Source of the DNA: Ruania alba
GTDB taxonomy: Bacteria > Actinomycetota > Actinomycetes > Actinomycetales > Beutenbergiaceae
Direction: 5' to 3'
Length of the DNA stretch: 64,000 nucleotides
Assembly (NCBI RefSeq): GCF_900105765.1
Contig: NZ_FNTX01000001.1
Coordinates: forward strand, 62,001-126,000
This document shows, in pieces, positions 1 through 64,000 of the stretch (position 1 is the stretch's first letter; each line of letters opens with the position of its first letter). The notes beneath the pieces were generated by a model, which searched no databases, had not been told where the DNA came from, and saw nothing but the letters and a program-made list of their open reading frames with translations. A program made the position numbers and the translations under genes.

Positions 1-1
1 C

Positions 2-1714
2 TATGCGATGGGGGCTGTCCATACGGTCGGTGACCAGTCCGCGGGCGGTATCGCGGGGTACTCCTACGCAGGCACGGTGGTGCGGGACAACCTCGCCCTC
101 AATCCGTCGGTCACGGCGTCCGCCTATGCACAGCGCGTCGTTGCGCGCACCCGCTCGGGTGAGACCCCCACGTTGGCGAACAACTACGCGGTGGAGACCC
201 TTGTTCCGGCGGTGCAGAGCGACGCGGCGACCGGATCGGCGACGCTGAACGGCGAGACACGATCCGTCCAGGACGCTCAGTCCCGGACGACCTGGGAGGA
301 CGACCTGAGTTGGGACTTCGACGCGGTGTGGCAGTGGAGCTCGGCCGCGCAGCGACCGATTCTGCGCTCGGCGGTCGAGGACGTGACCTCCGGCCCGACC
401 GAGCCCGAGGGTCCGGCGCTGGAACAGGACGCCGAGGGCGTCTACCTGCTCAGTAACGCTGCCGACCTCGAGGAAGTCGCGGAATGGCCGACGGAGCGCT
501 ACCGGCTGACCGCGGACCTCGACGTGACCGGTATCGACGGCCCGCAGCTGGGCGTGATCGCACCGTTCACCGGTGACCTCGACGGTGCAGGGCACGTGCT
601 GACGGGCTTCACCTCGGACTCCGGCGGCCTGTTCCGATCGATCGGTGCAGAGGGGGTCGTCCACGACCTCGGTATCACCGGAACGGTGACGAGCGCGTCC
701 AGCGACGCCGGGATCCTGGTGAACGTCCACCGGGGGACGCTCGAGCGGGTGCACACCGACGGATCCGTGGCGGGCCCGTCCCGAGTGGGCGGGATCGCCG
801 GGACGTCGTTCGGGACGATCCGCGACTCGTACTCGACGGCAGACGTGACCGCGACGGTGACCAACTACGCGGGCGGGATCATCGGCGTCGCAGACAGCCC
901 GAGTCTGACCGAGCGGGTGCTTGCGACAGGGGTGGTCGAAGCGACGGGCACGACAGCCGGTGGCATCACCGGGTATGCACGGGACAGCGAGACCGTCGTG
1001 CGCTCGAGCGTTGCGCTCAACCCCACGGTGACGGCGGGGGCGTACGCGCAGCGGGTCGTTGCTCGTTCTGCGTCCGGTCAGACCGCGACGCTCGACGGCA
1101 ACCATGCCGTGGAGACCCTGGTTGCCGCGACGCAGAGCAACACCGACCAAGGGCCGACGACGCTGAACGGACAGACCCTGACGGCAGCGGAGGTGGAATC
1201 CGCCTCCACCTGGTCCACCGCACTGGGGTGGGACCTCGAGACGGTCTGGGCCTGGGACGAAAGCGTCCAGCGTCCGGTGCTCGGCGGTGCCGCGCCGGAG
1301 ACGGCCCAGGTCGTCGGTGCGCCGGTCGACACCGCTCCGATCACTGGACCGCCGGTCATGAGCGCCCGGTCCGTGGGACCAGTCGCCACTGACCGGGATC
1401 GCCCGGGCGGACCCGGACGGCAGATTGACCACGAGGCTGTCAGTGGGCAGGACGGAGTGACGACGGTGACCCTGCACGCGGGCGCCGACGCTGCCGGCGA
1501 GCAGATCGGCCTCTTCATCGTCGCGAGCCCTGCGGACGCTCGCCGACCCTCAGCTCAGGACATCGTCTTCCTCAACGAGGCCACGGCGGACGATTCAGGA
1601 GACGCCACGGTGCAGATCGCCCTACCGGCCCCGGGCCGTGGGAGCGGCTTCTGGATCGTGGCGGGCACGTCCACCGGGTCCACCCCCTATGTCGCTCGAC
1701 TGGACGCCGACTGA
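2..1714 (+). CDS. GLUG-repeat surface protein, 5' truncated
   Basis: The reading frame is open to the left window edge, so this is the C-terminal 570 residues of a larger protein. It consists of glycine-rich beta-repeat sequence typical of GLUG-motif surface proteins, for example GGIAGTSFGTIRDS and AGGIIGVADS. A block near the fragment's N-terminus (NPSVTASAYAQRVVAR, then NYAVETLV) recurs about 315 residues later as NPTVTAGAYAQRVVAR and NHAVETLV, so the repeat unit is duplicated. The last 100 residues look like an immunoglobulin-like beta domain (VTLHAGADAAGEQIGLFIV). No LPXTG or membrane anchor is seen at the C-terminus, so the anchor, if any, is elsewhere or the protein is released. Cell-surface location and a binding role are inferred; no enzymatic motif is visible. 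Confidence 0.7.
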   Translation, partial: YAMGAVHTVGDQSAGGIAGYSYAGTVVRDNLALNPSVTASAYAQRVVARTRSGETPTLANNYAVETLVPAVQSDAATGSATLNGETRSVQDAQSRTTWEDDLSWDFDAVWQWSSAAQRPILRSAVEDVTSGPTEPEGPALEQDAEGVYLLSNAADLEEVAEWPTERYRLTADLDVTGIDGPQLGVIAPFTGDLDGAGHVLTGFTSDSGGLFRSIGAEGVVHDLGITGTVTSASSDAGILVNVHRGTLERVHTDGSVAGPSRVGGIAGTSFGTIRDSYSTADVTATVTNYAGGIIGVADSPSLTERVLATGVVEATGTTAGGITGYARDSETVVRSSVALNPTVTAGAYAQRVVARSASGQTATLDGNHAVETLVAATQSNTDQGPTTLNGQTLTAAEVESASTWSTALGWDLETVWAWDESVQRPVLGGAAPETAQVVGAPVDTAPITGPPVMSARSVGPVATDRDRPGGPGRQIDHEAVSGQDGVTTVTLHAGADAAGEQIGLFIVASPADARRPSAQDIVFLNEATADDSGDATVQIALPAPGRGSGFWIVAGTSTGSTPYVARLDAD

Positions 1715-1720
1715 GTTCTC

Positions 1721-1760
1721 GCGGCGATCCATCCGCCTGCTGGTCGGGATGGATCGCCGC
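1721..1760. terminator. Bidirectional terminator hairpin
   Basis: A perfect 14-bp inverted repeat (arms 1721-1734 and 1747-1760, beginning GCGGCGATCCATCC) with a 12-nt loop fills the gap between the converging surface-protein gene and MFS gene. There is no long T-run, but position and stem support a shared terminator. Confidence 0.7.
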
Positions 1761-2990
1761 TCAGATCAGCGCCCGCTCCCGTGCCCGCTGCTCGGCAAGG
1801 ATCGCAGCCCCGGTCACGACCAGCCCGGCCACCGCCAGCACCGCCCCGGCCCAGGCGGGCGCCAGGTACCCGAACCCGGCGGCGATCACCGCACCGCCGA
1901 TCCACGCACCCGTGGCGTTGCCGATGTTCAGGGCCGAGTGGTGCAGGGCGGCGGCCAGGGACGGTGCGTCCGGGGAGGCGTCCAGCAGCCTGGTCTGCAA
2001 CGACGGGCCGAGGAACTGTGAGATCGAGGCGATCAGGAACAGCCCGACCATCCCCACCACCGGTACCTCATCCGTGAGCATCTCGGCGGTCAGTGCGAAC
2101 ACTGCCAGCAGCGCCGCCATGCCGATCAGTCCGAGCACTACCGTGCCCATCACGTTCCAGTCGGACAGCCGCCCGGCCACCAAGTTGCCCACCGTCATCC
2201 CGATGCCGAACACCGCCAGCGCCACGGGCACCCCTGCCATCGAGAGCCCGAACACCTCGGGCACGATCTCGCCGATGTAGCTGTAGACGGCGAACATCCC
2301 GCCGAAGCCGACCGCCCCGATGCCGAGGGCGAACCAGACCTGCCCGTGCCGGAACGCCCGGAGCTCCGACCGTGCCGAGGCGGCCACGCCAGGGCGGGGC
2401 AGCGCCGGCACCCACCGCCACACGGCCACCACCGTGACCAGCGCGGTGAGCACCACGAATCCGTAGGTGGAGCGCCACCCGACGAGCTGACCGAGGATCG
2501 TGGCCAACGGCACGCCAACCATCGTGGCGATGGTCAGCCCGAGCATCACCAGGGAGACGGCGCGGCCCCGACGGGCCGGGCCGGCCAGGGTGGCGGCGAT
2601 CAGCGCCGCGACCCCGAAGTACGCCCCGTGCGGGAGCCCGGCGAGAAACCGGGCCGCGGTCATGGACGCGAAACCGGGCGCCACCGCGGACAGTGCATTT
2701 CCGAGGGCGATCGCGCATGCCAGCAGCACCAGCAGCCGTTTGCGCTCGAGCCGGGCGGCGGCCACCACGATCATCGGGGCGCCCACTACCACCCCGAGCG
2801 CGTAGGCGGAGATCAGATGGCCCGCCTCCGGCACGGTGACGGCCAAACCGACGGCGATCTGCGGGAGCAGGCCCATGCTGGCGAACTCGGTGGTGCCGAT
2901 GGTGAACCCGCCGATGGCCATCGCCAGCAGCGCCAGCGACAGGCTTCTGCCGGCGAGCGGAACGGGAGATGGGGGAGGAGTTGCCGGCAT
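1761..2990 (-). CDS. MFS transporter, drug:H+ antiporter-1 type (AraJ/YdhP-like)
   Basis: About 409 residues with roughly twelve hydrophobic segments and the usual major-facilitator layout. The N-terminal half carries GGFTIGTTEFASMGLLPQIA and, between helices 2 and 3, a basic motif-A-like stretch (ARLERKRLL). These are hallmarks of the DHA1 group that includes AraJ, YdhP and other small-molecule exporters. The start is taken at the ATG beginning MPATPPPSP, preceded by GGGAAG; an upstream in-frame start would add 19 residues that do not look like protein. It probably exports a sugar, drug or metabolite across the cytoplasmic membrane; the substrate cannot be read from sequence. It stands alone, convergent with the surface-protein gene. 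Confidence 0.8.
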   Translation of the reverse strand: MPATPPPSPVPLAGRSLSLALLAMAIGGFTIGTTEFASMGLLPQIAVGLAVTVPEAGHLISAYALGVVVGAPMIVVAAARLERKRLLVLLACAIALGNALSAVAPGFASMTAARFLAGLPHGAYFGVAALIAATLAGPARRGRAVSLVMLGLTIATMVGVPLATILGQLVGWRSTYGFVVLTALVTVVAVWRWVPALPRPGVAASARSELRAFRHGQVWFALGIGAVGFGGMFAVYSYIGEIVPEVFGLSMAGVPVALAVFGIGMTVGNLVAGRLSDWNVMGTVVLGLIGMAALLAVFALTAEMLTDEVPVVGMVGLFLIASISQFLGPSLQTRLLDASPDAPSLAAALHHSALNIGNATGAWIGGAVIAAGFGYLAPAWAGAVLAVAGLVVTGAAILAEQRARERALI

Positions 2991-3056
2991 GGGGTGCTTC
3001 CCGTGGATCGGGGGTGCTACCGACGCTGGGAGCCGTGGACGCCCCATCGTAGGGCG

Positions 3057-3707
3057 TCAGGACAGTTCGACGTCCACCCACTCCACCCCTCGGGAGACCA
3101 GCTCAGCAGAGCCACCGGTCACAGCGGCGACGCTCCCACGCAAGTGACCTACGCCGTCGGGGGTGCACGCGAGGTGCAGCCGTGCCTGCCGGTGGTAGTC
3201 GGTACCCAGCACCGTGACCCCCTGCTTCCGCAGTTCGGCCTCCACCCGGCCGGCGTCGGCGTGCGGGAGGTCCACGGTCAACAGCTCGCGGCGCTGCCGG
3301 GCCACCAGGTGTGCGGCGTCGGTGGCGGCGGTGACGGCGTCGGAGTAGGCGCGCACCAGCCCACCCGCGCCGAGCAGCACCCCGCCGAAGTATCGGCTCA
3401 CCACGGCCACGCAGTCGACCAGGCCGCGTCCGGTGAGTACCTCGAGCATCGGCGCGCCGGCGGTGCCGGACGGTTCGCCGTCATCGTTGGAGCGCCGCAC
3501 CTGGTCCGGCTCGCCGGCGGGGCCGAGCACGAACGCGGAGCAGTGGTGCCGGGCGCTCCAGTGCTCTTTGCGTGCCTGCTCGACGGCGTCCCTCGCCTCC
3601 TCCTCGTCGGTCACCCTGACGAGCCGGCACAGGAAGCGGGAGCGCTTCACCTCGATCTCGGCGCGCACCACAGCGCCGGGGCCACCGCGCACAGTCAGGT
3701 CAGTCAC
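3057..3707 (-). CDS. YigZ/IMPACT family protein
   Basis: A 216-residue protein. The N-terminal IMPACT domain has the family signatures IEVKRSRFLCRL, HHCSAFVLG, NDDGEPSGTAGAPMLEVL and VVSRYFGGVLLGAGGLVRAYSDA. A C-terminal ferredoxin-like half follows (LLTVDLPHADAGRVEAEL). Length matches bacterial YigZ. YigZ is structurally related to the eukaryotic translation regulator IMPACT; its bacterial role is uncertain, with links to translation and nucleic-acid binding. It lies 66 bp upstream of the MFS gene on the same strand and diverges from clpC, so it may be transcribed with the transporter. Confidence 0.9.
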   Translation of the reverse strand: MTDLTVRGGPGAVVRAEIEVKRSRFLCRLVRVTDEEEARDAVEQARKEHWSARHHCSAFVLGPAGEPDQVRRSNDDGEPSGTAGAPMLEVLTGRGLVDCVAVVSRYFGGVLLGAGGLVRAYSDAVTAATDAAHLVARQRRELLTVDLPHADAGRVEAELRKQGVTVLGTDYHRQARLHLACTPDGVGHLRGSVAAVTGGSAELVSRGVEWVDVELS

Positions 3708-3836
3708 CGGTCCATCCTCTCGCTCTCTCTGCCGCTGGCGAACAGGGGCATGAACGCGGGTCCGCCACCGTTAGCCTGGATGACACACCGCCAAGACCGC
3801 CCTACTCGCGGCCTTGTTGCCAGTGAGGAGCACGAG

Positions 3837-6362
3837 ATGTTCGAGAGATTTACCGACCGAGCCCGTCGGGTCGTCGTCCTTGCCCAAGAAGAGGCACGGA
3901 TGCTCAACCACAACTACATCGGTACCGAGCACATCCTGCTCGGCCTCATCCATGAGGGCGAGGGAGTGGCCGCCAAAGCGCTCGAATCGCTGAACATCTC
4001 CCTGGAAGCAGTCCGCCAGCAGGTGCAGGAGATCATCGGTGAGGGTCAGCAGGCCCCGAACGGGCACATCCCGTTCACCCCGCGCGCCAAGAAGGTGCTC
4101 GAGCTGTCGCTGCGCGAGGCACTGCAGCTCGGCCACAACTACATCGGTACCGAGCACATCCTGCTCGGCCTGATCCGCGAGGGCGAGGGCGTCGCCGCCC
4201 AGGTGCTCACCAAGCTCGGTGCGGACCTGAACCGGGTGCGTCAGCAGGTGATCCAGTTGCTGAACGGTTACCAGGGCAAGGAGGCCGTCTCCGCCGGCGG
4301 CCCCGCCGAGGGCACGCCCTCCGGCTCCGCCGTGCTGGACCAGTTCGGCCGCAACCTCACCCAGGCTGCGCGTGAGTCCAAGCTCGACCCGGTGATCGGG
4401 CGCAAGCCCGAGGTCGAGCGCGTGATGCAGGTGCTCTCCCGGCGTACCAAGAACAACCCGGTCCTGATCGGTGAGCCCGGCGTGGGTAAGACGGCCGTGG
4501 TGGAAGGCCTCGCGCAGGACATCGTGCGCGGTGACGTGCCCGAGACCCTCAAGGACAAGCAGCTCTACACCCTTGACCTCGGGGCGCTGGTGGCCGGTTC
4601 CCGCTACCGCGGTGACTTCGAGGAACGCCTGAAGAAGGTGCTCAAGGAGATCCGTACCCGCGGTGACATCATCCTGTTCATCGACGAGATCCACACCCTC
4701 GTCGGTGCCGGGGCCGCCGAAGGCGCCATCGACGCCGCGAGCATCCTCAAGCCGATGCTCGCCCGTGGTGAGCTGCAGACCATCGGTGCCACGACCCTGG
4801 ACGAGTACCGCAAGCACATCGAGAAGGATGCCGCGCTGGAGCGTCGCTTCCAGCCGATCCAGGTGGCCGAGCCCACGCTCACCCACGCCATCGAGATCCT
4901 CAAGGGGCTCCGCGACCGCTACGAGGCGCACCACCGGGTGACCATCACCGATGCCGCCCTCGTGGCCGCCGCCAACCTCGCCGACCGGTACGTCAACGAC
5001 CGGTTCCTGCCGGATAAGGCGATCGACCTGATCGACGAGGCCGGCGCCCGGCTGCGGATCCGCCGAATGACGGCACCGCCGGAGCTGCGCGAACTCGACG
5101 ACCAGATCGCCGAGACCCGCCGCGCCAAGGAGTCCGCGATCGACGATCAGGACTTCGAGAAGGCGGCCCGGTTGCGCGACGAGGAGAAGACCCTCTCGAA
5201 CACGCGCCTGGAGAAGGAGAAGGCCTGGAAGGCCGGCGACATGGACAACGTCGCCGAGGTGGACGAGGAGCTGATCGCCGAGGTGCTCGCCGCCTCGACC
5301 GGTATCCCCGTGTTCAAGCTCACCGAGGAGGAGTCCTCGCGGCTGCTGCGGATGGAGGACGAGCTGCACAAGCGGATCGTCGGCCAGAACGCTGCAGTCA
5401 AGGCGATCTCCCAGGCGATCCGGCGTACCCGCGCCGGTCTGAAGGACCCGAAGCGTCCGGGTGGGTCGTTCATCTTCGCCGGGCCCACCGGCGTCGGGAA
5501 GACCGAGCTCGCCAAGGCGCTCGCGGAGTTCCTGTTCGGCGACGAGGACGCGCTCATCCAGCTGGACATGAGCGAGTTCTCCGAGAAGCACACCGTCTCC
5601 CGGATGTTCGGTTCTCCCCCCGGATATGTCGGCTACGAAGAGGGTGGACAGCTCACCGAGAAGGTGCGGCGCCGTCCGTTCTCCGTGGTGCTCTTCGACG
5701 AGGTGGAGAAGGCCCACGCGGACATCTTCAACTCGCTGCTGCAGATCCTCGAGGACGGTCGCCTGACCGACTCCCAGGGTCGGGTGATCGACTTCAAGAA
5801 CACGGTGATCATCATGACCACCAACCTCGGCACCCGGGACATCGCCAAGGGTCTGCTCACCGGTTTCCAAGCCGGTGGCGACCTGTCCACGAACTACGAC
5901 CGGATGAAGGTCAAGGTCAACGAGGAGCTCAAGCAGCACTTCCGCCCCGAGTTCCTCAACCGTGTCGACGACGTGATCGTGTTCCCGCAGCTCTCCCAGG
6001 ACGAGATCTTCCAGATTGTCGACCTCATGGTGGCGAAGCTGTCGGTGCGTCTGGCCGACAAGGACATGGATCTCGAGCTCACCCCGGCGGCGAAGGAACT
6101 CATCGCCGAGCGCGGGTACGACCCGGTGCTCGGTGCTCGTCCGTTGCGCCGTGCGCTGCAGCGCGAGATCGAGGACCAGCTCTCCGAGCGGATCCTCTAC
6201 GGCGAGATTCGCGCCGGTCAGACCGTGGTGGTGGACGCCACCGGCGAGGGGCTGCTCGGCGAGTTCACCTTCACCGGAGTGGACCGGGAACCCGAGAAGG
6301 AGCCCCTGGCCGTGGGAGCGGGCGGATCGCCCGAGCTCCCGGCGGCAACCAGCGGCGAGTAG
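3837..6362 (+). CDS. clpC: ATP-dependent Clp protease ATP-binding subunit ClpC
   Basis: An 841-residue AAA+ unfoldase that feeds proteins to the ClpP peptidase in the cytoplasm. Two N-terminal Clp repeats contain the duplicated [13 protein letters not shown] at about residues 25 and 100. The first ATPase domain has Walker [10 protein letters not shown] near residue 212 and Walker [14 protein letters not shown]-type coiled middle segment (about 418-455, [13 protein letters not shown]) follows. The second ATPase domain has [12 protein letters not shown] near 548 and [14 protein letters not shown] tripeptide near residue 676 fits the ClpP-docking loop. The start is set by GTGAGGAG six bases upstream and by the universal N-terminus [20 protein letters not shown]. 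Length and domain order are normal for actinobacterial ClpC. Confidence 0.98.
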
Positions 6363-6417
6363 GCACGGCGAGTTCCGCCGTCGGGCTCTGATCGCCGACG
6401 GCGGAGCTCCCCAGACG

Positions 6418-6449
6418 AAGGCCGGTCACCCGAGCGGGTGGCCGGCCTT
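6418..6449 (+). terminator. Terminator hairpin after clpC
   Basis: Arms of about 15 nt (AAGGCCGGTCACCCG and its near-complement) close on a tiny loop 55 bp past the clpC stop, with one G-T pair. No strong T-run follows. The position right after an isolated highly expressed gene supports a terminator. Confidence 0.65.
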
Positions 6450-6497
6450 CGTGCTGCCGACGCCTGATGCCCGACCGCACCGACGCCCGACCCGCCC

Positions 6498-6549
6498 GGG
6501 GTGAAGTTGACGTCGGTTATCGCGCCATAACCGACGTCAACCTCACCCC
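6498..6549. repeat. Intergenic palindrome family A, copy 1
   Basis: Two 23-nt arms (6498-6520 and 6527-6549) with a single mismatch enclose the 6-nt loop CGCGCC. The arm core GTTGACGTCGGTTAT is shared with the copy at 17261-17324. It lies between the converging clpC and SGNH-hydrolase genes, just after a separate terminator hairpin, so it is not needed to end clpC transcription. It has no T-run. Confidence 0.8.
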
Positions 6550-6594
6550 CGGTGCGCCCCGGGGCGGTGTCCGACAGGGGCTGGACGCGTCCGG

Positions 6595-7188
6595 TCAGCG
6601 GCGGTAGTTGTCCAACCAGAGGTCGGCGAGGAAGCGATGCCCGGCCGGGGTCGGGTGCACGCCGTCGTGGGCGAGGAACTCCGGCGAGGTGCGCGAGGCC
6701 GTCTGGGTGAGCGGGCCGTCGGTGGCCAGGTACTCGGCCCCGAACTCGGCGGCGAGGCGACGCACCGCCTGGATCTTCGGGTCCAGGTCCTCCCGCCACG
6801 CCCACTGGTCCTCGCGCACCGGCAGCAGGAACGGCTCGATGAGGATGATCCGCCGCACCCCGGCCGCTCGGGTGCGGGTGAGCAGCTCGCGGTAGCCGTC
6901 CTCGTACACCTCGGTGGGCGTGGGGTCGTCGGAGTCGTACCGGCGCCAGGTGTCATTGATCCCGATCATGATCGAGAGCACGTCGGGGGAGTGGGCGAGC
7001 ACGTCCTCGTCCCACCGTGCCTGCAGGTCCACCACCCGGTTGCCCCCGATGCCAGTGTTGATCACCCGCTTCTCCGGGGCGTCGGCAGCGACCAGGGCGG
7101 CGTAGCCCTCGCCGAGGCTGCTCAGGTCGGATCGGTCACGGCCACAGTCGGTGATCGAGTCACCGGTCAGAAGGATCGTCACGAGCAA
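6595..7188 (-). CDS. SGNH/GDSL-family hydrolase
   Basis: A 197-residue esterase/lipase-fold protein with all four conserved blocks. Block I is LTGDSITDCGRD (nucleophile Ser in GDS), block II GIGGNRVVDL (oxyanion Gly), block III IGINDTWRR (Asn of GxND) and block V DGVHPTPAG (catalytic Asp-His). Length is typical of single-domain bacterial SGNH hydrolases that deacetylate or de-esterify carbohydrates or lipids. No signal peptide is present, so it is cytoplasmic. The longest start is TTG at 7188; GTG at 7182, giving MTILLTGDSITDCG, is an equally plausible start. The substrate is unknown. Confidence 0.88.
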   Translation of the reverse strand: MLVTILLTGDSITDCGRDRSDLSSLGEGYAALVAADAPEKRVINTGIGGNRVVDLQARWDEDVLAHSPDVLSIMIGINDTWRRYDSDDPTPTEVYEDGYRELLTRTRAAGVRRIILIEPFLLPVREDQWAWREDLDPKIQAVRRLAAEFGAEYLATDGPLTQTASRTSPEFLAHDGVHPTPAGHRFLADLWLDNYRR

Positions 7189-7242
7189 TGAGCCTACCGA
7201 TCGAGCCCTGTCCGATCACGTTGCGTGTTGTTGCAGGGGTGA

Positions 7243-7629
7243 TCAGCGGTTCCAGGGGGTGCCAGTGGGTCGACTCCCTGGCGGCGGGGGTGGCTGATCG
7301 GTTGCTCGTCGGGAATGACGCTTCCGTTTCAGACTCCACCAGATGATGGCGTAGATCGAGGCGCCGACGAGCCCGATGGTCGCCAGTCCCATCGCGATGA
7401 TCCCGATGAGCGCACCGGCACTGTCGAGGCTCTGATCCGGGTACGGCGGGCTCGAGATGATCGCTGCACGGAGGTGCGCGAGGTACAGCGTGAGCGCTCC
7501 GGAACCGAAAGTCAGCAGCAGAGCCACCGGAATGTTGATCCAGGGGTTGTAGAACGCACCCCGGTGTCGGGTGATCGAGGCCGGGTCGGGCGTGAAGTCC
7601 GGGTCCGGGAACTGTGGACGTTCATACAC
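7243..7629 (-). CDS. Small hypothetical two-helix membrane protein
   Basis: About 128 residues. The start is placed at the GTG giving MYERPQFPDPDFTPDP, because the sequence upstream in the same frame is low-complexity and unlike protein. A proline-rich cytosolic N-terminus is followed by two clear membrane helices (INIPVALLLTFGSGALTLYL and ALIGIIAMGLATIGLVGASI) and a basic, proline-rich tail (KRKRHSRR). No family is recognised. It sits downstream of another unrecognised membrane-anchored protein on the same strand with a 107-bp gap. The start is uncertain because the ribosome-binding site is weak. Confidence 0.55.
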   Translation of the reverse strand: MYERPQFPDPDFTPDPASITRHRGAFYNPWINIPVALLLTFGSGALTLYLAHLRAAIISSPPYPDQSLDSAGALIGIIAMGLATIGLVGASIYAIIWWSLKRKRHSRRATDQPPPPPGSRPTGTPWNR

Positions 7630-7736
7630 GCCGCCATGCTGACACACCGCCGTGGCCTGGCGCTGCCGACACGGGATCGGACAGCGACGGGCGTCCGCAG
7701 GGCGGAGATTGCTAGACGACTCAGCCGTCCAGGCCG

Positions 7737-8705
7737 TCAGCGGCAGTTCCAGATCGACGGATACGGCGTCTCCATGAACGTGAGGACCGGGCTGGTGGGG
7801 CTGCCGGTGGCGTCCACGTCCACCTCGACCTGCCCGTCGCCGACGTCGGGTTCGGCGTAGGCGATCGAGTCGTCCTGCGGCGTGAGGGTGACCTCGACGC
7901 CCTCGGGGTCGTCGGACTGCAGTGCGTACGCAGCCTGGCCCGTGAGCTGGTCGGCGACCCCGACGCGCGACACGCACGCGGCCAACTCGTTCTCGGCGTC
8001 GATCGGGTGCGCGATCACGAAGGGGGCGTCCTGGTCGTCCATCAGGCCCGTGGCCCAGGTCGACAGGTCAGAACTGTCGTGCTGCTCGAGGCCGTCCAGG
8101 AGGCCCTGGCCGTCCTCCTCGGGCGCCGCGCTGAGGGCGAGGAGATCGTCGCTCCAGGCGATGGCGGTGTAGGCCTCGCCGATTGGCGGAGGCGGGGTTC
8201 CCTCCGGCACCCGGAGGAGGGCATCGCCGTCGCGCTCGTAGCCGGCCTCGGAGAAACCCGCGACGATCTCGTCAATGTCTTGCGAGGTGCGGACGAGGAT
8301 GACGGTCCTGCTCGTCGTGGCGGCAACAGCCGACACCTGACCAAGGTCGATGGAGTCGGCTGCCGGCTGCTCGGAGGGGAAATTGAGATGCGGGAAGACG
8401 GTCCACGCGCTGCGGAATCGCGCGTACGCGAGGCCTTCCTCGCTGGTTGGGTCCACGCCCTCGGGATGCCTCGCCTCTTCGAGCCCCGCGTCCTGGTCGA
8501 GGCCCGTGGCTTCCCGAGCGGCGGCGAAATCCACCAGCATGATGCCCCGGTAGGCGTGCTCATCGGCGGCGGCAGCGGCCGCGAGCTGCTCGAGATCGTT
8601 CTGGGGGCGGAGGGCGAGCGCGATGATCAACGCCACAGCGATCACCACGGCAAGCACAGACGCGCCAATGACCACGACGGCGGGTCGAACGGAAGGGGCA
8701 GCCAT
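7737..8705 (-). CDS. Hypothetical membrane-anchored exported protein
   Basis: A protein of about 322 residues beginning with one membrane anchor (AVVVIGASVLAVVIAVALII). An acidic, soluble domain follows and is presumably outside the membrane. The sequence is rich in Asp and Glu and includes short segments resembling an alternating beta-strand fold (SRTVILVRTSQDIDEIVAGF; YTAIAWSDDLLALSAAPEED). No catalytic motif is recognised. Two cysteines, one at ELAACVSRVG and one close to the C-terminus (IWNCR), could form a disulfide. A start twelve bases upstream (MLRC) is possible. Function unknown; probably a lineage-restricted surface protein. Confidence 0.65.
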   Translation of the reverse strand: MAAPSVRPAVVVIGASVLAVVIAVALIIALALRPQNDLEQLAAAAAADEHAYRGIMLVDFAAAREATGLDQDAGLEEARHPEGVDPTSEEGLAYARFRSAWTVFPHLNFPSEQPAADSIDLGQVSAVAATTSRTVILVRTSQDIDEIVAGFSEAGYERDGDALLRVPEGTPPPPIGEAYTAIAWSDDLLALSAAPEEDGQGLLDGLEQHDSSDLSTWATGLMDDQDAPFVIAHPIDAENELAACVSRVGVADQLTGQAAYALQSDDPEGVEVTLTPQDDSIAYAEPDVGDGQVEVDVDATGSPTSPVLTFMETPYPSIWNCR

Positions 8706-9000
8706 ACATCTGAGCATAGAGAGCGTGAGAACCGTCCAGGCAACGGTGAGGTGAACGAAAGGCGACGTGAACGGGGTCCCAGCCTTCGCCGTCGTGAATC
8801 GTTGCTCCTGGCCGGATCCCCGGGCGATGTGACACTCGCCACCAAAGTCGCAGAAAGCAGCGACGGCGGGGGAGACTGGGCGCAGGACGCGCCCGTGTGC
8901 GTGCCCGACATCGCGGTTTCGAGTGCCCCGGCTGGACGCCAGGAGAGCACACAGTGACGGTCTCTGCGGTGAACCTCCCGATCAGAGAGTTGTCCCTTTC
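8706..9000. other. Divergent intergenic region before the DEAD-box gene
   Basis: A gap of 295 bp separates the minus-strand hypothetical gene from the plus-strand helicase gene. I see no convincing coding sequence, terminator or strong promoter in it. A long 5' leader for the helicase is possible, as for cold-responsive RNA helicases, but no structure here proves it. Confidence 0.4.
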
Positions 9001-10566
9001 GTGTTTTCACCTGCTGCTGCCCCGACGACGTTCGCCGCCCTGGGCGTTCCCGCTCCGCTCGTGCGTTCGCTCGCCGACCGCGGCATCACCGAGCCCTTCC
9101 CGATCCAGTCCGCCACCCTGCGGGACACCCTTGCCGGACGTGACGTGCTCGGCCGTGGCCGTACCGGCTCCGGCAAGACCCTCGCCTTCACCCTCCCGCT
9201 GGTGGCCCGGCTGACTGAGGGCCGCTCCGCACGATCCGCATCCCCGCGCGGCCTGGTGCTCGCGCCCACCCGGGAGCTCGCCTCGCAGATCGCCGAGACC
9301 ATCGCCCCGCTCGCCGCGGCCGCCGGGCTACGGCACACGGTGATCTTCGGTGGCGTCGGCCAGGGCAAACAGGTGGAGGCGCTGCGCCGCGGCGTCGACA
9401 TCCTGATCGCCTGCCCCGGCCGCCTCGAGGACCTCAAGAGCCAGGGGCACCTACGCCTGGACGCTGTCGAGATCACGGTGCTGGACGAGGCTGACCACAT
9501 GGCCGATCTCGGCTTCCTCCCCGCGGTCAAGCGCATCTTGGACGCGACGCCCCGGAATGGGCACCGGATGCTGTTCTCCGCCACCCTCGACAATGGCGTG
9601 GACATCCTCGTCAAGCGATACCTGAACAACCCGCTCACCCACTCCGTGGACCCCGCGTCCTCGGCGGTGACCGCCATGACGCACCACATCCTCGAGGTCT
9701 CCGACGTGGGTGCCAAGCGCGACCTGGTGGAGCAATTGGCCTCCGGAGCCTCCCGTCGCCTGTTCTTCATGCGCACCAAGCATCAGGCGCGCAAGTTGGC
9801 CCGCCAGCTCACCGCGAGTGGGATCCCCGCCGTCGACCTGCACGGCAACCTCTCCCAGGGGGCGCGGGAGCGCAACCTGGAGGCCTTCTCCAGCGGTGCC
9901 GTCCGGGTGCTGGTCGCCACCGACATCGCCGCCCGCGGGATTCACGTGGACGATGTGGACCTGGTCGCGCACGTGGACCCGCCCGCCGAGCACAAGGCCT
10001 ACCTCCACCGCTCCGGTCGGACCGCACGCGCCGGCTCGGGTGGAACGGTCGTGACGATCATGCTTCCGGAACAGCGGGGCGATGTGCGCCAGCTGCTCCG
10101 TGCCGCCAAGATCAAGGCAGCCCCGACGGCGCCCGAGCCGGCACTCGTGAGCGAGCTCGTCGGCGAGGTGGCACCCAAGGTGAGCCCGGACCGTGCACCG
10201 GAAGCGGCTGCTCGCAAGCCCTCAGCGGCACCGGTCGGCAAGGGCCGGAGCGGTGGCGGCCGGCACGGTTCGGGCTCCCGCTCCGGTGGCTCGCGATCGG
10301 GCGGCGCGCGCTCCGGTGGCTCTGACGGGCCCCGGTCGGACGGATCCTCATCCGGTGGCCGGTCCGGCGCTCCTCGTCGTGGCCGCGGTCGTGGCCGTGG
10401 CGGCGCTGCTCCCGCGAGTGGTCCGGCATGGTCGAGCTCTACCCCTCGCTCCGGGGCGGGACGCCCCTCGGGCGCCCCCGCCCAGGGCGGCCGAGACGGA
10501 GCCAACGGTGCGGGACGCCGTCGGGCCGGAACGCGACGCGCCACCAGCCCCGGCACCCCTCGCTGA
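9001..10566 (+). CDS. DEAD/DEAH-box ATP-dependent RNA helicase
   Basis: A 521-residue RNA helicase. Motifs in order are Q motif EPFPIQSATL, motif I GRTGSGKT (about residue 54), Ia PTRELA, CPGR in place of TPGR, DEAD in VLDEADHMADLG (about 161), III FSATL, V ATDIAARGI and VI HRSGRTARAG. The last 120 residues form a Gly/Ser/Arg-rich tail (SRSGGSRSGGARSGG) typical of RNA-binding extensions in actinobacterial cold-shock helicases. The GTG start giving MFSPAAAPTTFAALG matches the usual N-terminus; 26 codons upstream are open but unlike the family. Likely roles are ribosome assembly and unwinding of structured mRNA in the cytoplasm. It ends at a strong intrinsic terminator. Confidence 0.93.
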   Translation: MFSPAAAPTTFAALGVPAPLVRSLADRGITEPFPIQSATLRDTLAGRDVLGRGRTGSGKTLAFTLPLVARLTEGRSARSASPRGLVLAPTRELASQIAETIAPLAAAAGLRHTVIFGGVGQGKQVEALRRGVDILIACPGRLEDLKSQGHLRLDAVEITVLDEADHMADLGFLPAVKRILDATPRNGHRMLFSATLDNGVDILVKRYLNNPLTHSVDPASSAVTAMTHHILEVSDVGAKRDLVEQLASGASRRLFFMRTKHQARKLARQLTASGIPAVDLHGNLSQGARERNLEAFSSGAVRVLVATDIAARGIHVDDVDLVAHVDPPAEHKAYLHRSGRTARAGSGGTVVTIMLPEQRGDVRQLLRAAKIKAAPTAPEPALVSELVGEVAPKVSPDRAPEAAARKPSAAPVGKGRSGGGRHGSGSRSGGSRSGGARSGGSDGPRSDGSSSGGRSGAPRRGRGRGRGGAAPASGPAWSSSTPRSGAGRPSGAPAQGGRDGANGAGRRRAGTRRATSPGTPR

Positions 10567-10612
10567 CCCGCGCCATCGGTCGTCGCGACGGCGGCTGACC
10601 AGCACCTTTACC

Positions 10613-10674
10613 GAGATCCGTCGTCGATCCGGTCGTGTGACAACGACCCGATCGACGACGGATCTCATTTTTTT
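10613..10674 (+). terminator. Intrinsic terminator; palindrome family B, copy 1
   Basis: Arms of 24 nt (10613-10636 and 10643-10666, one mismatch) around the loop GTGACA are followed at once by A and seven T residues. This is a textbook intrinsic terminator for the helicase gene. Its core ATCCGTCGTCGATC and the mirrored GATCGACGACGGAT recur in the hairpin at 11584-11635. Confidence 0.9.
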
Positions 10675-10685
10675 GCCCTGACCCC

Positions 10686-10715
10686 TTGCAACCTACAACT
10701 GATTGGTTGTATGTT
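10686..10715 (+). promoter_or_regulatory. Promoter and operator of the ArsR-SRPBCC operon, predicted leaderless
   Basis: A -35 element TTGCAA (10686-10691) and a -10 element TATGTT (10710-10715) are 18 bp apart. The predicted start of transcription, seven bases on, falls on the ATG of the ArsR gene, and no ribosome-binding site is present, so the mRNA is probably leaderless. A perfect inverted repeat TACAAC-N6-GTTGTA (10694-10711) fills the promoter spacer and is a natural operator for the encoded repressor. Confidence 0.75.
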
Positions 10716-10721
10716 CGTCTC

Positions 10722-11090
10722 ATGGACGAGCGCACCGACGAGGACAGGGCCGATGCTCTGTTCCACGCGCTCGCCGACCGGACCCGGCGCGACATCCTGC
10801 GCCGGGTGCTGGCCGGGGAGTACTCGGTCAGTGCGCTCGCTCAGAAGTACGAGATGAGCTTTGCTGCTGTGCAGAAGCACGTGGCTGTCCTGGAACGTGC
10901 CGGGCTCATCACCAAACGACGCGTCGGGCGGGAGGCGTTGGCAGCAGGCGATATCGACGTCGTCCGCTCCGTCGGCTCTCTGCTCGACGAGCTCGAAGAC
11001 GTCTGGCGGGGGCGGGTGGGACGCATCGACGACCTGCTCGCCGGACTCGACCAGCAGAACACCAGGAACACCACCATGAGGGAGAAATGA
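10722..11090 (+). CDS. ArsR-family transcriptional repressor (SdpR-like)
   Basis: A 122-residue winged-helix protein. The family core is ALFHALADRTRRDILRRVLAGEYSVSALAQKYEMSFAAVQKHVAVLERAGLI, here spanning about residues 9-60, with the recognition helix around MSFAAVQKHV. There is no metal-binding cysteine pair of the ArsR/SmtB type, which places it with the non-metal SdpR/PaaX-like subgroup usually paired with SRPBCC proteins. It is the first gene of a two-gene operon, with its TGA one base before the ATG of the SRPBCC gene. It probably represses its own promoter through the inverted repeat at 10694-10711. Confidence 0.9.
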   Translation: MDERTDEDRADALFHALADRTRRDILRRVLAGEYSVSALAQKYEMSFAAVQKHVAVLERAGLITKRRVGREALAAGDIDVVRSVGSLLDELEDVWRGRVGRIDDLLAGLDQQNTRNTTMREK

Positions 11091-11091
11091 C

Positions 11092-11577
11092 ATGCCTGTC
11101 ACCGGAGTCCAGAAGGACATCGACAACCGCACGTTGACCATCACGGCCGAGTTCGCCGCACCCGTGGACCGGGTGTGGGGCATCTACGCCGACCCCCGGC
11201 AGCTCGAGCAGGTCTGGGGCCCGCCGACCTACCCCGCCACGTTCGTGGACCACTCGCTCACCCCGGGTGCTCGAGTCACGTATTACATGACCAGCCCGGA
11301 GGGGGAGAAGCACGGCGGCTGGTGGGAGATCATCAGCGTCGACGAACCGCACGCGTTCACCTTCCGCGACGGCTTCGCCGACGCCGACCTCAACCCGGTC
11401 GACACGGCCCCAGTCGCGGAGAACGTCTACCGGTTCGAGGCCACCGAGGCAGGCACGCGCGCCACCTTCACCAGCGTCTACGAGACTGCCGAAGGGTTGC
11501 AGCAGGTGATCGCGATGGGTGTCGAAGAAGGGGCCACCCTGGCGATCAACCAGATCGACGATCTGCTCGCCGCCTGA
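11092..11577 (+). CDS. SRPBCC/AHSA1-family ligand-binding protein
   Basis: A 161-residue START-like fold protein with the AHSA1 pattern: EFAAPVDRVWGIYADPRQLEQVWGPP at the N-terminal strand-helix, then GGWWEIISVDEPHAFTFRDGF, and a C-terminal helix GLQQVIAMGVEEGATLAINQIDDLL. These proteins bind hydrophobic ligands in a deep cavity; the ligand is unknown. Coupling to an ArsR-type repressor is a common actinobacterial arrangement, thought to sense or remove a small molecule. GAGGGAG upstream overlaps the end of the repressor gene, which suggests coupled translation. Confidence 0.9.
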   Translation: MPVTGVQKDIDNRTLTITAEFAAPVDRVWGIYADPRQLEQVWGPPTYPATFVDHSLTPGARVTYYMTSPEGEKHGGWWEIISVDEPHAFTFRDGFADADLNPVDTAPVAENVYRFEATEAGTRATFTSVYETAEGLQQVIAMGVEEGATLAINQIDDLLAA

Positions 11578-11583
11578 TCACAG

Positions 11584-11635
11584 AATCCGTCGTCGATCTG
11601 GCTAGTGCGACCCCTAGCCAGATCGACGACGGATT
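11584..11635. repeat. Palindrome family B, copy 2 (probable terminator)
   Basis: A perfect 22-bp inverted repeat (arms 11584-11605 and 11614-11635) with an 8-nt loop lies 7 bp after the SRPBCC stop. It shares ATCCGTCGTCGATC and its mirror with copy 1 at 10613-10666, but the rest of the arm (TGGCTAG) differs and compensates on both sides. Only TTTCC follows, so termination would be weaker than at copy 1. Confidence 0.8.
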
Positions 11636-11700
11636 TCCGTTGGGGAGAGATCCCTCGTGCGGTGGATGTTGCGCGCGCTCGCCCCGGGCATGCTGGGGGT

Positions 11701-12141
11701 ATGCGCTCTCGACTCGTCTGGCTCGCACTGCTCGTCGTCTTCGCGGTGATCGCGTGGTTCGTCGCCGAGGACACCACCTGGTGGTGGCTGGTGCCGCAGG
11801 GGGCGTTCATCCTCTTCTACGCCTGGTGGTCCTACCCGAACCGCGGTGCCACCACCACCCACGCGGAGGTGACGGCGCTCGACGAGGGCGACCCCCGCCG
11901 TCGGGTCATCATCTACTGGCGGCCCGGCTGCATGTACTGCAGCCGGCTGCGCCGCCGCCTGGGCAGCGCCCGCCGATCGGCTACCTGGGTGAACATCTGG
12001 GCCGACGACGAGGCCGCCGCCTTCGTACGGAGCGTGAATCAGGGCAACGAGACCGTACCCACCGTGGTGCTCGAGGGAGAGGCCCACACCAACCCGCCGC
12101 CGGAGCTGGTGCGGGACAGTCTCGCCGCCGGCCTCCGTTAG
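11701..12141 (+). CDS. Membrane-anchored glutaredoxin-like protein
   Basis: A 146-residue protein. Two hydrophobic N-terminal segments (LVWLALLVVFAVIAWFV and WWWLVPQGAFILFYAWW) precede a thioredoxin-fold domain. That domain has the redox motif CMYC (Cys77, Cys80) in YWRPGCMYCSRLRRRL and the cis-proline loop ETVPTVVLEG. This matches actinobacterial glutaredoxin/mycoredoxin-like proteins, which use mycothiol rather than glutathione. The basic loop after the membrane part suggests that the redox domain is cytosolic. The ATG start gives a clean N-terminal anchor. It lies upstream of a LacI gene with only a 34-bp gap, so readthrough is possible, but there is no obvious functional link. Confidence 0.8.
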   Translation: MRSRLVWLALLVVFAVIAWFVAEDTTWWWLVPQGAFILFYAWWSYPNRGATTTHAEVTALDEGDPRRRVIIYWRPGCMYCSRLRRRLGSARRSATWVNIWADDEAAAFVRSVNQGNETVPTVVLEGEAHTNPPPELVRDSLAAGLR

Positions 12142-12175
12142 GCTCACCTGCACCGACGTGGACCAGGAGGTGGGT

Positions 12176-13192
12176 GTGGCAGGCGCAGTGCGTGCTGGGC
12201 GGCCGGGGATGAACGACGTCGCCAAGGTGGCCGGGGTGTCCCACCAGACGGTCTCCCGGGTGCTCAACGATCACCCGAACGTGCGACCGGAAACCCGGCA
12301 GCGGGTGCTCGAGGCGATCGACGCCCTCGGGTACCGCCGTAACAGTGCGGCGCGAGCCTTGGTGACCCGCCGGTCGGCCACCGTCGGCATCGTGACGAGC
12401 GGGTCGATGCAGTTCGGGCCGGCCACCACGCTCGCCGTGCTCGAGCAGTCCGCCCGGGCAGCGGGCTACTTCGTGAGCGTGGCGACGGCGGCCGAACCGA
12501 CCCCAGAGACGATGACGGAGATCTTCGGTTCCTTCATGGACCAGTCCGTGGAAGGCATCGTGGTGATCGCGCCCGAGGAGCGGGTGGCGAACGCCGCCCG
12601 CGCCGCCTCGGCGCACGTGCCGGTGCTGATGCTGGCCGCGATGGATCCCCAGCCCGGTGATCCGACCGTGGTGCACGTGGACCAGCGCAGCGGTGCCCGC
12701 TTGTTGGTGCGGCACCTGCTCGATCTTGGCCACCGGGACCTGGTGCACGTGAGCGGACCGCTGGACTGGTTCGACGCGCTCGCGCGGCGGGACGCCTGGC
12801 ATGACGAGCTCGCCAGTTCCGGCGTGCACCCACGTGAGGACATCGTGGGGGACTGGACGGCCGAGGCCGGGTACCAGGCAGGGCGAGCATTGCTCGGGAA
12901 CCTGCCGGACGCCGTCTTCGCCGCGAACGACCAGACCGCTCTTGGGCTGCTGCACGCGTTCGCCGAGGCGGGCGTGCGGGTGCCCGACGACGTGAGCGTG
13001 GTCGGCTACGACGACGTGCAGGGCTCGGACCACTTCATCCCGCCGCTGACCACCGTGCGCCAGGACTTCGACGCGCTGGGCCGGCATGCGATGGAGGTGC
13101 TCATCGGCGCCGTCACCGGGGAACCGCTCGTGCCGGTGCCGGTTCCACCCCAGCTCTTGGTGCGTGCCAGTACCGCTGCAGCCCATTCCTGA
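12176..13192 (+). CDS. LacI-family repressor, probable regulator of araBDA
   Basis: A 338-residue regulator. The N-terminal helix-turn-helix has MNDVAKVAGVSHQTVSRVLN, with hinge LGYRRNSAARALV. A periplasmic-binding-protein-like sensor domain follows (TVGIVTSG; VSVVGYDDVQGSDHFIPPLTTV). The GTG start at 12176 is chosen because AGGAGG lies five bases upstream. It is encoded directly upstream of araB in the same direction, with a lac-type operator between them, so it is probably the arabinose-responsive repressor. This is inferred from position; the effector is not proven. Confidence 0.9.
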   Translation: MAGAVRAGRPGMNDVAKVAGVSHQTVSRVLNDHPNVRPETRQRVLEAIDALGYRRNSAARALVTRRSATVGIVTSGSMQFGPATTLAVLEQSARAAGYFVSVATAAEPTPETMTEIFGSFMDQSVEGIVVIAPEERVANAARAASAHVPVLMLAAMDPQPGDPTVVHVDQRSGARLLVRHLLDLGHRDLVHVSGPLDWFDALARRDAWHDELASSGVHPREDIVGDWTAEAGYQAGRALLGNLPDAVFAANDQTALGLLHAFAEAGVRVPDDVSVVGYDDVQGSDHFIPPLTTVRQDFDALGRHAMEVLIGAVTGEPLVPVPVPPQLLVRASTAAAHS

Positions 13193-13219
13193 CCGACATG
13201 ATGGGTGGCGCTCGGTCAT

Positions 13220-13233
13220 TGTGAGCGCTAACA
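13220..13233. promoter_or_regulatory. LacI-type operator upstream of araB
   Basis: TGTGAGCGCTAACA is a near-perfect 14-bp palindrome with the central CG pair typical of LacI-family operators and one mismatch between half-sites. It lies 35 bp before the araB start and 27 bp after the lacI stop. The adjacent LacI regulator is the natural ligand. Confidence 0.7.
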
Positions 13234-13268
13234 TCTATCAGAGCAACGACGCCGACCCAAGGATCGCC

Positions 13269-14993
13269 ATGACTGACGAGAACACCTACACCATCGGTGT
13301 GGACTTCGGCACGCTCTCCGGCCGGGCGGTCGTCGTCCGGACCAGCGACGGAGCCGAGCTCGGGAGCGCCGAGCACGCTTACTCCCACGCCGTGATGGAC
13401 CGCACCCTGACCGCCTCGGCCGCCAATGTCGAGCTCCCGCCGGAGTGGGCCCTGCAGGTGCCCGCCGACTACGTGGACGTGCTCAAGACCGCCGTTCCGG
13501 CTGCTGTCGAGGCCGCCGGGATCGACCCGGCGCAGGTGATCGGTATCGCTGCCGACTTCACCGCCTGCACCATGGTGCCGACCACAGCTGACGGCACGCC
13601 GCTGTGCGAGCTCGAGCAGTTCGCCGACCGCCCGCACGCCTACGTCAAGCTCTGGAAGCACCACGCCGCACAGCCGCACGCCGACCGGATCAATGACCTC
13701 GCCCGCGAGCGCGGCGAGTCCTGGCTGCCCCGGTACGGCCGACTGATCTCCTCCGAGTGGCAGTTCGCCAAGGGGCTGCAGCTTCTCGAGGAGGACCGCG
13801 AGATCTACGACGCGATGGACCGCTGGGTCGAGGCCGCGGACTGGATCGTTTGGCAGCTCGGCGGGCAGTACCAGCGCAACGCCTGCACCGTCGGCTACAA
13901 GGGCATCTACCAGGACGGCCAGCACGTGGGTGAGGACTTCCTCGCGGCGCTGAACCCGGACTTCGCCACCTTCGTGCAGGACAAGCTGGAGCAGCCGATC
14001 GCCCAGCTGGGGGACGCCGTCGGGCACCTCACCGCCGAGGCGGCCGGCTGGACCGGACTGCCCGAGGGGATCGCGGTGGCCGCGGGCAACGTGGACGCAC
14101 ACGTGACGCTGCCGGCTGCGAACGCAGTGGAGAACGGTCAGCTCACCCTCATCATGGGCACCTCCACCTGCCACGTGCTGAACAGCGACGAGCTGCACGA
14201 GGTCCCCGGCATGTGCGGCGTGGTGGACGGTGGTGTGATCGCCGGGAAGTACGGCTACGAGGCCGGTCAGAGCGGTGTTGGAGATATTTTCGGCTGGTTC
14301 GTCTCCTCCGGTGTGCCCGCCGCGTACACGGCGGAGGCCGAGCGGCGGGGGATCTCCGTGCACGCCTACCTCACCGAACTGGCCGAGCAGCAGCCGATCG
14401 GCGGGCACGGCCTGGTGGCCCTGGACTGGCACAACGGCAACCGGTCGGTGCTCGTGGACACCGAGCTCTCCGGATTGATCATCGGCCAGACGCTGGCCAC
14501 CCGGCCCGAGGACATCTACCGCGCGCTGCTGGAGTCCACCGCCTTCGGCACGCGCACCATCATCGAGGCCTTCACCTCCTCCGGAGTGCCGATCACCGAG
14601 CTGGTGGTGGCCGGCGGGCTGCTGAAGAACCGGTTCCTGATGCAGATGTACGCCGACGTGACCGGCCTCCCGCTGAGCACGATCACCTCCGAGCAGGGCC
14701 CCGCCGTCGGGTCGGCGATCCACGCGGCCGTGGCTGCGGGTGCCTACCCGGATGTGCGCACCGCTGCTGCCTCGATGGGGCACCGGACGGTCGGCGCCTA
14801 CCAGCCGGACTCGGAGGCCACGGCGGCGTACGACCGGTTGTTTGCCGAGTACACCGCACTGCACGACTACTTCGGCCGGGGGGAGAACGACGTGATGAAG
14901 CGGCTGAAGACGCTCCGCCGTGAGGCGTGGGAGGCCAGTACCTCCGACGGCGTGAGCGCCCCCACGCTCGAGGTTCCGGAGGAGTTGTCATGA
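13269..14993 (+). CDS. araB: Ribulokinase AraB
   Basis: A 574-residue FGGY-family sugar kinase that phosphorylates L-ribulose to L-ribulose 5-phosphate in the cytoplasm. The N-terminal phosphate-binding loop is GVDFGTLSGRAVVV. AraB-type features include ADFTACTMVPT, LWKHHAAQPHADRIN and GYKGIYQ. The C-terminal ATP-binding part has MGTSTCHVL and AGGLLKNRFLMQMYADV. Length equals the family norm. The start ATG (MTDENTYTIGVDFG) has AAGGA upstream. It is the first gene of araB-araD-araA; its TGA overlaps the araD ATG. Confidence 0.96.
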   Translation: MTDENTYTIGVDFGTLSGRAVVVRTSDGAELGSAEHAYSHAVMDRTLTASAANVELPPEWALQVPADYVDVLKTAVPAAVEAAGIDPAQVIGIAADFTACTMVPTTADGTPLCELEQFADRPHAYVKLWKHHAAQPHADRINDLARERGESWLPRYGRLISSEWQFAKGLQLLEEDREIYDAMDRWVEAADWIVWQLGGQYQRNACTVGYKGIYQDGQHVGEDFLAALNPDFATFVQDKLEQPIAQLGDAVGHLTAEAAGWTGLPEGIAVAAGNVDAHVTLPAANAVENGQLTLIMGTSTCHVLNSDELHEVPGMCGVVDGGVIAGKYGYEAGQSGVGDIFGWFVSSGVPAAYTAEAERRGISVHAYLTELAEQQPIGGHGLVALDWHNGNRSVLVDTELSGLIIGQTLATRPEDIYRALLESTAFGTRTIIEAFTSSGVPITELVVAGGLLKNRFLMQMYADVTGLPLSTITSEQGPAVGSAIHAAVAAGAYPDVRTAAASMGHRTVGAYQPDSEATAAYDRLFAEYTALHDYFGRGENDVMKRLKTLRREAWEASTSDGVSAPTLEVPEELS

Positions 14994-15721
14994 CCCGCCC
15001 CGTCCTGAGCGAGATGTCCGCGGCCGTGCAGGCCGAGGTGGCCGCGACCCGGGAGCGCGTGGCCCGGCTGCATGCCGAGCTGGTCCGGTACGAGCTGGTG
15101 ATCTGGACCGCAGGGAACGTCTCCGAACGGGTGCGCAGCGACGAGGTGGAGCTGTTCGTCATCAAGCCCTCCGGAGTCTCCTACGACGAGCTGACGCCGG
15201 AGTCGATGGTGGTGTGCACCCTCGACGGCACCAAGATCGTCGACGGCACCCCGGACCGGCTCACTCCCTCCTCGGACACCGCCGCACACGCCTACGTGTA
15301 CCGGCACATGAGCGAGGTCGGGGGCGTGGTGCACACCCACTCCACCTACGCCACCGCCTGGGCGGCACGCAACGAGCCGGTGCCGTGCGTGATCACCATG
15401 ATGGGCGACGAGTTCGGCGGGGAGATCCCGGTGGGTCCGTTCGCGCTGATCGGCGACGACTCCATCGGGCAGGGCATCGTGGAGACTCTGCGCAACAGCC
15501 GGTCCCGCGCCGTGCTGATGGCCAACCACGGACCGTTCACCATCGGCGCCGACGCCAAGGACGCGGTGAAGGCGGCCGTGATGTGCGAGGACGTGGCCCG
15601 CACCGTGCACATCGCCAAACAGCTCGGTGACGTCGTCCCGATCGCACCCGAGCACATCGACGCCCTCTTCGACCGCTACCAGAACGTCTACGGCCAGCGT
15701 GCCGAGGACGGGAAGGACTGA
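14990..15721 (+). CDS. araD: L-ribulose-5-phosphate 4-epimerase AraD
   Basis: A 243-residue class II aldolase/epimerase that converts L-ribulose 5-phosphate to D-xylulose 5-phosphate. Seen are the phosphate-binding stretches [10 protein letters not shown] and [12 protein letters not shown], the zinc ligands in [13 protein letters not shown], and the third histidine in [11 protein letters not shown]. The start overlaps the araB stop as ATGA, with GGAGGAG six bases upstream, so translation is coupled. L-fuculose-phosphate aldolase has the same fold; placement between araB and araA and the AraD-like length favour the epimerase. Confidence 0.95.
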
Positions 15722-15725
15722 CGAC

Positions 15726-17234
15726 ATGGACAACCCCTTCGAAGGCCGCGAGATCTGGTTCCTCACGGGAAGCCAGGACCTCTACGGTGACGAGACCCTG
15801 CAGCAGGTCGCCGAGCAGTCCCAGGCGGTGGCGCGGCACCTGGAGGAGTCCTCCGAGGTGCCGGTGCGCATCGTGTGGAAGCCGGTGCTCAAGGACACGG
15901 CGTCGATCCGCCGGGCGGCACTGGAGGCGAACGCCGACGACGCCTGCGTGGGTGTGATCACCTGGATGCACACCTTTTCCCCGGCGAAGATGTGGATCAC
16001 CGGGCTGGACGCGCTGCGCACCCCGATGCTGCACCTGCACACGCAGGCCGGCATGGAGCTGCCCTGGGCCGACATCGACATGGACTTCATGAACCTGAAC
16101 CAGGCCGCCCACGGTGACCGGGAGTTCGGATACATCGCCTCCAGGCTCGGGGTGGCCCGCAAGATTGTGGTCGGGCACGCCAGCGATCCGGTCGTCCAGG
16201 GTGAGGTGGGCACCTGGGCGAGGGCCGCCGTCGGGTGGGCCAGCCTGAGTGGAATGAAGCTCGCCCGCTTCGGCGACAACATGCGCAACGTGGCCGTGAC
16301 CGAGGGTGACAAGACCGAGGCGGAGCTGCGGTTCGGGGTCTCGGTGAACACCTGGGGCGTGAACGACCTGGTGGCGGCCGTGGATGCGGTGGACGAGGCG
16401 ACCATCGATGGCCTGGTCCAGGAGTATCTGGACGCTTATGAGGTCGTTCCTGAACTGCAGCCTGGGGGAGAGCGGCACGAATCGCTGCGCTACGGCGCCC
16501 GGCAGGAGGCAGGGATGCGCTCCTTCCTCGAGGCCGGCGGGTTCTCGGCGTTCACCACGAACTTCGAGGACCTCGGCGAGTTGCGGCAGCTGCCGGGTCT
16601 GGCGGTGCAGCGGCTGATGGCCGCCGGGTACGGTTTCGGCGCCGAGGGCGACTGGAAGACCGCGATCCTGGTGCGGCTGGCGAAGGTGATGGGGTACGGC
16701 CTGCCTGGTGGGGCGTCCCTGATGGAGGACTACACCTACGAGCTCACCCCGGGCAAGGAGAAGATCCTCGGCTCGCACATGCTGGAGATCTGCCCGTCGC
16801 TGACCACGGCGAAGCCGCGGCTGGAGATTCACCCGCTGGGTATCGGTGACCGGGAGGACCCGGTGCGTCTGGTGTTCGACACCGACACCGGTGACGGGCT
16901 CGTGGTGGCGCTGTCGGACATGCGCGAGCGGTTCCGGCTGGTGGCGAACGAGGTGGACATCGTGGGCCCGGACGCCGAGCTGCCGAACCTGCCGGTGGCG
17001 CGTGCGGTGTGGGTGCCGCGGCCGGACTTCAAAACCTCCGCCCGGGCCTGGCTGACCGCCGGGGGAGCGCACCACACGGTGCTGACGACGCAGGTCGGGA
17101 CCGAGGTGTTCGAGGACTTCGCCGAGATCGCCCGTACTGAGCTGGCGATCATCGACGCCTCGACGACGGTGCGCGACTTCACCAAGCAGCTGCGCTGGAA
17201 CCAGGTCTACTACCGGATGACCGCCGGGGCCTGA
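15726..17234 (+). CDS. araA: L-arabinose isomerase AraA
   Basis: A 502-residue isomerase that converts L-arabinose to L-ribulose, the first step of the pathway. The N-terminus [17 protein letters not shown] is diagnostic. The four metal/catalytic positions known from the E. coli enzyme are present: Glu in [10 protein letters not shown], Glu in LMEDYTYE, His in GSHMLEICP and His in AGGAHHTV. Length matches the family (about 500). It begins five bases after araD, making it the last gene of the operon, and is followed by palindrome family A copy 2. Confidence 0.97.
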
Positions 17235-17260
17235 CCCGCCCGCCCCCTGCGCCGCCCTTC

Positions 17261-17324
17261 CCACCGGGGGTGAAGTTGACGTCGATTATCCGGCCATAAC
17301 TGACGTCAACTTCACCCCCGGTGG
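17261..17324. repeat. Intergenic palindrome family A, copy 2
   Basis: Outer arms of 23 nt pair perfectly (17261-17283 with 17302-17324). After two unpaired or wobble positions, TTAT/ATAA pairs around the loop CCGGCC. The shared core GGGGTGAAGTTGACGTC and the TTAT-N6-ATAA apex match copy 1 at 6498-6549. It lies 26 bp after the araA stop and could end the ara transcript, but there is no T-run. Confidence 0.85.
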
Positions 17325-17398
17325 TCGTGGGTGCGGTGGGCGTGGCGGGCGGCCGCCCTGAGAGGATCTACGATCGACTCAGGCGCGAAGGGAGCACC

Positions 17399-18454
17399 AT
17401 GCCCGCCACGATGCGCGACGTCGCGAAGCTCGCCGGGGTCTCGGTGAAGACGGTCTCGAACGTCGTCAACAACACCTATCCGTATATCCGCCCGGAGACA
17501 CGGGCACAGGTCGAGGCTGCCATGGCCGAGCTCGGCTACCGGCTCAACGTGACCGCGCGCAAGCTACGCACGAACCGGACCGGCCTGATCGGCCTCGCGC
17601 TGCCCGAACTGCGCCTGCCCTACTTCGCTGAACTCGCCGACGAAGTGATCCGCAAGGCCGCCGATGTGGGCCTGAAGGTGATCGTCGAGCAGGTGGAGGC
17701 GGCCGAGCACGTGGCCGTGGAAAGCCTGGTCGGCTCGCACACCCATCTGGTGGACGGGGCGATCGTGGCGCCGGTGGGCCACGGTGACGTGCCCTCGCAG
17801 TCTGCGCCGCCCGGCTTCCCCGTGGTCGTGCTCGGTGACCACCGCATCGGCGACGACGTGGACCAGGTGTTCCTCGCCAACGCCCGTGGTGCCGAGCTGG
17901 TGATGGAGCACCTCATCTCCCGTGGGGCGCGCCGCATCGTGGCTCTGGGTGCCGACCGTGGTGTGGCCGTCGGTACCGAGGGGGAACGCACCCGCGGGTA
18001 TCTGAACACGCTGGCCCGGCACGAGATCGCGGTGGACGAGGCGCTGATCCGGCCCACCGAGGGATGGAGCAAGGCGGCCGGTGCCGCGGCGATCAGGGAT
18101 CTCACCGCCGAAGGTGTGGAGTTCGACGCCGTCTTCGGGTTCAACGACACCCTGGCTCTGGGGGCACTCGCGGAACTGCTCCGCGGGGGCCGCCGGGTGC
18201 CGCAGGACGTGCAGGTGATGGGCTTCGACGACATCGAGGACGCCCAGTACAGCGTGCCGGCGCTCAGCACCGTGGCCGTGGACCGGTCCCAGCTGGCTGA
18301 GCTCGCAGTGGGCATCCTGGTCCGCCGGTTGCAGGCAGTCGCTGACGGCGATGCTCACCCCGGCGAGGTCGCTCGCCCTGGTGCGGACAGTGCCGTTGCC
18401 TGGGACGCCATCGAGGTCCCGCCGCGACTGGTGCTGCGCGACTCCACCCGCTGA
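17399..18454 (+). CDS. LacI-family transcriptional regulator
   Basis: A 351-residue regulator with helix-turn-helix MRDVAKLAGVSVKTVSNVVN, hinge LGYRLNVTARKLRTNRTGLIGLALP and a sugar-sensor domain (VFGFNDTLALGALAELL; VQVMGFDDIEDAQYSVPALSTV). The start MPATMRD has GAAGGGAG upstream. It stands alone after the ara operon and before the sulfatase operon, 375 bp from the sulfatase gene. It is one of two candidates (with the ROK protein at 25120-26301) to bind the operators found there. Its own promoter shows no clear LacI palindrome. Confidence 0.92.
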   Translation: MPATMRDVAKLAGVSVKTVSNVVNNTYPYIRPETRAQVEAAMAELGYRLNVTARKLRTNRTGLIGLALPELRLPYFAELADEVIRKAADVGLKVIVEQVEAAEHVAVESLVGSHTHLVDGAIVAPVGHGDVPSQSAPPGFPVVVLGDHRIGDDVDQVFLANARGAELVMEHLISRGARRIVALGADRGVAVGTEGERTRGYLNTLARHEIAVDEALIRPTEGWSKAAGAAAIRDLTAEGVEFDAVFGFNDTLALGALAELLRGGRRVPQDVQVMGFDDIEDAQYSVPALSTVAVDRSQLAELAVGILVRRLQAVADGDAHPGEVARPGADSAVAWDAIEVPPRLVLRDSTR

Positions 18455-18751
18455 TCGTCGGGCGGCTAATGCCTGGTGCTGGTGCTGGTGCAGGTGGCGA
18501 CGTCGGTGTCGGTCGCGACAGCGCGAGGTGCCACTCGCCGTCGCATCCGGGCGCGAGGTGCCACTCGCCGTCGTTCCCACGCTCTCGAGCCGACGGTTGG
18601 TGACACCTGCCGACCACGCTCGACCGCCTGGGTGCCACGGCCCGTCGCCACCGGCCTGGGAGAGCGACGGGTTTCGGCACCTCGCGGTGGGGCACGGCGG
18701 CGGGGGAGCGGCTGGCGCGGTCACAGGTGTGTCTCACGTGCGAGATAGGGA
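18455..18751. other. Non-coding spacer upstream of the sulfatase promoter
   Basis: Nearly 300 bp with no credible coding frame separate the LacI gene from the sulfatase promoter. The spacer contains a 23-nt direct repeat (described separately) and several partly self-complementary GGTGCC/GGCACC and CGAG/CTCG motifs. No T-run terminator is visible. A structured leader, a small RNA or decayed repeats are all possible; none can be shown by eye. Confidence 0.5.
18521..18573. repeat. 23-bp tandem direct repeat, 30-bp period
   Basis: GCGCGAGGTGCCACTCGCCG followed by TCG occurs identically at 18521-18543 and 18551-18573, separated by 7 nt. Each copy can fold as GCGAG-N6-CTCGC. Two copies and a 7-nt spacer rule out a CRISPR array. 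Confidence 0.85.
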
Positions 18752-18805
18752 TTGACCTCACCAGAGGATCTGCGTATTCTCCCGTAGTACAACGGTGTAC
18801 TACGG
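18752..18805 (+). promoter_or_regulatory. Sulfatase promoter with palindromic operator
   Basis: A -35 element TTGACC (18752-18757) and -10 element TATTCT (18775-18780) are exactly 17 bp apart. Immediately downstream, 18782-18805 is a perfect inverted repeat: CCGTAGTACA, four bases, TGTACTACGG. It covers the predicted transcription start near 18787, where a bound repressor would block initiation. A near-identical site lies at 20471-20494. Confidence 0.85.
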
Positions 18806-18829
18806 ACCTGATGGAGGGTGACGACCGCG

Positions 18830-20434
18830 ATGAACCGGCCAGACGTGCTCGTGATCCTCGCCGACGACATGGGCTTCTCGGACATCGGCTGCTACGGCGG
18901 CGAGATCGAGACCCCCGTGCTCGACGGCCTGGCTCGGCGCGGTACCCGGTTCACCCAGTTCTACAACTCCCCGCGCTGCTCACCCACCCGGGCAAGCCTG
19001 CTCACCGGACTGCATCCACACCAAGTGGGGATCGGCATCCTCACCGGTGACGAGCGGCCGATCGGCTATCGAGGCGATCTCGCCGAGGAGTGCCACACGG
19101 TCGCCGAGCTGCTACGCGACACGGGCTACGGCACCTACCTCTCCGGCAAGTGGCACCTCTCTGCCGACATGAAGAACCCGTCGTCGTCCTGGCCTAACGC
19201 TCGCGGGTTCGAGCGCACCTTCGGCACCATCGAGGGCGCCGGTTCTTTCTACGATCCGGTCAGTCTTCGCCGAGACGGAGAGCTCGTCTCGGAAGCGCGC
19301 GAGAACGACGACTTCTACTACACCGACGCGATCGGAGCGGCAGGGGCGCAGTTCGTCGCCGAGCACGCCCGGGACCGGGCCGACGACCCGTTGTTCCTCT
19401 ACCTGCCGTTCACCGCCCCGCACTGGCCGCTGCACGCCCGCGAGGAGGATGTCGAGCGCTACTGCGGACGCTTCGACACCGGGTGGGACGAGTTGCGAGC
19501 ACAGCGTCGTCAACGATTGATCGCCGAAGGAATCCTCGACGAGTTCTGGCCGCTCAGCGAGCGCGACCCGGAGGTGCCCGCCTGGGAGGACGCGGGCGAG
19601 AAAGAGTGGCAGGCCCGGCGGATGGAGGTCTACGCCGCCCAGGTGAGTGCCATGGACCGGGCGATCGGCGCCGTCGTGGATGCGCTCGAGGCAGCCGGGC
19701 GCCTGGAGAACACCCTCATCCTGTTTCTCTCCGACAACGGCGGCTGCGCCGAGGGGCTCCCGCCCGGTGGGCACGACGGCTTCTGGGACCTGCCGATGAT
19801 CCCGCAGTCCACCCGCACCGGCGATCCGATGCGCTACGGCAACAAGCCGCAGATCTTCCCCGGTCCGGAGGACACCTACGCCAGCTACGGGCCCGAGTGG
19901 GCGAACCTCTCTAACACCCCGTTCCGGGAGTACAAGCACTGGGTGCACGAGGGCGGGATCGCCACCCCGCTGATCGCCCACTGGCCTGCCGGGCTCGGTA
20001 CCCCGGGCGACCTGTGCCGTACGCCAGCCCAGCTCGTCGACCTGCTCCCCACCATCCTGGACGCGACCGCGGCGGAATACCCGCTCGAGCGCGACGGTCA
20101 CACCGTCCCTGGTCCCGAAGGGGCCACTCTGCTGCCCGCGTTGCGTGGGCACGACCGCCCCGAGCGCCCCCTGTTCTGGGAGCACGAGGGCAACGCCGCC
20201 GTCCGGTCCGGGCGGTGGAAACTCGCCCGCAAATACCCCGGCGCATGGGAGCTCTATGACCTGCACGCCGATCGCACCGAGATCCATGACCTCGCTACCG
20301 ACCGCCCCGAGCTCGTCGCGGCACTGACCGCCGCGTATGAGCAGTGGGCGAGGCGCGTCGGCGTCATCCCCCGCGAGAACATCGTCGCCGGACGAGTCAC
20401 CGACTTTTCCGGACTGCCCTGTATCCATCCCTGA
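18830..20434 (+). CDS. Type I sulfatase (arylsulfatase family), cytoplasmic
   Basis: A 534-residue alkaline-phosphatase-fold sulfatase. Signature 1 is CSPTRASLLTG with Cys50, which must be converted to formylglycine by a separate maturase not seen here. Metal ligands include the DD pair in VLVILADDMGFSD and the later SDNGG. The N-terminus goes straight into the catalytic fold (MNRPDVLVILADDMG) with no signal peptide, so the enzyme acts in the cytoplasm. ATG at 18830 is chosen over GTG at 18818, which overlaps the ribosome-binding GGAGGG. It is first in a cluster with an ABC sugar importer and a GH1-like hydrolase, so it probably desulfates an imported sulfated glycoside. The exact substrate is unknown. 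Confidence 0.93.
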   Translation: MNRPDVLVILADDMGFSDIGCYGGEIETPVLDGLARRGTRFTQFYNSPRCSPTRASLLTGLHPHQVGIGILTGDERPIGYRGDLAEECHTVAELLRDTGYGTYLSGKWHLSADMKNPSSSWPNARGFERTFGTIEGAGSFYDPVSLRRDGELVSEARENDDFYYTDAIGAAGAQFVAEHARDRADDPLFLYLPFTAPHWPLHAREEDVERYCGRFDTGWDELRAQRRQRLIAEGILDEFWPLSERDPEVPAWEDAGEKEWQARRMEVYAAQVSAMDRAIGAVVDALEAAGRLENTLILFLSDNGGCAEGLPPGGHDGFWDLPMIPQSTRTGDPMRYGNKPQIFPGPEDTYASYGPEWANLSNTPFREYKHWVHEGGIATPLIAHWPAGLGTPGDLCRTPAQLVDLLPTILDATAAEYPLERDGHTVPGPEGATLLPALRGHDRPERPLFWEHEGNAAVRSGRWKLARKYPGAWELYDLHADRTEIHDLATDRPELVAALTAAYEQWARRVGVIPRENIVAGRVTDFSGLPCIHP

Positions 20435-20470
20435 CCCACCGAGACGGCGCCGCCGTCGACACTCATGCCC

Positions 20471-20494
20471 CCGTCGTACACCGATGTACTACCG
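20471..20494. promoter_or_regulatory. Second copy of the sulfatase-type operator
   Basis: CCGTCGTACA, four bases, TGTACTACCG repeats the operator at 18782-18805 with two mismatches between arms. It ends just before the GAAGGAG ribosome-binding site of the binding-protein gene. A clear -10/-35 pair is not visible. It implies separate control of the transporter genes by the same repressor. Confidence 0.75.
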
Positions 20495-20507
20495 AAGGAG
20501 AACAAGG

Positions 20508-21806
20508 ATGTCCCCCATCACCAACACCCCGACCGTCCGGCGACGCACCCTCCTGGTCGCTGCCGGAGCGGCCACCGCACTGACCCTCGCCGCCTGCTCC
20601 GGTGGCACCGACACCGGCGCTGACGGTGGTGGCGGTACCACCACCGTCAGCGTCTGGCACGGCTTCACCGAGGCCGACGGTGACGTGGTCAACCAGCTCG
20701 CCGAGGAGTTCAACGCCTCCCAGGACGACTATGAGGTCCAGGTGGAGGTGAACCCCTGGAACGTCATCACGGACAAGCTGCTGCCCGCCGTCTCCGCCGG
20801 CAACGGGCCGGACCTCGTGGTTCAGCCGGCCGATGCCGGCGAGGGATACGTGAACCAGGGCGTCTTCGTGCCGATGGATTCGTTCTACGACAATCCCGAG
20901 AACGAGACGGACAGCTACTACCCGCACGTGGTCGACTACGGCACCTTCGACGGCACCCACTACGCCGTCCCGATGGCGTACGGGCCGTTCTCGGTCTGGT
21001 ACAACACCGAGATGTTCGCCGAGGCCGGTATCACCGAGGAGGACATCCCCACCACATGGGAGGAGTGGATCGCCCTCGCTGACGAGCTCACCGTGGACGA
21101 GAACGGCGACGGCGAACCGGAGATCTACGGTCTCTCCCTCCCGGACGCGGACGGCATCTTCCTGCCGAGCTTCATCCAGGCCGGTGGCGGCTCCGTCTAC
21201 ACCGACGGTGAGGTCACCCTGGACACGCCGCAGAACGTGGAGACACTGCAGTGGTGGCAGGACGCCTACGAGGGCGGCTGGGGCCCCACCAACGTCACGC
21301 TCCCGGAGGCGGTGGACCTGTTCAAGGCCGGCAAGGCCGCGATGACGGTAATCGGTCCGTGGATCATCACCGGCGCGGAGAGCGTGGGGCTCGACATCGA
21401 CGTCTTCGAGATGCCTGGCGGGCCCGAAGGGGTCGTGACCCAGGCGGCCGCCAACTACTGGTGGCTCACCTCCCAGGCGGACGAGGAGACCACCGCTGGT
21501 GCCGAGGCGTTCCTGCGCTACTACAACTCACGCGACTCCCAGGTGCTCTGGGCCGAGCAGTCCTACTACCCGCCGAACCGCACCGACATCACCGCTGAGG
21601 AGATCGCCGACACCCCGTACGTCGGCACCATGATCGACCACACGGAGAACTCCTACATCCGCATGTACGGCATCCCCGGTGGGCTCACCGACGTCAATGC
21701 CGAGCTGTCGACGTTGAACACCACGGTCACCCAGGGTGGGGACCTCGCCGCCACCACCACCGAGACCGCCACCTCGATCGCCGAGATCCTCTCGCGCTTC
21801 GAGTGA
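20508..21806 (+). CDS. ABC sugar transporter, substrate-binding lipoprotein
   Basis: A 432-residue family 1 extracellular solute-binding protein. The N-terminus has a twin-arginine stretch (RRRTLLVAAG) and the lipobox LAAC with Cys30, so it is a Tat- or Sec-exported lipoprotein. The mature part begins TTVSVWHGFTEADGDVVNQLAEEFN and shows the usual PVVSAGNGPDLV-like and YAVPMAYGPFSVWYNTEMFAEAGI motifs of sugar-binding proteins. The ATG start has GAAGGAG seven bases upstream. It delivers ligand to the two permeases encoded next. An ATP-binding subunit is not encoded here; actinobacterial sugar importers often share MsiK from elsewhere. Confidence 0.93.
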   Translation: MSPITNTPTVRRRTLLVAAGAATALTLAACSGGTDTGADGGGGTTTVSVWHGFTEADGDVVNQLAEEFNASQDDYEVQVEVNPWNVITDKLLPAVSAGNGPDLVVQPADAGEGYVNQGVFVPMDSFYDNPENETDSYYPHVVDYGTFDGTHYAVPMAYGPFSVWYNTEMFAEAGITEEDIPTTWEEWIALADELTVDENGDGEPEIYGLSLPDADGIFLPSFIQAGGGSVYTDGEVTLDTPQNVETLQWWQDAYEGGWGPTNVTLPEAVDLFKAGKAAMTVIGPWIITGAESVGLDIDVFEMPGGPEGVVTQAAANYWWLTSQADEETTAGAEAFLRYYNSRDSQVLWAEQSYYPPNRTDITAEEIADTPYVGTMIDHTENSYIRMYGIPGGLTDVNAELSTLNTTVTQGGDLAATTTETATSIAEILSRFE

Positions 21807-21877
21807 CCACCGCGCCAGCGGGTGCCGGGCCGACCCAGAACGCCGGCCCGGCACCCTGGGCCCACCTTGGAGACCCC

Positions 21878-22843
21878 ATGACTACCTCTGCAGCACCCCC
21901 GGGCTACCGGGCTCCGCGACGCCTCGGCGGCGGGTCGCGCCCGGACAACTCCCGGCAGATCGCCGCCCGCGAGCGTGGTCGCACCCTGAGTGCGACGGCG
22001 TTCCTCGCCCCCGCACTTGCCGTGATCATCGCGTTCGTGTTCGTCCCGGCGTTCTCCGCCCTGCGCCTGTCCTTCACCGACGCCTCCGGGTTCGGTGAAG
22101 AGTCCTGGATCGGCCTGGACAACTACGTCACCGTCTTCACCGATCCGGCGACGCTGCGGGCCATCTGGAACACGATGCTCTACGCCGTGATGTACGGGCC
22201 CTTGGTGATCGCCGTGGGACTGGCGGCGGCCCTGCTGCTGAACCGCAAGGACGTGCCGCTGCGCGGGTTCTTCCGCACCGTGATCTTCCTGCCGTTCGTC
22301 ATCTCGATGGCGGTCGCCTCGCTCGCGTGGGCGTTCCTGCTGGACCCGAACCTCGGGCTCATCCCGTACTGGCTCGGTGGCCTCGGCATCAGCATGGGCG
22401 ATATCTTCGCCTCCACCACCTGGGCCCTGCCCGCCGTCACCGCCGTGGCGATCTGGAAGAACTTCGGCTACTTCATGGTCATCTTCCTCGCCGGGCTGCA
22501 AGGGATCCCGCGCTACCTCTACGAGGCGGCGATCCTGGACGGCGCCGGCGCCTGGCGGCAGTTCCTCGCGGTGACCGTACCCGGCCTGCGCGCCACGATG
22601 ACGTTCGTGATCGTGTTCGCGATCATCGGCGCCTTCCAGGCGTTCGACCAGATCTACATCATGACCCAGGGCGGACCGGACCGAGCCACCGAGACGATCG
22701 TCTACCGCATCTACACCGACGGGTTTCGCGACTTCCGGATGGGCTTCGCGTCCGCGCTGTCGTACGTCCTGCTCGCGATCACCCTCGCGCTCGGCCTGAT
22801 CCAGCTCCGGATCGGGACCAAACGTGAGAAGGACCTGGAGTGA
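21878..22843 (+). CDS. ABC sugar transporter permease (MalF/UgpA type)
   Basis: A 321-residue inner-membrane permease with six predicted helices, starting with FLAPALAVIIAFVFVPAFSAL. It carries the cytoplasmic coupling motif EAAILDGAGAWRQFLAVTVPGL (EAA-x3-G), which docks on the ATPase. The ATG at 21878 (GGAG upstream) is preferred; a GTG overlapping the previous stop at 21803 would add a non-conserved proline-rich leader. It forms the importer with the following permease and the preceding binding protein. Confidence 0.93.
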   Translation: MTTSAAPPGYRAPRRLGGGSRPDNSRQIAARERGRTLSATAFLAPALAVIIAFVFVPAFSALRLSFTDASGFGEESWIGLDNYVTVFTDPATLRAIWNTMLYAVMYGPLVIAVGLAAALLLNRKDVPLRGFFRTVIFLPFVISMAVASLAWAFLLDPNLGLIPYWLGGLGISMGDIFASTTWALPAVTAVAIWKNFGYFMVIFLAGLQGIPRYLYEAAILDGAGAWRQFLAVTVPGLRATMTFVIVFAIIGAFQAFDQIYIMTQGGPDRATETIVYRIYTDGFRDFRMGFASALSYVLLAITLALGLIQLRIGTKREKDLE

Positions 22844-23733
22844 GTGCCATGACCACGACGACGTCCCTCACCCCGGCGCGCACACCTCGCACGGGGAGCG
22901 CCCGCACCGCCCGCCTGCTCACCCAGTCCGGGGTGGTTGCCGGACTGCTGGTGTTCGCCGCCCTTACCTCGTTCCCCGTGCTCGTGGTGGTGCTCGCGGC
23001 ATTCTCCCCGGAGGCGGAGGTGCTCTCCTGGCCGCCGAACTTCATTCCCTCCCGGTTCACCTTGGAGAACTTCGACGGGCTCATGGGCAGGATTCCGGTG
23101 TTCGGCCAGTCCTGGAACTCGTTCGTCTTCGCCGCGGCCGTGACCGGGCTGTCCCTGGTGTTCAACTCTCTGGCCGCCTACGCGCTGGCCCGGATCCAGT
23201 TCCGCGGGCGGATCGCCATCTTCACCGTGCTGATCGCGATCATGATGGTGCCCTTCCAAGCGCTGCTGGTGCCGCTGTACGAGCTCATCTCCGAGATCGG
23301 CTGGGTGAACACCTATGCCGGCCTGGTGATCCCCAGGGCCGCCGACGTCGCCGGGATCTTCCTGTTGCGGCAGTTCTTCATCACCCTCCCGCGGGACCTG
23401 GACTCGGCCGCCCGGATCGATGGCGCCAGCGAGCTGCGGGTGTTCTGGTCGGTGATTCTGCCGAACGCCGTTCCTGCCCTGCTGACCATGTCGCTGTTCC
23501 ACTTCGTGAACAACTGGAACGACCTGCTCTGGCCGCTGATCATGACCAGCGACTCCAGCGTGCGTCCGCTGACGGCGGGGCTCGCGCTGCTGACCGGGTC
23601 CGCCACCGGTGTCGCCCCGTACGGGGTGATGATGGCCGGCTCCCTGGTGGCCATCCTGCCGCTGGTCGTGCTCTACCTCATCGTGCAGCGCCGCTTCATC
23701 GAGGGCGTCGCCATGACCGGCATGAAGGGGTGA
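22840..23733 (+). CDS. ABC sugar transporter permease (MalG/UgpE type)
   Basis: A 297-residue membrane protein with six helices, the MalG-like FTLENF stretch after the first helix and the EAA-like coupling loop SAARIDGASELRVFWSVILPNAVPAL. It ends GVAMTGMKG, the usual C-terminus of this subfamily. GTG at 22840 overlaps the upstream TGA, with AAGGA six bases before; ATG three codons later is an alternative. It is the partner of the previous permease. Confidence 0.93.
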   Translation: MSAMTTTTSLTPARTPRTGSARTARLLTQSGVVAGLLVFAALTSFPVLVVVLAAFSPEAEVLSWPPNFIPSRFTLENFDGLMGRIPVFGQSWNSFVFAAAVTGLSLVFNSLAAYALARIQFRGRIAIFTVLIAIMMVPFQALLVPLYELISEIGWVNTYAGLVIPRAADVAGIFLLRQFFITLPRDLDSAARIDGASELRVFWSVILPNAVPALLTMSLFHFVNNWNDLLWPLIMTSDSSVRPLTAGLALLTGSATGVAPYGVMMAGSLVAILPLVVLYLIVQRRFIEGVAMTGMKG

Positions 23734-23829
23734 CGCCACCCCTCCGGCTCCACCCGGACCCGCCGTCAGAAATCGCACATCCCTCTGCCGGCGACCACAG
23801 CCCGAACTTCGAGACCTTGTGAGGACCCC

Positions 23830-25083
23830 ATGACCTGGTACCAGGACGGCCGACTGCACTTCGGCGTCGGCGTCGAGGACACCTTCGTGCCACAGACCCG
23901 CCCGGGTGAGCGCGCGCTCGACGAGTACGAGCTCACCGAGCACTACACCCACTGGCACAACGACCTCGGTCTGGCCGCCGAGGTTGGTGCCGAGTTCATG
24001 CGCTGGGGGATCCCCTGGTACCGCATCAACCCGGCCCCCGGCCAGTGGGACTGGACCTGGCTCGACGGTGTGATGGCTCGGTTCGCCGAGCTGGGCATCC
24101 GGCCGATCGTGGACCTGCTGCACTACGGCACCCCGGAGTGGCTGGAGGGCGAGTTCGCCCACCCCGACTACCCGCAGCGGGCAGCCGAGTACGCCGTGGC
24201 GGTCGCCGAGCGGTACGCCGACACCGTCACCGACTACACGCCGGTGAACGAACCGATGATCCACGCCCGTTTCTGCGGTGAGCTCGGCTACTGGCCGCCC
24301 TACCTCACTGGTGAAGCAGGGCTCACCCGGATGATCGCCGCGCTCGCGGACGGATTCGCGCGCAGCCAGCACGGAATCGCCGAGGTGCTGGGTGAGCGGG
24401 CGACGTTCGTGCACGTGGACGCCACCACCCGCTTTGTCGGCGACATCGATGGTGAGCACGCGGACAAGGTGCGCCTGCTTCGGGAACAGGTCTACGCCGT
24501 CGAGGATCTCGTGACCGGACGGGTGCACGGCGACCACCCGCTGCTGGAGCACCTGCTCCGGCACGGGATGTCCGAGGACCTGCTGGACCGCCTCGCGGCG
24601 ACCCCGGTGTTGCCGGATGTGATGGGCGTGAACTACTACCCCCAGCACTCCACCACCCTCGTGCAGGACGGGCCCTGGCCCCGCGGCGGTTTCGTGGACC
24701 CCGCGCCCACCAGGAACGACGGCGTCACGGGCCTGGAGGAGGTCATCCTCGCCCACACCGAGCGTTACGGCGCCCCCGTGGCGGTCACCGAGACGTGCGT
24801 GACGGCGTCCGCAGCCGAGCGAGTGGCCTGGCTGGAGGACTCCGTGGCGCTGGCGCACCGCCTCCGCGCCGACGGCGTCCCGCTCGTGGGATACACATGG
24901 TGGCCCCTGTTCGACATGTACGAGTGGACCTACCGGCACGCCGACACCCCACGGGAGGCGTCGCTGCTCACGATGGGCCTGTGGGACCTGGTCGAATCAG
25001 AGCAGGGCTTGCTGCGCCGTCGGAACCCCGTGGCGGATGCGTTCCAGCGGCTCGCCACGGCCGACCGTGCCTCGATCGGATGA
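23830..25083 (+). CDS. GH1-like glycoside hydrolase
   Basis: A 417-residue TIM-barrel glycosidase resembling family GH1. The acid/base Glu141 is in the YTPVNEPMIHARF segment (GH1 NEP motif). The likely nucleophile is Glu321 in VAVTETCVTAS, where classical GH1 has TENG. Also seen are MRWGIPWYRINPAPGQWDW and VMGVNYYPQ. No signal peptide, so cytosolic. Typical GH1 enzymes are 440-480 residues; this is shorter and diverged around the nucleophile. It follows the importer by 96 bp and precedes the ROK gene, so it probably cleaves the imported, desulfated glycoside. Linkage specificity is unknown. Confidence 0.8.
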   Translation: MTWYQDGRLHFGVGVEDTFVPQTRPGERALDEYELTEHYTHWHNDLGLAAEVGAEFMRWGIPWYRINPAPGQWDWTWLDGVMARFAELGIRPIVDLLHYGTPEWLEGEFAHPDYPQRAAEYAVAVAERYADTVTDYTPVNEPMIHARFCGELGYWPPYLTGEAGLTRMIAALADGFARSQHGIAEVLGERATFVHVDATTRFVGDIDGEHADKVRLLREQVYAVEDLVTGRVHGDHPLLEHLLRHGMSEDLLDRLAATPVLPDVMGVNYYPQHSTTLVQDGPWPRGGFVDPAPTRNDGVTGLEEVILAHTERYGAPVAVTETCVTASAAERVAWLEDSVALAHRLRADGVPLVGYTWWPLFDMYEWTYRHADTPREASLLTMGLWDLVESEQGLLRRRNPVADAFQRLATADRASIG

Positions 25084-25119
25084 CCCACCGGCCAGCGCGC
25101 TGACCGATACGGTGGGGCT

Positions 25120-26301
25120 GTGGAGACATCTCCGACCCGCGAGGTGGCGAGCGAACGCACGGCGCTCCTGCGGTCCACAGCGAGCGCGCCGCGCGTAGTG
25201 TTCACGACCATTCTCACCCGGAGCCCGATCAGCCGTATCGATGTGGCCCGGCACACCGGACTGTCCCAAGCTGCTGTCACCAAGGCCGTCTCCCCGCTGA
25301 TGGTGGCCGGGCTGGTCGCCGACTACCCGCAGGCCCGTCAGCAGGGGAGGGCAGGGCGTCCGGCGAGCCCGGTGACGGTGGTGCCCGAGGCGCTGGTGGT
25401 GATCGGTGTGAAGGTGAACACCGACGAGGTGATCGCCGTGGCCACGGACCTACGTACGGAGGTGCTGCACCGTGCGAGGCTGTCACTGACCTCGCCCGCC
25501 CCGGAGGCCGTGGTGGAGGCGATCGCCGCTGTGTGCGACTCACTCAAGGGTGCTCTCGGATCGGCCACGGAGGTGCTCGCTGGGGTCGGCGTGGCCGTCT
25601 CCGGCGACGTCGATACCGACACCGGTGTGGTGCGCGAATCGGCGCTGATGCGCTGGACCGGGGTGGACCTCGGGGCTCGGCTGCACCGACGGCTCGATCT
25701 GCCCGTGGTGATCGAGAACGACGTTCGTGCGCTCACCTTCGCTGAGCACTGGTTCGGGGTGGGAGTGGGCACCCAGTCCTTCGCGATCGTCACGATCGGA
25801 CGCGGGATCGGCAGCGGGCTGCACGTGAATGCGGAAGTGATCGAGGGAGCCTACGGCGTGGCGGGGGAGATCGGCCACCTGCCGCTCGGGCCCCCGCAGC
25901 GGCTATGCTCCTGCGGCCGTCGCGGATGTGTCGAGGCAGTCGCCGGTACTGCCGCGATCGTGGCGGCGGTGTCGGCCGCGCACGGGCGCGCGATCACGAT
26001 TGAGGAGGCCGTCACGCTCGCCCACGACGGCGATCCGGCCGCGAATGCCGCCTTCGGTGAGGCGGCCACGGTGATCGGGACCGCCATCGCCAGCCTGGTG
26101 AACCTGATCGGTCCCGAACTGGTGATCATCGGCGGGGAGGCGGTGCGCAACTTCGACCTTTTCGATGCTCAGCTGCGCGCGGCGTTCGCCGCGCATGCGT
26201 TCGGCGCTGCCGCGGAGTGCCGGATCGTGGTACGTCCGCACTCCTTCGAGGATTGGGCCCGTGGTGCTGCTGCCGGGGTGATCCGCTCTCTCGTGGCGTG
26301 A
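25120..26301 (+). CDS. ROK-family transcriptional regulator
   Basis: A 393-residue repressor of the NagC/XylR/Mlc group. It has an N-terminal winged helix (ILTRSPISRIDVARHTGLSQAAVTKAV) and a sugar-kinase-like ROK domain with GVGVAVSGDVD, VIENDVRALTFAEHW and the zinc-binding GEIGHLPLG...CSCGRRGCVEAVAG. The GTG start has no strong ribosome-binding site. It is the last gene of the sulfatase-importer-hydrolase cluster. It is a prime candidate for the repressor that binds the GTAGTACA/TGTACTAC operators upstream of the sulfatase and binding-protein genes. No such site precedes its own gene. Confidence 0.92.
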   Translation: METSPTREVASERTALLRSTASAPRVVFTTILTRSPISRIDVARHTGLSQAAVTKAVSPLMVAGLVADYPQARQQGRAGRPASPVTVVPEALVVIGVKVNTDEVIAVATDLRTEVLHRARLSLTSPAPEAVVEAIAAVCDSLKGALGSATEVLAGVGVAVSGDVDTDTGVVRESALMRWTGVDLGARLHRRLDLPVVIENDVRALTFAEHWFGVGVGTQSFAIVTIGRGIGSGLHVNAEVIEGAYGVAGEIGHLPLGPPQRLCSCGRRGCVEAVAGTAAIVAAVSAAHGRAITIEEAVTLAHDGDPAANAAFGEAATVIGTAIASLVNLIGPELVIIGGEAVRNFDLFDAQLRAAFAAHAFGAAAECRIVVRPHSFEDWARGAAAGVIRSLVA

Positions 26302-26302
26302 G

Positions 26303-26345
26303 GAAAGCCCGGTCCGGGAGCCCGTCGGTCCCGGACCGGGCTTTC
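26303..26345. terminator. Bidirectional terminator hairpin
   Basis: A perfect 17-bp inverted repeat (arms 26303-26319 and 26329-26345, beginning GAAAGCCCGGTCCGGGA) lies between the converging ROK and GH27 genes. The GAAAGCCC/GGGCTTTC ends provide short A and T runs on both sides, as in classic bidirectional terminators. Confidence 0.9.
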
Positions 26346-26372
26346 GTCTCCTGCCCGCCCGTCAGGAGGCGG

Positions 26373-28778
26373 TCAGCGGGTTCGGCCCGTCACGTAGGAG
26401 ACGGTGTCGAACCGCAGCACCTCGCCGGAGGTCAGCACCAGCCGGAGGGTGTGCTCCCGGTCGCGCAAGCCGTCCACGCTGAACAGTTGCTGCTGGGTGA
26501 GCCGCTGCGTGGCAGCAGTGTCCACGGTCTCCACCAGTTCACCGTCCAGGTACACCTCGACCTCGCCCTGGTCGGGGGCGAGCGGCCCGGTCCAGGTGGC
26601 CCCCGTTCCGAAGAAGGTCATCTCGGCGGCGTCCCCGACGGTGTTGGTGGCGTGCACGTCGTTCAGGTGGTCGCCGCGCAGGCGGAGGTCGAGCACCTGC
26701 TCGCCCTCGGCGAGCGTGGCCAGGTAGTCGGCGGAGATCGTCACCGTCTCGCCGTCGACTGTGTAGTCGGTGCCCTCGGTGAGGGCGTCGCCGGCCGCGG
26801 AGATCCCCGCGAGCTCGCCACCGTCCCGCAGCAACGTGAGCGAGACGTCCGCGGGCGCCGACTTGTCGAACGCGGCGGTCGTGGGTTCGAATGCCGCGTC
26901 CTGGAACACGTCCAGGCGATCGACGAGCATGAACTGCCCGGAGGTGTGCACCGCGCGCAGCGTATGTTCGCCCGCCGGGAGGTCCCGGGCGCTGTAGACC
27001 ACCTGCTGCACGGATCGCTCACCGGCCGAGGTATCCACGGTGTCCACGTGCTCACCGTCGAGATAGATCTCTACCTCTCCCTGCGACTGGTCCAGCTCGG
27101 TGAGATAGTCGATCCCGGTGCCTACGAAGGTGAACTCGAAGGCGTCGCCGTGGTTCTCAGTCCACCGCACGTCGTCCTGATGGTCTCCGTATCCGCGTCC
27201 GCTGCTGTTGCTCCACGACCCCTCGTACACGATCGCGGGGTCATCGTTGTTGATGATCGTCGGCCCGGACTCAGGCGCCGTCGGCGCCTCACCGGTGGCG
27301 GAATCGCCGACGGCGATCGCCAGCGGGTGCGATGTGCCGACGACCTGCTCCCCCTCGTTACGCTCCCAGGTGCCGTCATAGCTCACCCGTAGGTCGTCGT
27401 CGTTGACGGTCAGCACGGACCCCCGGTCCGGGGTGACACGGAACAACCGCGAGCCATGGATCGGAACGCCTTCCGCGACCAGGCCGTCGTCGCCGGATCG
27501 CACCTGCCGACCGGACCACAGGTCGCGCACACGGGCCGTTCCATCCAGGCCGATGTCTGACCAGTTCACCTCCACGTCGGCCTCGGTCCGCCCGAGGTTG
27601 AACACGGCGACCGTGTAGGAACCATCCTCGTTGAGCGCGTACCAGACCTGCTCCTCGGTCTCGATCGAGACGGGGCGAGCGGGCACACCGTTCTGGTTGA
27701 CGGCGATCACGTCCCGGTTCGTGAGCAGCTCGAGGCCGAAGTCATCCAGGTTCGTCATGTCGTTGCCGAGATAGATGGGCACCGCGGAGACCGCCCAGAA
27801 CGTCATCGCTGTCCGACGCTCGTCCCGGGTGAGGCCGTCCATCGCCCCGTTGCCAACGCTGAGGGAGTCGAAGTCGTTCCAGCCGCCGGGCCCCGCGTGG
27901 CGCCACCATTCCTCGGCTCGCGGGAACAGCCGTGCGATGTTCTCCCACTTCGTCAGCGCGTCGTCACCGCAGTAGCACTCCACGTCCCAGTCCACGCGCC
28001 AGCCCTGCGCATGCTCGGCCCAGTAGTCGGCGTACCGTACGTCGACCGCCCAGGAGAGCTCCAGCCAGATGTCGTGCCGAGCCAGTGCTTGTGACCACGC
28101 CGCCACATCGCCTCGGGAGTCCATGGACCCGTCAGTTATCCCGGAGCCGGGCGTCACGCTGTCGAACTTCACGAAGTCCACGCCCCAGGAGGCGATCATG
28201 TCCGCGATGGAGTCGACATAGGCCTGGGCGCACGGGTTCGAAAAGTCGATTCGGTACGTGTAGTCCCAGTAGTCACCCTGCTCGAACGGTTCCACTGCGA
28301 TGTCGCCCGTGCTGCACCCGGGCGCGCCTGCGATCGGCAGGTCGGCTTCGTAGACTTCCGCACCGATGCCCGGGATGAAGTACAGGCCGAACTTCTGGCC
28401 GTTCTCGTGCACGTGATCGATCACTGCCTGCAGGCCGTCCGGGTACAACTCGTCGCTGGGCACCGGACGTCCGTGGTCGTCGATGCCGCCGTTCCACCCC
28501 GCATCGACGTTGATGTACTCGTACCCGTAGTCCTGGAGCTGTTCGTGCATGGCGTCGGACTGCGCCATGATCTGGTCGGCGGTGATCCAGCCGCCCCCGG
28601 CGTGGACCTGCATGCTGTAGCTGCTCCAGCCCATGTACGGCTGTTCGGCCAGGGTCTCCAGATCGGCGTCGGCGCTGGCCGGCGCCGGGCCGAGTGAGCT
28701 CGCCACCATCGCGGCGAGGGCCGCAGCGGCAAGCGCAGGTACCGCTGTGCGTCTGGATCGAGTCCGGTCCGTTCTCAT
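26373..28778 (-). CDS. Secreted GH27 alpha-galactosidase with accessory domains
   Basis: An 801-residue extracellular enzyme. The signal peptide ends near ASADADL (residue 38). The GH27 barrel (about 43-360) has YMGWSSYSM, YINVDAGW, the nucleophile Asp206 in DFVKFDSVT, and the acid/base region GWRVDWDVECYCGDDALTKW. A beta-sandwich follows (370-450). Then come two copies of a roughly 100-residue lectin-like module (about 515-626 and 708-797; QGEVEIYLDGEHVDTVDT and QGEVEVYLDGELVETVDT) flanking a CBM_X2-type domain (about 632-705; LTEGTDYTVDGETVTISADYL). It removes terminal alpha-galactose, or related sugars such as beta-L-arabinopyranose, from polymers outside the cell. It lies 49 bp downstream of GH36 on the same strand. 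Confidence 0.92.
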   Translation of the reverse strand: MRTDRTRSRRTAVPALAAAALAAMVASSLGPAPASADADLETLAEQPYMGWSSYSMQVHAGGGWITADQIMAQSDAMHEQLQDYGYEYINVDAGWNGGIDDHGRPVPSDELYPDGLQAVIDHVHENGQKFGLYFIPGIGAEVYEADLPIAGAPGCSTGDIAVEPFEQGDYWDYTYRIDFSNPCAQAYVDSIADMIASWGVDFVKFDSVTPGSGITDGSMDSRGDVAAWSQALARHDIWLELSWAVDVRYADYWAEHAQGWRVDWDVECYCGDDALTKWENIARLFPRAEEWWRHAGPGGWNDFDSLSVGNGAMDGLTRDERRTAMTFWAVSAVPIYLGNDMTNLDDFGLELLTNRDVIAVNQNGVPARPVSIETEEQVWYALNEDGSYTVAVFNLGRTEADVEVNWSDIGLDGTARVRDLWSGRQVRSGDDGLVAEGVPIHGSRLFRVTPDRGSVLTVNDDDLRVSYDGTWERNEGEQVVGTSHPLAIAVGDSATGEAPTAPESGPTIINNDDPAIVYEGSWSNSSGRGYGDHQDDVRWTENHGDAFEFTFVGTGIDYLTELDQSQGEVEIYLDGEHVDTVDTSAGERSVQQVVYSARDLPAGEHTLRAVHTSGQFMLVDRLDVFQDAAFEPTTAAFDKSAPADVSLTLLRDGGELAGISAAGDALTEGTDYTVDGETVTISADYLATLAEGEQVLDLRLRGDHLNDVHATNTVGDAAEMTFFGTGATWTGPLAPDQGEVEVYLDGELVETVDTAATQRLTQQQLFSVDGLRDREHTLRLVLTSGEVLRFDTVSYVTGRTR

Positions 28779-28827
28779 CGGTGTCTCTCCTCTTGGTGGG
28801 TCACGGGTTGTCTTCGGCCCGTGTCTG

Positions 28828-31026
28828 TCAGCCCAGCTGTTCGACGTCGAGCAGCAGGGCCTGCTGGGGGTTGAGGGTCGGAAGCGGGATTCCGACCACG
28901 GTCAGGACTGTGCCGTCGAGGTCGAGACCGTTCGCGGCCGCCTCCGTGAGCCACGCCGGGTCCTGCACCTGGTGCCTACGGGTGCCGCCGAGCTCGTCGC
29001 GCAGCCGAAGCCGGTAGCGGCTCCGCGGGTCCAAACCCGGCAGACGTACGCGCCCGGACTGACCGGAGGGGGAGCTTGTGGCGCGGGACCAGACGAAGAC
29101 GGCACGGGAACCGTCCTGGGCGATCACCCCAGTGAGCGCGACGGCCTCGTCGGCCAGGTCGGCGTTCACCACTCGGCCGGTGTGCAGCAGCGGTCTCAGC
29201 TCGCGGTACAGGTCGGCCCACGCCGTGATGGCGGCCAGCTCGGCCTCCGAGGCGGTGGTGAGGTCCCACTCGATACCGGCGTGCGCCGTCAGGGAGCTGA
29301 TCAGCCGGTAGGACAGGTCGGTCTTGCGGCCGGTGGTGTGGGAGCGCTCCGCTCCCAGATGTGACCCGATCAGCTCCGGGGGCACCAGGAGCCGGGTCCA
29401 CTGTTCGATCCGGGAGCGCTCGACCGGGTCATTGCAGTCCGAGGCCCAGAGTCGGTCGGTCCGGTCCAGGATGCCCAGGTCGATGCGTCCGCCCCCGCCG
29501 GAACAGGTCTCGATCTCCAGACCTGGGTGTCGTTCCCTCAGATCGTCGAGCATCCGGTACAGGGCAAGCGTCTGCTCGTGCACCGCCGGGCGGTCGCGGC
29601 CGTTCCGGCGTCCCACCGCTTCGAGCAGGTCCCGGTTGTGGTCCCACTTCAGGTAGTCGATCCGGTACTGCGCCACGAGTGCACTGACGCTCTTGAGCAC
29701 GTGCTCGTAGGCATCGGGGCGGCCGATATCGAGCACGTACTGGTTCCGTGCGGAGGGACCCAACCCCTGACGTGGCCCGAGCACCCAGTCCGGGTGAGCA
29801 CGGGCAAGATCGGAATCAAGGTTGATCATCTCGGGCTCGAACCAGAGACCGAACTGCATCCCGTAGGAGCGCACCAGATCGACGAACGGGTCCAGTCCAG
29901 ACGGCCAGACACCGGCGTCCACGGTCCAGTCGCCCAGGCCCGCGTCGTCGCCACGGCGGCCGTGGAACCAGCCATCGTCGAGGACCACACGCTCCACACC
30001 CACCTGCGCGGCGCGCTCGACCAGAGTGGTGAGCCGGTCCATGTCGTGGTCGAAATAGACCGCCTCCCATGTGTTCAGCACGAGCGGCCGGGGCTGTGCG
30101 GGGTGTGAGGCGCGGGCGCGCAGACGTCGGTGGAGGCGGTCGGCGATCCCATCCAGCCCTGTCTCGGACCACACGAACACCGTTGTCGGAGCGTGATAGC
30201 GATCCCCATCGTCGAGCAGGACCTCGCCGGAGCGAAGCACCTCTCCGGCGCCGAGCGCGGCGGCGAACACCCCTGCGCCCTCGGGGAGTCGTTCCAGGAG
30301 GTATTCCGCGTCGCCACTCCAGGCCAGGTGTGTGGCCCACACCTCGCCGTGACCGAACCCGAACCCCGGGGTTCCGACAGCCATCAGGTAAGGGGTGTCG
30401 TGCCCCGGCTTCCCGCGGCGGGCGTGGCGGACGTGGCTGCCGAATCCGACGGTTGCCCGCTGCGGTGAACGCTCCCGGCACCACTTGCCGGTGAAGTCGA
30501 GCCGCTCGCTCGCCCGGTCGGGTACGGGCATCAGGGTGCGGAGCCCGTCCAGGGTGTACGGGACGCCGTCGGGGGCTGGTGCCGGTCGTGCCGTGCGAAC
30601 GACGGTCGCGTCCACGGCGAGCACACCTGCGGCGTCCATCGTGTAGGTGAGCGTGCTGCTCAGGCCGCTGACGGCGTCGGTGAAGGACAGGTGCACCTGG
30701 CCCCCGCCGCCGGGGGCCTGAGTGCATGAGGAGTCCACAAGTTCGGGGCGAGCGATGTCGACGCTCCCGGCGGCATGGCCTCTCTGGGCGGGAGTGCCAG
30801 CCCAGCCGTCCCGTTCCGACGGCCACACGGTCATCGACCGCGGTTCGTCCGGGGAATTGTTCAGCACTGCGGGTGTCGCCGTCGCCACGAGGTCGGTACC
30901 GGAACGGCCGTCGAGCCCGAGGTCGCTGCCCCAGTGCAGCACCCGAGGGACCGGTTGGGTCACCTCGATCACGAGAGCCGTCCCAGCGGCTCGGAGGGTG
31001 TAGACGACGTCGTCCGACTTGAGCAT
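28828..31026 (-). CDS. GH36 alpha-galactosidase, cytosolic
   Basis: A 732-residue alpha-galactosidase of the usual bacterial GH36 length. It has an N-terminal beta-supersandwich, then a barrel with LNTWEAVYFDHD, VLDDGWFHGRRGDDAGLGDW, GLWFEPEMINLDSDL, nucleophile Asp462 in YLKWDHNRDL and acid/base Asp530 in WASDCNDPVER. No signal peptide. The ATG start giving MLKSDDVVYTLRAAG is chosen (AAGGG upstream); longer in-frame starts add sequence unlike the family. It probably hydrolyses raffinose-type or other alpha-galactosides after import by the divergent ABC system. It likely forms an operon with the GH27 gene. Confidence 0.95.
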   Translation of the reverse strand: MLKSDDVVYTLRAAGTALVIEVTQPVPRVLHWGSDLGLDGRSGTDLVATATPAVLNNSPDEPRSMTVWPSERDGWAGTPAQRGHAAGSVDIARPELVDSSCTQAPGGGGQVHLSFTDAVSGLSSTLTYTMDAAGVLAVDATVVRTARPAPAPDGVPYTLDGLRTLMPVPDRASERLDFTGKWCRERSPQRATVGFGSHVRHARRGKPGHDTPYLMAVGTPGFGFGHGEVWATHLAWSGDAEYLLERLPEGAGVFAAALGAGEVLRSGEVLLDDGDRYHAPTTVFVWSETGLDGIADRLHRRLRARASHPAQPRPLVLNTWEAVYFDHDMDRLTTLVERAAQVGVERVVLDDGWFHGRRGDDAGLGDWTVDAGVWPSGLDPFVDLVRSYGMQFGLWFEPEMINLDSDLARAHPDWVLGPRQGLGPSARNQYVLDIGRPDAYEHVLKSVSALVAQYRIDYLKWDHNRDLLEAVGRRNGRDRPAVHEQTLALYRMLDDLRERHPGLEIETCSGGGGRIDLGILDRTDRLWASDCNDPVERSRIEQWTRLLVPPELIGSHLGAERSHTTGRKTDLSYRLISSLTAHAGIEWDLTTASEAELAAITAWADLYRELRPLLHTGRVVNADLADEAVALTGVIAQDGSRAVFVWSRATSSPSGQSGRVRLPGLDPRSRYRLRLRDELGGTRRHQVQDPAWLTEAAANGLDLDGTVLTVVGIPLPTLNPQQALLLDVEQLG

Positions 31027-31058
31027 TCCAGCCCTTTCGCTGTGCCACATTGCGTTAC

Positions 31059-31088
31059 TTGACGCCGTCAATAAATCATGACTACGCT
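31059..31088. promoter_or_regulatory. Divergent control region of the alpha-galactosidase and importer operons
   Basis: TTGACGCCGTCAA (31059-31071) is a perfect odd-centred palindrome, and its left half can serve as a -35 element for TACGCT at 31083-31088 (18-bp spacing) driving the plus-strand importer operon. The mirror TTGACG could serve the minus-strand GH36 operon, though no good -10 follows. A shared regulator site is inferred. Confidence 0.45.
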
Positions 31089-31218
31089 GCGGATGCAAGC
31101 CCCACCGGAGATCGGTGACGATCCCGCCGACGGGGGTGCGAAGGCGTGGCCGGCGAGGTAGCAGGCCGCAGAACAGGACTGGATCGATGCCTCATCTGGA
31201 CATGGCCGGGGGCCGCTG

Positions 31219-32193
31219 ATGGCCGTTCCCCTCGGCGCCGGCGTGACCGGCGCAGCACGGACCCGCGAGCGCACCACCGACAAGGGGTGGCGCGCCGCCA
31301 AGCGCAGCTGGCAGCGGCACTGGGAGCTCTACCTCCTGATGGCCGTGCCGCTGCTGTGGTTCGCGGTCTTCAAGTACGTTCCGATGACGAACGCCGTGCT
31401 CGCGTTCAAGGATTACCACCTGCTCGAAGGAGTGTGGGGCAGTCCCTGGGTCGGCCTGAAGCACTTCGAGGCGTTCGTCTCGAACCCGGTCGCGCTCACG
31501 CTCGTGAAGAACACCTTCGTGCTCTCTGGGTACGTGCTACTGGCGAGCTTCCCGATCCCGATCATTCTGGCGCTCGCGCTGAACGAGGTGCGCAACGGCT
31601 TGTTCAAGCGCAGCGTGCAGATGATCACCTACGCGCCGTACTTCATCTCGACGGTCGTGGTGGTCTCGATGACTATCCTCATCCTCTCCCCGCAGGTCGG
31701 ACTGCTGAACGACGCCTTCGGCCTGTTCGGGGTGCCCGCGCCGGACATGCTCGGCCGGGCGGACTACTTCCGGCACATCTACGTGTGGAGCGACGTCTGG
31801 CAGACAGCGGGCTACTCCGCGGTGATCTATCTCGCCGCTCTCGCTGGGATCGACCCGGGTCTGTACGAGGCAGCCCGTGTGGACGGCGCCTCGCGGCTAC
31901 AACGAATCAGGCACGTGGATATCCCAGGCATCCTGCCGACCGCCGTCATCATTCTGATCCTCTCGGTCGGCAATGTGATGGCGATCGGGTTCGAGAAGGC
32001 GTTCCTGCTGCAGAACCCGCTGAACCTGGCCCAGTCGGAGATCATCGCGACCTACGTCTACAAGGTCGGGGTGCTCAGCTCGAACTTCAGCCTCGGCACT
32101 GCCGTGGGCCTGTTCAACTCGGTGGTCAACCTCGCGCTGCTCATCGGCGTGAACGCCATCGCCAAGCGAGTCACGGGGAGCGGACTGTGGTGA
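31219..32193 (+). CDS. ABC transporter permease, LplB/YteP type
   Basis: A 324-residue permease of the CUT1 LplB-like subgroup. It has the early helix LYLLMAVPLLWFAVFKYVPM, the AFKDYHLLEGVWGSPWVGLKHF segment, and the coupling loop YEAARVDGASRLQRIRHVDIPGI. The subgroup imports oligosaccharides, often pectin- or galactoside-derived, using large binding proteins. The ribosome-binding site before this ATG is weak. Downstream genes encode the partner permease (overlapping by 7 bp), a 552-residue binding protein and a fucosidase. Confidence 0.92.
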   Translation: MAVPLGAGVTGAARTRERTTDKGWRAAKRSWQRHWELYLLMAVPLLWFAVFKYVPMTNAVLAFKDYHLLEGVWGSPWVGLKHFEAFVSNPVALTLVKNTFVLSGYVLLASFPIPIILALALNEVRNGLFKRSVQMITYAPYFISTVVVVSMTILILSPQVGLLNDAFGLFGVPAPDMLGRADYFRHIYVWSDVWQTAGYSAVIYLAALAGIDPGLYEAARVDGASRLQRIRHVDIPGILPTAVIILILSVGNVMAIGFEKAFLLQNPLNLAQSEIIATYVYKVGVLSSNFSLGTAVGLFNSVVNLALLIGVNAIAKRVTGSGLW

Positions 32194-33170
32194 CCAGTGT
32201 GAGAGACGACTCGGTGCCCGTGGCGCGGCGCGTGCCGCCGGTCGGCATCAGCATGGGCGGGAGCTCGGGGCCGGCGGCGCCGCGTCGCCGCCGCCGGATG
32301 AAGGAGTCGCCCACCGACCTGGTCTTCCTGATCGCGGTCTACCTGCTGCTGACCACCTTCCTGCTGGTGGTGCTGCTGCCGTTGATCTATATCGTGGCCA
32401 GCTCGTTCAGCGATCCGTTGGCGGTGAGCTCGGGAGAGGTGTTCCTCTGGCCGGTGGACTTCACCCTGCGAGGCTACGAGGCCGTCCTGAGCGACCCGCA
32501 GATCCTCACCGGATATGCGAACTCGCTGTTCTACACGGTGGTCGGCACCCTGATCAGCGTCACGTTCACGGTCGCGATCGCGTACCCGCTCTCCCGCCGC
32601 GACCTGTTTGGACGGAACGTCATCACGATGGGCGTGGTCTTCACCATGCTGTTCTCCGGCGGCCTGATCCCGACCTACCTCGTGGTGCAGTCGCTGGGGA
32701 TGCTGGATACGCGATGGGCGTTGCTGCTGCCGCAGGCCATCGGGGTGTGGCAGGTGATCATCGCCCGCTCCTTCTTCCGCACCTCCATCCCGGACGAGCT
32801 TGCTGAGGCGGCCCAGCTCGACGGTGCACGAGACCTGCGCTTCCTCTGGTCGGTGGTGCTACCACTGTCCAAGCCGCTGCTCGCCGTGATCGCACTGATG
32901 TACGCGATCTTCCAATGGAACTCGTATTTCGACGCCCTCCTGTACATCCGTGACTCCGATCTGCAGCCGCTGCAGATCGTGCTCCGGAACATTCTCATCG
33001 TGGGTTCGGGCTCCGGCATGGACGTCGGTGACGCCATCGCTCGGCAGCAGATGGCGGACCTGGTGAAGTACTCCCTGATCGTCGTCTCCAGCGTTCCCGT
33101 GCTCCTCATCTATCCCTTCGTGGCACGGCACTTCACCAAGGGCGTGATGGTCGGCTCGGTGAAGGGTTGA
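32187..33170 (+). CDS. ABC transporter permease, YtcP/LplC type
   Basis: A 327-residue partner permease. A basic cytosolic leader precedes DLVFLIAVYLLLTTFLLVVL and the YtcP-like SFSDPLAVSSGEVFLWPVDF. The coupling loop is ELAEAAQLDGARDLRFLWSV, and the C-terminus KGVMVGSVKG is typical. GTG at 32187 is used because GGGGAG lies six bases upstream; the next codon is also GTG and overlaps the previous stop. It forms the membrane channel with the preceding permease. Confidence 0.92.
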   Translation: MVTSVRDDSVPVARRVPPVGISMGGSSGPAAPRRRRRMKESPTDLVFLIAVYLLLTTFLLVVLLPLIYIVASSFSDPLAVSSGEVFLWPVDFTLRGYEAVLSDPQILTGYANSLFYTVVGTLISVTFTVAIAYPLSRRDLFGRNVITMGVVFTMLFSGGLIPTYLVVQSLGMLDTRWALLLPQAIGVWQVIIARSFFRTSIPDELAEAAQLDGARDLRFLWSVVLPLSKPLLAVIALMYAIFQWNSYFDALLYIRDSDLQPLQIVLRNILIVGSGSGMDVGDAIARQQMADLVKYSLIVVSSVPVLLIYPFVARHFTKGVMVGSVKG

Positions 33171-33247
33171 CCGCCCCACCCACTCACCCCAAACCGCGTG
33201 CCACCGGCACGCGAGAGACCCGCAGGACCCGAGTAGAGAGGCTCGAC

Positions 33248-34906
33248 ATGTCGATCAACAGAAGGCGCGCCGCGGCGGGCGGACTGGCCATGGCGATGGC
33301 CATGACCGCCGCAGCGTGCAGCAGCGATACCGAGGGCAGCGAGCCCGGCGGCCCCGTGACACTGAGCGTGTTCACGATGGAGGGAGCCGACCAGGATCTT
33401 GAGACGAACCTGTTCACCGAGCACCTCCGCGAGGATCTCGGAGTCGAGTTCGACTTCCAGCTCACCACATACGACGGCACGGCAGCCGCTGAGGCACGGC
33501 AAATCTCCCTGGCAAGCGGTGACCTGCCGGACGTCTACATGCTGGTCTCCTGGGTTGACCAGTTCTCCCAGAATGAGTTGCTCAACCTTAGCTCTCAAGG
33601 AGTGCTGATCCCGTTGAACGACCTCATTGCCGAGCACGCGCCGAACCTGCAGCAGGCGTTCGAGGATCACCCTGACTACGAGGCCCTTGCCACCGCCCCG
33701 GACGGGAACATCTACGGCCTGCCGCAGTGGAACGACTGCTTCCACTGCAGCTACCAAGCAAAGCTGTGGATGAACTCGGACTGGCTGGACGCCGTCGGGA
33801 TGGACATGCCGACCACCACCGAGGAGATGCGTGAGGTCCTGAATGCCTTCCTCACTGAGGATCCGAACGGCAACGGTGAGGCTGACGAGATCCCGCTCAG
33901 CGGTGCGGTCGGGATCGCCGACGTCGTTCCGTTCTTCATGAACGCGTTCGCCTACGACCCGCTCGGTGGGGAGTCCAGCACTCTCTCCCTCGCCCTGGAC
34001 GGCGACCAGGTGGTCTCCCAGGCCGTGCAGCCCGAGTGGCGCGAGGGCCTCGAGTACCTGGCCGCGTTGTACGAAGACGGTGTGATCGACCAGGGCGCGT
34101 TCACGCAGAACGTCGAGGCGCTCCAGGCCAAGGGGAACAACGCCGACGACGCGCTGCTGGGCTCGTGCACCGCGATGCACCCGGCTGTGTGCCTGGCGCT
34201 CACCGACGAAGAACCGCGGCACACGGCATATGAGGCGGTGCCGCCGCTGGTCGGCCCGGACGGCGCCCAGCATGCCACGTACAACTTCCCGAGCACACCG
34301 GGGGCGATGTTTGCGATCACTGCCTCCGCCACCGAGGCGGAGCAGGTGGCAGCGATCCAAATGCTCGACGTGCTCTACTCGTTCGAAGGGCATGCTCTGG
34401 GACAGTTCGGCCCGGAGGGGGTTGCCTGGCGGCTGCCGGAGGAGGGTGACATCGCCCTCGACGAGACCCTTGAGCCGACTCTAGCTCGCCTGCCCGCAGA
34501 TCCGGACGACCCGGCGAGTACGAATGGTGCATGGGGCTCCAACGCGCAGCTGTACTCCCCGGCGGAGTGGCGCAACACCGAGGTGCAGCCGGAGGACCCC
34601 TACCTCGCAGCCGGCTACGAACGTCGCCTGTTCGAGGCGACCGAGCTTTACGCCGGGCACGAACCGACCGATCAGATCTTCCCGTTCTGGAACGTCTGGG
34701 TGGATGGGTCGATGTCCAGCGAGCTGGCGGCCCTGCAGACGAACATCGAGAGCTACATCGAGCAGAGCACCGGTGAGTTCGTCACCGGCCAGCGAGACAT
34801 TACCGACGATGGTGAGTGGGCTGAGTACGTCGACGGGCTGGACGCCCTGGGGTTGCCCCGCTACCTCGAGATCTACCAACAGGCACACGAGGCCTCCGGG
34901 GCGTAG
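33248..34906 (+). CDS. ABC transporter substrate-binding lipoprotein, LplA/YtcQ type
   Basis: A 552-residue solute-binding protein, longer than the usual 420, as expected for the LplA/YtcQ group that binds oligosaccharides. The signal ends in lipobox AAAC with Cys24, followed by an acidic linker. The mature part shows [42 protein letters not shown] and the C-terminal [22 protein letters not shown]. The start (MSINRRR) has GAGAGG upstream. It is the third gene of the operon ending in GH95, which makes fucosylated or galactosylated oligosaccharides plausible ligands. Confidence 0.93.
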
Positions 34907-34934
34907 CCCGGTCGGCACCGGAGAGGGAGAGTTC

Positions 34935-37283
34935 ATGACCGCAGGACGAGATCTGTGCTACGGGACACCGGCGCAGCACTGGATGCAGGCCGTTCCCGTC
35001 GGCAACGGCAGGCTCGGCGCGATGGTGTTCGGCCACCCGGACTCCGAACGTATTGCCCTGAACCTGGACACCCTCTGGTCTGGTGGGCCGCGAGCCTCGG
35101 GCGTGGCCGATGGCCCGCAGACCCTGCGGCGGGTCCGGGACCTGCTGCTGGAGCAGGGCGACCACGGCGGAGCCGGTGACGCGTCGGTTGTCCTCCAAGG
35201 GCCCGACCCGGAGTCCTACCAGCCGCTCGGAGACCTACGTCTGGAGTTCGAGGAGTCGCTCCTGCCGGGCGGCGAGTACGAGCGACGGTTGGATCTCGGC
35301 ACCGGAGCGGCGACCTCGCGTGCCACCACCGGGGGCGTCACGCGCACCGAGCAGGTGGTGGCCTCGGCACCTGCGGGCGCCCTCGTGGTACGGGTGGAAC
35401 AGGAAGGTGCACCGTTCTCGTTGACGGCTCGAGTGGACACGGTGCACCAGGTAGTGGCGAGAGGGGGCCACGGCGAGACGGTGCTGCTCACCGGCCGCGC
35501 GCCGTCGGGAGTGGCCCCCGAGTTCAGCGACCAGGGCGATCCTGTGCGCTACCGCGACGGCGAAGGCATCCTCTTCGCCGTGGCCCTGCGGGCCAGCACC
35601 GACGGCGGCACGGTGGAGGTGGTGGACGGGCGCCTGCACGTGCGGGGGAGCCGGGCGCTCACCCTCGTGCTGACGGCGGAAGACTCTTTCGTGGACTGGC
35701 GCACCCCGCCGAGCCAGGACGCTGCAGCGGTGGTCGAGCGCGCCCGGCAGGGGGTCGAGAAAGCCGCCGGGGCGCCCTGGTCGGAGCTGCGCGACACCGC
35801 CGTGGCGGACCATCGCACCCTGTTCGACCGGGTGGCGCTGACCATCGGCTCCGGCGCTGCTGCTGTCACGGTGCCCACGGATGCCCAGCTCCGGGCTGTC
35901 ACCGACGGTGGGGTGAGCGATGATCTCGTGGCGCTCATGTTCGACATGGGCCGCTACCTCCTGATCGAGTCCTCCCGGCCCGGTACCCAGGCCGCCAACC
36001 TGCAGGGCATCTGGAACGAGTTGGTGCGCCCACCATGGGCCTCGGACTGGACCATCAACATCAACACCCAGATGAACTACTGGCCGGCCGAGCCCACCGC
36101 GCTCGCGGAGTGCGCCGAGCCGCTGTTCGACCTGGTGGACTCCCTGGTGGAGTCGGGGGAGCGCACCGCGAAGGAGATCTACGATGCTCCTGGCTGGGTG
36201 GCGCACCACAACGTGGATCTGTGGCGGACCAGCTGGCCGGTGGGAGACGGCGACGGTGCACCATCGTTCGCGATGTGGCCGATGGGCGGGGTCTGGCTCT
36301 GTTCCCACCTGGTGGAGCACGTCGCGTTCTCCGCTGACGGAGGAGCATTCCTCGCCGAGCGGGCATGGCCGGCGGTCCGTGGTGCTGCCGAGTTCGTGCT
36401 GGCATTGCTGGTACGTGACCCGCGCCCAGGCCCCACCCAGGGGCGTCTGGTGACCGTCCCCTCGACCTCTCCGGAGAACTCGTTCATCGACGAGCGCGGA
36501 CGACACGTGGCGGTCGATGCCATGGTGACGATGGACCTGTGGCTGGTACGCGAGCTGTTCCGGAATGTGCAGTGGATGGCCAGCCGGCTGGGTCGCGAAG
36601 ATGACGACGTGGCCCGGGCCGTCCGGGCAGCGGCAGCGGAGCTGCCGGAGCCGACGATCGGCCCGGACGGCAGGCTGCAGGAGTGGTCCGGACCCCGGCA
36701 GGAGGCCGAACCGGGGCACCGGCACATGTCGCATCTGTACGGTCTGCACCCGGGCAGCGAGATCGACCCGCGGCAGACCCCAGAACTGGCGGCCGCTGCA
36801 CGCGCCTCGCTGGAGGCCCGTCTTCGGTCCGGCGGCGGTCACACCGGGTGGAGCCGGGCCTGGCTGGTGGCATTCTGGGCCCGCCTCGGCGACGGTGACG
36901 CGGCACTGGAGAGTCTGGACATCATGCTCCGTGACTCCATCGCGGAGAACTTCTTCTGCCTGCACCCGCCCGCCTGGTTCCAGATTGACGGCAACTTCGG
37001 GGTGACTGCCGGTATCACCGAGATGCTGCTTCAGTCGCACACACCGGTGATCAGGCTCCTACCTGCTCTGCCCGCCCGGTGGGAATCGGGTTCGGTCCGC
37101 GGGTTGCGTGCGCGCGGGGGCGTGTCGGTGGATCTGAGCTGGTCGGCCGATGGGCCGACGACGGCGACTTTGACCGCGCGCACGGACACGACGGTCCAGG
37201 TCGGCTGGCCGGACCAGGAGCCGGTCACGGTCACGCTGGTCGCGGGAGTCCCGCAGGAGATCGCGGCTGCACTCGTGTCGTAA
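34935..37283 (+). CDS. GH95 alpha-L-fucosidase
   Basis: A 782-residue enzyme of the GH95 family, which removes alpha-1,2-linked L-fucose (or L-galactose) by inversion. Counterparts of the catalytic residues known from the Bifidobacterium enzyme are visible: Asn375/Asn377 in [17 protein letters not shown], Glu514 in TSPENSF and Asp685 in QIDGNFG. Other family hallmarks are [29 protein letters not shown] and [12 protein letters not shown]. No signal peptide, so it works on imported oligosaccharide. It lies 28 bp after the binding-protein gene. Fucose released here could be used by the isomerase at 54460-56109. Confidence 0.95.
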
Positions 37284-37318
37284 CACGTTCCGCCGGCCCA
37301 CCTGTCGTACGGCCCTTC

Positions 37319-37350
37319 GCCGTCCCGCATCGTGCTCGACGCGGGACGGC
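37319..37350. terminator. Bidirectional terminator hairpin
   Basis: A perfect 10-bp inverted repeat GCCGTCCCGC (37319-37328) with GCGGGACGGC (37341-37350) lies between the converging GH95 and aldehyde dehydrogenase genes. No T-run. Confidence 0.65.
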
Positions 37351-37359
37351 TACCAACGA

Positions 37360-38817
37360 TCACCAGGAGACGGCGATGTACTTTTTCTCCAGGAACTCTT
37401 CGATGCCGTCGACGCTTCCCTCCCGGCCGAGACCGCTCTGCTTGACTCCGCCGAACGGTGCAGCCGGGTCCGAGACAACGCCGCGGTTGACGCCGACCAT
37501 GCCCACGTCCAGTCGTTCGGCAAGGGCGAGAGCTCGCGCCAGGTCACTGGAGAACACGTAGCCCGCGAGACCAAACTCGGTGGCGTTCGCCAACGCAACG
37601 GCGTGGTCGTCGTCATCGAACGGGATGAGGGTGGCGACTGGGGCAAAGACCTCCTCGGCTGCGAGAGGTGAAATGGCCGCGGTGTTGGCGACCACGGTGG
37701 GCGGGTAGTAGGAACCGGGGCGTTCCAGCGGTGCGCCGCCCACCACCAATCGTGCTCCCTCGGCGACGGCTTGTGTGACGAGTGCGTGCGCCTTGGCAAC
37801 AGCGCGATCGTCGATCATCGGGCCACACTCGGTAGTGGGTTCTCGGCCCGGTCCGACCTGGAGCGACCCCATGGCCTGGGCGAGCCGGTCGGCGAGCTCA
37901 TCGTGCAGCGAGTGGTGAACGAGGATCCGGTTCGCTGCAGTGCATGCCTGCCCGCCGTTGCGCATCTTGGCTTGCAGGATGCCGGGGAGTGCGGTGTCCA
38001 GGTCGGCGTCGTCCAGGACGACAACCGGTGCGTTGCCGCCCAGCTCCATGCTGCACACCAAGACCTGGTCGGCAGCCTCGATCAGCAAGGACCGTCCCAC
38101 GGACGTGGAACCGGTGAAGGACAGGGCACGGACCCGCGGGTCGTGCAGCAGTTGTGACACCACAGAACCCGAGCTGCGGGTGGTCACCACATTGACGAGC
38201 CCGTCGGGCACCCCGGCCTGCGACATCAGTTGGGCGATGGCGAACGCAGTCAGTGGCGTGGAACTTGCTGGTTTCAGCACGACTCCACATCCGGCTGCCA
38301 GGGCTGGCGCGATCTTTCGTGTGGCCATCGCGGCCGGGAAGTTCCACGGAGTCACGAGCGCGGCCACGCCGACCGGTTGCTGCAGGACCATGATCTTGTT
38401 CTGCCCTGCGGGCGCGGTCGTGAGTGAGCCGCTGATGCGGACCGCCTCCTCGGCATACCACCGGAAGAACTCGGCCGCGTAGGCGATCTCGGCGCGCGCG
38501 TCCGCCAGCGCCTTGCCGTTCTCGAGGGAGACGAGGTCGGCAAGGTCGTCGATCGACTCTGTCATCAGGTCGAAGCAACGCCGCAATACCTCCGCACGTT
38601 CGCGCGGAGGGGTCGTCGACCATGACGGCATGGCTTCGGCCGCTGCGCTCGTCGCCAGTGTCGCGTGATCGACGTCGGCATCGGCAACAGTGCCCAGCAG
38701 CTCTCCGGTGGATGGATCGATCACGTCGATCGCGGTTCCGGTGCCCGGGATGGACTCTCCGTCGATCCAGAGGCCGCCGTCGATCCGGTCCAGCCAGGGG
38801 TTGCGAATACGAGTCAT
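37360..38817 (-). CDS. NAD(P)-dependent aldehyde dehydrogenase (GabD-like)
   Basis: A 485-residue enzyme of the aldehyde dehydrogenase superfamily. Catalytic Cys292 is in RNGGQACTAANR and general base Glu258 in SMELGGNAPVV. The cofactor site VTPWNFPAAM...KPASSTPLTA and the FTGSTSVGR loop are intact. It is closest in pattern to succinate-semialdehyde/alpha-ketoglutarate-semialdehyde/glycolaldehyde dehydrogenases. The start is set by GAGGA upstream. Last gene of a three-gene operon (LDH2-type dehydrogenase, iron-type alcohol dehydrogenase, this gene) divergent from sugar-acid uptake genes, so it probably oxidises the aldehyde product of that pathway. Exact substrate not determined. Confidence 0.92.
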   Translation of the reverse strand: MTRIRNPWLDRIDGGLWIDGESIPGTGTAIDVIDPSTGELLGTVADADVDHATLATSAAAEAMPSWSTTPPRERAEVLRRCFDLMTESIDDLADLVSLENGKALADARAEIAYAAEFFRWYAEEAVRISGSLTTAPAGQNKIMVLQQPVGVAALVTPWNFPAAMATRKIAPALAAGCGVVLKPASSTPLTAFAIAQLMSQAGVPDGLVNVVTTRSSGSVVSQLLHDPRVRALSFTGSTSVGRSLLIEAADQVLVCSMELGGNAPVVVLDDADLDTALPGILQAKMRNGGQACTAANRILVHHSLHDELADRLAQAMGSLQVGPGREPTTECGPMIDDRAVAKAHALVTQAVAEGARLVVGGAPLERPGSYYPPTVVANTAAISPLAAEEVFAPVATLIPFDDDDHAVALANATEFGLAGYVFSSDLARALALAERLDVGMVGVNRGVVSDPAAPFGGVKQSGLGREGSVDGIEEFLEKKYIAVSW

Positions 38818-38833
38818 GACGGTTCCTCGTCGT

Positions 38834-40078
38834 CTAGTCGGACAGGGCGCTGTGGTCACCGGCGATGGCGGCGTCGACGAGGCGACGTACTGTGACTTCG
38901 TCCAGCGGGACGGGGTTGTTGTCGACGAGCCGGCGTGAGCGCATCGTTCGCTCGGCGATGTAACCGGCATCGGCGTCGGTCACACCGAGCTCGGCAAGAG
39001 TCGCCGGGATTCGGATGGCAGCCAAGAGGTCGGTCACCGCATCGATTCCCCCGTCGGACGTAGTCTCAGCTCCGAGCTGGGCGCCGATCTCGGCGAACTC
39101 GGCGCTCCGCGCTGATTGGTTCAGACGCATCACGTACGGCAACAACGTGCCCACTCCGACGCCGTGCGGGGTCTTGGTCAGAGCGCCGACCGGGTACTGG
39201 ACAGCATGGGCAGCGGCTGTCCCGGCCACACCGAGGGCGTATCCACCTGCGTTGGCAGCGAGCATGACGTCCGCTCGTGCCTGCCGGTCTGCCGGATGAT
39301 CGACGGCGCGGGCAAGGCTGCGTCCGATCAGCCCCAGACCCCACCGTGCGTAGTGGTCGGAGAGCATGTTCTTGCCGACGAATACCCGTTGCTCGGTGGT
39401 CACCTCGGGGCCTCGGCGCACTGCGGTGAAGGCCTCGACGAGGTGGCTCAGTGCATCTGCTCCGGCGCTTGCGGTGAGGGCCGGCGGGCACGAGAGCGTC
39501 AGGTCAGGATCACAGATCGCGACGTCCGGGATCAGGTGCAGTGATGAGATGCCCACTTTGAACTCTGCGGCAGGATCGGTGAGGACGCATACAGGCGTCA
39601 CCTCTGAGCCGGTGCCCCCGGTGGTGGGGACAGCCACGACTGGCAGCACCGGTCCAGGAACGGCGTTCTCTCCGTAGTAGTCCTGCAGCCGGCCGTGATG
39701 GGTGAGGAGCAGCGCCGCTGCCTTGGCGAGATCGATGCAGGTACCGCCACCGACGCCGAGGACGACGTCCGGAGCCAGGTCGCCAGCGGACGTCACGCAC
39801 TCATGGACGCTGGTCACCGGAAGTTCGGCTTCGACCCGGTCGTACACGGTCACCGTGCATCCCGCCTGCCGCAGCCCATTGATCATCTCGGCGAAGGCGG
39901 TGGAACCCGCAACCCGTGAGTCGGTGCACACGAGCACGCGGGTGCCGAGCGCGGCCACCTCGTGAGCGACAGCGTGGCGTTGCCCCTGGCCGAAGATCAA
40001 CCGACGTGGTCCTCGGAGCACACCGAATGCGGCCGAGTCCTCCGTGGGGGACTGCGGGTTCGTCGTCGAAGCCGACAT
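38834..40078 (-). CDS. Iron-containing alcohol dehydrogenase family protein
   Basis: A 414-residue group III dehydrogenase. It shows the nucleotide-binding VLGVGGGTCIDLAKAAALLL, VVAVPTTGGTGSEVTPVCVL and the metal-ligand region GADALSHLVEAFTAV with later histidines in AAAHAVQYPVGALTKTPHGVGVGTLLPYV. These match the ligands Asp-His-His-His of the family. Members reduce or oxidise small aldehydes, lactaldehyde, glycerol or maleylacetate. Sixteen bp separate it from the genes on each side, so it is co-transcribed. A role in reducing the aldehyde fragment of a sugar acid is inferred. Confidence 0.9.
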   Translation of the reverse strand: MSASTTNPQSPTEDSAAFGVLRGPRRLIFGQGQRHAVAHEVAALGTRVLVCTDSRVAGSTAFAEMINGLRQAGCTVTVYDRVEAELPVTSVHECVTSAGDLAPDVVLGVGGGTCIDLAKAAALLLTHHGRLQDYYGENAVPGPVLPVVAVPTTGGTGSEVTPVCVLTDPAAEFKVGISSLHLIPDVAICDPDLTLSCPPALTASAGADALSHLVEAFTAVRRGPEVTTEQRVFVGKNMLSDHYARWGLGLIGRSLARAVDHPADRQARADVMLAANAGGYALGVAGTAAAHAVQYPVGALTKTPHGVGVGTLLPYVMRLNQSARSAEFAEIGAQLGAETTSDGGIDAVTDLLAAIRIPATLAELGVTDADAGYIAERTMRSRRLVDNNPVPLDEVTVRRLVDAAIAGDHSALSD

Positions 40079-40094
40079 GGTCGTGCCTTTCGCG

Positions 40095-41096
40095 TCAGAG
40101 GTGCGGCTGCGGTGTGCGCGGCCAGTCGTTCAGTTCGTTCCACAGGGCGTCGTCGACTTCTAGCCCGTCGCGCTCGGCGGCTCGACGCCGATCACTCGAG
40201 CGTTCGCCCGGGATGGAGATAGGGACCCCGGGGTCGGCTGGGCGGGAGCCGCGTACTTCGTCGAGGTAGGCGTCGACGGGCGTGGCGGGGGCGGCGTCGA
40301 CGACGATGAAGACGTCACCCTTGTTGGCAGACTCGGTGTCGTCGAGAGTGCCGCGAACAGCTGTCCCAGTGGCAGAGGGCGTCAGGTGCGCGACCAGGGC
40401 GCCGAGGGTGACACCCAGTGCGTATCCCTTCGGTCCGAGCGGAGCGAGAGCGCCGGACGAAGCTGCGACCGCGTCGGTGGTGGGCCGGCCGCTCGAGTCC
40501 AGCGCCCAGCCCTCTTCCAGCGGTTCGCCCCGGGCGGCGTAGTCGTGCACCTTGCCCATCGACACCTCGGAGGTGGCCATGTCCAGCACGACCGGCTGGT
40601 CGGCGGGTACGGCGATCGAGATCGGATTGGTTCCGATGACGGCATTGGTTCCGTGGTGAGCGTGCACCAGTGCTTCGCTCGTGGTGGCCGCGATGGTCAC
40701 GAGACCGCGCTTCGCGAGCTGCTCGGTGTACCACGACAACATCCCGAGGTGGTTCGTGCGTGCGATCGAGACCAGGGCGATGCCGAAGCGACGAGCCGCG
40801 GGCTCGGCGGCGTCGAGCGCCGACATCGCGACCACCGGCCCCAGGCCCTGGCACCCGTCGACGGATAGATGCGCCGGTGTGAGCCAGTGGTGCTCACCGC
40901 GTGCGGTGGCACTCGCGACGCCGTTGCCGATCCGCCGTAGCAACCGAGGGAGCCGAAGCAGTCCGTGCGAGGGCACACCCTTGGCCTGTGCGACCACCAG
41001 CAGGTCTGCCTGCAGGAGGGCGGCGTCCTTGGGTACCCCCGCGCTCTCCAACAGATCCGCGGCGACGCGGGTCGCCGCTTCCACGGTGACGATCAT
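40095..41096 (-). CDS. Malate/L-lactate dehydrogenase (LDH2/YlbC) family oxidoreductase
   Basis: A 333-residue NAD(P)-dependent oxidoreductase of the LDH2/MDH2 fold. It has AKGVPSHGLLRLPRLL with the catalytic His, HHGTNAVIGTNPISIAVPA, VVLDMATSEVSMGKVHDYA and the C-terminal PGERSSDRRRAAERDGLEV. The family includes malate, ureidoglycolate, sulfolactate and 2,3-diketogulonate reductases. First gene of the minus-strand operon; its promoter interleaves with that of the divergent GntR gene. Reduction or oxidation of a 2-keto acid from the sugar-acid route is inferred. Confidence 0.9.
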   Translation of the reverse strand: MIVTVEAATRVAADLLESAGVPKDAALLQADLLVVAQAKGVPSHGLLRLPRLLRRIGNGVASATARGEHHWLTPAHLSVDGCQGLGPVVAMSALDAAEPAARRFGIALVSIARTNHLGMLSWYTEQLAKRGLVTIAATTSEALVHAHHGTNAVIGTNPISIAVPADQPVVLDMATSEVSMGKVHDYAARGEPLEEGWALDSSGRPTTDAVAASSGALAPLGPKGYALGVTLGALVAHLTPSATGTAVRGTLDDTESANKGDVFIVVDAAPATPVDAYLDEVRGSRPADPGVPISIPGERSSDRRRAAERDGLEVDDALWNELNDWPRTPQPHL

Positions 41097-41137
41097 GAGG
41101 CGCCTGCCTGACCGAGGGGAACTGTTGAGCTGATCAC

Positions 41138-41173
41138 TTGCCACACTAAATCAGATCCGATACGATCCAGCAA
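41138..41173. promoter_or_regulatory. Interleaved divergent promoters of the sugar-acid locus
   Basis: Plus strand: TTGCCA (41138-41143), 17 bp, TACGAT (41161-41166), toward the GntR gene. Minus strand: TTGCTG (41173-41168), 17 bp, TTTAGT (41150-41145), toward the LDH2-type gene. The two promoters occupy the same 36 bp, so one bound regulator could switch both. Confidence 0.6.
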
Positions 41174-41235
41174 GCGGACGGATCGATCGACGATCTCTAG
41201 ACGTCGAACGCTTCGCAAACATGTGCGAGGAGGCC

Positions 41236-41973
41236 ATGGATAACGAATCTGAGCTGGGCGGCGCGGCGCGTGTGGCCATCGCCGATCGTGTGTATGACGA
41301 GATCCAGAATCTGTTGATAGATGGCTGTTTTCAGCCCGGGGAACGGATGAGTGTCGATGCGCTGAGCCGCCGCCTGGGAGTGTCCCAGACCCCCGTTCGT
41401 GCGGCTCTGTCTCGACTCGAGGCGGAAGATCTCGTGGTGAAGACACATCTGATCGGATATTCAGCCGGCCCCAAACTGTCGCCATCCCGATTCGAAGACC
41501 TCTTCGAGGTGAGGTTCCTGCTCGAACCGCACTGTGCGGGACTCGCGGCTGCTCGCCACCAGCATGAGCAAGTGGACCGGATCGCCCACCTGAACGCGGA
41601 GATGCATCGTGGCTATGCGGCCGACGAGTTGTCCTACGGCGCATTTGCCCGCAGAGACGCGGAACTGCACGAAGCGATCATTCATGCCACCGGGAACGGC
41701 TACTACCAGGAGCTCTTCGGCAAGCTCCACTGCCACCTGCACCTGTTCCGCCTGATGCGCGACTCGCGAGTGACCAGCGACGCCCTGGACGAGCACGACC
41801 TGATCGTTACAGCCCTGGCGCGACGTGACGCTGAGGGCGCGGCAGCCGCGATGCGCGCGCACCTGGAGGCGTCTCGAGGGCGACTCCGGGCGGCGTTCGT
41901 GGATGAGCGCCGACCCCCCAACGTTGAGGCGCTGCCGTTGGACCGCCCACGCAAGGAGGCGCGAGGCCGATGA
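41236..41973 (+). CDS. GntR-family regulator, FCD subgroup
   Basis: A 245-residue regulator. Its winged helix is RVYDEIQNLLIDGCFQPGERMSVDALSRRLGVSQTPVRAAL, broken here at about residues 20-60. The FCD ligand domain has FEVRFLLEPHCAGLAAAR, the metal-binding Asp/His residues FARRDAELHEAIIHATGN, and the final EHDLIVTALARRDAEGAAAAMRAHL. FCD proteins sense organic or sugar acids, which fits the adjoining genes. ATG at 41236 is preferred because GCGAGG/AGG precedes it; an upstream ATG would add MCEEA. Its TGA overlaps the ATG of the first permease, so the regulator heads the operon. Confidence 0.93.
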   Translation: MDNESELGGAARVAIADRVYDEIQNLLIDGCFQPGERMSVDALSRRLGVSQTPVRAALSRLEAEDLVVKTHLIGYSAGPKLSPSRFEDLFEVRFLLEPHCAGLAAARHQHEQVDRIAHLNAEMHRGYAADELSYGAFARRDAELHEAIIHATGNGYYQELFGKLHCHLHLFRLMRDSRVTSDALDEHDLIVTALARRDAEGAAAAMRAHLEASRGRLRAAFVDERRPPNVEALPLDRPRKEARGR

Positions 41974-42932
41974 CTGCGCCTCCGGTGGCACCATCGACGA
42001 GAGCCGCACGAGAAGCCGAGCGGCTCGCGGAGCGACGCCGGCGTGACGCCGAACGACCGGGTGGCCGCCGGCAGAACCTGACGGGCTGGCTGTTCGTGGG
42101 CCCGGTGATCGCCGGTGCATTGGCCTTCCAGCTCGCACCTGTGGCGGCCTCGCTGTATGTATCCGTGACGGACTGGTCGGGGCTGAACTTGCCGCAGTTC
42201 GTGGCATTGGACAACTACGTCGAGCTCTTTACGAGTGATCCAAAGTTCTACGAGTCGTTGCGCAACACGGTCGTCTTCACCGTTGTCACGGTGGCGGCAT
42301 CCATCGTCGGCGGCATGATGCTGGCGCTGTTGTGCAACAACAGCATGCGTGGGATCGGAGTGTTCCGAACGCTCTACTTCTCTCCAGTCGTCACGAACGT
42401 GATCGCCATCGGGTTCGTATGGTTCTGGTTGTACGAGCCGAACAATGGCCTGTTCAACGTGGTGCTCGGGTCCGTCGGTCTGCCGACGCCGACCTGGTTG
42501 TCGGACCCGATGACGGCGCTGGCCGCCGTGATTGTGGTCGCGGTATGGCAGGGCGTCGGCTATCCCATGGTCATTCTGCTCGCCGGCCTCCAGTCGATCG
42601 ACAAGTCACTTCTGGAAGCAGCAGTGGTCGACGGGTGCGGACCGGTCCGCAAGTTCTTCCGGGTGACATTGCCGTTGCTGACGCCGAACATTTTCTTCCT
42701 GACGATCACGCAGTTCATCAGCTCGTTCCAGGTGTTCGGAATCATCTACGTGATGACCAGTGGTGGTCCGAACAACGCCACTTCGGTCTTCATCTATCAG
42801 ATCTACGAGACCGCATTCGCGCACGGCCGGCTCGGGTATGCCGCCGCGATGGGCTGGGTGCTCTTCGTGATCGTCGGACTGGTCACCGCGATCCAATGGG
42901 TGACCGAGAAGCGGTGGGTGCACTATGAGTAG
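41970..42932 (+). CDS. ABC transporter permease (MalF/UgpA type)
   Basis: A 320-residue permease with six helices after a long basic N-terminal leader (AAREAERLAERRRRDAER). It has the typical FVGPVIAGALAFQLAPVAASLY first helix and the coupling loop LLEAAVVDGCGPVRKFFRVTLPLL. ATGA overlap with the GntR gene and an 8-bp overlap with the next permease show tight translational coupling. It imports a sugar or sugar acid with the binding protein at 45018-46349. Confidence 0.93.
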   Translation: MTAPPVAPSTRAAREAERLAERRRRDAERPGGRRQNLTGWLFVGPVIAGALAFQLAPVAASLYVSVTDWSGLNLPQFVALDNYVELFTSDPKFYESLRNTVVFTVVTVAASIVGGMMLALLCNNSMRGIGVFRTLYFSPVVTNVIAIGFVWFWLYEPNNGLFNVVLGSVGLPTPTWLSDPMTALAAVIVVAVWQGVGYPMVILLAGLQSIDKSLLEAAVVDGCGPVRKFFRVTLPLLTPNIFFLTITQFISSFQVFGIIYVMTSGGPNNATSVFIYQIYETAFAHGRLGYAAAMGWVLFVIVGLVTAIQWVTEKRWVHYE

Positions 42933-43851
42933 ATCGGATGCGTCGACGATGCTCGTGCCGAACAGGACGGTAGTGCGCGGCGGCACGCAACCAGTTGCGC
43001 CGTCCGTTCGTCGTCGTAGCCGTGCTCGGCGAGTGTCCGACGGCGGCAAGCGTGTGATCCTGCTTCTCGTGCTGGTCGCCCTCGTGGTGGTCTTCGCGAC
43101 TCCGCTGATCTGGATGGTCAGCGCCTCGCTGAAGCCGGAGCTCGAGGTCCTCAGTCCGGAACCAGCGCTGCTGGGCTCAGAGGTCCTTTGGGGCAACTAC
43201 TCCGAGGCTGGGGCGAGCCTTGCGCCATTCTTCCTCAACAGCGTCAAGCTCGCCGCGCTCAACGTGGGAGGCTTGCTGTGCTTCGCCAGCCTTGCCGGAT
43301 ATGCGTTCGCGCGGCTGGAGTTCGTGGGCAAGGGGGTCGCATTCGCGCTCCTGCTCTCCACCGCGATGATCCCGAGCATGGTGTACCTGATTCCTCAGTA
43401 CATTCTCTTCCGGGAGATCGGATGGATCGACACCCACTTCCCCCTGTGGGTGCCGCAGGTACTGACACCGGTCTTCGGCACCTTCCTGCTGCGGCAGTCG
43501 TTCAAAGCTCTCCCCAAGGAACTGGCCGAAGCGGGAAAGCTGGACGGCGCCAGCACGTTCGGGGTGTTCGCGCGGATCATGCTGCCTCAGGTCAAACCCG
43601 CGCTCGCAGCCGTCGGGTTGCTGACGTTCATGCAGTCGTGGAATGACCTCTTCGGTCCGCTCATCTTTCTCAACTCGACCCGGTTGCAGACGATGCCGAT
43701 CGCACTCGCTCTGTTCCGCGGCGAGCACTTCACCCAGACCAACCTGATGATGGCGGCCGCGACGCTGACCATCCTGCCCCCATTGCTGCTCTTCCTGCTG
43801 GCGCAGCGCTACTTCGTCCAAGGCATCACGATGTCCGGAATGAAAGGCTAG
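42925..43851 (+). CDS. ABC transporter permease (MalG/UgpE type)
   Basis: A 308-residue partner permease: basic leader, first helix VILLLVLVALVVVFATPLIW, SLKPELEVLSPEP, coupling loop ELAEAGKLDGASTFGVFARIMLPQ and C-terminus GITMSGMKG. It overlaps the preceding gene. With no ATPase gene nearby, energy probably comes from a shared MsiK-like subunit. Confidence 0.93.
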   Translation: MSRSDASTMLVPNRTVVRGGTQPVAPSVRRRSRARRVSDGGKRVILLLVLVALVVVFATPLIWMVSASLKPELEVLSPEPALLGSEVLWGNYSEAGASLAPFFLNSVKLAALNVGGLLCFASLAGYAFARLEFVGKGVAFALLLSTAMIPSMVYLIPQYILFREIGWIDTHFPLWVPQVLTPVFGTFLLRQSFKALPKELAEAGKLDGASTFGVFARIMLPQVKPALAAVGLLTFMQSWNDLFGPLIFLNSTRLQTMPIALALFRGEHFTQTNLMMAAATLTILPPLLLFLLAQRYFVQGITMSGMKG

Positions 43852-43862
43852 GAGTACACCTG

Positions 43863-44945
43863 ATGCGAATCACCGCAGTTGAGTCGATCGTCCTGCTTGA
43901 TCAGTTCCATCTGGTCAAGGTCCATACCGACGAGGGCGTCACAGGTGTCGGTGAGGTCAGTCCGATGAACGCCGGTGTCACGCATGCGGTCGTGACCCAG
44001 GCCCTGGCGCCACTGCTCGTCGGCGAGGACCCGAGCGATATCGAGCGGCTATGGCGCCGCCTCTACACCAAGCCCTACAAGCTTGGCCCGATGGGGGCCC
44101 AGCTGGAGGCGATCGCAGGCATCGACATCGCGCTATGGGATCTGCTCGGCAAGCTTGCGGGCCTTCCTACCTACAAACTCCTAGGCGGCAAGTACCGGCA
44201 AGGAATGAAGGTCTACGCGAGCTCGATGTCGCGAAGCATGACTCCGGAGGAAGAGGCTGAGCGGGCGCTCTCATTCAAGGAGCAGGGTTTCCACGGATAC
44301 AAGATCCACTCTGCTACTCCGTGGATGCATGACGACGGTTTCGACCAGACGATCGCCACTGTCACCGCTGTTCGCGAACTCGTCGGACCGGAATTCGACA
44401 TCATGGTCGATGTCAACAACGCCTACTACGAGCACAGTGCGATCGCCATGGCGCGTGAACTGCAGTTCCTGGGTGTCTGGCACTTCGAGGAACCTTTGGC
44501 AGCGCACGATTACGAGGCCTACGCCCGGCTGGCGGCCGCGGTGGACATACCTATCGCGGTGGGTGAGCAGGAATACACCACGTGGCAGTTTCGTGACCTC
44601 ATCCTGCGTGGTCAGGTCGACATCTTGCAGCCGGACGTGATCAAGTGCGGTGGCATCACGGAGTTCAAGAAGATCGCAGTCCTTGCTGACACCTTCACCA
44701 AGCCCATCACGGTGCACAACACCCAGCAGACCGTGGGTACCTCGGCACATGCGCACCTCTGGGTGAGTACCCCCTCCTGCGTCTACCCGCAGGAGTACAA
44801 CATCGAGCACAACCCCATCCTCGATGACACCCCGATCTGGCAGAACCCGCTTGTTCCGGTCGACGGTGTGATGACTCCGCACGACCTGCCCGGTCTCGGT
44901 GTCGAGCTCGACGACGAGGTGGTGGCACGCCTACGCACCGCCTGA
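43863..44945 (+). CDS. Enolase-superfamily dehydratase (mandelate racemase/muconate lactonizing type), paralog 1
   Basis: A 360-residue capping-domain-plus-barrel enzyme. Metal ligands are Asp183 (IMVDVNNAYYEH), Glu209 (HFEEPL) and Glu235 (GEQEY). On one side of the active site it has Lys147-x-His149 (GYKIHSATPW) rather than the Lys-x-Lys of mandelate racemase; on the other are Asp258 (LQPDVIKCGG) and His285 (TVHNTQQTVG). Such enzymes abstract the alpha-proton of acid sugars and eliminate water. The gene lies between the permeases (11 bp) and the binding protein, so an imported aldonic or related acid is the likely substrate; which one is not readable. Confidence 0.88.
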   Translation: MRITAVESIVLLDQFHLVKVHTDEGVTGVGEVSPMNAGVTHAVVTQALAPLLVGEDPSDIERLWRRLYTKPYKLGPMGAQLEAIAGIDIALWDLLGKLAGLPTYKLLGGKYRQGMKVYASSMSRSMTPEEEAERALSFKEQGFHGYKIHSATPWMHDDGFDQTIATVTAVRELVGPEFDIMVDVNNAYYEHSAIAMARELQFLGVWHFEEPLAAHDYEAYARLAAAVDIPIAVGEQEYTTWQFRDLILRGQVDILQPDVIKCGGITEFKKIAVLADTFTKPITVHNTQQTVGTSAHAHLWVSTPSCVYPQEYNIEHNPILDDTPIWQNPLVPVDGVMTPHDLPGLGVELDDEVVARLRTA

Positions 44946-45017
44946 GCTCACTCACGGTCGGTTCCTTCGGGCAGCCGGCCGTTCCATCCGCACAACCTGC
45001 TCACCACAAAGGGATCA

Positions 45018-46349
45018 ATGATGACCGCAAATCTCAGCCGACGGCACCTCCTGCAAGCTCTCGGAATGACGACTGGCGCGGCGGCGCTGGGTGGAACACT
45101 GGCCTCCTGTAACAGCGGTGGAGCAGAACCAGACGGTTCCGGTGGTGGTGCATTCGCTTTCATGTCTTGGGACACCACGAGTGACACTGCGCTCTATCGA
45201 GTGGCCGAACTGTGGGCAGGCAGCGCTGATGCCGAGCTCGATGTTCAGTCGGTTCCTTACAGCGACTACGACGCGAAGCTGCGGACCGTACTGTCCTCGG
45301 GTGCCGCACCCCACGCGATCCGTATCAATGACGACTACGTGCGCGGCTACCACGCCGATGGTGCGTTGCTGGATCTGACGCCATATCTGGAGCGGGACGG
45401 GATCGTGGCGGAGGACTTCTTTCCGGTCGCCTTCAACTTCCCCGTGCAGGCAGACGGAACGCATGCAGCCTGGCCGATCATGACCAACCCTGGCGTGCTC
45501 TACATCAATGTCGACGCATTCGAGGAAGCCGGTGTGCCGCTGCCGCCGTCAGATTGGACGATGGAGGGCTGGACCTGGGACGAGTTCCTGGAGGCGGCCA
45601 AAGCTCTGACACTGCCTGACGGTGAACGCTGGGGGTGCCTGATCACCGACGGGACCGACTTCGAAACAGTGTGGCCGGTGAACAACGGCTCCGACGGCAT
45701 CTACTCGATGGATGGCACTCGCTTCACCTTGGCGGAGGACGAGGCGTTGGAGGCTTTGCAGTGGGGTGCCGATCTGGCGCTTGTGCACGGCGTGCACCCG
45801 GACTTCGCCACTGTCGACGCTGGCTCCTCGACGCCGAACTGGGCGAACACGCAATTCGCCACGGGAAAGATCGCCATGATGCTCTCACTCACCTCGGCCA
45901 TGGACTGGATGGTTCAGAACGTCACCGATATGCGCTGGGACATCGTGGCGCCTCCCGGTCGCGTGCAGCAGAAGACCGTGAACACGCTGACGGTGCTCGC
46001 CATCCCGGCCGACAGCCCCGACCCGGACCTCGCTTGGGAGTTTCTCAAGTCTGCGACCGAGGACCCGGCGATCGAGGTGTTCGCCGAGTCGCGCGGGTTC
46101 GTGCCGGTGCGTCGCGAAGCGGCAGACTTCTTCGCGTCCGACGACGCCGACTCATCTCCCCAGAATCTGGCCCTGGTGCCAGAGGCGGTGGAGAACGCGG
46201 TCAATGAGAACTACAACCCGTACATCGAACGGGCCCGCACGATCTACCGACCTGTGCTTGACGAGATCTGGAGCGGTCGCCAGAGTGCCGCTGACGCACT
46301 CGGGGCCATCAAGGCAGAGGTCGAGGCCGTGCTGGCGGGTGAACAGTGA
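45018..46349 (+). CDS. ABC transporter substrate-binding lipoprotein
   Basis: A 443-residue family 1 solute-binding protein. The N-terminus has a twin-arginine signal (SRRHLLQALGMTTGAAAL) and lipobox LASC with Cys31. The mature chain has FAFMSWDTTSDTALYRVAELW, VLSSGAAPHAIRINDDYVRGY, TNPGVLYINVDAFEEAG and a C-terminal GAIKAEVEAVLAGEQ. Two adjacent ATG codons are possible starts, after AAAGGG. It is placed between the two enolase-superfamily genes; its GTGA overlap with the next gene shows a single operon. The ligand is probably a sugar acid or glycoside of one. Confidence 0.92.
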   Translation: MMTANLSRRHLLQALGMTTGAAALGGTLASCNSGGAEPDGSGGGAFAFMSWDTTSDTALYRVAELWAGSADAELDVQSVPYSDYDAKLRTVLSSGAAPHAIRINDDYVRGYHADGALLDLTPYLERDGIVAEDFFPVAFNFPVQADGTHAAWPIMTNPGVLYINVDAFEEAGVPLPPSDWTMEGWTWDEFLEAAKALTLPDGERWGCLITDGTDFETVWPVNNGSDGIYSMDGTRFTLAEDEALEALQWGADLALVHGVHPDFATVDAGSSTPNWANTQFATGKIAMMLSLTSAMDWMVQNVTDMRWDIVAPPGRVQQKTVNTLTVLAIPADSPDPDLAWEFLKSATEDPAIEVFAESRGFVPVRREAADFFASDDADSSPQNLALVPEAVENAVNENYNPYIERARTIYRPVLDEIWSGRQSAADALGAIKAEVEAVLAGEQ

Positions 46350-47395
46350 AAATCACCGCGGTCCGTGTCGAGGTCGTCTCCGAGCCGAAACACCACGCGG
46401 TCCGGGACGCGATCCAACTGCTCGACCGGGACGGGCATGTGGTCACCACGATCGAGACCGACGAAGGGGTCGCGGGACGCAGCGACACCTATTTCGGCCG
46501 CGAACCGTCCTCACCCGCGATCCTGGCGCGAATCGTGCAAGACCAACTGGCCCCGGCCATCGTCGGATCCGATCCGCGCCTGATCCGGGGCATTCGAGAG
46601 CAGTTGCGGGCACTCACTGATTATCAGGGCACAGCTGGGCTGTCCACATTCGGGATGGCCGCCGTCGACCTCGCGCTGTGGGACCTGCTCGGCCGCAGCC
46701 TCGAGGTTCCGGTCTGGCAGCTGTTGGGTGCGCGCCGTGATGCCATCCCCACCTACGCGATGGTGGGCTGGCTCGAGCTCGACGAGACAGCCCTGGCCGA
46801 CGTAGCGGTCCGCGCGATCGAGCAGGGCTTTCGAGGTGTGAAGATGAAGGTCGGTGGCGGGACGCTCCACGAGGACATCTCGCGGATGCGGGCTGTCCGG
46901 TCAGCGATCGGGGACGAGCCGGACCTGATGGTCGATGCCAACCAGGCGTTCGACTATGCCGAGGCACTCAGTCGTGGCCGAGCCTATGAGGAACTCGGTG
47001 TCCGCTGGTTCGAGGAACCGCTCCCGGCACACGACACTGCCGCGCATGTTCGGCTCGCAGACAAGCTCGACGTCCCGATCGCTACCGGTGAGAACCGCTA
47101 CGGGCAGCGTGCGTTCACCGATCTCATCACGGCCGGAGGCGTCGGAGTGGTGCAGCCCGATCTGCGTCGCGCCGGTGGACTGACCGATTGTCTCGAGGTA
47201 GGGCTGCTGGCCGCCGGGATGGGAGTTCCGTATGCCTCCCACGGCGGTGGCGCGCACATCCACGTGTTGGCCGCCTTGCCCAACACTCTCTACATGGAGA
47301 GCGGGTTGCTGCCCGAGGACGGGTCGGTCCATCTCACTGACGGTACCTATCCGCTGCCGACCGAGCCTGGTCTGACCGGCTGGGCACGGTTCTGA
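46346..47395 (+). CDS. Enolase-superfamily enzyme (mandelate racemase subgroup), paralog 2
   Basis: A 349-residue enzyme with the complete mandelate-racemase constellation. Lys166-x-Lys168 is in FRGVKMKVGGG, metal ligands are Asp197 (LMVDANQAF), Glu223 (WFEEPLP) and Glu249 (ATGENRYG), and the His-Asp dyad is Asp272 (VQPDLRRAGG) with His299 (YASHGGG). It can therefore use both faces of the substrate, as racemases and acid-sugar dehydratases do. GTG start overlaps the binding-protein stop. Together with paralog 1 it implies two different acids, or two successive steps, in one locus. Confidence 0.88.
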   Translation: MKITAVRVEVVSEPKHHAVRDAIQLLDRDGHVVTTIETDEGVAGRSDTYFGREPSSPAILARIVQDQLAPAIVGSDPRLIRGIREQLRALTDYQGTAGLSTFGMAAVDLALWDLLGRSLEVPVWQLLGARRDAIPTYAMVGWLELDETALADVAVRAIEQGFRGVKMKVGGGTLHEDISRMRAVRSAIGDEPDLMVDANQAFDYAEALSRGRAYEELGVRWFEEPLPAHDTAAHVRLADKLDVPIATGENRYGQRAFTDLITAGGVGVVQPDLRRAGGLTDCLEVGLLAAGMGVPYASHGGGAHIHVLAALPNTLYMESGLLPEDGSVHLTDGTYPLPTEPGLTGWARF

Positions 47396-47428
47396 ACCTG
47401 GTTCGTCAATGAGCGGCCCGGATCGCCG

Positions 47429-47851
47429 CTACTCCGGCAGATCGGCACCGATCCTGACCAACACGTCGCGGGCGATCTCGGCGTCCTTGGCCGGTGGACC
47501 ACCGGCGACGCCGAGGCCGCCCAGGTGGCGGCCGTCGAACTGCAGGGGGACGCCGCCGGCAATGTTGGTGAGGTCGCCACCGGTGCCAAGGGGAAGTGCG
47601 GTCGCGAGCTCACCGGTCATCCATCCGGTGGGGCGGCGGGTCGATGCGGCCGTTCGGGCCTTGCGGTTGCTCGTCTCCGCACTGTGCGGCGTCGTCCCGT
47701 CCGCCCTCACGTAGGCGACCACTCCCATAGTCGGGTCGGCGATCGTGACGGCGACCGGGATCCCCGCCTTCGCCCCCTCCTCGATGGCGACCTGGCAGAT
47801 GTGCAGGGCGAACTCGTGGCTCACCGCGATGGTGTCGATGTGCTGCTTCAT
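47429..47851 (-). CDS. GlcG/HbpS-family protein
   Basis: A 140-residue protein of the GlcG/HbpS/DUF336 family: ALHICQVAIEEGAKAGIPVAV, VVAYVRADGTTPHSAETSNRKARTA, GGVPLQFDGRHLGGLGVAGG and AKDAEIARDVL. The family includes haem-binding and corrinoid-related proteins and is often encoded next to glycolate genes; its role in glycolate use is unsettled. It starts 12 bp after malate synthase G with GAGGAG upstream and is the last gene of the glcD-glcB operon. Confidence 0.88.
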   Translation of the reverse strand: MKQHIDTIAVSHEFALHICQVAIEEGAKAGIPVAVTIADPTMGVVAYVRADGTTPHSAETSNRKARTAASTRRPTGWMTGELATALPLGTGGDLTNIAGGVPLQFDGRHLGGLGVAGGPPAKDAEIARDVLVRIGADLPE

Positions 47852-47863
47852 GCTGCTCCTCGA

Positions 47864-50053
47864 TCAGGACGGCTGGGTTGCTGACTGGGCCGCCTTCGCC
47901 TCGCGGCGACGGCGGTGCAGGATCGGTTCGGTGTAGCCGCTGGGTTGGTTGGTGCCGTCGAGCACGAGATCGCGTGCCGCTTGAAAGGCGATGCTGGCGT
48001 CCGGATCCGTGGCCATCGGCCGGTAGTCGGGGTCGTCGGCGTTCTGCTGGTCCACGACCGCAGCCATCCGGAGCATGGACTCCTCGAGCTGGTCGACGGT
48101 GATGACTCCGTGGCGCAACCAGTTGGCCAGGAGCTGGCTGGAGATCCGCAGCGTGGCGCGATCCTCCATCAGGCCGACGTCGTGGATGTCGGGCACCTTG
48201 GAGCACCCGATCCCGGCATCGACCCAGCGCACCACGTAGCCCAGCAGGGACTGGACGTTGTTGTCGACCTCCTCCTTCCGGGCCGCGGCGTCCCACTCGT
48301 CGGGGCTGCCGAGCGGGATGGTGAGGAGGTCAGCGAGGCTGCCGCGTCGTGTTCCCGCGAGCTCGTCCTGCCGGGCATGCACGTCCACCTGGAGATAGTG
48401 CAGGGCATGCAGGGTGGCCGCGGTGGGGGAGGGGACCCACGCCGTCGTGGCTCCCGCGCGCGGATGGCCGATCTTCTGCTCGAGCATGTCGGCCATCAGG
48501 TCGGGCATCGCCCACATGCCCTTGCCGATCTGGGCATGGCCGGGCAGTCCCGTCTCGAGGCCGATGTCGACGTTCTGGTCCTCGTAGGCGCCGATCCACG
48601 GGCGGGCCTTCAGATCGGCCTTGCGGACGATCGGGCCGGCCTCCATCGAGGTGTGGATCTCGTCGCCGGAACGGTCCAGGAAGCCGGTGTTGATGAACAC
48701 CAGCCGGGTGGATGCCTGGGCGATGCACGCCTTGAGGTTGGCGGAGGTGCGTCGTTCCTCGTCCATGAGCCCGAGCTTCAGTGTCTCCGGAGCCAATCCG
48801 AGCAGCTGCTCGACTGCTTCGAAGAGCCGCACGGTCAGCGCCACCTCGGCCGGCCCGTGCATCTTCGGCTTGACGATGTAGACCGAGCCGGTGGTGCCGT
48901 TGCGGCGGGCGTTGGCCGGATCGATCCCGGGCAGGGCGCACAGGCTGGTCAGCACCGCGTCGAGGATGCCTTCGCCGATCTCATTCCCGGCGGCGTCCAG
49001 GATGGCGTCGGTGGTCATCAGGTGGCCGACGTTGCGCACGAAGAGCAGTGCACGTCCAGCCAGACGCAACACTGCGCCGTCGGGAGCTGTGTACTCACGA
49101 TCATCGGCGAGGCGACGGGTGATCGCACGGCCACCCTTGTCGAAGGTGTCCTCCAGATCGCCGCGATTCAGGCCGAGCCAGTTTCGGTAGGCGAGGACCT
49201 TGTCCGCGGCATCGACGACTGCCACGGAGTCCTCGAAGTCGACGATCGTCGTCAACGCCGACTCCTGCAGCACATCGCTCATCCCGGCGCTGTCTCCGGC
49301 GGCGATCGGTGAGGACGCGTCGAACTGCAGCTCACTGTGCAGACCGTGCTTGCGCAGCAGCACCGCCTCCGGGCGCGCGGCCTCGCCGCGCCAGCCACGG
49401 AATGCGGTGGGGTCGGCCAGTCCGGTGTTCCCGGAGGGCAGGCTCACCTGGAGCGAATGATCCACGACGGCGTACGACGTCGCCTCTGCGTGGCTGCCCT
49501 GGGCGAGCGGGAAGTGCTCGTCCAGGAGCGATCGCACCGCGGCGATCACCTGCGCCCCACGTTCGGCGTCATAGCCGCCGGGGCGAGCCTTCCCAGGCAG
49601 GGCATCGGTGCCGTAGAAGGCGTCGTAGAGGGAGCCCCAGCGTGCGTTGGTCGCGTTGAGGGCGTAGCGGGCGTTCGTGACCGGCACCACCAGCTGCGGT
49701 CCGGCGAGCTCGGCAATCTCGGCATCGACGCCGGCGGTGGTGACGGTGACGTCGTCCGGCTCGGACAGCAGGTAGCCGATCCGTTCCAGGTGGGCTCGAT
49801 AGGCGTCCGCGTCCCACGGCTGGTCACGGTGGGTGTGGTACCACGTGTCCAGCTCGCCCTGCAGGCGGTCCCGCTCCGCGAGCAGCTCGCGGTTCACCGG
49901 CGCCAGGTCGGCGACGATCCGTTCCACTCCGGACCAGAAGTCCGCCGGGGTGATGTGAGCAGGCAGTGCCTCATTCTCGACGAAGTCCCGCAGTTCGCTG
50001 GCCACGGACAGGCCGCCAATGGTGACGTAGTTGGTGCTGGGAGCGGATGTCAT
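47864..50053 (-). CDS. glcB: Malate synthase G
   Basis: A 729-residue single-chain malate synthase of the G type, condensing glyoxylate and acetyl-CoA to malate in the cytoplasm. Characteristic segments: [69 protein letters not shown] and [18 protein letters not shown]. Near the C-terminus are [16 protein letters not shown] and the catalytic-Asp region [13 protein letters not shown]. Length equals the family norm (about 720). ATG overlaps the glcD stop, and GAGGA lies upstream within glcD. It completes glycolate to glyoxylate to malate conversion with the upstream oxidase. Confidence 0.97.
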
Positions 50054-51417
50054 GAGTGATCGTCCTCAAAGATGGTGCCGGGGTTCAGGATGCCGTCAGG
50101 GTCGAGCGCGGTCTTGATGCGTTGGCCCAGGTCGAGCGCGTCGTGCCCGACCTGATCGGCGAGCCAGGGCCGTTTGAGTTTGCCCACGCCGTGCTCGCCG
50201 GTGATCGTGCCGCCGAGCCCGATCGCGAGGGTCATCAGCTCGCCGTACGCGTGCTCGGCTCGCGCTGCCTCGTCCACGTCCGCAGGGTCGAAGACGACGA
50301 GTGGGTGGGTGTTGCCGTCGCCGGCGTGAGCGATGAAGGCGATCGTCACGTCGTTGCGTGCCGCGATCTCCTCGACGCCGCCGATCAGCTCGGCGAGCCG
50401 GGGGATCGACACACCGACATCGGCGAGCAGCAGCCGGCCCTTGTCCTCGACGGCGGGGATGGCCAAGCGCCTGGCGTAGGCGATCGCATCCCCGTCGGCC
50501 TGGGGAGGCTGATGCACGGAGGAGGGGTCGTGACGTTCGAGGACCGCCTGCATCGCGTTCAGGTCGCGCTGTGGATCCACGTCGTCGCACCCGGCGAGGA
50601 CTAGCGCGGCCGCGCCACGGTCCAGGCCGAGGTGCAGCCGGTCCTCGACCGCGTTGATCGCGATGCGGTCCATGTACTCGAGCACGCTCGGCCGGACCGT
50701 GCAGGCGATCTCGGCGATCGCGCGCGCGGCGTCGTCGCTCGAGTCGAACCACGCCACGACCCACCGGGTCGGTGGCGGTGTCGGGAGCAGCCGGAGCGTG
50801 ATCTCGGTGACGATCCCCAGGGTTCCCTCACTCCCGACGAACAAGCTCGTGAGCGAGAGTCCGGCGACGTCCTTGATGAGCGGGCGGCCCAGGCGTACGG
50901 CGCGACCATCGGCCAGGACGACCTCCAGGCTGAGGACGTAGTCGGCGGTCACGCCGTACTTCACACAGCACAGCCCGCCCGCGTTGGTGGCGATATTGCC
51001 GCCGATCGAGCAGATCTCGAACGACGCAGGGTCCGGCGGGTACCAGAGGCCGGCGTCGGCAGCGGCTGCCTTCAGTTCGGCGTTCAGCAACCCCGGCTGC
51101 ACGATCGCCATCCGCGTCGCCGTGTCGATCGTGACGTCTCTCATGCGTTCGGTGGAAAGGACGAGTCCGCCGTGCACAGCGGTTGCTCCCCCGGACAAGC
51201 CGGTGCCGGCGCCGCGAGGCACGATCGGGACGTGGTGCCGGGCGGCCCAGCGCACGGCGGTCTGAACCTCGGCGGTCGATCGTGGCAGGACGACGGCGAG
51301 CGGCACCCCGGCATCAGGATCGAGGGCGCGGTCACGCCGATAGGGCTCGGTCCCGTCCGCGCCCGTCAGGACGGCGCCAGGAAGTGCACTCATCAGCTCA
51401 GCGAGCATGTCAGACAT
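50050..51417 (-). CDS. FAD-linked oxidase, glycolate oxidase GlcD-like
   Basis: A 455-residue vanillyl-alcohol-oxidase-fold flavoprotein. The FAD-binding half has [35 protein letters not shown] and [16 protein letters not shown]. The C-terminal cap has [29 protein letters not shown] and LNPGTIFE. It oxidises glycolate or D-lactate; partnership with malate synthase G favours glycolate. GlcE and GlcF, which complete the E. coli enzyme, are absent here. The start (MSDMLAELM) has GAGG upstream. It heads an operon with glcB and the GlcG-like gene, divergent from an IclR regulator. Confidence 0.9.
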
Positions 51418-51438
51418 CGTTGCCTCATCCTTGCAGTT

Positions 51439-51503
51439 TTCCATACTGCGGAATACAGTTTTCGCTGTTGTCGACGGTAGCAACCCTCGTACCCGAGGGT
51501 CAA
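51439..51503. promoter_or_regulatory. glcD-iclR divergent control region
   Basis: For the minus strand, TTGACC (51503-51498) and TACCGT (51479-51474), 18 bp apart, form a plausible promoter for glcD. The inverted repeat ACCCTCG-N4-CGAGGGT (51483-51500) overlaps it. Downstream, TTCCATACTGCGGAA (51439-51453) has IclR-operator-like TTCC/GGAA ends. Which palindrome binds the IclR protein is not known. Confidence 0.5.
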
Positions 51504-51517
51504 CGAGAGGGAGGGTG

Positions 51518-52261
51518 ATGAGCGGCGAGATCCGCGCGGTCGTGCGCGCTGGAGAGATGCTCGAACTGCTACGGGCGGAGGGCCCGCTGGGTGTCAGCGA
51601 GCTCGGAACCAGCCTCGAGCTGCCGGTCGGCTCGGTGCACCGCCTGGCCCGGACGCTGGTCTCACTCGGTCTCGTCCAGCAGTTGGCGGACCGCCGCTAC
51701 GGGCTCGGGGCGCGCCTGGTCCCGCTCGGCCGGGCGGCCAACGAGCTCTTCGGTGTGCGTGCCCGGCCCGTGCTCAATTCACTCGCGCGGGACCTCGAGG
51801 AATCCGCCAACCTCGCCACCCTCAGCGGGGACCGGGCCGAATACGTCGCGCAGGTGGCCGGACCTCATGCGATGCGGATGTTCACCGAGGTCGGGCGGCG
51901 CGTGCCGCTCCACTCGACCGGTGTCGGCAAGGCGATGCTCGCCACGCTGGACGAGGGCGACGCCCTCGCCCTCCTCGACGAGCAGCACATGAACCCGGCG
52001 ACATCGAAGACGATCGTGGATCGGGAACAGATGCGCGGTGAGCTCGCTGCGATCCGTCAACGCGGCTACGCGATCGACGACGAGGAGATGGAGGTGGGGG
52101 TGCGCTGTCTCGCGGTGCCGTTCACCGGGAACGCCCTCATGGCTGTCTCGGTCTCAGGTCCGTCCGGCCGATTCACCGAGTCAGCTGCCCATGCGGCGGC
52201 TCCCCGCGTCCACGCAGCAGCCCAGCGCCTGGAGCAGATCTTCACTGGCTCGCCGGCCTGA
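51518..52261 (+). CDS. IclR-family transcriptional regulator
   Basis: A 247-residue regulator. An N-terminal winged helix (AVVRAGEMLELL; LGVSELGTSLELPVGSVHRLARTL) is followed by the IclR effector domain with GVGKAMLATL, DDEEMEVGVRCLAVPF and VSVSGPSGRFTE. ATG at 51518 has GGAGGG just upstream. It is divergent from the glcD-glcB operon, a common arrangement in which IclR proteins sense glyoxylate-related metabolites. It therefore probably controls that operon. Confidence 0.93.
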   Translation: MSGEIRAVVRAGEMLELLRAEGPLGVSELGTSLELPVGSVHRLARTLVSLGLVQQLADRRYGLGARLVPLGRAANELFGVRARPVLNSLARDLEESANLATLSGDRAEYVAQVAGPHAMRMFTEVGRRVPLHSTGVGKAMLATLDEGDALALLDEQHMNPATSKTIVDREQMRGELAAIRQRGYAIDDEEMEVGVRCLAVPFTGNALMAVSVSGPSGRFTESAAHAAAPRVHAAAQRLEQIFTGSPA

Positions 52262-52269
52262 CGTGATTC

Positions 52270-52905
52270 TCAGGGGGCGAGCAGAACGCGCAGTTCGGCC
52301 TCTGCCTGGGCGGGCGTTGCGGCCCGACACCCCTGGGCCACCCAGGCGCGGATCTTCGCTGGTTCGGCACGGTAGTGCGCCAGGCCTCGCCGGACCAAGG
52401 TGCTGGGTCGCTTCCGAGACTCCGCTAGGTCCCGCAGCAGCCGGAACCAGAAGGTCTGCAACCGGGGCCGGACGAGGCACACCGCGTCGGCGAGTACTCC
52501 CTCTGCTCGCAAGGCAGGCACCAGTTCCCCGGCAAAGATCCCTTCGGCCAGCATGATCGGTGAGTCGCCGGCCACCACCGTGGATGTCCCGGTGCGCCGG
52601 GAGGTCGGGATGTCATAGATCGGCACTGCGACCTCACCGTCCCGGCACAGCGTGACCAGCGCCTCGGCCGCCGCAGCAGCGTTCCACGAGCCGGGGGAGT
52701 CCCAGTCCACGCTGCCGAACCGCTGCGGCAGTCCGGGCGCGTCGATGTCCTGGTAGAAGTCGTCCAGCGCCACCACCGGCAGTCCCAGCCGCCGGCTCAA
52801 CGAGCTCTTGCCGGAACCGGACGGGCCGGTCAGCAGGACGACCTTGCGCGGGGAGCGTCGAGCGCCCTCGGGTACAGGGAATAGGGCGGAGTCCTCGGCT
52901 GGCAC
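52270..52905 (-). CDS. Uridine-kinase-like P-loop kinase
   Basis: A protein of about 211 residues with Walker A GPSGSGKSSLSRRL near residue 25, the substrate loop VVALDDFYQDIDAPGLPQ, VDWDSPGSWN and IMLAEGIFAGELVP. These match the uridine kinase/phosphoribulokinase fold in its short actinobacterial form. GTG at 52905 is chosen: GATAAT lies six bases upstream, suggesting a leaderless message, and the sequence before it is not protein-like. A nucleoside is the likely substrate; not certain. It converges on the IclR gene. Confidence 0.8.
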   Translation of the reverse strand: MPAEDSALFPVPEGARRSPRKVVLLTGPSGSGKSSLSRRLGLPVVALDDFYQDIDAPGLPQRFGSVDWDSPGSWNAAAAAEALVTLCRDGEVAVPIYDIPTSRRTGTSTVVAGDSPIMLAEGIFAGELVPALRAEGVLADAVCLVRPRLQTFWFRLLRDLAESRKRPSTLVRRGLAHYRAEPAKIRAWVAQGCRAATPAQAEAELRVLLAP

Positions 52906-53113
52906 CCTGCGATTATCGCCTGGCGAACACCGGCCATGCGTGTTCACACCCGGCGCTAGGGTGGGGGAATGCCACAGCGAGGGACGCCGTCGGGGACCGC
53001 CCCTGGTTTGACACGCCCAGACGGCGTCGTAACACTCGCCTGAATCGTTCCATTTTCGCCCCTGACCCGCGCCCCCGTCGTCGCCAGGTCCGGAACACGA
53101 GGAGAAGTCACGC

Positions 53114-54370
53114 ATGGTCCAGCGTCGAGTGCCCAAGGTGCGCGATCTCGCGCCCCTGCTGCAGTTCAAGCGTCCGGAGCTCGATGGTCGCAAGCGCCGG
53201 CTCGACGCCGCCCTGACCATCGACGACCTGCGCACCATCGCCCAGCGTCGCACTCCGAAAGCAGCCTTCGACTACACCGAAGGTGCTGCCGAGAAGGAGT
53301 TGTCCCTCGCCCGGGCCCGCCAGGCCTTCGAGGACGTCGAGTTCCACCCGGCGATCCTGCGCAACGTGGCCGACGTGGACACCAGCGTGGACGTCCTGGG
53401 CGGTTCCTCGGCGCTCCCGTTCGGCATCGCACCCACCGGGTTCACCCGGATGATGCAGACCGAGGGTGAGATCGCCGGCGCCACGGCCGCCCGGTCCGCC
53501 GGCATCCCGTTCTCGCTCTCCACGATGGGGACCGCCTCGATCGAGGACGTCGCCGCAGCCAACCCGACGGGGAGGAACTGGTTCCAGCTGTACATGTGGA
53601 AGGACCGGGACCGCTCGATGGCCCTGGTGAACCGCGCCGCCGAGGCCGGTTACGACACCCTCCTGGTCACCGTGGACGTCCCCGTGGCGGGTGCCCGCCT
53701 GCGGGACAAGCGCAACGGGATGACGATCCCGCCTTCACTCAGCGTCAAGACGGTGCTGAACGCGATCCCGCGCCCGGCCTGGTGGATCGACTTCCTCACC
53801 ACCGAACCGCTCGCGTTCGCCTCCCTGGACCGGTGGTCCGGCACCGTGGCCGAGCTGCTGGACAGCATGTTCGACCCGACCGTGGACTTCGAGGACCTGC
53901 GCTGGGTCTCCGAGCAGTGGCCCGGCAAGGTCGTGGTCAAGGGCATCCAGACCCTCGAGGACGCCCGCCGGGTGGCCGAGCTCGGCGTCGACGGCATCGT
54001 GCTCTCCAACCACGGCGGCCGCCAGCTCGACCGCGCCCCGATCCCGTTCCACCTGCTGCCCGAGGTGGCCACCGAGCTCGGCGACCAGCTCGAGATCATC
54101 CTCGACACCGGCATCATGAGCGGCGCCGACATCGTCGCTTCGCTCGCCCTCGGTGCCGACTTCACGCTCGTGGGCCGCGCCTACCTCTACGGCCTGATGG
54201 CCGGGGGCCGCGAGGGTGTGGACCGAATGATCGAGATCCTCGGCTCCGAGGTCGAGCGCACGATGAAGCTGCTCGGCGTCTCCTCGGTGGCCGAGCTCGA
54301 GCCTGCGCACGTGACCCAGCTGCGCCGGCTGCTGCCGATCGAGCACGGGGTTCCCGCCCGCACCCGCTGA
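53114..54370 (+). CDS. FMN-dependent alpha-hydroxy-acid oxidase (LldD-like)
   Basis: A 418-residue TIM-barrel flavoenzyme oxidising L-lactate or another 2-hydroxy acid to the keto acid. Seen are [31 protein letters not shown], the FMN site [25 protein letters not shown] and the catalytic-His region [13 protein letters not shown]. These are followed by [31 protein letters not shown], here split between phosphate-binding strands. The start follows GAGGAG. It is monocistronic, ending at a hairpin shared with the converging isomerase gene. Possible roles include L-lactate or L-lactaldehyde-derived lactate oxidation. Confidence 0.93.
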
Positions 54371-54421
54371 CGCTCCGCCGGATTCCAGCGCACGACGGCG
54401 GCCGGTCGCCATGCGAGGCGT

Positions 54422-54454
54422 GCGCTCACCCGGGGTGCGTGCCCGGGTGAGCGC
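54422..54454. terminator. Bidirectional terminator hairpin
   Basis: A perfect 13-bp inverted repeat, GCGCTCACCCGGG (54422-54434) with CCCGGGTGAGCGC (54442-54454) around a 7-nt loop, separates the converging hydroxy-acid oxidase and isomerase genes. Confidence 0.8.
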
Positions 54455-54459
54455 CGCCG

Positions 54460-56109
54460 TCAGCGGGTGAGTGAGGTGTCCCCGCACAGGTGCACCGGCA
54501 CGCCCAGGGCGTCGAAGAGCGCGGCCTTCGCCGTGAGTGCGCGGTCGGCGGTCTCGGCGTCGGGTGCGTAGACGACGTTCAGGTGGTTGGCCTTGTGCCG
54601 CGCCATGAACTGGTCTCGGCTGACCCCGTGCAGCACCGCGTGCATGATCGGCCACTCCGGGTTGGTGGCCTCCTTGCGGCGCCGGGTCTCCTCCTCGGGC
54701 AGCGCGACCACCGAGGCGCGGCCCATGTCCACCTGGAGCTTGCCCTCGGCGATGTAGACCCGCGACCAGACGATCTCGCCCGGCTTGGAGATCCCGTTGA
54801 TCGTGGAGCCGCCGGCGGGGAAGAACACCGGGCCCTGCCGCCAGCCCTCGGCGTCGGCGTAGCCGTTCTCGAAGTGTGACGGCGGCACCGAGCCGGAGAT
54901 CTCGAAGACCCAGACGAACTGACCGTCGTACTCCTCGCCCCAGCGCACGTCGTGCAGCGTGGTGGCCGGGTCCAGGCCCATCGCGGTCCAGATCCGGTTC
55001 GTCACCAGCGCGTCCACGGCCACGCCCTCGTCCGCCTCGTTGAAGTGGGGCAGCGCCTTGTCCTCCCAGAGCACGTGCTCGCCGTCGCGGGAGCGTACCG
55101 GCGGGCGGGAGACGTTGTTCAGCAACCCCTCGGGCAGGTCGGAGGCGGGGGAGAGGTCCTTCAGCCCTTGCTGGTACTGGATGCCCACGGCGTCCAGCCC
55201 GAAGTCGTCGGCGATCCGCAGTGCCGCGATGTACATCTTGTGCTGCCAGCGCAGCTGGTCCATGGTGAGCTCGGTGGCGTCGTCGGTGCCGGTGCGGAAG
55301 GTCATCCCGGCCTCCTCGAGCCAGGCCTGTACCTCGTCCGCCTCACTATCGGGCACCCGCTGCATCTCGGCCCACAGCGCCGACTGGGAGAGCCGCTCCT
55401 TGTAGATGCCGAGCCCGTTCAGCAACTCGTCGTCGAAGATGGCGTTGTACATGCCCATGCAGCCCTCGTCGAAGACACCGATGATGGCCTTCTCGCGCTG
55501 CAGTTGTGCGGCCAGCGCCCTGCCCAGCTCGGTCTCGGCGCTGTCCGGCAGCGCGGGAAGCGGGTGTACGTGCGAGGCGTCGTGGGTGATCGTGCCGGTC
55601 TGGACCCAGGTAGCGATCGCGTCGTGGAACCACTGGTCGGTACCGTCCACGGTCCACACCGTGGAGTACGGCTTGCCCATCTTCGTCATCCCGGCGTTGA
55701 TGCCGAGCAGGCCGACCAGGCCCGGCCAGTCACCGGCAAAGTTCGCGGCGGTGAGGATCGGGCCGCGGTGGGTGCGCAGGCCGGCGAGGATGTGGTGGCT
55801 GTACTGCCACACCGCCTCGGCCACGATCAGCGGGGCGTCCGGTGGAATCCGCGTGAACACCTCCAGTCCCATCCGCTGGCTGGAGATGAATCCGTGCCCG
55901 GTGGCCGGGTCCACGTCATTGGCGCGGATGACCTGCCAGCCGTGGGCGGCGAAGGCGTCGGTGATGATGCGCTCGAGCTCGACCTGGGTGGGCCAGCCGG
56001 CGCTGTTCGCGGACTCACGCAGGTCGCCGGAGGCCACCAGGTAGGCGGTCTTCTCCGGCGCTGCGGGCGGTTCGGCGAGGGTGGGGAGGGTATAGGTGGG
56101 GGTCGTCAT
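54460..56109 (-). CDS. L-fucose isomerase family protein
   Basis: A 549-residue protein of the L-fucose/L-arabinose isomerase superfamily in the form common in actinomycetes. Supportive segments are LVASGDLRESANSAGWPTQ, GRALAAQLQREKAIIGVFDEGCMGMYN (Glu of the metal site), GLDAVGIQYQQGLKDLSP (Asp/Gln of the site) and, near the C-terminus, FMARHKANHLNVVYAP with the metal-site His. It is shorter than classical FucI (about 590). It would convert L-fucose, or D-arabinose, to the ketose. The gene lies downstream of a LacI regulator whose 3' end contains the probable operator; fucose could come from the GH95 enzyme. Confidence 0.85.
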   Translation of the reverse strand: MTTPTYTLPTLAEPPAAPEKTAYLVASGDLRESANSAGWPTQVELERIITDAFAAHGWQVIRANDVDPATGHGFISSQRMGLEVFTRIPPDAPLIVAEAVWQYSHHILAGLRTHRGPILTAANFAGDWPGLVGLLGINAGMTKMGKPYSTVWTVDGTDQWFHDAIATWVQTGTITHDASHVHPLPALPDSAETELGRALAAQLQREKAIIGVFDEGCMGMYNAIFDDELLNGLGIYKERLSQSALWAEMQRVPDSEADEVQAWLEEAGMTFRTGTDDATELTMDQLRWQHKMYIAALRIADDFGLDAVGIQYQQGLKDLSPASDLPEGLLNNVSRPPVRSRDGEHVLWEDKALPHFNEADEGVAVDALVTNRIWTAMGLDPATTLHDVRWGEEYDGQFVWVFEISGSVPPSHFENGYADAEGWRQGPVFFPAGGSTINGISKPGEIVWSRVYIAEGKLQVDMGRASVVALPEEETRRRKEATNPEWPIMHAVLHGVSRDQFMARHKANHLNVVYAPDAETADRALTAKAALFDALGVPVHLCGDTSLTR

Positions 56110-56115
56110 GACCCC

Positions 56116-56144
56116 ATCGTGCCCGTAATCGATTACCGAGACAA
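56116..56144 (-). promoter_or_regulatory. Isomerase promoter with LacI operator, inside the 3' end of lacI
   Basis: On the minus strand, TTGTCT (56144-56139) and CACGAT (56121-56116) are 17 bp apart. The spacer contains GTAATCGATTAC (56125-56136), a perfect 12-bp LacI-type palindrome that includes the stop codon of the upstream lacI gene. Transcription would begin on or near the isomerase ATG at 56109. Confidence 0.7.
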
Positions 56145-57167
56145 GGGGGCATCGGGAGCCGGGACGTCCTGGACGACGGCCCGAGCCGGTCGTTGTGGAT
56201 CGGCGAACCGCTCCAGCAACAGATGAGCGGCTGCCGTGCCGAGGTCGCGCGGGTTCAGCGGCAGCAGGTGGATGTCCGTGGTGCGGGACGTGGCGAACGG
56301 CAGATCGCCGATGATCCCGACGCCGAGTGCCGGCCCCGTGATCGGGGCAGCTGACCCGCCTGGGCGAGGGACGCCGTCGGGAGCGGGCACCGGCACACCG
56401 TGCCGGTCGGCCAGGGCGCGCAGCACTCCGACGCCCACCAGATTGTTCGTCGCCACGACCGCATCGCACTCGACCCGGTCGAGCAGGTCGCCCAGGGCGT
56501 CGTAGCCGCCGTCCACGCGGAAGTTCGCGTGCACCAGCTGGTCCTCCTCGGCAGGAAGGCCGGCCTCGGCGAGCGCATGCCGCCACCCGTCGGCCCGCTC
56601 GACGGCGGTGCTCGTGCTGCGAGGTCCCGTCACGCAGGCGATCCGCCGGAATCCCTGGTCGATCAGCATGCTCGTGGCCCGACGGCCGAGCGCCTCGTTG
56701 TCGAACGCGACCTGGTCCACATCGTCATCGATGTGCCGGTCCAGCACCACCACACCGCGCCCCCGGGTGCGCAGCGCCTCCAGCGTGGGGGTGTGCGTGG
56801 CGGGCGCGATCAGCACTCCGGCCATGTTCTCGTGCTCGGCCACGGAGAGGTACCGGGACTCCTTGGCCGGATCGTCGTCGGTGTTGCACAGCACCACCGA
56901 GTAGCCGGCCTCCTGGGCGACGTCCTCCACGCCGCGCGCCACGGCGGTGAAGAACGGGTTCTCCACATCCGGCAGCACGAGGGCGACCACGTCGCTCGCG
57001 CGGCGCCGCAGCGAGCGAGCCGTCCGGTCCGGGACGTACCCGAGCAGTTCGACCGAGGTGCGCACGCGCGCGGCCAGCTCCGGGTTCACGTCCTTGCCGT
57101 TGAGTACCCGCGAGACCGTGGCCGTGGAGACGCCGGCATGGCTGGCGACGTCGACGATCCGAGCCAT
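56133..57167 (-). CDS. LacI-family repressor of the isomerase gene
   Basis: A 344-residue regulator with helix-turn-helix RIVDVASHAGVSTATVSRVL, hinge LGYVPDRTARSLRRRASDVV and a sensor domain (FDNEALGRRATSMLI; LGVGIIGDLPFATSRTTDIHLL). GAAGGAG six bases before the ATG sets the start. Its TAA lies inside the palindrome GTAATCGATTAC, 24 bp upstream of the isomerase start. It probably represses the isomerase until L-fucose or a related sugar is present. A leftward promoter with an inverted repeat lies in its own upstream region. Confidence 0.92.
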   Translation of the reverse strand: MARIVDVASHAGVSTATVSRVLNGKDVNPELAARVRTSVELLGYVPDRTARSLRRRASDVVALVLPDVENPFFTAVARGVEDVAQEAGYSVVLCNTDDDPAKESRYLSVAEHENMAGVLIAPATHTPTLEALRTRGRGVVVLDRHIDDDVDQVAFDNEALGRRATSMLIDQGFRRIACVTGPRSTSTAVERADGWRHALAEAGLPAEEDQLVHANFRVDGGYDALGDLLDRVECDAVVATNNLVGVGVLRALADRHGVPVPAPDGVPRPGGSAAPITGPALGVGIIGDLPFATSRTTDIHLLPLNPRDLGTAAAHLLLERFADPQRPARAVVQDVPAPDAPLSR

Positions 57168-57178
57168 AGGGCTCCTTC

Positions 57179-57222
57179 CGTATGATTCGGCTCATCGTAC
57201 GGGCGCGTCTCGAACCTGCCAT
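57179..57222 (-). promoter_or_regulatory. Probable lacI promoter and inverted repeat
   Basis: On the minus strand, ATGGCA (57222-57217) and TACGAT (57199-57194), 17 bp apart, precede the lacI gene. The -10 lies in one arm of the inverted repeat CGTATGAT-N7-ATCGTACG (57179-57201, one mismatch), suggesting autoregulation. It differs from the GTAATCGATTAC site. Confidence 0.5.
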
Positions 57223-57299
57223 CTGCTGGGGAGTCCATGGGTGGCATGCTGGAGGATGTCCGCCGAGCCCAGGCACTGCGAATGGAGATTTGACCCAGA

Positions 57300-58265
57300 A
57301 TGAGCGACGCCACGCCGATCTACCTGGACTGCGACACCGGAATCGACGACGCCTTGGCGCTCGCCTATCTGCTCGCCTCTCCGGAGGTGCACCTCGCCGG
57401 TATCGGCACGGTGAGCGGCAACACCTCGGCCACCGCTGCGGCGGAGAACACCCTCGCCCTGCTCGCCCTCGCCGGCCGGGAGGACATCGCCGTCGCCGTG
57501 GGTGCCGTCGATCCGCTGGCCGCTACTTACCGCGGCGGCGCGCCACAGGTGCATGGCGGCAACGGCATCGGCGGAGTCACGCTCGAGCCGGCGGTGGCCC
57601 GGCCAGACCCGCGGCACGCCGCGGACATGCTGATCGACCTTGCCAAGGCGCACCCGGGTGAGTTGCGCATCCTCGCGCTCGGCCCGCTGACCAACCTCGC
57701 CGTGGCGCTCGAGCGGGAGCCGAGCCTGCCAGACCTGGTGCGGGACGTCGTCGTGATGGGTGGGGCGGCCCTGGCGCCGGGGAACACCACACCGGTGGCG
57801 GAGGCGAACATCGCCAACGATCCCGAAGCGGCGGCGGCGGTGCTGCGGGCCGATTGGGACATCACCCTGGTGCCCTTGGACGTGACCATGGAGCACGTCC
57901 TCGACGAGCAGGGCCGCAAGCGTCTGCTCGAGTCGCCCGATCCGGTCGCGCGTGCCGTGGGTGAGGCGCTCGAGTCGTACCTGGACTTCTACCTCGACAT
58001 CTACGGCTATCGCGCGTGTGCGCTGCACGACCCGCTCGCGGCGACCCTGCTGGTGGGAACGGTGACCGCGACCCGGGCGCCGCACGTTCCGGTGGTGATC
58101 GACGACAGTGACGGGCCGGGGCGCGGCCAGACCATCGCAGACATGCGTGGCCAGCGCCGCGGCCCGGTGGACGTGCCCGGTGCACGGTGCCAGATGGTGC
58201 TGGAGACCGACCTCCAGGTCGCCCCCGTACTGCTGGACCGCCTGGCCGGGCCGCCGGTGGCATGA
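57300..58265 (+). CDS. Nucleoside hydrolase (IunH/RihA-type)
   Basis: A 321-residue inosine-uridine-preferring nucleoside hydrolase that splits ribonucleosides into base and ribose. The calcium-binding N-terminal motif is YLDCDTGIDDALALAYLL. Further family features are HGGNGIGGVTLEP, LRILALGPLTNLAVAL, VVMGGAALAPGNTTPVAEANIANDPEAA, split across strands, and CALHDPLAATLL with the catalytic His. No signal peptide. It is divergent from the lacI-isomerase operon, 132 bp apart, and is followed by an unrelated DinB-like gene 45 bp downstream. Confidence 0.94.
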   Translation: MSDATPIYLDCDTGIDDALALAYLLASPEVHLAGIGTVSGNTSATAAAENTLALLALAGREDIAVAVGAVDPLAATYRGGAPQVHGGNGIGGVTLEPAVARPDPRHAADMLIDLAKAHPGELRILALGPLTNLAVALEREPSLPDLVRDVVVMGGAALAPGNTTPVAEANIANDPEAAAAVLRADWDITLVPLDVTMEHVLDEQGRKRLLESPDPVARAVGEALESYLDFYLDIYGYRACALHDPLAATLLVGTVTATRAPHVPVVIDDSDGPGRGQTIADMRGQRRGPVDVPGARCQMVLETDLQVAPVLLDRLAGPPVA

Positions 58266-58310
58266 AGCCGGTGATCGTCGCGGGCAGCCTCCAGATCTGG
58301 ACGAGATGAC

Positions 58311-58874
58311 GTGCGTGGAGCGGAACTGATCACCGACGCGACCGCGGAGTTCGAGCGTGCGCTCCGGGAGCTGCCACCCCAGGCATGGGGGTGCCCGACG
58401 CCGTCGGAGATGAGCGTCAGAGACCTGGTCGGGCACGTGGTGGCAGGGAACCGCCTCACGGCGCTCCTGCTCACGGGCAGCTCGCGTGCGCAGGCTCTGG
58501 AGCAGATCGCTGGTGACCTGCTCGGCGACGACCCGTTCGCGGCGTTCGTCGCTTCGGCGCAGGAGCAGGCCGACGCGTTCGCCGTCGCCGCCCCGGAGCA
58601 GCCTGTCCCCGGGCCGGCCGGGATGGCGACGGCGGCCGACTATCTACGGTTCCGTCTCGTCGATCTCATCGTGCACGCGTGGGACCTGCGCCGCGGTGCC
58701 GGTCTCGACGACACCCTCGATCCGGACCTCGTGGACCATCTCCTGCGACTGGTGGAGCCGCACCTGCCCGAGATGGTGGCACTCGGTGTCTACGGCGACG
58801 GGCCGAGCGGAGCGCTTCTGCCCGAATCGCCGGCGCAGGCTCGCCTGCTCGATGCATTCGGCAGGCGGCCCTGA
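58311..58874 (+). CDS. TIGR03086/MDMPI-type DinB-fold metal-binding protein
   Basis: A 187-residue four-helix-bundle protein of the mycothiol-dependent maleylpyruvate isomerase (MDMPI) N-terminal type. The putative metal ligands are the conserved His in VRDLVGHVVAGN and the His in VDLIVHAWDLRRGAGLD. The C-terminus ends LPESPAQARLLDAFGRRP, also typical of TIGR03086 proteins. Such proteins are thought to catalyse thiol-transfer reactions with mycothiol; the substrate is unknown. The GTG start is uncertain. It converges on the next LacI gene with a 3-bp gap. Confidence 0.85.
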   Translation: MRGAELITDATAEFERALRELPPQAWGCPTPSEMSVRDLVGHVVAGNRLTALLLTGSSRAQALEQIAGDLLGDDPFAAFVASAQEQADAFAVAAPEQPVPGPAGMATAADYLRFRLVDLIVHAWDLRRGAGLDDTLDPDLVDHLLRLVEPHLPEMVALGVYGDGPSGALLPESPAQARLLDAFGRRP

Positions 58875-58877
58875 GGT

Positions 58878-59927
58878 CTATGCGGTGACCGCATCCCGGA
58901 TGTCGGCGGTGCTCGAACCGCGCACCACGAGCTCCGGGGCGAACTCCACCTGGCGGGCGGCGTCCGTTCCCGACTCGGTGAGCAGCATGTCTGCGGCTGT
59001 CCAGCCGAGAGTGTGCATCGGCTGGCGCACCGAGGTCAGCGGGGTGGTCAGCATCGAGGCGAACACGACGTCGTCGTAGCCCACCACGGCCATGTCCTCC
59101 GGGATCGAGACGTCGTTGTCGCGCAGCGCGCGCAAGGCGCCCAACGCGGTGAAGTCGTTCGCGCAGAACATGGCGGTCGGGCGGGGCCCGCTCTCGGCGA
59201 GCAGACGGCGAACGGCAGCGTCCGCCGCATCCGCGTTCAACGAGTCCAGGCTCACCTCGGTGAGCACCTCAGCGGGGTCCAGGCCGTGCTCGGCCAGGGT
59301 GGTGACCACGCCGTCTCGACGGTCCACGCACTGGCGCAGCGTCAGTGGGCCGTTCACGAAGACGAACCGGGTATGGCCGAGGCCGAGCAGGTGCTCGATC
59401 GCCAATGCCGCACCGCCGACGTCGTCCACTGCCACCGAGCCGACCTCCGGAACGGGGGAGGTGTGATCGAGCAGCACCACCTCGATGCCGCGCTCGCGCA
59501 GCGCGAGCAGACCATCCAGGCTCCCGTGCGAGGGGGTGGCGATCACACCACGGACCCCGTGCTCCTCGAACAGCCGCAGGAACCGGGCCTCGCGGTCGGG
59601 GTTCTCGTCGGAGCTGCACAGCATCAGCGTGTGGTCGTCCTGGGCAAGGCGGTCCTCGATCCCGCGGGCCATCTCGGTGAAGAACGGGTTGGCGATGTCG
59701 AGCACGACGGCGCCGACCGTGCTGATCTCACCGCTACGCAGCTGGCGTGCCGACGCGTTGCGCACGAACCGCAGTTCGGCGATGGCCTGCTCCACCTTGG
59801 CCCGGGTAGCGGGAGAGACGGAGTCGGGCCGGTTGAGGACGTTGGACACCGTACCGACCGAGACGCCTGCCTCCTTCGCCACATCGGTGACGCTCGGGCG
59901 CCTCGGGCCACCGTTTCGCCTGGGCAT
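58878..59927 (-). CDS. LacI-family transcriptional regulator
   Basis: A 349-residue regulator with helix-turn-helix VTDVAKEAGVSVGTVSNVLN, hinge FVRNASARQLRSGEISTVGAVV and a sensor domain (FCANDFTALGALRALRD; MAVVGYDDVVFASMLTTPLTSV). The ATG with GAGGAG upstream is used. No sugar gene adjoins it; its targets may be elsewhere. A LacI-like palindrome lies 38 bp upstream, so it is probably autoregulated. Confidence 0.92.
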   Translation of the reverse strand: MPRRNGGPRRPSVTDVAKEAGVSVGTVSNVLNRPDSVSPATRAKVEQAIAELRFVRNASARQLRSGEISTVGAVVLDIANPFFTEMARGIEDRLAQDDHTLMLCSSDENPDREARFLRLFEEHGVRGVIATPSHGSLDGLLALRERGIEVVLLDHTSPVPEVGSVAVDDVGGAALAIEHLLGLGHTRFVFVNGPLTLRQCVDRRDGVVTTLAEHGLDPAEVLTEVSLDSLNADAADAAVRRLLAESGPRPTAMFCANDFTALGALRALRDNDVSIPEDMAVVGYDDVVFASMLTTPLTSVRQPMHTLGWTAADMLLTESGTDAARQVEFAPELVVRGSSTADIRDAVTA

Positions 59928-59964
59928 GCTGCTCCTCGTCTGTATCGGATCTGCACCGATCCGG

Positions 59965-59984
59965 TGAGTGTATCGTTTCACTCA
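59965..59984. promoter_or_regulatory. LacI-type operator upstream of the lacI gene
   Basis: TGAGTG (59965-59970) and CACTCA (59979-59984) flank TATCGTTT; the core TGTATCGTTTCA has the CG centre and GTTTCA half-site common in LacI operators. It lies between the divergent regulator and phosphopantetheinyl transferase genes and could control both. Confidence 0.55.
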
Positions 59985-60008
59985 TCCGTGGGTGGTGCCT
60001 CTGCGAGA

Positions 60009-60533
60009 ATGACGGCGATGGCCGCCCCCGTGCCGACCGGCATCCCTGTCAGCGTGCACTGGCACCGCGCCGACCTCGGCACCGATGAGGCCCTGCGCCG
60101 CCACCTTGCCGATGACCTGACGCCCATGCCGGGAGCGGATCTGCGGATCGGCCACCTCTGCCCGCGTTGTGGCGGCTCGGACCACGGCCGCCCCTGGGCG
60201 CGCGCCGGCGAGCGCACCATCGCCGTCTCCGCCGCGCGTGCCGGGGGATACCTGGTGACCGCCGCTGGTCTCCCGCCCGTTGCCCGGATCGGGGTCGATA
60301 TCGAACGTGCCGAAGCGGGCCCCATCGACCGTGCGCTCGTCCTGCACCGGGAGGAGTCAGGTCAGGACGTCCTGCAGGTCTGGGTGGCGAAGGAGGCGAT
60401 CCTGAAGATGCTCGGTGTGGGGCTGAGCGTGCCGATGCCTTCGATCCGGGTGGCCGACTTCTCGGTGCAGGACCTGCCCGCACCCGCGGGCCTCCTCGCG
60501 CGGGTGTGCGTGAGCGAGGCACGCCCCGGCTGA
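60009..60533 (+). CDS. 4'-phosphopantetheinyl transferase superfamily protein
   Basis: A 174-residue enzyme that attaches 4'-phosphopantetheine to carrier-protein domains. The two signature motifs are RIGVDIERAEAG (magnesium-binding Asp/Glu, about residues 94-103) and WVAKEAILKMLGVGL (about 125-139). A Cys-containing segment HLCPRCGGSDHGRPWA matches the GxxHGRP region that contacts coenzyme A. It is shorter than Sfp (about 225) and lacks most of the C-terminal extension. A start three codons later (MAAPVP) is possible. It converges on an operon encoding an M1 peptidase and a Pls/PosA-type synthetase, whose carrier domain is its likely substrate. Confidence 0.88.
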   Translation: MTAMAAPVPTGIPVSVHWHRADLGTDEALRRHLADDLTPMPGADLRIGHLCPRCGGSDHGRPWARAGERTIAVSAARAGGYLVTAAGLPPVARIGVDIERAEAGPIDRALVLHREESGQDVLQVWVAKEAILKMLGVGLSVPMPSIRVADFSVQDLPAPAGLLARVCVSEARPG

Positions 60534-60558
60534 GGGGGGGGCGGGTGAGCGAGGCGGG

Positions 60559-61887
60559 TCAGCGCCACGCAGGCAGTGCGGCCTGGTGGAGCCAGGCGTC
60601 GAAGAATCCGTGCAGCGGCTCTCCGCCGATCTCCTCGGCCAACGCGACGAAATCCTCGGTGCAGACCACGCCTCCGCGGTGCTGCGCGACCCATCGCTGC
60701 AGCAGCCGCCCGAAGTCCTGGGCGCCGATCAGATCCCGCAGGGCCGCCAGCGTCAGCGCCCCGCGCTTGTAGACGCGATCATCGAACATGTCCGCCGCAC
60801 CCGGATCGCTGAGCCGCAGGTCCTGGGGCAGGGTGCTCAGCCGCTCGTGCTGGTGGGCCGCATGCTCGGCAATCCTCGGCCCACCGGAGTACTCCGACCA
60901 CACCCACTCGCTGAAGCAGGCGAATCCTTCGTGCAGCCAGATGTCCTGCCATGAGCTCGCCGTCACGGCATTGCCGAACCACTGGTGGGAGAGCTCGTGC
61001 GCGATCAGCCGTACGGCGCCCCAGTCGGCCGAGCAGTGGTTGCGTCCGAAGGTCGACAGGGCTTGCGACTCGAGCGGGATCTCCAACGCATCGTCGGTGA
61101 TCACGCAGGTGTAGGAGTCGAACGGGTAGGGCCCGAACGCGTCCTCGAAGCACGTCAGCATCTCGCGTTGCCGACCGAAGGATGCCGCGAACGCGTCCGC
61201 GGGCAGTCCCTCCGGCCGGAGGATCCGCATCGGTACGCCGGGCCCGTCCAGCGACTGCTCCCGGTACTTCCCGATCTGCACCGACGCCAGGTACGGCGCC
61301 ATCGGGTGGCGCTGCTGGAACGTCCATGTCCGCCGTGAGCCACGGCGTTCCACCGCGCATGTCTGGCCGCTGAAGGCCGCGGTGTAGTCGGCGGGCACGG
61401 TGAGGTGTACGTCGTAGCGGGCCTTGTCCCGCGCCTGGTCGTTGCACGGGAACCACGACGGCGACCCGTGCGGTTGCGAGGCCACGATCACCCCGTCGGT
61501 GAGCTCCTCCCAGCCTGCCTCGCCCAGGGTGGTCGAGCGCACCGGCCTGGGGTTGCCGCCGTACTCGATGCGGATCGTGAGCTCCGATCTGGCGGGCGCG
61601 GGCTGCTTCAGGGCGACGGTGAGCCGCTTCGCCTTGCGGGTGTACTTGCCGAGCGTGGCACCCGTCACGGACACCTTCGCCACGCGCAGCTCGTGCAGGT
61701 CGAAGCGCAGTGCGGAGGTCTCGGTGAGGGTGTGCAGCCGTACCACGGCCACGCCGCCGAGCAGGTTGCTGCGGGGTTGGTAGGTCAGGTCCAGCTGGTA
61801 GTGGTCGACGGCGTAGCTCGGGTCGCCGTGTCCAGGCATGTAGGTATCGGTCGTCTCGGGCATCACCGGGGTGTGCGGTCGGGTCAC
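60559..61887 (-). CDS. Short M1-family metallopeptidase
   Basis: A 442-residue zinc peptidase of the gluzincin M1 type, with an N-terminal beta domain and catalytic domain. It has HELSH (297-301) in LIAHELSHQWFGNAV, third zinc ligand Glu320 in WLHEGFACFSEWVW, and DDRVYKRGALTLAALRDLIG. The exopeptidase motif GAMEN is replaced by the stretch IPLESQALS. The C-terminal helical domain of full-length (850-residue) aminopeptidases is absent. GTG at 61887 is chosen because GGAGGAGGGAG lies just before it and it overlaps the TGA of the upstream gene. No signal peptide. It is translationally coupled to the Pls/PosA-type gene and may act on its peptide product. Confidence 0.9.
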   Translation of the reverse strand: MTRPHTPVMPETTDTYMPGHGDPSYAVDHYQLDLTYQPRSNLLGGVAVVRLHTLTETSALRFDLHELRVAKVSVTGATLGKYTRKAKRLTVALKQPAPARSELTIRIEYGGNPRPVRSTTLGEAGWEELTDGVIVASQPHGSPSWFPCNDQARDKARYDVHLTVPADYTAAFSGQTCAVERRGSRRTWTFQQRHPMAPYLASVQIGKYREQSLDGPGVPMRILRPEGLPADAFAASFGRQREMLTCFEDAFGPYPFDSYTCVITDDALEIPLESQALSTFGRNHCSADWGAVRLIAHELSHQWFGNAVTASSWQDIWLHEGFACFSEWVWSEYSGGPRIAEHAAHQHERLSTLPQDLRLSDPGAADMFDDRVYKRGALTLAALRDLIGAQDFGRLLQRWVAQHRGGVVCTEDFVALAEEIGGEPLHGFFDAWLHQAALPAWR

Positions 61888-64000
61888 GCTCCCTCCTCCC
61901 AGGGGCCGATCGGGTTGCCGAGCCACCGGGTGCGGCTCGGTACGGATTCACCGCGCATCACCAGCGATGCGGGTCCCACTGTCGCATCACGGTCGAGATG
62001 CGCAGCAGGCAGGATCACACTGTTCGGTCCGAGAGTGGCTCCGGCACCGATGACCACGCGGTCCATGGCGAGCACCCGGTCGTGGAACAGATGGGTCTGC
62101 ACCACGCATCCGGCGTTGATGCACGATCCTGCGCCCAACTCGACCAGATCCGGTTCGGGAAGCCAGTACGTATCGCACCAGACGCCGTCGCCGATCTTCG
62201 CCCCCATGGCGCGGAACCACACGTTCAGGGCGACGGTGCCCTGTGCCAGGGAGCAGAACCATCGTGCGGCGAGAACTTCGGTGAAGGTGTCGGCCAGCTC
62301 GCCGCGCCACACCGCCCCGCTCCACAGCGGGTGCTCGCTGACGCGGTGCGCACCCACCAGGAGCCACTTCGCCGCCACCGTGACCCCCGCGGCGATCAGG
62401 CCGGCGAGCAGCAGGACCAGCGGGCCGAGCAGCACCGCGGCGATGAGGCCCGTCCAGGACCAGGGGTTATCGGCCGAACCTCCGAGGAGTGCCAGCAGCG
62501 TGGTGCCTACGACGAGCATGAGGCACACGGAGCCGAACAGGGGGATCACCCGGCAGGTCTCGACGACTCCACGCAGCACCCGCAGGCGGGTGCTCGGTTC
62601 GTAAGTGCGCGTCTCGTCGGCCGGCCCGCCCTCGCGGCGCAGCTGGGTGGGCGGACTGCCGATCCATGACGTCCCCGCTCGGGCGGTGCCGCGCTTGGGT
62701 GCTGCGGAGAGGACGGCCACGAGTGAGGCCTTCGGGATCTTCCGTCCCGGTGCGGCCATCCCGGAGTTGCCGAGGAAGGCGCGTTTGCCGATCTTCACGC
62801 GTTCGGCTCGCAGCCACCCACCGGTGAGCTCGTAGCCGCCGACGAGCGTGTCGTCCGCGAGGAAGGACTGGTCGCCGATCTGTGTCAGCTTCGGGATCAG
62901 CACCACCGTGGATGCCTCGACGCCGCGGCCCACGCGGGCGCCGAGGGCTCGCAGCCACCACGGCGTGAGTGCCCCGGCATACAGGGGAAAGAGCCAATCG
63001 CGGGCTTCGTCCATGAGCCGTACGGTGGCCCACACGGCCAGCCCCCGCCCGGAGCGTACGGGCACCGGGCCGCTGCGGATAGCCGGGGCGAGGATCCGCA
63101 CGACGGCGATGACCAGGATCATCAAGGTCGCATATCCGACCAGCGCGGCCAGCGGCAGCCACGGCCATACCGTCGCCCACGCGTGGCTCAGGTCCGTCGC
63201 AGTGCGCAGCGCCGGCCACAGCACCAGCGCACCGACCGCCGCGGCGCACCAGGGCAGGGCGGCCAGGAACGTGCCGATGACGGCGTAGCCCGTCACCCAG
63301 GCGCGGCCACCGGCGGGGGCTCGCTTGGACCAGGGGCCGCGGGCGGAGCCGGTGACCTCAGCGGGAGATCCGGAGACCAACCGTTCGGCCCGCACCCTGC
63401 CGGCGACGAACGATCCCGCGGCCACTTCGGCGCCCCGGCCCACCGTGGCCCCTGGGCCGAGCGTGCTCCGGGCACCGATCCGCGCCCGGGCGGCGATCGA
63501 GATCCGGCCCAGATGCACCCGATCACCGTCGATCCAGGCACCGGTCAGATCCACCTCGGGTTCCACGCAGGCACGCTTGCCGATCCGGAGGAAGCCGGTG
63601 ACCGGTGGCAGGGAGTGCAGATCCACGTTCGCGCCGATCTTGGCGCCGAGCAGGCGTGCGTACCAGGTGATCGATGCGGCGCCGGCGAGCCCCGTCGCGG
63701 CCAGTTCGTCTTGGATCCGGCCGGCCAGCCAGTACCGCAGATGAACCTTCCCGCCGCGGGGGTAGGTGCCCGGCTGGATGCCGCGCAGCACCGCGCGGAT
63801 CAGTCCGGCTGCGACGAGCATCCGGCCCTGCGGGAGGAGGAACAGTGCAGTGGTGAGGGCCACCAGCCAGATCGGGGGCGCCGGCCACCAGCTGAGTACC
63901 GGATGCAGCAGCACGCCGGCGAGCAGGAGCCAGGCGATCCATCGCAGTGTCGCCAGTGCGCGCAGCGGGTAGAACGCGAGGATCTGCCCCACCTTCGTCC
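61884..64000 (-). CDS. Pls/PosA-type non-ribosomal peptide synthetase, C-terminal part (5' truncated)
   Basis: The frame is open to the right window edge; 704 residues are visible. They match the terminal region of Pls/PosA-family synthetases. Six membrane helices occur (about 14-32, 41-57, 232-256, 274-300, 480-505, 515-545). They separate three soluble segments with left-handed beta-helix character (IGARSTLGPGATVGRGAEVA; IGDQSFLADDTLVGGYEL; IGAGATLGPNSVILPAAHL). The segment opens TKVGQILAFYPLRALATLRW, as expected just after a carrier domain. Epsilon-poly-lysine synthetase has this architecture: adenylation, carrier, then six helices and three tandem domains that polymerise one amino acid. 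The adenylation domain, which sets the substrate, lies outside the window. Confidence 0.88.
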   Translation of the reverse strand, partial: TKVGQILAFYPLRALATLRWIAWLLLAGVLLHPVLSWWPAPPIWLVALTTALFLLPQGRMLVAAGLIRAVLRGIQPGTYPRGGKVHLRYWLAGRIQDELAATGLAGAASITWYARLLGAKIGANVDLHSLPPVTGFLRIGKRACVEPEVDLTGAWIDGDRVHLGRISIAARARIGARSTLGPGATVGRGAEVAAGSFVAGRVRAERLVSGSPAEVTGSARGPWSKRAPAGGRAWVTGYAVIGTFLAALPWCAAAVGALVLWPALRTATDLSHAWATVWPWLPLAALVGYATLMILVIAVVRILAPAIRSGPVPVRSGRGLAVWATVRLMDEARDWLFPLYAGALTPWWLRALGARVGRGVEASTVVLIPKLTQIGDQSFLADDTLVGGYELTGGWLRAERVKIGKRAFLGNSGMAAPGRKIPKASLVAVLSAAPKRGTARAGTSWIGSPPTQLRREGGPADETRTYEPSTRLRVLRGVVETCRVIPLFGSVCLMLVVGTTLLALLGGSADNPWSWTGLIAAVLLGPLVLLLAGLIAAGVTVAAKWLLVGAHRVSEHPLWSGAVWRGELADTFTEVLAARWFCSLAQGTVALNVWFRAMGAKIGDGVWCDTYWLPEPDLVELGAGSCINAGCVVQTHLFHDRVLAMDRVVIGAGATLGPNSVILPAAHLDRDATVGPASLVMRGESVPSRTRWLGNPIGPWEEGA

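Follow-up and report, generated by a model that had tools for sequence, protein, structure and literature searches.

Genes at the locus

The window, which denotes the whole 64,000-nucleotide stretch of the Ruania alba genome analyzed here, ends in three closely spaced genes, all of which were confirmed at the positions given in a first-pass annotation of the same DNA. A compact Sfp-type 4'-phosphopantetheinyl transferase (PPTase) of 174 aa lies on the plus strand (60009..60533, PF01648), with a possible ATG start at 60009 and its stop at 60533. After 25 bp (60534-60558) it meets the convergent gene of a two-domain M1 zinc peptidase of 442 aa, PldII-like by position (60559..61887, minus strand, Pfam M1 and M1_N). 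The peptidase gene has a possible GTG start at 61887 and ends at 60559, and its start shares the four bases GTGA (61884..61887, minus strand, read from the sequence) with the TGA stop (61886-61884) of the third gene. Of this gene, which is predicted to encode an epsilon-poly-L-lysine synthetase (Pls), the window holds the portion for the C-terminus (61884..64000, minus strand, TIGR02353), and the rest lies beyond the window edge. The annotation had described both the short M1 peptidase with its start in the synthetase stop and a transferase converging on the pair at 25 bp, and both descriptions were borne out.

The synthetase terminus matches the TIGR02353 model, named 'Pls/PosA family', with 644 bits over positions 3-695 of 695 (cut-off 423). 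Kyte-Doolittle hydropathy of the protein gives 11 raw segments, one of which falls inside the adenylation domain; the remaining 10, at residues 684-1222, were merged by reading into six stretches that form three pairs. The terminus has three transferase-like domains in tandem together with the six membrane stretches, in agreement with the six-helix, three-tandem-domain organization first annotated. Extension of the contig to the 5' part of the gene revealed one adenylation domain (PF00501, G000:C1:126719-127771) and one carrier domain (PF00550, C1:126068-126259, with its serine in LGGGSL) ahead of the terminus. The whole open frame (L006:6885-11015, minus strand, up to 1376 aa) therefore holds a single adenylation-carrier (A-T) module, and the two domains and the TIGR02353 region fill it, in keeping with a Pls free of condensation and thioesterase domains. 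The flanking contig was examined for an upstream part devoid of these domains or for a multi-module synthetase, either of which would contradict a Pls-type enzyme, and neither was found.

Comparisons with named relatives use the best 80 of 587 confirmed loci, that is, those nearest to the window. Among these best 80 of 587, the nearest relative by the terminal domain is Ornithinimicrobium cavernae at 63%, tied with two Nocardioides entries. Four genomes of the order (G012, G154, G327, and G331) carry two Pls/PosA-type loci apiece above the family cut-off.

The M1 protein matches Pfam Peptidase_M1 with 100 bits and M1_N with 49 bits, has an intact HELSHQW...E signature (HExxH...E), and finds its best PDB match in the short zinc metalloprotease 6A8Z (173 bits). 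The M1 zinc signature accompanies pls in 79 of the 80 named relatives (best 80 of 587) and lies directly 3' of pls except at L148, where it is shifted by about 2 kb. L142 (Arthrobacter sp. Y81) is the sole named relative of the 80 without the signature near pls.

The transferase scores 32 bits against PF01648 (cut-off 25), and the best PDB match of its family profile is Sfp (1QR0/4MRT). Its AlphaFold model has a mean pLDDT of 91.3, and the top PDB matches by Foldseek are AASDHPPT, Sfp, and PptT (2CG5, 4MRT, and PptT); the TM-scores are modest (0.40-0.57 by query length), and AcpS appears only at E 0.29 or worse. The PF01648 match and the Sfp-type fold support the original assignment. Both the GxD and the WxxKEAxxK motifs are intact in the window protein, the motif lysine included. 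An invariant CxxC...HG near the N-terminus of the aligned PPTases from such loci (window 60159-60194) resembles a small metal-binding knuckle.

Predicted substrate and peptidase role

The adenylation specificity, which could not be read within the window, becomes accessible with the extended gene. The best PDB match of the adenylation domain is 7WEW, the corresponding domain of the Streptomyces albulus epsilon-poly-L-lysine synthetase (610 bits), and the runner-up entry is linear gramicidin synthetase (372 bits over two stretches). The binding pocket reads DAESIGTVV followed by the A10 lysine, and by eye the letters in the 7WEW row are identical. Pocket positions were set by spacing from the conserved Asp235 (GrsA numbering). 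The nine positions before the lysine are identical in 78 of the 78 readable sequences among the 80 named relatives (best 80 of 587); two entries (L100 and L144) are too short. The Asp, position 2, and Glu anchors agree with those in the sections of PMC10522769 in which alanine at position 2 marks lysine enzymes, methionine marks ornithine enzymes, and phenylalanine marks enzymes for diaminopropionate or diaminobutyrate.

The predicted substrate is L-lysine, because the pocket residues match those of lysine-specific Pls, with alanine at position 2. That the synthetase makes another cationic homopolymer, from ornithine, diaminobutyrate, diaminopropionate, or beta-lysine, is very improbable. Such a product would accord with the naming of TIGR02353 for both Pls and PosA, and with the observation, in the same sections of PMC10522769, that homopolymer synthetases with different substrates have the same terminus. 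The pocket is nevertheless that of lysine-specific Pls, with neither methionine nor phenylalanine at position 2, and the beta-lysine code given there, DGESISVVNK, is unlike it.

The pairing of this predicted lysine enzyme with a peptidase represents a known operon type, because the 4-bp overlap is that of S. albulus pls and pldII, which form one operon (PMC4361855, in part). The GTGA overlap likely reflects translational coupling. According to portions of PMC9223678, S. albulus PldII is translationally coupled to pls and is the principal enzyme that degrades epsilon-PL; it serves self-protection and influences chain length, and repression of pldII lowered epsilon-PL tolerance. The chain-length effect is disputed, as a review (PMC8506220, in part) relates that inactivation of Pld and PldII in Streptomyces left production and polymerization degree unaltered. 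The first-pass annotation had the peptidase either resist or trim the polymer. For its putative role here, 'resist' is better backed than 'trim', because inactivation of both enzymes changed neither production nor chain length in the account of that review.

Association of the transferase with pls

The window genome (4.83 Mb, two contigs) contains two PPTases by PF01648, namely one whose length of 120 aa is AcpS-like and the one described above. The PF00550 search at E 0.001 likewise returned two carrier domains, the one in Pls and an acyl carrier protein (ACP) flanked, by eye, by FabH- and FabF-like frames. No further carrier outside fatty acid synthesis was found in this genome by PF00550 at E 0.001, and no further Sfp-type enzyme by PF01648. 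Because each search gave two matches, the cell seems to have a single such carrier and a single Sfp-type enzyme, encoded next to each other. Going by sequence alone, AcpS may also serve the Pls carrier.

A competing explanation is that Pls and the peptidase form the functional pair and that the transferase is a mere neighbour, serving other carriers or unneeded. The position of the transferase on the opposite strand, outside the operon, is what this explanation would expect. It is unlikely, in part because no other non-FAS carrier was found by PF00550 in the window genome that a neighbouring enzyme could serve.

A second line of evidence comes from eight genomes of the same genus, four of which contain pls (G000, G002, G004, and G005). 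A close homologue of the M1 peptidase (78-100% identity) is confined to these four, the best matches in the other four reaching 26-28%, and a second PPTase beside M1 is likewise present in the same four only. The profile for this type of PPTase had no match in any of the four pls-lacking genomes of the genus. By tblastn of flanking genes, all eight genomes have rhaI and one shared lacI-type gene at this site. In the four carriers, exactly the PPTase, M1, and pls genes lie between them. The empty site of G006 has 147 bp between the matched stretches, and those of G001, G003, and G007 have about 0.95 to 1.2 kb, with a DeoR-like frame, by eye, in G007. G001 and G007 have only an AcpS-like PPTase match. 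G003 has none, but this absence is weak evidence because the genome is 92% complete in 360 contigs and even AcpS was missed.

The three genes are thus co-inherited in this genus as one block at a site otherwise free of all three, which argues against a mere neighbour. The four-versus-four pattern probably reflects one or two events in which the three genes moved together; so few events are suggested by the rhaI identities, which are 96, 96, and 90 in carriers and 89, 83, 83, and 83 in the others. In addition to its empty site, G006 harbors, elsewhere (L036 / L019, G006:C1:2822076-2823924), a stand-alone AMP-binding match with a PPTase match ~77 bp on, a different adenylation/activation pair.

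Across the order, 396 genomes were surveyed, and a genome was scored as carrying pls when TIGR02353 matched above its curated cut-off (127 genomes, and one of 14 controls). At E 0.001 the same model matched 365 of the 396 genomes and 13 of the 14 controls, probably through hexapeptide repeats, and that threshold was not used for counts. The PPTase profile matched 193 of the 396 genomes: 123 of the 127 with pls, leaving four exceptions, and 70 of the 269 without it (Fisher P about 1e-45, uncorrected for descent). The relatives of the transferase in those 70 genomes are consistent with a neighbour that serves other carriers. Against this, the association holds within genera, with a Mantel-Haenszel odds ratio of 45 and P of about 7e-17 for 17 genera (196 of the 396 genomes) hand-picked for mixed states; 16 genera (194 genomes) gave a ratio of 44. 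The arrangement recurs as well. A PPTase match lies no more than 2.5 kb away at no fewer than 60 of 131 pls loci; it is downstream and convergent at 58 and on the same strand at two, and at least seven more loci have one within 15 kb. The 58 is a lower bound, with the PPTase coordinates of 30 pls-carrying genomes left out. The co-occurrence and site data speak against chance as the reason why the three genes are neighbours, which is therefore rejected, and they uphold the grouping in the first-pass annotation.

The named relatives were divided into 37 Mycobacteriales-type and 43 other loci from record titles, and the PPTase profile applied to them was seeded from 13 motif matches, mostly in the same loci. 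Among these best 80 of 587, a PPTase lies right after M1 and convergent with it in 29 of the 43 other loci and in none of the 37 Mycobacteriales-type loci. Mycobacteriales have PptT, an essential Sfp-type enzyme of general use, which is the likely reason for the missing adjacent gene. All 37 loci without a nearby transferase would also suit a mere neighbour. The remaining 14 of the 43 lack a PPTase directly beside the peptidase; one (L161) has it 2.5 kb away, and in three of the 14 the sequence stops no more than about 0.5 kb from the peptidase. Fourteen named loci that lack the neighbouring gene, with L148 included and L161 excluded, were searched for CxxC..HG or a relaxed PPTase signature, and none gave a convincing candidate. 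Over the 29 triads, pairwise distances of Pls, M1, and PPTase correlate (r 0.80, 0.72, and 0.72; none of 5000 permutations as high), as expected under co-inheritance and equally under plain vertical descent.

The lysine of WxxKE is kept in 15 of the 29 adjoining PPTases and absent in 14. Some of these enzymes may be impaired because they lack the motif lysine, and their activity is uncertain from sequence; this too is a point on the side of a mere neighbour. The copies without the lysine (L089, L094, L095, L096, L098, L118, L119, L120, L134, L138, L143, L146, L147, and L160) are mainly from Microbacterium and Nocardioides, with variants such as WTRIEA, WVRVEA, and WVRTEA in which the acidic residue and a later lysine are kept.

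A candidate three-gene cassette and its known relatives

The reading that we favor, with good confidence, is that the three genes form a self-contained epsilon-poly-L-lysine cassette of synthetase, activator, and degrading peptidase. The first-pass annotation had likewise proposed a self-contained system for an isopeptide-linked cationic polymer; the grouping in that proposal is supported, and the activities, the export, and the pairing of transferase and carrier are what we infer. Pls would adenylate L-lysine and transfer it to the carrier domain of the same protein, and the membrane-embedded three-domain terminus would join the lysines through the epsilon-amino group and export the polymer. 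A carrier without the 4'-phosphopantetheine arm is dead. The Sfp-type transferase would add this arm to the Pls carrier and is probably the sole enzyme in the cell suited to it. The translationally coupled M1 peptidase would degrade the polymer, chiefly protecting the producer.

The core pair represents a previously described system, its biology already known, in a host new to it. The S. albulus pls-pldII locus has the same A-T synthetase with six membrane stretches and three domains, the same pocket, and a downstream zinc peptidase with a 4-bp overlap; unlike that locus as described, the one in R. alba is completed to a three-gene unit by a convergent Sfp-type PPTase. The pls and peptidase genes of Corynebacterium variabile, a non-filamentous actinobacterium, show the same operon and family (PMC8117764, in part). 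Sections of that paper report that C. variabile Pls makes epsilon-PL in S. coelicolor, that the native gene forms an operon with the peptidase, and that Pls occurs in numerous coryneform actinobacteria from cheese and skin. PosA of Acinetobacter baumannii, which makes delta-poly-L-ornithine, shares the terminal domain family and the single A-T module. It is a single-gene operon with methionine at pocket position 2 (PMC10522769, in part), in contrast with the alanine and the clustered partners found here.

The same sections of PMC8117764 describe no detectable epsilon-PL in C. variabile culture, nor with an induced copy in C. glutamicum, which raises the explanation that the window strain has a silent or decayed locus. 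We regard this as improbable, since none of the three frames is interrupted, their key residues are intact, and the three other carriers of the genus retain the unit, with protein identities of 78-96% for Pls and M1 and of about 60-93% for the PPTase.

Within our favored reading of a working cassette, what is modestly new is how often a seemingly dedicated PPTase occurs and how cleanly the cassette behaves. Phosphopantetheinyl terms do not appear in the main text of PMC8117764, PMC10522769, PMC9223678, and PMC8506220, and PMC4361855, PMC8949500, and PMC13291983 use such a term only in other contexts. The last of these, in part, describes PUFA-synthase clusters with a PPTase gene and a different cluster with a Pls/PosA-like enzyme. 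No PPTase partner of pls emerged from the titles and abstracts searched, which is weak evidence of novelty as subscription journals were mostly outside their scope.

A broader proposal, which we hold tentatively and at somewhat below an even chance, is that in many actinobacteria outside Mycobacteriales pls travels as a portable three-gene unit with a dedicated PPTase. Such a unit would confer the polymer in one step, without other nonribosomal peptide synthetase (NRPS) machinery, and the PPTase would be an on-switch overlooked in heterologous expression. Epsilon-poly-lysine is an antimicrobial polymer and a commercial food preservative. The cassette would account for its production by non-filamentous actinobacteria that have no other NRPS genes, and a cognate PPTase would be a simple addition when a heterologous Pls is silent.

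The PPTase gene is oriented divergently to the LacI-type gene (window 58878-60011), and only 27 bp separate the first start codons possible for the two. In relatives without pls this LacI-type gene adjoins rhaI, so that the three genes seem to stand between a possible rhamnose regulator and its operon.
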